Position numbers and translations under genes: made by a program
Origin: Microcaldota archaeon
Lineage (GTDB): Archaea > Micrarchaeota > Micrarchaeia > Micrarchaeales > Micrarchaeaceae
Direction: 5' to 3'
DNA: 13,983 nt
Assembly (NCBI GenBank): GCA_021851535.1
Contig: JAJZDT010000158.1
Coordinates: 1-13,983, forward strand
Part shown: positions 1 through 13,983 of the stretch, piece by piece
Layout: every line of letters begins with the position of its first letter
Numbering within the stretch: the first letter of the stretch is position 1
Notes under the pieces: generated by a model
What the model was told of the DNA's origin: nothing
Seen by the model: only the letters and a program-made list of their open reading frames with translations
Database searches by the model: none

Positions 1-397
1 GCCATATGTACATTTCCTTTTTTTGCCATTTAGCCTCGCGCTTTGCATTGTCTTTTGTTATCCTATTGCGCTCCTTTTCTGATAACGCGCTTTTAGTATT
101 AGTATTTTCACTAACATTATTTACATTATTAGAATTCTTAATAGTATTTTCTCCATTTGAATTAGCATTAGTTGCCTTAGTATCAGTTTTTACATCATCA
201 TTTGATTTTGATGTAGCAGTCTTCTTTTCTTCGGCATTTTTATTTTCGTTAAATGGACTATCAACCCCTTTACTTGCGCTTACGTCATGTTTAGCATCAT
301 TAGACTTTGATGCGTGCTTCTCTTCCATAAGCGCAGTAGTAGCACCAGCAAGATTATCCTCTTCATTAGAAACTATTTTTTTAACTTTTGTTGCCAT
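1..397 (-). CDS. Unidentified protein with long Asn/Lys/Ser-rich N-terminus, cut by left window edge
   Basis: The frame is open from an ATG at 397 to the window edge (132 codons, no stop), so only the N-terminal part is visible. It begins MATKVKKIVSNEED. Residues 25-105 are low complexity, dominated by Asn, Lys, Ser, Thr, Glu and Asp, and are probably disordered. From about residue 105 the chain becomes strongly basic and probably helical (SEKERNRITKDNAKREAKWQ), ending at MYIW where the window stops. A GTGAT motif at 401-405 and a TATA-like box at 446-455 support this start and strand. The plus strand of this stretch is also open, but that frame encodes an implausible Leu/Phe/Ser-rich chain and is taken as antisense. 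The family is not recognised because the conserved part probably lies outside the window. It follows the L11/glycosylase genes on the same strand but seems to have its own promoter. Confidence 0.7.
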   Translation of the reverse strand, partial: MATKVKKIVSNEEDNLAGATTALMEEKHASKSNDAKHDVSASKGVDSPFNENKNAEEKKTATSKSNDDVKTDTKATNANSNGENTIKNSNNVNNVSENTNTKSALSEKERNRITKDNAKREAKWQKKEMYIW

Positions 398-445
398 AAT
401 ATCACATATTTTTATTACGCTATATGATGTTTAGTAATAGTTTAG

Positions 446-455
446 ATATATATAA
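446..455 (-). promoter_or_regulatory. TATA-like promoter for the truncated left-edge gene
   Basis: On the minus strand this reads TTATATATAT. It lies about 50 nt upstream of the ATG at 397, so transcription would start near 425 and give a short leader containing GTGAT just before the start codon. The 151-base gap 398-548 holds no gene. Confidence 0.45.
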
Positions 456-473
456 CTTGCGTTACAATTGGGG

Positions 474-503
474 TTATTGGTATTATATTAACATAACCAA
501 TAA
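474..503. repeat. Inverted repeat TTATTGGT / ACCAATAA upstream of the left-edge promoter
   Basis: The arms TTATTGGT (474-481) and ACCAATAA (496-503) are perfectly complementary around a 14-nt spacer. It lies just upstream, on the minus strand, of the TATA-like box at 446-455, where an archaeal activator could bind. It could equally be a weak 3' hairpin of the glycosylase transcript ending at 549, but no T-run follows it. AT-rich DNA makes a chance origin possible. Confidence 0.3.
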
Positions 504-548
504 AAAGTCCGTATAAAATTAGCTTTTACATATATACATGCACAGTTA

Positions 549-1235
549 TCATGAATAATTGTTCTTTTGCAAATTTGCATGATTGCATATAGAGTTTAAT
601 ACACAACCATTGCATTTGGGATTATTCTTAGTGCAATTATTTTTTGCAAGCTCGACAAAATATGCATGCATTTGTTTGTAAAATTTTGGATTACACTGCA
701 ATGAATCCACAAAAATACCTTGCAAATCATTATATTCAATCTTCTGATTTATGCCATAAATGCGCGACATTATTCTTTTTGTATATGCATCTATTACAAA
801 TACAGGCTTATTAAAAGCATATAGCAATATAGAATCAGCGGTTTCATTTCCTATTCCTTTGAGATTTAATAAAAATTCATGCAACTCTTCCGTATTTATT
901 TTTGACATATTCTCTATATTGCCATATTTGTTTTTTATTGCAATTAATATGCCTTTTATAGTATTAGTTTTCTGATTATAAAATCCAGATGGTGATATAA
1001 GGCGCCTAATTGAGCGCGTATCCATATTAATTAATTTATTCATATTCATTGCGTGGGCAGATTTTATATTTGATATAGAATGTTCTACATTTTTCCAACT
1101 AGTATTCTGTGTCAGTATTGAGCCTAGTATTACTTCCAATTTAGACTCAGCTTGCCACCAATTATCTAAAGAATAGAGTGCATCTAATCTCAAATAAATA
1201 TCCTGAATGTCACTATGCACTATAGTAGACTTCAT
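549..1235 (-). CDS. Endonuclease III-related HhH-GPD DNA glycosylase with 4Fe-4S cluster
   Basis: A base-excision-repair glycosylase (228 aa from ATG 1235) resembling the endonuclease III-related/MagIII branch (COG2231-like): NWWQAES near residue 25, then SILTQNTSW, SPSGFYNQK, and the helix-hairpin-helix LKGIGNETADSILLYAF (125-141). Asp149 in VFVIDAYTKR fits the catalytic aspartate of the superfamily. The catalytic lysine of bifunctional endonuclease III (GVGxKTA) is replaced by Glu, so a monofunctional glycosylase acting on alkylated or other damaged bases is inferred. Cys201, 208, 211 and 217 form the classic C-x6-C-x2-C-x5-C cluster loop, which MagIII itself lacks. The frame extends upstream to 1316, but that part lies inside the L11 gene and is not family-like, so I prefer ATG 1235, 17 nt after the L11 stop. 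It is probably co-transcribed with spt5 and L11. The exact substrate is unknown. Confidence 0.85.
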   Translation of the reverse strand: MKSTIVHSDIQDIYLRLDALYSLDNWWQAESKLEVILGSILTQNTSWKNVEHSISNIKSAHAMNMNKLINMDTRSIRRLISPSGFYNQKTNTIKGILIAIKNKYGNIENMSKINTEELHEFLLNLKGIGNETADSILLYAFNKPVFVIDAYTKRIMSRIYGINQKIEYNDLQGIFVDSLQCNPKFYKQMHAYFVELAKNNCTKNNPKCNGCVLNSICNHANLQKNNYS

Positions 1236-1252
1236 TTTAGATAAAGTGGAGA

Positions 1253-1720
1253 TTATACTTTTATCTCTCCAGACTTTATCTTTGCTATTATCTCTTTTGG
1301 GTTTGCTCCTTCGCATGTGACCCCCATACTTTTACATGTCCCGAGTATCTGGGTCATGCGCTCTGCTATACCCTTACCATACATAGAGTTTGATTTTGCA
1401 TTTGCAATCTTCTTTATCTGCTCTAATGTTATATTTCCTGCAACCTCCTCTTTAGTCTTTGAACCCTTTTCTATTCCAAGCTCTTTTAATATCATAGCGC
1501 TTGTTGATGGCGTTCCTACTTCTATAGTATACTTTTTTGTATCAGTATCTATATGCACTTTTACAAGCACCTTTATGCCGGAAAACTCCTTAGTTTTTTC
1601 ATTTATCTCAGCAACAACTGCATTAGTATTAACACCCATCGGTCCCAACGCTGGCCCTAAAGGTGGACCTCCGCCAGCCTTTCCTCCTTCAATTAAACTC
1701 TCTATTACTGTCTCTCCCAT
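1253..1720 (-). CDS. rpl11: 50S ribosomal protein L11 (uL11)
   Basis: L11 binds the GTPase-associated centre of 23S rRNA and helps recruit translation factors. The 155-residue product begins MGETVIESLIEGGKAG and has the hallmark N-terminal loop GGGPPLGPALGPMGVN (about 13-28). The C-terminal RNA-binding domain includes KIANAKSNSMYGKG and ILGTCKSMGV. Archaeal L11 proteins typically start MGE-, so the ATG at 1720 is preferred over an in-frame GTG at 1729. The GTGAT made by that GTG is a good ribosome-binding motif four bases before the ATG. It lies 14 bases after the spt5 stop codon, the common archaeal order. L1, L10 and L12, which often come next, are absent here; a DNA glycosylase follows instead. 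Confidence 0.97.
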   Translation of the reverse strand: MGETVIESLIEGGKAGGGPPLGPALGPMGVNTNAVVAEINEKTKEFSGIKVLVKVHIDTDTKKYTIEVGTPSTSAMILKELGIEKGSKTKEEVAGNITLEQIKKIANAKSNSMYGKGIAERMTQILGTCKSMGVTCEGANPKEIIAKIKSGEIKV

Positions 1721-1734
1721 TTGAATCACTTTGA

Positions 1735-2196
1735 TTAAGCGTTAGACTGCTCCTCTTTATTCTTCTGTATTATTTTTGCGGTGTTCATTTTTGTAGTTAT
1801 AGGTATTGGCACCACAACATCCATAAGCTCGACAGTCATGTCAGATTTTTGCTCATCTATTCTAAGCACCTTTGCCTTATATCCCTTAAATGGACCGCTT
1901 GTAAATTCTATTATATCGCCTTTGCCAACTACCTGCTCAGTTTTCTTGACAACAAGAAGCTTGTCTATCTCCTCTTGTGACAATGTCTGTGGCAGTATGC
2001 CGCGTATATTGTGCTCTTTTGTTATAAATGCGCGAACTGAAGCCTCGTCCTCTCCCTCAAGTATTATGTAACCCCGCATACCTCCAACAATAATAACTGA
2101 ATATATTGGAACATTCACATCTTTGCCAAACTTATTTTGAAGCATATTGGCCGCTATCCTTTCCTGCCCCGCAATTACTTTTACAACAAAATACAT
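1735..2196 (-). CDS. spt5: Transcription elongation factor Spt5 (archaeal NusG)
   Basis: Spt5/NusG clamps RNA polymerase on DNA with Spt4 to promote processive elongation. The 153-residue protein has the archaeal two-domain layout. The NGN domain covers about 1-85, starting MYFVVKVIAGQERIAANML and containing GYIILEGEDEASVRAFI and the loop HNIRGILP. A KOW domain follows at about 90-145, with GDIIEFTSGPFKGYKAKV at 93-110. The C-terminal end is a short charged tail. ATG 2196 gives the exact family N-terminus and is preceded by GTGGTG on the minus strand (2199-2204). It heads a probable operon with L11 and shares a 42-bp divergent promoter region with trm5. Confidence 0.96.
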   Translation of the reverse strand: MYFVVKVIAGQERIAANMLQNKFGKDVNVPIYSVIIVGGMRGYIILEGEDEASVRAFITKEHNIRGILPQTLSQEEIDKLLVVKKTEQVVGKGDIIEFTSGPFKGYKAKVLRIDEQKSDMTVELMDVVVPIPITTKMNTAKIIQKNKEEQSNA

Positions 2197-2206
2197 AACA
2201 CCACTA

Positions 2207-2232
2207 ATTTTATAGTTATCTGTTCAGATAAT
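2207..2232. promoter_or_regulatory. Divergent spt5/trm5 promoter region with 7-2-7 palindrome
   Basis: Only 42 bases separate the start codons of spt5 (2196, minus) and trm5 (2239, plus). A TATA-like stretch TTTTATAG (2208-2215) can serve trm5 at about -27 to -31. Read on the other strand it gives CTATAAAA, placed about 15 nt before the spt5 start and so only marginally suited to it. Next to it, TTATCTG (2216-2222) and CAGATAA (2225-2231) form a perfect inverted repeat around TT. Its position between the two starts would suit an operator or a shared regulator site. No regulator is known from this window. Confidence 0.4.
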
Positions 2233-2238
2233 ACATCT

Positions 2239-3279
2239 ATGATGCATATAAAGGTTAATAAATCAAACGCCGAACTTGCCAGAAAATTCATTATCAAAAA
2301 CAATCTTTTAGATAACTCATTTATAGTACAGCATGATGATAGGGACACCTATTTCCCTATTTCCAATAATATATATAAAGCAAATATTAAAAAGCTTCTT
2401 AAAAATCATAATTTTGAGATAATTGATATTGTAGGCAAAAAACGCGATGTAAATGATTATTATAAATTAATAAATGAGCGAATTGGTCCAGATATAACAA
2501 TAGATACAGGATATGATGCACTTGGAAATATAGGTATAATAGACCCACGGCATAATTCTGATAAAAAAGTTCTTAAAACACTTGCCTTGTGTATATTAGA
2601 TAGTAATAGTAACCTAAAAACCGTTCTTGCCAAAAATGGGCCCGTAAATGGTATATATAGAACACGCAGATTATCTTATATTGCCGGAGAGAGAAAATAT
2701 ATTGCATCATATAAGGAGAATGGGGCGACATTTATATTTGACGTGAGAAGAACATTTTTTTCTACACGCCTATCATTTGAAAGATCAAGACTCATGAAAT
2801 TATCTAAAAATAACGAATGCGTTATGGTATTATTTGCTGGCATTGGGCCTTTTGCCATAGAAATTGCAAAAAAGAATTTAAACTCGAATATAATTGGAAT
2901 AGAGATAAATCCATATGCCTATAAAAATATGATAAAAAATATTAAATTAAACAATACAAAGAATGTACATGCAGTGCTCGGGGATGTAAAAAAGATTTAT
3001 AAAAAATACGCGTCCATTTCAGATAGAATAATAATGCCACTGCCTAAAACAAGTTATGAATTTTTAGATGAAGCATTTTTCATCGCTAAAGATAATTGCA
3101 TTGTACACCTTTATGCGTTTGTTGAAATTGATGGAGGATTTGATAAATTTGTCAAAAAATTACAAGTGCATGCAAAGAATAATGGTTATGGTGTTGAAAT
3201 ACTATTCCATAGGGTTGTAAGGCCTTATTCCGCATTAGAAGAGGAAATAGTTATTGATTATAGAATAAAAAAACATTGA
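2239..3279 (+). CDS. trm5: tRNA (guanine37-N1)-methyltransferase Trm5
   Basis: Trm5 methylates G37 next to the anticodon, which maintains reading frame; the tRNA-Leu at 8568-8652 has a G at that position. The 346-residue protein starts MMHIKVNKSNAELARKFI, typical of the archaeal D1 domain, with DRDTYFPI a little later. The central part has the linker VRRTFFSTRLSFERSRL. The class I Rossmann fold carries motif I LFAGIGPFA (about 198-206), the ribose-binding acidic residue in GIEINP (Glu222), and the catalytic motif LPKTSYEFLD (268-277). The frame opens at 2137 antisense to spt5, but the family N-terminus appears only at 2239 (or the next ATG, 2242), so that start was chosen. It is followed by scpA with a 4-base overlap. 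Confidence 0.93.
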   Translation: MMHIKVNKSNAELARKFIIKNNLLDNSFIVQHDDRDTYFPISNNIYKANIKKLLKNHNFEIIDIVGKKRDVNDYYKLINERIGPDITIDTGYDALGNIGIIDPRHNSDKKVLKTLALCILDSNSNLKTVLAKNGPVNGIYRTRRLSYIAGERKYIASYKENGATFIFDVRRTFFSTRLSFERSRLMKLSKNNECVMVLFAGIGPFAIEIAKKNLNSNIIGIEINPYAYKNMIKNIKLNNTKNVHAVLGDVKKIYKKYASISDRIIMPLPKTSYEFLDEAFFIAKDNCIVHLYAFVEIDGGFDKFVKKLQVHAKNNGYGVEILFHRVVRPYSALEEEIVIDYRIKKH

Positions 3280-4073
3280 TTTATTTTAAAGATGATAATT
3301 CAGTAAAGCTTTTAAATTTAAATTACGACTCTACTGCTGATAGAATGGCGCCCTCTATTGAAATTCAATCTATTTCTAATGGAAGACAGCTTAATATAGA
3401 GGAATTTGTAAAAAATACCACATGGCGAGAGCTTCTTATTGAACTTGTGGAAAAGCACGAATTGGATCCATGGAACATCAATATTTCAGCAATGGTGGAT
3501 GGATATATAGGTATAATAAAAGAAATGAAGACGCTTGACCTTAGAGTTCCTGCCAATGTAATTCTTGCAGCATCGATATTGCTGCGAATGAAAAGTGATG
3601 GGTTTGAACTTTTTGATAACGAAACTAATAATGATGAAATTGATAGCGGTATGCAATCTATTTTAAAACAGCGCCCAGAAGTACCTGAGTTAGTACAAAA
3701 AAATAGAATACAACCATACAGAAAAATAACGCTTGATGAACTTATGGATGCGCTCAGCTCTGCGATAAAATATGAGGAAAAAAAAATAGAGCGAATTAGG
3801 GAAATTGAGACTCCGATACGTATAGACGTTGGTGAGGATATAGACAAAAGAATAGAAACATTATATACCATCATAAAAGAAAACGCAGACCCATTAGGCA
3901 TGACTACTTTTAGCATACTTTCAAAAAATTTTGAGAGTATTGAGCTAAAACTTCTTAACCTTTTCATACCTATGCTTTTCTTAGCACAATATGAAAAAAT
4001 AAATGTGATTCAAGAGGAATTTTTTGGTGAGCTTATAATAAAAATAAATGAGGATATTAATGGAGCAAAATAA
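3276..4073 (+). CDS. scpA: Segregation and condensation protein A (ScpA, kleisin)
   Basis: ScpA is the kleisin that bridges SMC ATPase heads and, with ScpB, forms the chromosome-compaction condensin. The N-terminal SMC-neck-binding helices include WRELLIELVEKHELDPWNI (about 50-68), close to the usual 'KHELDIWDI' signature, followed by VDGYIGII and the RVPANVILAASILLRMKS helix. A charged acidic linker follows. The C-terminal winged-helix part (about 190-260) includes LKLLNLFIPMLFLAQYEKI and EEFFGELII. The start is uncertain. TTG 3276 overlaps the trm5 stop by four bases and gives 265 aa; ATG 3345 gives 242 aa. No convincing ribosome-binding motif precedes either. SMC itself is not in the window. 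Confidence 0.88.
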   Translation: MIYFKDDNSVKLLNLNYDSTADRMAPSIEIQSISNGRQLNIEEFVKNTTWRELLIELVEKHELDPWNINISAMVDGYIGIIKEMKTLDLRVPANVILAASILLRMKSDGFELFDNETNNDEIDSGMQSILKQRPEVPELVQKNRIQPYRKITLDELMDALSSAIKYEEKKIERIREIETPIRIDVGEDIDKRIETLYTIIKENADPLGMTTFSILSKNFESIELKLLNLFIPMLFLAQYEKINVIQEEFFGELIIKINEDINGAK

Positions 4074-4530
4074 TGACAAAGAATATGCAAAACTTATAGA
4101 ATCCGCACTATTTGTAGCGGGTAGAGCACTTAGCATAAATGACATTGCTTCAACGCTGGGTGTTATATCAGTAGGATATCTTAAAGGCGTGGCAGATAGA
4201 TTAGTTGATGATTATAAAATACGCGATTCGCCATTTATAATAAATAAAATAAATGAAAAGTATGAATTAGGGCTTCGTGACCCATACGCAAAAAAAGTGA
4301 GCTCGCTTGCAGGAGCACCAGATTTGTCTAAAAGCGCATTGCGCATACTTGCATATATAAGCAAAAACGAGCCTGTTTCACAAAGCAGTATTGTAAAAGC
4401 ATTTGGATCGTCTACTTATATTTATATAAAAGATCTTTATGATAAAGACTTTGTAAAAACAAAAAAAACAGGTCGCACAAAGATCCTTGAGACTACAGAG
4501 CGTTTCAAAGAGTACTTTAATTTAGGATAA
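4060..4530 (+). CDS. scpB: Segregation and condensation protein B (ScpB)
   Basis: ScpB is a small double winged-helix protein that dimerises on the ScpA linker within the SMC-ScpAB complex. The 156-residue product begins MEQNNDKEYAKLIESALFVA, with the family signature IESALFVAGRALSINDIAS in the first winged helix. The second winged helix contains LSKSALRILAYISKNEPVSQ and a wing-like KTGRTKILETT. ATG 4060 is preferred to ATG 4048 because GAGG lies at 4050-4053, six bases upstream. The gene overlaps the end of scpA by 14 bases, consistent with coupled synthesis of partner subunits. Its stop is 3 bases from the stop of the convergent adenosyltransferase gene, so the two transcripts must overlap. 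Confidence 0.9.
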   Translation: MEQNNDKEYAKLIESALFVAGRALSINDIASTLGVISVGYLKGVADRLVDDYKIRDSPFIINKINEKYELGLRDPYAKKVSSLAGAPDLSKSALRILAYISKNEPVSQSSIVKAFGSSTYIYIKDLYDKDFVKTKKTGRTKILETTERFKEYFNLG

Positions 4531-4533
4531 CTA

Positions 4534-5079
4534 TTAATAAGATGGATTTATTTCCTCATAATTCTCCTTTTTATTTAGATACAGCGCCATAACAAATAGA
4601 AGCGTTGATAGCCTATTTAGGTATTTTAATATTATCTTATTCATATCAGAATGTTCTTTGCTTATTTTGACTATTGATCGTTCCACTCTTCTTGAAACAG
4701 CCCTGGCATATTGCAATTTTGCTGCGCCGTCTACACCGCCTGGCAATACAAATTTTTTTAACATACCAACTTTATTACTATAATCATCTATGATTAATTC
4801 CAGATCTGTTAATTCTTTATTAGTTATGATATTCTTTGGAGTATATACTGGATTTATAATACCGCCAAGCTCTGCACCAATTACAAACAATTTATTTTGT
4901 ACACTAATAAGCCTATTTTTCATAAGTTCATCAGCAATATCTACTATCACAAGGCCTATAAGCGAATTAAGTTCATCAACATCGCCGATTCCGATTATAA
5001 GCGCGCTATCCTTAGATGCTATGGCACATCCCATATACGATAATCCATCATCCCCTTTTGCGGTATAATATTTAGGCAT
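4534..5079 (-). CDS. Corrinoid adenosyltransferase, PduO type (ATP:cob(I)alamin adenosyltransferase)
   Basis: PduO-type enzymes transfer the adenosyl group of ATP to cob(I)alamin, making coenzyme B12. All main family blocks are present in 181 residues: the ATP-binding N-terminus YYTAKGDDGLSY, GDVDELNSLIG (32-42), VQNKLFVIGAELG (60-72), KFVLPGG (109-115), the trimer/active-site helix ARAVSRRVERS (125-135) with its Arg and Glu residues, and LKYLNRLSTLLFVMA (151-165). The length matches the family. ATG 5079 is preceded by GGTG at 5085-5088, five bases away. Adenosylcobalamin could serve a class II ribonucleotide reductase or a mutase, but no such enzyme is visible here. It diverges from tRNA-Val and converges with scpB. 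Confidence 0.93.
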   Translation of the reverse strand: MPKYYTAKGDDGLSYMGCAIASKDSALIIGIGDVDELNSLIGLVIVDIADELMKNRLISVQNKLFVIGAELGGIINPVYTPKNIITNKELTDLELIIDDYSNKVGMLKKFVLPGGVDGAAKLQYARAVSRRVERSIVKISKEHSDMNKIILKYLNRLSTLLFVMALYLNKKENYEEINPSY

Positions 5080-5100
5080 TATAGCACCATATTAAGAAAG

Positions 5101-5127
5101 CTTATTAATCAATATTCTATAATAATA
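5101..5127. promoter_or_regulatory. Divergent promoter region, adenosyltransferase / tRNA-Val
   Basis: The 64-base gap 5080-5143 serves both directions. TTAATAAG on the minus strand (5101-5108) is centred about 25 nt before the adenosyltransferase ATG. TATAATAATA on the plus strand (5118-5127) is centred about 22 nt before the tRNA 5' end. Both calls rest on position and A+T pattern only. Confidence 0.35.
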
Positions 5128-5143
5128 TCTATTAAATGTATGT

Positions 5144-5215
5144 GGGCTCGTAGTCGAGTGGTAAGACGTTCCCTTCACACGGGAAAGACCAGGAGTCCGA
5201 TTCTCCTCGGGCCCA
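5144..5215 (+). tRNA. tRNA-Val (anticodon CAC)
   Basis: It folds as a full cloverleaf. The acceptor GGGCTCG (5144-5150) pairs with CGGGCCC (5208-5214) with one G-U pair, followed by discriminator A5215. The D arm contains GTC...GAC. The anticodon arm is TTCCC / GGGAA around TTCACAC, giving CAC, which reads GUG. The variable region is short. The T arm is AGGAG TCCGATT CTCCT. CCA is not encoded. There is no intron. An eight-T run at 5270-5277 downstream could end the transcript, but it lies inside the 3' end of the opposing gene. Confidence 0.97.
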
Positions 5216-5248
5216 TAGACGCGTATTTTATACGTGGCTCCAAACAAT

Positions 5249-5785
5249 TCAACAGGGATTAAATATTACTTTTTTTTGAAAATCAAATGAATATTGATAA
5301 AAATACTGGGTACATGAACCCTTATTATTTTTATAGTAGGTATTGCCAGAGCCTAATATTACAAATCCTATATTACTAATATTAAATGAATAGATATTGT
5401 TATTATTGCCATTTAAATTAAGTACAAAATCGCCATTATTTATTCCGTATATTTTTATTATATTATAATCACCAGTCACATTAACATATGCAGTTGCATT
5501 TCCGTACACGTATATATTATCTTTTATGTTGCTTCCATTAATTATTATAAGCGTATTTTTAGTTAATTTCAGGGTGTTATTTGTTGAATTTGTTACATTA
5601 ACCTCGTGTATAAAATGGTACACTGGCAAGGGTGTTGAAAAAAATGATAATACGAACATTATAAAATAAAATACCACAACTATACCAATTATTATTGTGC
5701 ATAAAATAAATAAGATTGGATAATGTTTTTTTAGCCAATTAAATGTTGTTTTCTGATTATTTTTCTGATTATTATTTTGATCCAT
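5249..5785 (-). CDS. Membrane-anchored, Asn-rich extracytoplasmic protein of unknown function
   Basis: The function is not recognised. The 178 residues contain a polar N-terminal tail (MDQNNNQKNNQK), one strong membrane helix (about 23-50, starting PILFILCTIIIGIVVVFY), and an outward-facing domain. With no cleavage site visible, an N-in signal anchor is inferred. The outer domain is rich in Asn, Gly, Ile and Tyr and shows a beta-solenoid-like pattern (NIYVYGNATAYVNVTGDYNI, then NLNGNNNNIYSFNI, then GSGNTYY), similar in style to DUF3060-like repeats. Seven N-x-S/T sequons (Asn63, 66, 69, 83, 96, 102, 135) suggest N-glycosylation. Cys158 and Cys178 near the C-terminus could form a disulfide. 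It stands alone between tRNA-Val and the Nudix gene, in host-like A+T-rich composition. Confidence 0.75.
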   Translation of the reverse strand: MDQNNNQKNNQKTTFNWLKKHYPILFILCTIIIGIVVVFYFIMFVLSFFSTPLPVYHFIHEVNVTNSTNNTLKLTKNTLIIINGSNIKDNIYVYGNATAYVNVTGDYNIIKIYGINNGDFVLNLNGNNNNIYSFNISNIGFVILGSGNTYYKNNKGSCTQYFYQYSFDFQKKVIFNPC

Positions 5786-5787
5786 AA

Positions 5788-5807
5788 AATCATTTCCAAT
5801 AATGATT
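5788..5807. repeat. Inverted repeat AATCATT / AATGATT just upstream of the anchored-protein start
   Basis: The arms at 5788-5794 and 5801-5807 are perfectly complementary around 6 bases, directly before the ATG at 5785 (minus strand). It could be an operator or a 5'-leader hairpin. The sequence is A+T-rich and the repeat short, so chance is a real alternative. Confidence 0.25.
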
Positions 5808-5874
5808 ATTATTTATAATTTTAATTGGCACATATATTATAAGTTACCTTTTCTAAAAACATAATATTATTATT

Positions 5875-6405
5875 TTATTTAAACAAATCTGAAAACGCAT
5901 TTAAATACAGTATTGCTACCATTGTCTTTGCATCGTTTATTTTTTTATTAAGTATCATGTTCATAGCCACGCTTTTACTAACAGCTTTTATTTTTATATC
6001 TTCAGTAGGATCTAAGTGGCGCTCCCCTTTTCTTAACCTTGTTGCCAAAAATAAATGCTGAGTTTCACTTAATATTCCAGGGCTGCCATAAATTTTTGCC
6101 AAATATATTAATTTGCCAGCACGATACCCTGTTTCTTCTTTGAGTTCTCTTAAAGCCGCATTTTGAGGGGTCTCTCCTTCTTCTATATTTCCTGCAGGAA
6201 CTTCATAAATACTTTTATTTATTGCAGGCCGAAATTGGCGCTCCAAAATTATTTTTCCATCATTAGTTATAGGGATGATTACTACAACATCAGCTTTATC
6301 TACAGAAAAATAATTGTGGTTCATATTATTTAGATTAACGGAGCGCTCTAAAACCTTAAAAAAATTATTTGAATATTTTATCATTGCTTTTTTTGTTTTA
6401 ACCAT
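5875..6405 (-). CDS. Nudix hydrolase, ADP-ribose pyrophosphatase-like
   Basis: Nudix enzymes of this branch cleave ADP-ribose or related nucleoside diphosphates, clearing toxic by-products. The Nudix box GX5EX7REUXEEXGU is complete: G72, E78 and REL..EETGY at 86-94 in the 176-residue numbering. The preceding EVPAGNIEEGE and the following IYGSPGILSETQHLFLA resemble the ADP-ribose pyrophosphatase subgroup. The N-terminal strand region KVLERSVNLNN and VVVIIPITNDGKIILERQFR also fit. The start is uncertain: ATG 6405 was chosen over GTG 6414 (179 aa) and ATG 6384. A palindromic TATA-like element at 6431-6444 lies about 30 nt upstream of 6405. The gene has host-like composition and borders the integrated element. 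Confidence 0.9.
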   Translation of the reverse strand: MVKTKKAMIKYSNNFFKVLERSVNLNNMNHNYFSVDKADVVVIIPITNDGKIILERQFRPAINKSIYEVPAGNIEEGETPQNAALRELKEETGYRAGKLIYLAKIYGSPGILSETQHLFLATRLRKGERHLDPTEDIKIKAVSKSVAMNMILNKKINDAKTMVAILYLNAFSDLFK

Positions 6406-6430
6406 ATTATGCACTTAAAACATTACCCTG

Positions 6431-6444
6431 CATAAATATTTATG
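6431..6444. promoter_or_regulatory. Perfect palindrome CATAAATATTTATG at the Nudix promoter
   Basis: Fourteen bases that equal their own reverse complement, centred about 32 nt upstream of ATG 6405 on the minus strand. The AAATATTTA core can act as the TATA box. As a symmetric sequence it might also be a regulator site. It is the last clearly host-like sequence before composition changes near 6461. Confidence 0.4.
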
Positions 6445-6544
6445 TTAATTTTATACATCATTAAGCTACGCCGGCACATTCAAAACTTAGTTCCTTACGG
6501 TAAACTAATAGTCCAACGGTCTGCAAGCTAGCAACCTAGCAAGC

Positions 6545-6578
6545 GGCTGATTTTGCGGTGGGGGGGTCAAAATCAGCC
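6545..6578. repeat. 11-bp perfect hairpin with seven-G loop
   Basis: GGCTGATTTTG (6545-6555) and CAAAATCAGCC (6568-6578) form a perfect 11-bp stem around a 12-base loop with seven consecutive G (6560-6566). No T-run follows, so it does not resemble a terminator in either direction. It is among the strongest single inverted repeats in the window. Confidence 0.8.
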
Positions 6579-6616
6579 TTAACGCCGCCATGTCCTACGA
6601 AGTAGCTGCAGCAGCC

Positions 6617-6667
6617 GTAGCCCGCCGTGCGACACACAAAGGTGTCTTAAAGGCGGGCGGAGGCTAC
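6617..6667. repeat. Compound stem: GTAGCC/GGCTAC, GCCCGCC/GGCGGGC, GACAC/GTGTC
   Basis: Three nested complementary segments: an outer GTAGCC (6617-6622) with GGCTAC (6662-6667), a G+C-rich GCCCGCC (6620-6626) with GGCGGGC (6652-6658), and an apical GACAC (6631-6635) with GTGTC (6642-6646). The outer and middle stems share bases, so they are partly alternative. A multi-part stem like this is more typical of structured RNA than of a simple operator. Confidence 0.65.
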
Positions 6668-6670
6668 TTA

Positions 6671-6812
6671 AGACCTCAACTAAAGAGGTCTACGCCCTTC
6701 TTTGATGGTTAGAAGTCCCTCGTGAAATTCGGGCTGGCTTCGACTTCTCGTCGAAGGCGTACTAAAGACCTTTTCGAGCTTAGGTCTTTAGTCGCTTGGA
6801 GGTCTTTAGTTG
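6671..6812. repeat. ACTAAAG / CTTTAGT repeat family with mutually exclusive pairings
   Basis: ACTAAAG occurs at 6679-6685 and 6761-6767, and its complement CTTTAGT at 6786-6792 and 6804-6810. AGGTCTTTAGT is an exact 11-base direct repeat (6782-6792 and 6800-6810); either copy could pair with ACTAAAGACCT (6761-6771). The loop of the 6671-6691 hairpin (CAACTAAAGA, 6677-6686) is exactly complementary to TCTTTAGTTG (6803-6812). The segments therefore allow at least two exclusive folds. Confidence 0.6.
6738..6756. repeat. Short hairpin CTTCGAC / GTCGAAG
   Basis: A perfect 7-bp stem with the 5-base loop TTCTC, lying between the two ACTAAAG-containing units. It is too short to call alone but forms part of the ordered hairpin array. 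Confidence 0.6.
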
Positions 6813-6816
6813 GAGA

Positions 6817-6961
6817 CTCTACATGGCGTCTCTACATGAAACGCTAAAATAATGATGCGCAGTAGTTCATCGACAAAAAACGATGTTTTTGGGCTGTCGT
6901 CGAGACTTTTCTCTACATGGATTGCCAAAGTCATGTAGAGGAATTTTGGCCATGTAAAGAG
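6817..6961. repeat. CTCTACATG repeats (iteron- or operator-like)
   Basis: The 9-mer CTCTACATG occurs at 6817-6825, 6830-6838 and 6911-6919, with its exact complement at 6932-6940 and a degenerate inverted copy (CATGTAAAGAG) at 6951-6961. The first two are 13 bases apart start to start; the last three lie 22-72 bases before the TATA box of the winged-helix operon. Spacing and orientation would suit binding sites for the winged-helix protein, or replication iterons. Confidence 0.6.
6871..6899. repeat. Interrupted hairpin CGACA AAAAAC / GTTTTT TGTCG
   Basis: CGACA (6871-6875) pairs with TGTCG (6895-6899), and the inner AAAAAC (6876-6881) pairs with GTTTTT (6885-6890) around GAT, leaving a GGGC bulge. 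It lies between the two groups of CTCTACATG repeats. Confidence 0.5.
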
Positions 6962-6982
6962 ACCTCCAAATGTGTAGAAAGG

Positions 6983-7017
6983 CTTATATATCTATTAGGG
7001 TATATACTTATTAGGTG
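6983..7017 (+). promoter_or_regulatory. TATA box and ribosome-binding site of the winged-helix/RelE-like operon
   Basis: GAAAGG followed by CTTATATA (6983-6990) is a good archaeal BRE/TATA match. A start of transcription near 7012 is expected. GGTG at 7014-7017 lies seven bases before ATG 7025. These signals decide the start of the winged-helix gene against the in-frame ATG at 6917, which would lie upstream of the promoter. Confidence 0.7.
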
Positions 7018-7024
7018 TTATATT

Positions 7025-7291
7025 ATGCAAATCCAAAAGGAAGTTGTCCATTACCCTACGCTTAAGACCATACTGGCTATAGAGGAGGTAGTGAAGAAGG
7101 CCAATAACCCCGTCAGCAGGAACCAGATATTGGCCAGATTGCAGACTGGTGTAATGCGCTCGACCCTGAACCTTGCGCTTAACTACATGGAAAAGCGTGG
7201 GATGGTGCTTGAGACTAAGAAAGGGTTTATTTGGACATTCAACCCTAGCAAGAAGCTGGAGAAGGCCGAACAAGAGGGCTTACCGATGTGA
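7025..7291 (+). CDS. Small winged-helix DNA-binding protein, probable antitoxin/regulator
   Basis: An 88-residue protein starting MQIQKEVVHYPTLK. Helix 1 (about 13-25, KTILAIEEVVKKA), a turn NNPVSRNQI, the next helix ILARL, a recognition-helix-like segment MRSTLNLALNYMEKRG (about 44-59), then a beta wing MVLETKKGFIWTF (60-72) and a short tail ending in KAEQEGLPM. This pattern is that of a winged helix-turn-helix, here inferred from sequence layout, not from a search. It is the first gene of a two-gene operon, and its stop codon TGA overlaps the ribosome-binding motif (GTGATG, 7288-7293) of the next gene. Placement before a RelE-like gene suggests an antitoxin or autorepressor that could bind the CTCTACATG repeats upstream. 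It belongs to the G+C-richer element. Confidence 0.75.
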   Translation: MQIQKEVVHYPTLKTILAIEEVVKKANNPVSRNQILARLQTGVMRSTLNLALNYMEKRGMVLETKKGFIWTFNPSKKLEKAEQEGLPM

Positions 7292-7298
7292 TGTTTTG

Positions 7299-7694
7299 GT
7301 GGAGAAACGCGTTTCAATAAAACTGTTAGGAGATGCAAAAGACGCTTACCTAGCGCTAAAGAAGAAAGTTGCGGAGGATGCAGCAAAAGGCATAACCGAC
7401 TCGTTTCACCAAACGCTCCTTAAGTCAATAGACAACAAGATAGCAATATTGAAGGTTGATTATGACTATGGAATCCACATACCAAAGAAGAATGTAGCTC
7501 AGAAGTACATCTCGCTCTATGAAGTTACGAACTTATGGAAGGTCAATCTCTCAGGAGCTTGGCGCATGATCTACACAATAAAGCAACCGCAGAGGGAGGA
7601 CACAGAAGTTGAGATACTCTCAATCTGGCTAGACGTGCTGGATATAATAGACCATGATGAATACGACAAAATCTTCGGCTACAGAAAAAGATAG
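7299..7694 (+). CDS. Probable RelE/ParE-superfamily toxin
   Basis: A 131-residue product from GTG 7299 (TTG 7296 is possible), with GTGATG just upstream overlapping the stop of the winged-helix gene. The frame is open further back, but that part lies within the preceding gene. The first ~50 residues are helical and basic (VSIKLLGDAKDAYLALKKKV, then SFHQTLLKSIDNKIAILK). The C-terminal half has the RelE-like beta-sheet core: YEVTNLWKVNLSGAWRMIYTI (74-94) and VEILSIWLDVLDIIDHDEYDKIFGY (104-128). Similar 'W-R-h-I-Y' and 'DHxxYDKxFGY' signatures mark many archaeal RelE-like mRNA interferases. Arg89, Tyr92, His119 and Tyr128 are candidate functional residues. Ribonuclease activity is inferred, not shown. 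Its stop lies 3 bases from the convergent integrase stop. Confidence 0.7.
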   Translation: MEKRVSIKLLGDAKDAYLALKKKVAEDAAKGITDSFHQTLLKSIDNKIAILKVDYDYGIHIPKKNVAQKYISLYEVTNLWKVNLSGAWRMIYTIKQPQREDTEVEILSIWLDVLDIIDHDEYDKIFGYRKR

Positions 7695-7697
7695 ACT

Positions 7698-8546
7698 TTA
7701 GGCATTTCTAGTCAATCTTGATTTCAGGCCAACTGCTTCACTCAGCCCGAATGTGCTGTCTATCTCCTTGTATAGCTCCTCTTTGCGTGTGGTAATGTAG
7801 GTCATTGTGGTGCTTGGATCGCTGTGCCTTGCGAACCTGCTTGTCAGAACCAGATTCCCGTTTGTCTGTTTGGCGAAACGGGTTATTGCGTAATGCCTAA
7901 GGCTATGCGTGGTCAGCCTATGGAGGTGCCTTACGCTCCTGTTAGGGTTGGTTTCGTCTGAGGTATCGTATACCTCGTCCAACTCCGCCAGTCGCACATA
8001 GTGCCTGAACCTGTTGCGCACGTAGTTTTGCTCTAAGAATGGTACCGACCGCTTGGTTCTCAGCTTATCCGCATAGAATAGGTATCCCTGCGCCTTCTCA
8101 ATCTCAGCCTTGTGCTTCGAGATGAAGGCTATGGTATCCTTGAACAGCGGCATCGGTATCAATAACGAGTCCATTACCCGAGCCTTCTCGGTCTTCAATG
8201 TAAGTTCCCTAGTTTCTAGGTCTATTGAGTTTATGTTTACCCTGACTGCCTCGCCTATTCTAAGCCCAAGCTGCGCCTGATAGATGAATAGGAGGCGGAA
8301 CTTGTCAGAGTCTATAACGTGAAGGAACCTTTGAAGCTGCATGTCGGAAAACGCCTTTGAGAGCGAGCCATATTTCGGCGTCTTCCTCTTTCCGGCAAAC
8401 CTCTTGGTTTGGATCTTGTGCAATACTGATTGCAACTGCTGTAACTGGTGCCATGAGACGCTCATTGACACCTGCTTGAGGTTGTCGGAAAACCTATTGA
8501 AATCTTCCCTTCTTGAAGATTTCCGTTTCGGATTTCCGAACCCCAC
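7698..8546 (-). CDS. Tyrosine recombinase/integrase of the element
   Basis: It catalyses site-specific integration and excision. The catalytic domain is complete. In the 282-residue numbering from GTG 8546: Arg96 in LGLRIGEAVRV, a beta-hairpin lysine in LTLKTEKARV (about 118-120), His214-Ser-Leu-Arg217-His in THSLRHYAITRFA, His241 in RFARHSDPSTTMTY, and the nucleophile Tyr250. By contrast, only some 60 residues precede the SLSKAFSDMQLQRFL region that usually opens the catalytic domain, so the N-terminal core-binding domain is short or incomplete. The frame remains open upstream across the whole tRNA-Leu gene to a TTG at 8654. Possible real starts are GTG 8546 and ATG 8465. In a circular form the 5' end would be joined to sequence from the other end of the element, so this may be the larger part of an integrase split by integration. 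Confidence 0.85.
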   Translation of the reverse strand: MGFGNPKRKSSRREDFNRFSDNLKQVSMSVSWHQLQQLQSVLHKIQTKRFAGKRKTPKYGSLSKAFSDMQLQRFLHVIDSDKFRLLFIYQAQLGLRIGEAVRVNINSIDLETRELTLKTEKARVMDSLLIPMPLFKDTIAFISKHKAEIEKAQGYLFYADKLRTKRSVPFLEQNYVRNRFRHYVRLAELDEVYDTSDETNPNRSVRHLHRLTTHSLRHYAITRFAKQTNGNLVLTSRFARHSDPSTTMTYITTRKEELYKEIDSTFGLSEAVGLKSRLTRNA

Positions 8547-8567
8547 TTTGACTTCGTAAATTTGAGA

Positions 8568-8652
8568 TGCAGGGAGAGAGATTTGAACTCTCGCAGCCCT
8601 AAGGCACAAGGTCCTAAGCCTTGCGCGATTGACCAGACTCCGCCATCCCTGC
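8568..8652 (-). tRNA. tRNA-Leu (anticodon UAG), integration site
   Basis: A class II tRNA of 85 bases. The acceptor GCAGGGA pairs with TCCCTGC, discriminator A at 8568. The D stem is GCG/CGC. The anticodon arm CAAGG / CCTTG holds loop CTTAGGA, so the anticodon is TAG, with G37 next to it, the Trm5 target. The long variable arm GCC TTAG GGC is typical of Leu. The T arm is GAGAG TTCAAAT CTCTC. CCA is not encoded and there is no intron. The integrase gene begins just downstream in the same direction, so this tRNA is the likely attachment site, still with a complete 3' half. Confidence 0.97.
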
Positions 8653-8683
8653 AAATATGTTATTATTTCTAATAGAGAAATGC

Positions 8684-8716
8684 TTTATAGCTTTTTATTC
8701 AAATAGAGTTATATTA
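8684..8716. promoter_or_regulatory. Divergent promoter region, tRNA-Leu / serS
   Basis: The 85-base gap 8653-8737 serves both. CTATAAAG on the minus strand (8684-8691) lies about 36 nt before the tRNA 5' end. TTATATTA on the plus strand (8709-8716) is centred about 25 nt before the serS ATG, which would give a leaderless or nearly leaderless mRNA. Confidence 0.45.
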
Positions 8717-8737
8717 TTAACTGAATATGGGATAGTT

Positions 8738-10042
8738 ATGATTACAACAAAATATGTAAGAGAACATATAGATATTATAAAAGAATCTTTAAAAAAAAGG
8801 CAGAGCCAATATCCTATAGACGAACTATTATCCTTGGATTTGGATTATAGAAAAATGCAAACGGAATTGCAGGAATTGCAGGCCAAAAGAAATAAGGCAA
8901 GTTTAGATATTTCAGTGATGAAAAAGACTGGTAAAAATACTGACACTGAAATAATTGCATTAAGAACATTAAAAGATAGAATAGAGAGCATTGAAGCTGA
9001 AATGCCAAGTTATAAGATTAGAATTGAGGAATTACTTTGGAATATGCCAAATGTATTGCACGAAACCGTTCCTTTTGGTGTGGATGATTCTGAGAATAAG
9101 GTCATTAAAACATATGGAACAAAAAAAGAACCATTAGACAATAGAACACATGAAGAAATATTGTTAAAAAATGGGCTTGTTGATTTGGAGCGTGCCGCAA
9201 AGATTGCAGGATCCAGATTTTATTATCTTAAAGGGGATTTAGTACTTTTAGAACAATCGCTCATAAGGTTTGCATTAGATATGCTTGAAAAACGTAATTT
9301 TACGATTATCCAACCACCATTTATGCTAAGAAAGGAGTTTTATAAAGGCGCAACAGCATTAGGAGATTTTGAGGATGCGTTATATAAAGTAGAAGACCCT
9401 AAGGAATTGGAGTCAAAAAAAGAGTTTGAAAAACTTGGAGATGAACTCTTTATGATATCCACATCTGAACACTCTATGGCTGCGATGTATTCAAACGAAC
9501 TGCTCGATGTTAAAAACCTCCCCATTAAGCTTGTAGGAGTAAGCCCATGCTTTAGAAGAGAAGCGGGATCCCATGGAAAAGATACTAAAGGTATATTTAG
9601 AGTGCATCACTTTTATAAAATAGAACAATTCGTATTTTCAAAAGTTGAGGAATCCTGGAAAATTTTCGATGAATTATTCAAAAATTCTGAGGATATATAC
9701 CAAAAACTTGAATTGCCATATCAGGTAGTAAATGTGTGCACAGGAGATATAGGTAGTGTGGCAGCTAAAAAATATGATATAGAAGGATATATGCCAAGAC
9801 AGCAAAAATATAGAGAATTAGTATCTTGTTCAAATTGCACAGATTGGCAGAGTTTAAGGCTTGATATAAAATATGATGAGAAAGGGGAGCGCAAATATGT
9901 ACATACACTAAATTCAACCGCAATTGCAACAGAAAGGACTATGGTTGCCATAATAGAGAATTATACTGATGAAAAAGGAATTATACATATACCAAAAGTA
10001 CTCATTCCTTATATGGGTAAAGAAACATTATCAAAAATATAG
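8738..10042 (+). CDS. serS: Seryl-tRNA synthetase
   Basis: It charges tRNA-Ser with serine. The 434-residue product is of the common (non-methanogenic) type: a long N-terminal coiled-coil arm (about 1-105; LKKRQSQYPIDELLSLD and LQELQAKRNKASLDI) that grips tRNA-Ser, then a class II catalytic core. Motif 1 is near FTIIQPPFMLRKE, the serine-binding region has ISTSEHSMAAMY (240-251), motif 2 is SPCFRREAGSHGKDTKGIFR (269-288), then VSCSNCTDWQSLRL and motif 3 in STAIATERTMVAIIENY (393-409). The frame is open from 8657, but the extra 27 residues are hydrophobic and unlike the family. ATG 8738 gives the usual N-terminus (MITTKYVREHIDIIKESL). It diverges from tRNA-Leu and is followed 48 nt later by aRF1. 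Confidence 0.97.
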   Translation: MITTKYVREHIDIIKESLKKRQSQYPIDELLSLDLDYRKMQTELQELQAKRNKASLDISVMKKTGKNTDTEIIALRTLKDRIESIEAEMPSYKIRIEELLWNMPNVLHETVPFGVDDSENKVIKTYGTKKEPLDNRTHEEILLKNGLVDLERAAKIAGSRFYYLKGDLVLLEQSLIRFALDMLEKRNFTIIQPPFMLRKEFYKGATALGDFEDALYKVEDPKELESKKEFEKLGDELFMISTSEHSMAAMYSNELLDVKNLPIKLVGVSPCFRREAGSHGKDTKGIFRVHHFYKIEQFVFSKVEESWKIFDELFKNSEDIYQKLELPYQVVNVCTGDIGSVAAKKYDIEGYMPRQQKYRELVSCSNCTDWQSLRLDIKYDEKGERKYVHTLNSTAIATERTMVAIIENYTDEKGIIHIPKVLIPYMGKETLSKI

Positions 10043-10055
10043 TAACATATAATAC

Positions 10056-10086
10056 TTTTATAATCTTAATATTACTTGTTTGTGAT
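10056..10086 (+). promoter_or_regulatory. TATA-like box and GTGAT motif before the aRF1 gene
   Basis: TTTTATAAT (10056-10064) is centred about 31 nt before ATG 10091, and GTGAT (10082-10086) is four bases before it. Together they favour this ATG over the in-frame TTG at 10076. serS and the release factor may still be partly co-transcribed. Confidence 0.45.
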
Positions 10087-10090
10087 TATA

Positions 10091-11293
10091 ATGAAACATG
10101 ATTATCAGACACGAAAGGAACTAAAAAGACTAGCTGAGATGCGAGGCTCTGGAACTGAATTAATAACTGTTTATGTTCCACATGATATGTCTATTGATGC
10201 ACAAATAGGAAAATTGCGAGATGAATACAACCAATCAGGAAATATAAAATCTAGTTCAACAAGACAGAATGTACAACGAGCAATAGATAAAATAATACAA
10301 TACTTAAAGACATTTAAAACAATACCTAATAATGGCATTGCAATTTTTTGCGGTAATATATCAAAAGAGCAGGCAAAACCACTTATTGAGCTTTTCTCTG
10401 TTGAACCCCCCGAACCATTAAAATCAAACATATATAGATGCGACTCCAGTTTTGTCGTTGAACCTATACAAAAAATGTTCGAAATGATGGATTTGTATTG
10501 CCTAGTTATTATGGATGGGAGAGATGCTACAATAGGTGTACTTCGTGGTTCGCATTTTTCTGTTGAAAAAAAACTGCGCTCATTTGCACATGCAAAAGTT
10601 AGAAAGGGAGGACAATCAGCTGCAAGATATGAGAGAGCAACATCTGAAAGCATAAATGATTATTATAAATCTGTAAGTGAAGGAGTAAATGAGGTTTATT
10701 TTAAATATAATTTTAAAATAAAAGGTCTACTTGTTGGAGGCCCTGGACCTATGAAGGAAAATTTTGTTAAAGCAAAACACCTAAATTACCAAGTAAAGGT
10801 TATTGGCATATTTGATACGGGATACGTCGACGAACATATGGGGGTGCATGAACTTTTAGAAAAGGCAAAATATATGCTTAGCGAAGAATCTGCCATGCAA
10901 GAACGTAAAATTGTTGAGAGATTTATGATTGAAATAGGGAATAAGGGAAATGCTGTTTACGGTTATGAAAATGTAAAACGCGTTCTTGAAAACAACAGCA
11001 TTGCGGTTCTTATAATAAGCGAGGATGTTGAATTTTATAGGTCGTTATATAGATGTAGCCTCTGTGGAAAAGAAGTAGAAAAAATAGAGGATGGTACTGC
11101 ACAATTAGATCTTACCCATGAATGTGGTGGTAAATTAGATTTACAAAAAAAATATGATGGAATTGAAGAATTGCTCAATATCGCAGAAAAAAATAACGTT
11201 GATACGATATTTATATCAAGCGATGGGCAGTATGGAAAACAACTATTGATGGGGTTCCATGGTATTGCAGCATTATTAAAATATAAAAGCTGA
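10091..11293 (+). CDS. prf1: Peptide chain release factor aRF1
   Basis: It recognises all three stop codons and triggers peptide release. The 400-residue protein has the three eRF1-type domains. Domain N has NIKS (51-54) and YRCDSSF (115-121, the YxCxxxF motif) for stop-codon reading. Domain M has the universal GGQ (173-175, RKGGQSAARYERA), whose Gln reaches the peptidyl-transferase centre. Domain C holds GLLVGGPGPMKENF and VIGIFDTGYVDEHMGVHELLE and a Cys-rich insert (RCSLCGKEVE then ECGGKLDL) before the final VDTIFISSDGQYGKQLL. Presence of intact GGQ and NIKS distinguishes it from Pelota. Family length is about 400-420, as here. The gene ends 48 bases from the convergent secreted-protein gene. 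Confidence 0.97.
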   Translation: MKHDYQTRKELKRLAEMRGSGTELITVYVPHDMSIDAQIGKLRDEYNQSGNIKSSSTRQNVQRAIDKIIQYLKTFKTIPNNGIAIFCGNISKEQAKPLIELFSVEPPEPLKSNIYRCDSSFVVEPIQKMFEMMDLYCLVIMDGRDATIGVLRGSHFSVEKKLRSFAHAKVRKGGQSAARYERATSESINDYYKSVSEGVNEVYFKYNFKIKGLLVGGPGPMKENFVKAKHLNYQVKVIGIFDTGYVDEHMGVHELLEKAKYMLSEESAMQERKIVERFMIEIGNKGNAVYGYENVKRVLENNSIAVLIISEDVEFYRSLYRCSLCGKEVEKIEDGTAQLDLTHECGGKLDLQKKYDGIEELLNIAEKNNVDTIFISSDGQYGKQLLMGFHGIAALLKYKS

Positions 11294-11341
11294 AAAATTT
11301 ATCTAAAATAAATGCCAATATAATTATATCATAATTTTAAC

Positions 11342-13561
11342 TCAACGCCTAAGAGTAGATAGGCGTTCAATTTGCCCATTGCTATCTATCTTATATTTTC
11401 TATCATGTGTAAATAATATGGGGCCTAAATTAGATCCTGTTATCGCATGATAGAACTCATTGAGTTTATGTATACTGTCTATTGGCTTTAAATTTACATA
11501 CCATTGTTTATTTAAAGGTGATTTAACAATAAAGCAGGCAGGAATTCCATTTTCAAATTTATACATATAATGTTTGTTTATAGGTTCTGGTTGGTATAAT
11601 GTTCCAAAATCAAACGTTTCTCCAGATTTTCTTTTATATACTAGAAAACCATTAATTTTTTCTATATCAGATGTAGAAACTATATGCATCGGTATATTCA
11701 ATGCTCTAAAAAATTTCTGCATTTTAAGACCATTTATAGGCAATGAAGTTTCAAAATCCGTTCCGCTAAATTGATAGAAAAATGGAGTAACGCCAACAGG
11801 ACCCCTCTGTGCTATGAATGGATTATCTTGAGAACCATCACGCACTCTCGAGGGATTAGTATTGTGTATAAGATAAAAACTTACTCCATTTATTATCTTT
11901 GTTGGAACATTTGAGTTATTAAATAATACTGGATTGTTATTATCAATCTTTTTATTTAGCACTGCAGCTTCTTGTTTTGACATTACATTTGGATAACCAG
12001 GTAAATTGTATGATATTACGCACTTCTTAGATTCCACATATATTGCATGTTTTCCATATACAATTTTTCCATGTATAGACTTTGCCTCCTCTTCGATAGA
12101 TTTTAATAAAACACCAGAAAGCGTTCCAGAAATTTGAGAGGTATAATAAGAGTATGGATTTGGCTTTCCACTATATATTAGATCTAAGAATTTATTCTTT
12201 TTTATAATATCTTTGAATTTTAAATATTCCTTTTCGGATTTTGCTAATGGGGTTATTATATTATTTAGATTATAATGACCGGGTTTTATAAATTCAAAAG
12301 ATAAATATGGATGACCTATAGTACCATCCTGATAAAGTAATGAACGTATTTTCCAAAGATTATTGAAAAGAAGCGATTGATTGTATATGAAACTATAACC
12401 ACCCACTTTTATACAATAAAAAATTTTATTTATATTTGATTCGGGCTTTTTAAGCCTCAATTCTTTACTTGGATAAATTTCTTTATATATATTTCTAAGC
12501 TCTTTTTTTGATTTTATTATGCTTGGATATTCTATATGTGCACCTCCATACATCATAATATCATTAAATGAATAATATCCTGCACCGTAGTAACGCGGAG
12601 AGTTTTTTGTTATAACAAATGGCGATTCCTTCGTACCATCGCCCATCGAAGGCGTATAATTTCTAACATATATTAAATTAATACCGCGATATATGCAGTA
12701 CATGTTTTTCTTTGGAAAATTTTGAATCTCTATTAATGGATGGTATACTTCACGCGAAAACCGCATATTTGTTATATGACCAAAAAAATCAAACGGTATT
12801 GTATACTCACGCGTATAGCAATTTTTTGGTAGATATTGAATAAATCTATAATGATGCAGATAATCATTTGAATGTATACACGCATTTATAAATTCCGAAT
12901 TGTTCATGCCGTAAAACATTGGAGAGTTTTTTGTAAAATTATATATTGCATTAAGATCCCGTATAAAATGCCGATATGTGCACTTTGTTGGCGTTTCTAT
13001 CCAAAAAACTTTTTCTGCTAATGGGGAATTATTTCCAAATGCCTGCGCCACACCTGATAGATCTATTGCTATTTGAAATGCATAATAGCCTAAGCCATCA
13101 TAGGATCCTATTGCACCTCGTCCATTATATGAGAATAATATAGGACCATCCCTATATAATGATTTTATATTAGATAGCATATTTGAATTTATAACATATA
13201 CTTCCTGTGGGTTATTTACGTTATTTATTGCAACACGAAGCGGTGAAAATTTAATATAAGGCGCATTTTTCGTTCCGTTACCATTTTCATTTTTAGGTGC
13301 ATTAATAGAGTTAAATTTCTCACCGTTAACATATATAGCATTGCCAGACTTATGTATATATTTTATTGACATAGGTTCGATATAATCATTCGCATTATTT
13401 TGAAATGCAAACATATTCTGTGTATTTGCCCCAATTAAAACAGCTGTGCTTACGGCAATAGTGATAATAAGAGCCCTTGCTCTACGTATTAGATTATTAT
13501 TTGCATTGATTGCTAATGTATTATTAATTTCATCCTGTTTTATGCTATTTTTTATAACCAT
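11342..13561 (-). CDS. Large secreted or anchored protein with four DG(T/S)xxxP-type repeats, unknown family
   Basis: The 739-residue family is not recognised. A charged N-terminus with RRAR (26-29) is followed by one hydrophobic segment (30-45, ALIITIAVSTAVLIGA) and then FAFQNNA, consistent with a signal peptide or anchor. The rest is Tyr/Asn/Ile-rich and probably outside the cell. Four copies of a motif recur: NGNGTKNAPYI (93-103), MGDGTKESPFV (306-316), YQDGTIGHPYL (410-420), VRDGSQDNPFI (573-583), each soon preceded by a strand such as INLIYVRNYTP or VSFYLIHNTNP and followed by an aromatic element (GLGYYAF, GAGYYSF, KPGHYNL, FFYQF). A second recurring element is a helix ending in DGPILFSYN (138-146), NSPMFYGMN (212-220), NNPVLFNNS (542-550) or LGPILFTHD (712-720). 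ATG 13561 has GGTG six bases upstream. No C-terminal anchor or sorting signal is visible. Confidence 0.8.
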   Translation of the reverse strand: MVIKNSIKQDEINNTLAINANNNLIRRARALIITIAVSTAVLIGANTQNMFAFQNNANDYIEPMSIKYIHKSGNAIYVNGEKFNSINAPKNENGNGTKNAPYIKFSPLRVAINNVNNPQEVYVINSNMLSNIKSLYRDGPILFSYNGRGAIGSYDGLGYYAFQIAIDLSGVAQAFGNNSPLAEKVFWIETPTKCTYRHFIRDLNAIYNFTKNSPMFYGMNNSEFINACIHSNDYLHHYRFIQYLPKNCYTREYTIPFDFFGHITNMRFSREVYHPLIEIQNFPKKNMYCIYRGINLIYVRNYTPSMGDGTKESPFVITKNSPRYYGAGYYSFNDIMMYGGAHIEYPSIIKSKKELRNIYKEIYPSKELRLKKPESNINKIFYCIKVGGYSFIYNQSLLFNNLWKIRSLLYQDGTIGHPYLSFEFIKPGHYNLNNIITPLAKSEKEYLKFKDIIKKNKFLDLIYSGKPNPYSYYTSQISGTLSGVLLKSIEEEAKSIHGKIVYGKHAIYVESKKCVISYNLPGYPNVMSKQEAAVLNKKIDNNNPVLFNNSNVPTKIINGVSFYLIHNTNPSRVRDGSQDNPFIAQRGPVGVTPFFYQFSGTDFETSLPINGLKMQKFFRALNIPMHIVSTSDIEKINGFLVYKRKSGETFDFGTLYQPEPINKHYMYKFENGIPACFIVKSPLNKQWYVNLKPIDSIHKLNEFYHAITGSNLGPILFTHDRKYKIDSNGQIERLSTLRR

Positions 13562-13567
13562 TTAGTA

Positions 13568-13604
13568 CACCATAAATGCCACTGCAAAAATATTATTTAT
13601 AAAT
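13568..13604 (-). promoter_or_regulatory. Promoter and ribosome-binding site of the 739-residue gene
   Basis: ATTTATAAAT (13595-13604) reads the same on both strands and lies about 38 nt before ATG 13561. GGTG (13568-13571 on the minus strand) is six bases before it. The remaining gap to 13714 is very A+T-rich, and I see nothing else in it. Confidence 0.5.
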
Positions 13605-13714
13605 AATTAAAATATATGTAATCACATTTGACAATAAACGTAAATATGTGTTATATTTTAATACGCTCCAAATATTATTGTATATTAATTAGTTATACAA
13701 ATGATAAATTGACT

Positions 13715-13983
13715 TCATGCTGGCGTATTTATCGGACCAATCGATGAACTTATACTTCCAGGAGGTATAAATGCCCTTGTATCAACCCAATTGGCATGCA
13801 TTACACCACCAGTTTGATTATTGAATATACCTATTGCTTCACTGCCAACAGGGTACTGATAATTGTACTTGCGCATCTGCGTTTGCAATCCATAATCATA
13901 ACTAAAGTACATCGTACCATTAGATGCATTAATGTTTGAAAATCCTACACTATAGATATTTTGACCTAATGGCGCAAGAGTTG
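13715..13983 (-). CDS. C-terminal part of an unidentified, probably extracytoplasmic protein (cut by right edge)
   Basis: The frame is open from the window edge to TGA at 13715-13717, giving the last 88 residues, beginning TLAPLGQNIYSVGF. An internal ATG at 13912 would give 65 aa, but the frame continues upstream without a stop, so a longer gene is likely. The segment is Tyr/Asn/Gly/Ser-rich with predicted short strands (MYFSYDYGLQTQM, EAIGIFNNQTGG, ANWVDTRAFIPPG) and three N-x-S/T sequons (NAS, NGT, NQT), and ends SSSIGPINTPA. This is typical of surface or pilus-like proteins, but no family is recognised. It lies 153 bases upstream of the 739-residue gene on the same strand, and both may belong to a surface-protein locus. 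Confidence 0.65.
   Translation of the reverse strand, partial: TLAPLGQNIYSVGFSNINASNGTMYFSYDYGLQTQMRKYNYQYPVGSEAIGIFNNQTGGVMHANWVDTRAFIPPGSISSSIGPINTPA

What the first reader, a model, noticed from the sequence alone, without database searches (positions are those of the whole stretch)
6461..8568. Minimal integrative element: structured DNA module + winged helix + RelE-like gene + integrase in tRNA-Leu
Seen: a G+C-richer island of about 2.1 kb between host-like A+T-rich flanks, ending at a tRNA 3' end where a tyrosine recombinase begins, with only two other genes and a hairpin array. Known: archaeal elements integrate into tRNA genes using tyrosine recombinases. Inferred: this is a very small, possibly satellite-like element that persists through a toxin-antitoxin pair and has no replication protein of its own. 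The combination may be a distinct element family.
Basis: partly seen in the sequence, partly recalled or inferred. Interest (0 to 1): 0.72.

Follow-up and report, generated by a model that had tools for sequence, protein, structure and literature searches.

The report
Small archaeal tRNA-inserted toxin-antitoxin element
This stretch looks like a copy of a small, horizontally spreading DNA element that inserts itself into transfer-RNA genes of tiny archaea, carrying little more than its own integration enzyme, a conserved folded DNA segment and an exchangeable toxin-antitoxin pair; this copy appears to have lost its left end.

Summary
A 46% G+C island (host sample 33%) holds a winged-helix gene, a RelE/ParE-fold gene, an intact tyrosine recombinase and a hairpin-rich region, ending at tRNA-Leu(TAG). 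It is a mobile-element copy: the arrangement recurs in other Micrarchaeota, and direct repeats, mostly of a tRNA 3' end, bound 22 related elements of 0.96-6.7 kb. Its two small proteins are 99% identical to those of another genus whose SerS is only 61% identical. In the window itself no left repeat was found, and the nearest relative is 4.3 kb, so 'a complete 2.1 kb element' is not supported: more likely a left-truncated copy. No replication protein was recognised in the window. Kind: cryptic integrated element with a classical integrase; I found no description of this family in the papers searched. Replication, transfer and toxicity remain inferred.

The parts
8566..8653 (-). tRNA-Leu (anticodon TAG); its 3' end is the integration site
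   Evidence: ARAGORN, Rfam RF00005 57.1 bits
8568..8598 (-). right attachment site (3' part of the tRNA), inferred from the direct repeats of relatives
   Evidence: window 8568-8598 matches two extra att copies of L009, and 8558-8596 matches the left att of L061r; repeats listed
7698..8465 (-). tyrosine recombinase (integrase), 255 aa from the ATG; frame open up to 8654
   Evidence: PF00589, PHROG 216 and 1, integrase; R132, K157, H250, R253, H277, Y286 (numbering of the 318-aa frame) invariant in 13 of 13 aligned
7296..7694 (+). RelE/ParE-fold protein, putative toxin (start TTG 7296 or GTG 7299)
7025..7291 (+). 88-aa winged-helix protein, putative antitoxin/autoregulator
   Evidence: AlphaFold topology H-H-H-H-E-E-H, pLDDT 77; Pfam winged-helix hits below cut-off; the 30 best rows, own included, are 63-100% identical
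6980..7024 (+). promoter/operator of the wHTH gene: TATA-like TTATATAT and, just downstream, two TATTAGG repeats 16 bp apart (6993, 7009)
   Evidence: alignment of 19 loci: first TATTAGG in 17, second in 15
6468..6668 (+). conserved structured module; hairpin 1 at 6545-6578, hairpin 2 at about 6611-6667
   Evidence: matches, from nearly whole to fragments of about 30 bp, in 40 of 295 phylum genomes, own included; 22-sequence alignment, 98.1% of cells paired, 5 of 27 pairs with changes on both sides against 1.6 in shuffles
6669..6970 (+). further hairpins between module and operator; less widely conserved
   Evidence: inverted repeats, fold of 6461-6970 z -6.3, matches in fewer relatives

Best explanation
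Window 6461-8653 is one copy of a family of small integrative elements of Micrarchaeota. The core is a classical (not self-splitting) tyrosine recombinase reading away from the tRNA 3' end, an att site made of that 3' end, and a conserved two-hairpin module; between module and integrase stop lies a slot filled by a toxin-antitoxin pair, here wHTH plus RelE-fold protein. Shown: recurrence, att repeats in relatives, horizontal transfer, different pairs in the slot, a conserved promoter motif. Inferred: the recombinase joins the element's att to the tRNA gene, restoring the tRNA; the wHTH represses its own promoter and counters the toxin, so that cells losing the element are penalised; the hairpin module serves copying or transfer of the excised DNA by borrowed machinery. 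In this copy the left end, with the second att and any cargo, has probably been lost, so it is probably immobile although its integrase looks intact.
For: Same order wHTH-RelE-integrase-tRNA-Leu, with whole or broken integrase, in other genomes. DNA identity 84.7% over 2045 bp with G012; at fourfold sites wHTH 81% (26 sites), RelE-like 77% (30), against 24% for SerS (68); SerS 61% aa. 16 of 32 tRNAs with an adjacent integrase carry a repeat of their 3' end, among 75 loci; of 18 other tRNAs 3 do, and these 3 border truncated or integrase-free members. Slot contents by Pfam: HicA, HicB, ParE, DUF4258, DUF2283; HepT with a nucleotidyltransferase and AbiEi/AbiEii in integrase-free elements. Eight loci without a recognised slot pair have module-to-stop distances of 166-172 bp. 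Composition. Left repeat not found.
Against: No excised circle or read junction was examined; 16 of 32 integrase-adjacent tRNAs, the window's among them, show no repeat (several of these loci are cut by contig ends). The left limit is uncertain: cargo of relatives can be A+T rich, so some genes left of 6461 could still be cargo. Toxicity is untested; Foldseek gave no significant hit for the RelE-like model and no profile matched it. The covariation energy term of the module is small and one shuffle measure is not exceptional (further pair types, 61 of 500 shuffles as high). Slot filling is not universal: several of the 40 integrase loci have other or unrecognised genes there. Loss of the left end is an inference from absence.
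Confidence: 0.8

Rival explanations
1. It is a complete, still mobile 2.1 kb element whose left att is too diverged or too short to see.
For: Complete-looking integrase; relatives as small as 0.96, 1.4 and 1.9 kb between repeats exist; composition changes sharply near 6461.
Against: Local alignment of the att region with 6380-6700 is no better than shuffles (p about 0.54). In L015 about 175 bp separate the left att from the start of the module match, while here the Nudix gene starts 47-54 bp away, leaving little room. The nearest relative is 4.3 kb.
Confidence: 0.14
2. A chromosomal toxin-antitoxin locus and an unrelated old integrase that merely lie side by side at a tRNA.
For: In 10 of 11 loci L019-L029 a wHTH-RelE pair lies without a match to this integrase or a tRNA-Leu in the stretch held, so the cassette can live alone.
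Against: The same arrangement recurs with the two gene ends within about 15 bp of each other (window, L010, L016, L061, L065) and with att repeats in L010 and L061; other toxin-antitoxin pairs lie in the same interval.
Confidence: 0.04
3. The wHTH protein is the element's replication initiator, binding the hairpin region, and the element is a tiny integrating plasmid; the RelE-like protein is its partner in copy control.
For: A wHTH was suggested as possible initiator for the 2.6 kb thaumarchaeal element NitUzo-E2, with the authors' own caution; no other replication gene was recognised in the window.
Against: Elements with HicBA, ParE or no recognised pair keep the module (whole or a fragment) and integrase but show no wHTH match, so it is not a required initiator; its conserved DNA repeats lie at its own promoter; in L015 the wHTH is fused to a nucleotidyltransferase domain beside HepT.
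Confidence: 0.08

Closest known systems
Cryptic integrated elements (CIE) of Thaumarchaeota, smallest NitUzo-E2, 2.6 kb (Krupovic et al. 2019, PMC6563490; passages and section 13 seen)
   Same: Tyrosine integrase at a host target, att repeats in most elements (68 of 74 over all classes in that paper), a wHTH gene in the smallest, often no recognised replication protein.
   Different: The thaumarchaeal CIE are said to have no signature genes; here one integrase family plus a conserved hairpin module and a toxin-antitoxin slot mark a family in another phylum, with bounded copies down to 0.96 kb.
Classical (pNOB8-like) versus suicidal (SSV-like) archaeal integrases (review PMC8371274, passages seen)
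   Same: Works like the classical type: the integrase gene stays whole after integration.
   Different: Not the suicidal type. The frame running through the tRNA means the junction supplies upstream codons, though the likely start lies inside the element.
RelBE/ParDE type II toxin-antitoxin systems
   Same: RelE/ParE fold, small upstream partner gene ending four bases before the toxin's first possible start, conserved repeats at the promoter.
   Different: 131-132 aa with a long helical pair, no family match, and a winged-helix partner rather than the ribbon-helix-helix or Phd-type antitoxins recalled for these systems.
Hitcher and satellite elements such as PICMI (PMC10803314) and the hitcher review PMC11389934 (search listing only)
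   Same: Small, without recognised transfer genes.
   Different: No packaging or capsid-interfering gene recognised in the window, and scans of viral contigs with the wHTH and integrase found no relative.

Membership tests
Archaeal cryptic integrated element | Integrase gene inside the element | tested here: met
   PF00589 and intact catalytic residues
Archaeal cryptic integrated element | Direct repeats at both ends, window copy (usual rather than strict: determined for 68 of 74 elements of all classes in PMC6563490) | tested here: not met
   I therefore file the window as a degraded copy, and call the family CIE-like on the strength of its relatives
Archaeal cryptic integrated element | Direct repeats at both ends, relatives | tested here: met
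   16 of 32 integrase-adjacent tRNAs, plus L009, L014, L015, L016 and L157 (no tRNA detected there)
Archaeal cryptic integrated element | No virus, conjugation or casposon hallmark genes | tested here: met
   window genes searched in Pfam, PHROGs, NCBIfam; of relatives' genes only 30 were scanned in Pfam, with no such hit
Suicidal (SSV-type) integrase element | att inside the integrase gene, gene split by integration; PF16795 domain (per PMC8371274) | tested here: not met
   one uninterrupted frame on the element side with the catalytic residues; PF00589 found and no PF16795
RelBE/ParDE toxin-antitoxin system | RelE/ParE-fold toxin | tested here: met
RelBE/ParDE toxin-antitoxin system | Adjacent antitoxin that represses the operon | tested here: inconclusive
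   adjacent wHTH and conserved promoter repeats; binding not tested
RelBE/ParDE toxin-antitoxin system | Toxicity neutralised by the partner | not testable with these tools
   needs expression experiments
Phage or virus satellite | Packaging or interference with a helper virus | not tested
   no helper known; viral-contig scans with the wHTH and the integrase found no relative

The most novel reading that the evidence does not exclude
A family, common in two Micrarchaeota families, of minimalist integrative elements whose shared core is only an integrase and a covarying two-hairpin DNA module (a hairpin origin or transfer site used by borrowed machinery, indifferent to orientation since the hairpin loop is found inverted), with a plug-in slot beside the integrase that takes unrelated toxin-antitoxin pairs and a left arm that takes free cargo: in effect a modular cassette carrier that moves genes among ultrasmall archaea without its own replication or transfer genes.
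Probability: 0.4. Interest if true: 0.7.

Novelty: new variant of a known kind. Interest (0 to 1): 0.55.

Why it matters
How genes move among genome-reduced DPANN archaea is, to my knowledge, little studied. A common element at defined tRNA sites, with a constant core and an exchangeable addiction slot, would be a concrete vehicle: relatives carry restriction-modification-type, oxidoreductase and cation-efflux genes, and bounded copies show how little DNA such an element needs. It makes questions testable: what the hairpin module does, and who replicates or transfers the element.

Tried and rejected
Virus or plasmid origin: scans of IMG/VR with the wHTH and integrase, of PLSDB with the wHTH and of the phage collection with the integrase found no relative. 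A scan of viral contigs for part of hairpin 1 gave 46 stretches; none matches the full module (E up to 1e-3) or the element genes (E up to 1e-5), so I take them as chance.

Structured module as a known RNA: no Rfam family reached its gathering score in the window except tRNA. An RNA role is not excluded; the loop found as a C run instead of a G run in 6 of 22 copies made me prefer a DNA role, which is a weak argument. The 22 aligned copies are those I passed on of 26 extracted; L079, L080, L088 and L090 were left out.

Nudix gene as element cargo: relatives are common in the order (97 of 99 genomes, best-scoring other match 47% identical), but the 11 best other loci lack tRNA-Leu, serS and element genes nearby; its GC3 is host-like. 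Not decided, since cargo can also be A+T rich.
Full report
What is there. The window lies in a 732 kb, 83-contig, 77% complete genome whose nearest named hits are Candidatus Micrarchaeota. At 8566-8653 on the minus strand is tRNA-Leu(TAG). From its 3' end a tyrosine recombinase frame runs leftwards to 7698; the ATG that gives the 255-aa length of several close relatives is at 8465. Three bases beyond its stop the convergent RelE-like gene ends at 7694, preceded by the 88-aa wHTH gene (7025-7291). Left of that is a promoter and about 500 bp rich in hairpins, up to about 6461.

The island is foreign. It has 46.3% G+C against 33.0 (sd 2.5) in 417 host windows from 115 kb of this genome, none as high. 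GC3 is 64, 51 and 63% in wHTH, RelE-like and integrase genes, and 21-32% in five other genes of the window. G012, of another genus of the same family, has the same wHTH and RelE-like proteins at 99%, while SerS is 61% identical. At fourfold sites identity is 81% (26 sites) and 77% (30) for the pair, 48% (54) for the integrase and 24% (68) for SerS. The pair thus seems more recently shared than the integrase beside it, which suggests cassette exchange as well as element transfer; the site numbers are small.

It belongs to a family of tRNA-inserted elements. I analysed 75 loci together (window, 23, 11, 40). 32 tRNAs in them have an integrase of this family starting at their 3' end: 19 Leu, 6 Glu, 3 Ala, 2 Val, 1 Gln, 1 Pro. 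In 16 of 32 the 3' end is repeated elsewhere in the locus; the other 16 include the window, L065, L124 and L129, and several loci cut by contig ends. Of 18 other tRNAs 3 have such a repeat, and these border truncated or integrase-free members (L009, L014, L015). L009 has four att copies in a row, i.e. three intervals in tandem. With L016, which has a 69-bp repeat but no tRNA call, I listed 22 bounded elements of 0.96 to 6.7 kb; L157, found later, has a 26-bp repeat 7.4 kb apart and no tRNA call. L014, at 958 bp, holds only wHTH and RelE-like genes; whether it can move with an integrase supplied by others is unknown.

Site history. Among the 30 best serS loci (133 of 158 genomes had a match), 24 have tRNA-Leu upstream within the stretch held and 7 an integrase of this family beside it, the window included in both. 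So serS-tRNA-Leu looks like old host order and the element like an occasional occupant. Three genomes of one genus (G006, G076, G231) have bounded elements with different left cargo at the TAG tRNA; G076 and G231 share the DUF2283 pair in the slot.

Left end. No copy of the att was found left of the window's element or elsewhere in the contig read. Homology with relatives starts at 6468 at the earliest, 54 bp from the Nudix gene. In G012 the element continues another 2.3 kb beyond the stretch shared with the window, with A+T-rich genes that look like membrane proteins by eye, to its left att. I conclude that the window copy has probably lost its left arm. The alternative, an invisible att, is kept as a rival.

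The structured module. Window 6470-6668 finds matches, from nearly whole to fragments of about 30 bp, in 40 of 295 genomes of the phylum sample: 16 in the host's family, 23 in the other family of the order, 1 outside with a 27-bp match. The integrase finds 118 of 295, 101 of them in these two families; the wHTH 135 of 295, most of them distant. Two hairpins are kept in 22 aligned copies: 98.1% of 590 cells paired, 5 of 27 pairs and 11 cells changed on both sides; shuffles give 1.6 pairs and 2.0 cells, none of 500 reaching the observed values, while the number of further pair types (15 against 13.4) is reached by 61 of 500; slid versions give at most 2 pairs. RNAalifold's covariation term is small (-0.56), and the copies are related, so this supports but does not prove selection on pairing. 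In 6 of 22 copies the loop of hairpin 1 is a C run instead of a G run, as if the hairpin were turned round. Modules without a nearby integrase match also exist (L158-L161); in L160 the module is followed by genes that look like HicB and HicA by eye. In L157 the module lies near the far att, not beside the integrase.

The slot. In one search I looked beyond the integrase stop in 40 loci. Five have wHTH-RelE (window, L010 with broken integrase, L016, L061, L065). Three have a HicB-HicA pair (L123 by Pfam; L125 and L126 by near-identical proteins). ParE is Pfam-supported in L131 and L152, with a near-identical protein in L133. DUF2283 is Pfam-supported in L122, L128 (with DUF4258 before it), L130 (beside broken remains of a wHTH-RelE pair) and L140, with alike proteins by eye in L124, L127, L129 and L139. 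Eight have no recognised pair, and there the module match ends 166-172 bp from the stop (L137, L143, L145, L146, L149, L151, L153, L156). The remaining loci have other or unrecognised genes, only a partner-like gene (L144, L148, by eye), or end at the contig edge; L142 has its module match at 241 bp and L135 at 350 bp, without a recognised pair. L015, an integrase-free member, has the wHTH fused to a nucleotidyltransferase beside HepT, and the tandem array L009 holds AbiEi/AbiEii. That DUF2283 and DUF4258 belong to toxin-antitoxin pairs is recalled, not from a call.

Known or new. Small integrase-bearing archaeal elements at tRNA genes are a known kind: thaumarchaeal CIE reach down to 2.6 kb, with integrase, wHTH and two unknown proteins (PMC6563490, section 13). 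The review of archaeal tyrosine recombinases (PMC8371274) does not contain the words DPANN, Micrarchaeota or Nanoarchaeota, and PMC12302457 on acidophile islands does not contain Micrarchaeota. Judged by the titles and abstract openings listed, searches showed no paper on such elements in Micrarchaeota; subscription papers are largely not held, and a 2025 paper on virus satellites of haloarchaea and DPANN symbionts was seen only as a reference. I rate it a new variant of a known kind. On rechecking I lowered the main confidence from 0.82 to 0.80, because slot filling and module position vary more than I first wrote.

Noticed in passing
L003 (own genome, contig C52) 4896-5015: A second, short remnant of the same integrase family (53% over 42 residues) lies about 100 bp past the 3' end of tRNA-Asp(GTC), next to a frame that looks like a DNA cytosine methyltransferase by eye.
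   Followed up: partly
L015:5001-5896: The element's wHTH is fused to a nucleotidyltransferase domain and followed by HepT, within a 1.4 kb element at tRNA-Leu(CAG).
   Followed up: partly
window 6545-6578 and copies in L124, L127, L145, L146, L149, L151: The loop of hairpin 1 is a G run in most copies and a C run in 6 of 22, as if the hairpin had been inverted in place.
   Followed up: no
L128:2372-5257, L152:4606-5965, L145:3263-7966: Cargo of relatives by Pfam: L128 a pyridine-nucleotide disulphide oxidoreductase (mercuric-reductase-like by eye) with an ArsR-type regulator; L152 an LMWPc-family protein and a cation efflux protein; L145 an OLD-like ATPase and an Eco57I-type methylase (type IIG-like in PADLOC).
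   Followed up: partly
window 11342-13561: A 739-aa protein without a Pfam match at E up to 0.5; its N-terminus looks like a signal or membrane segment by eye.
   Followed up: no
window 10517-13983: The held contig C38 is given as 21492 bases although the window is placed at 10977-24959 of it, so the right part of the window is not in the held copy as numbered.
   Followed up: no
L019-L029: wHTH genes 60-81% identical, in 10 of 11 loci with the RelE-like gene, occur without a match to this integrase or a tRNA-Leu in the stretch held, in records named Micrarchaeota, Marsarchaeota, Diapherotrites or just archaeon.
   Followed up: partly
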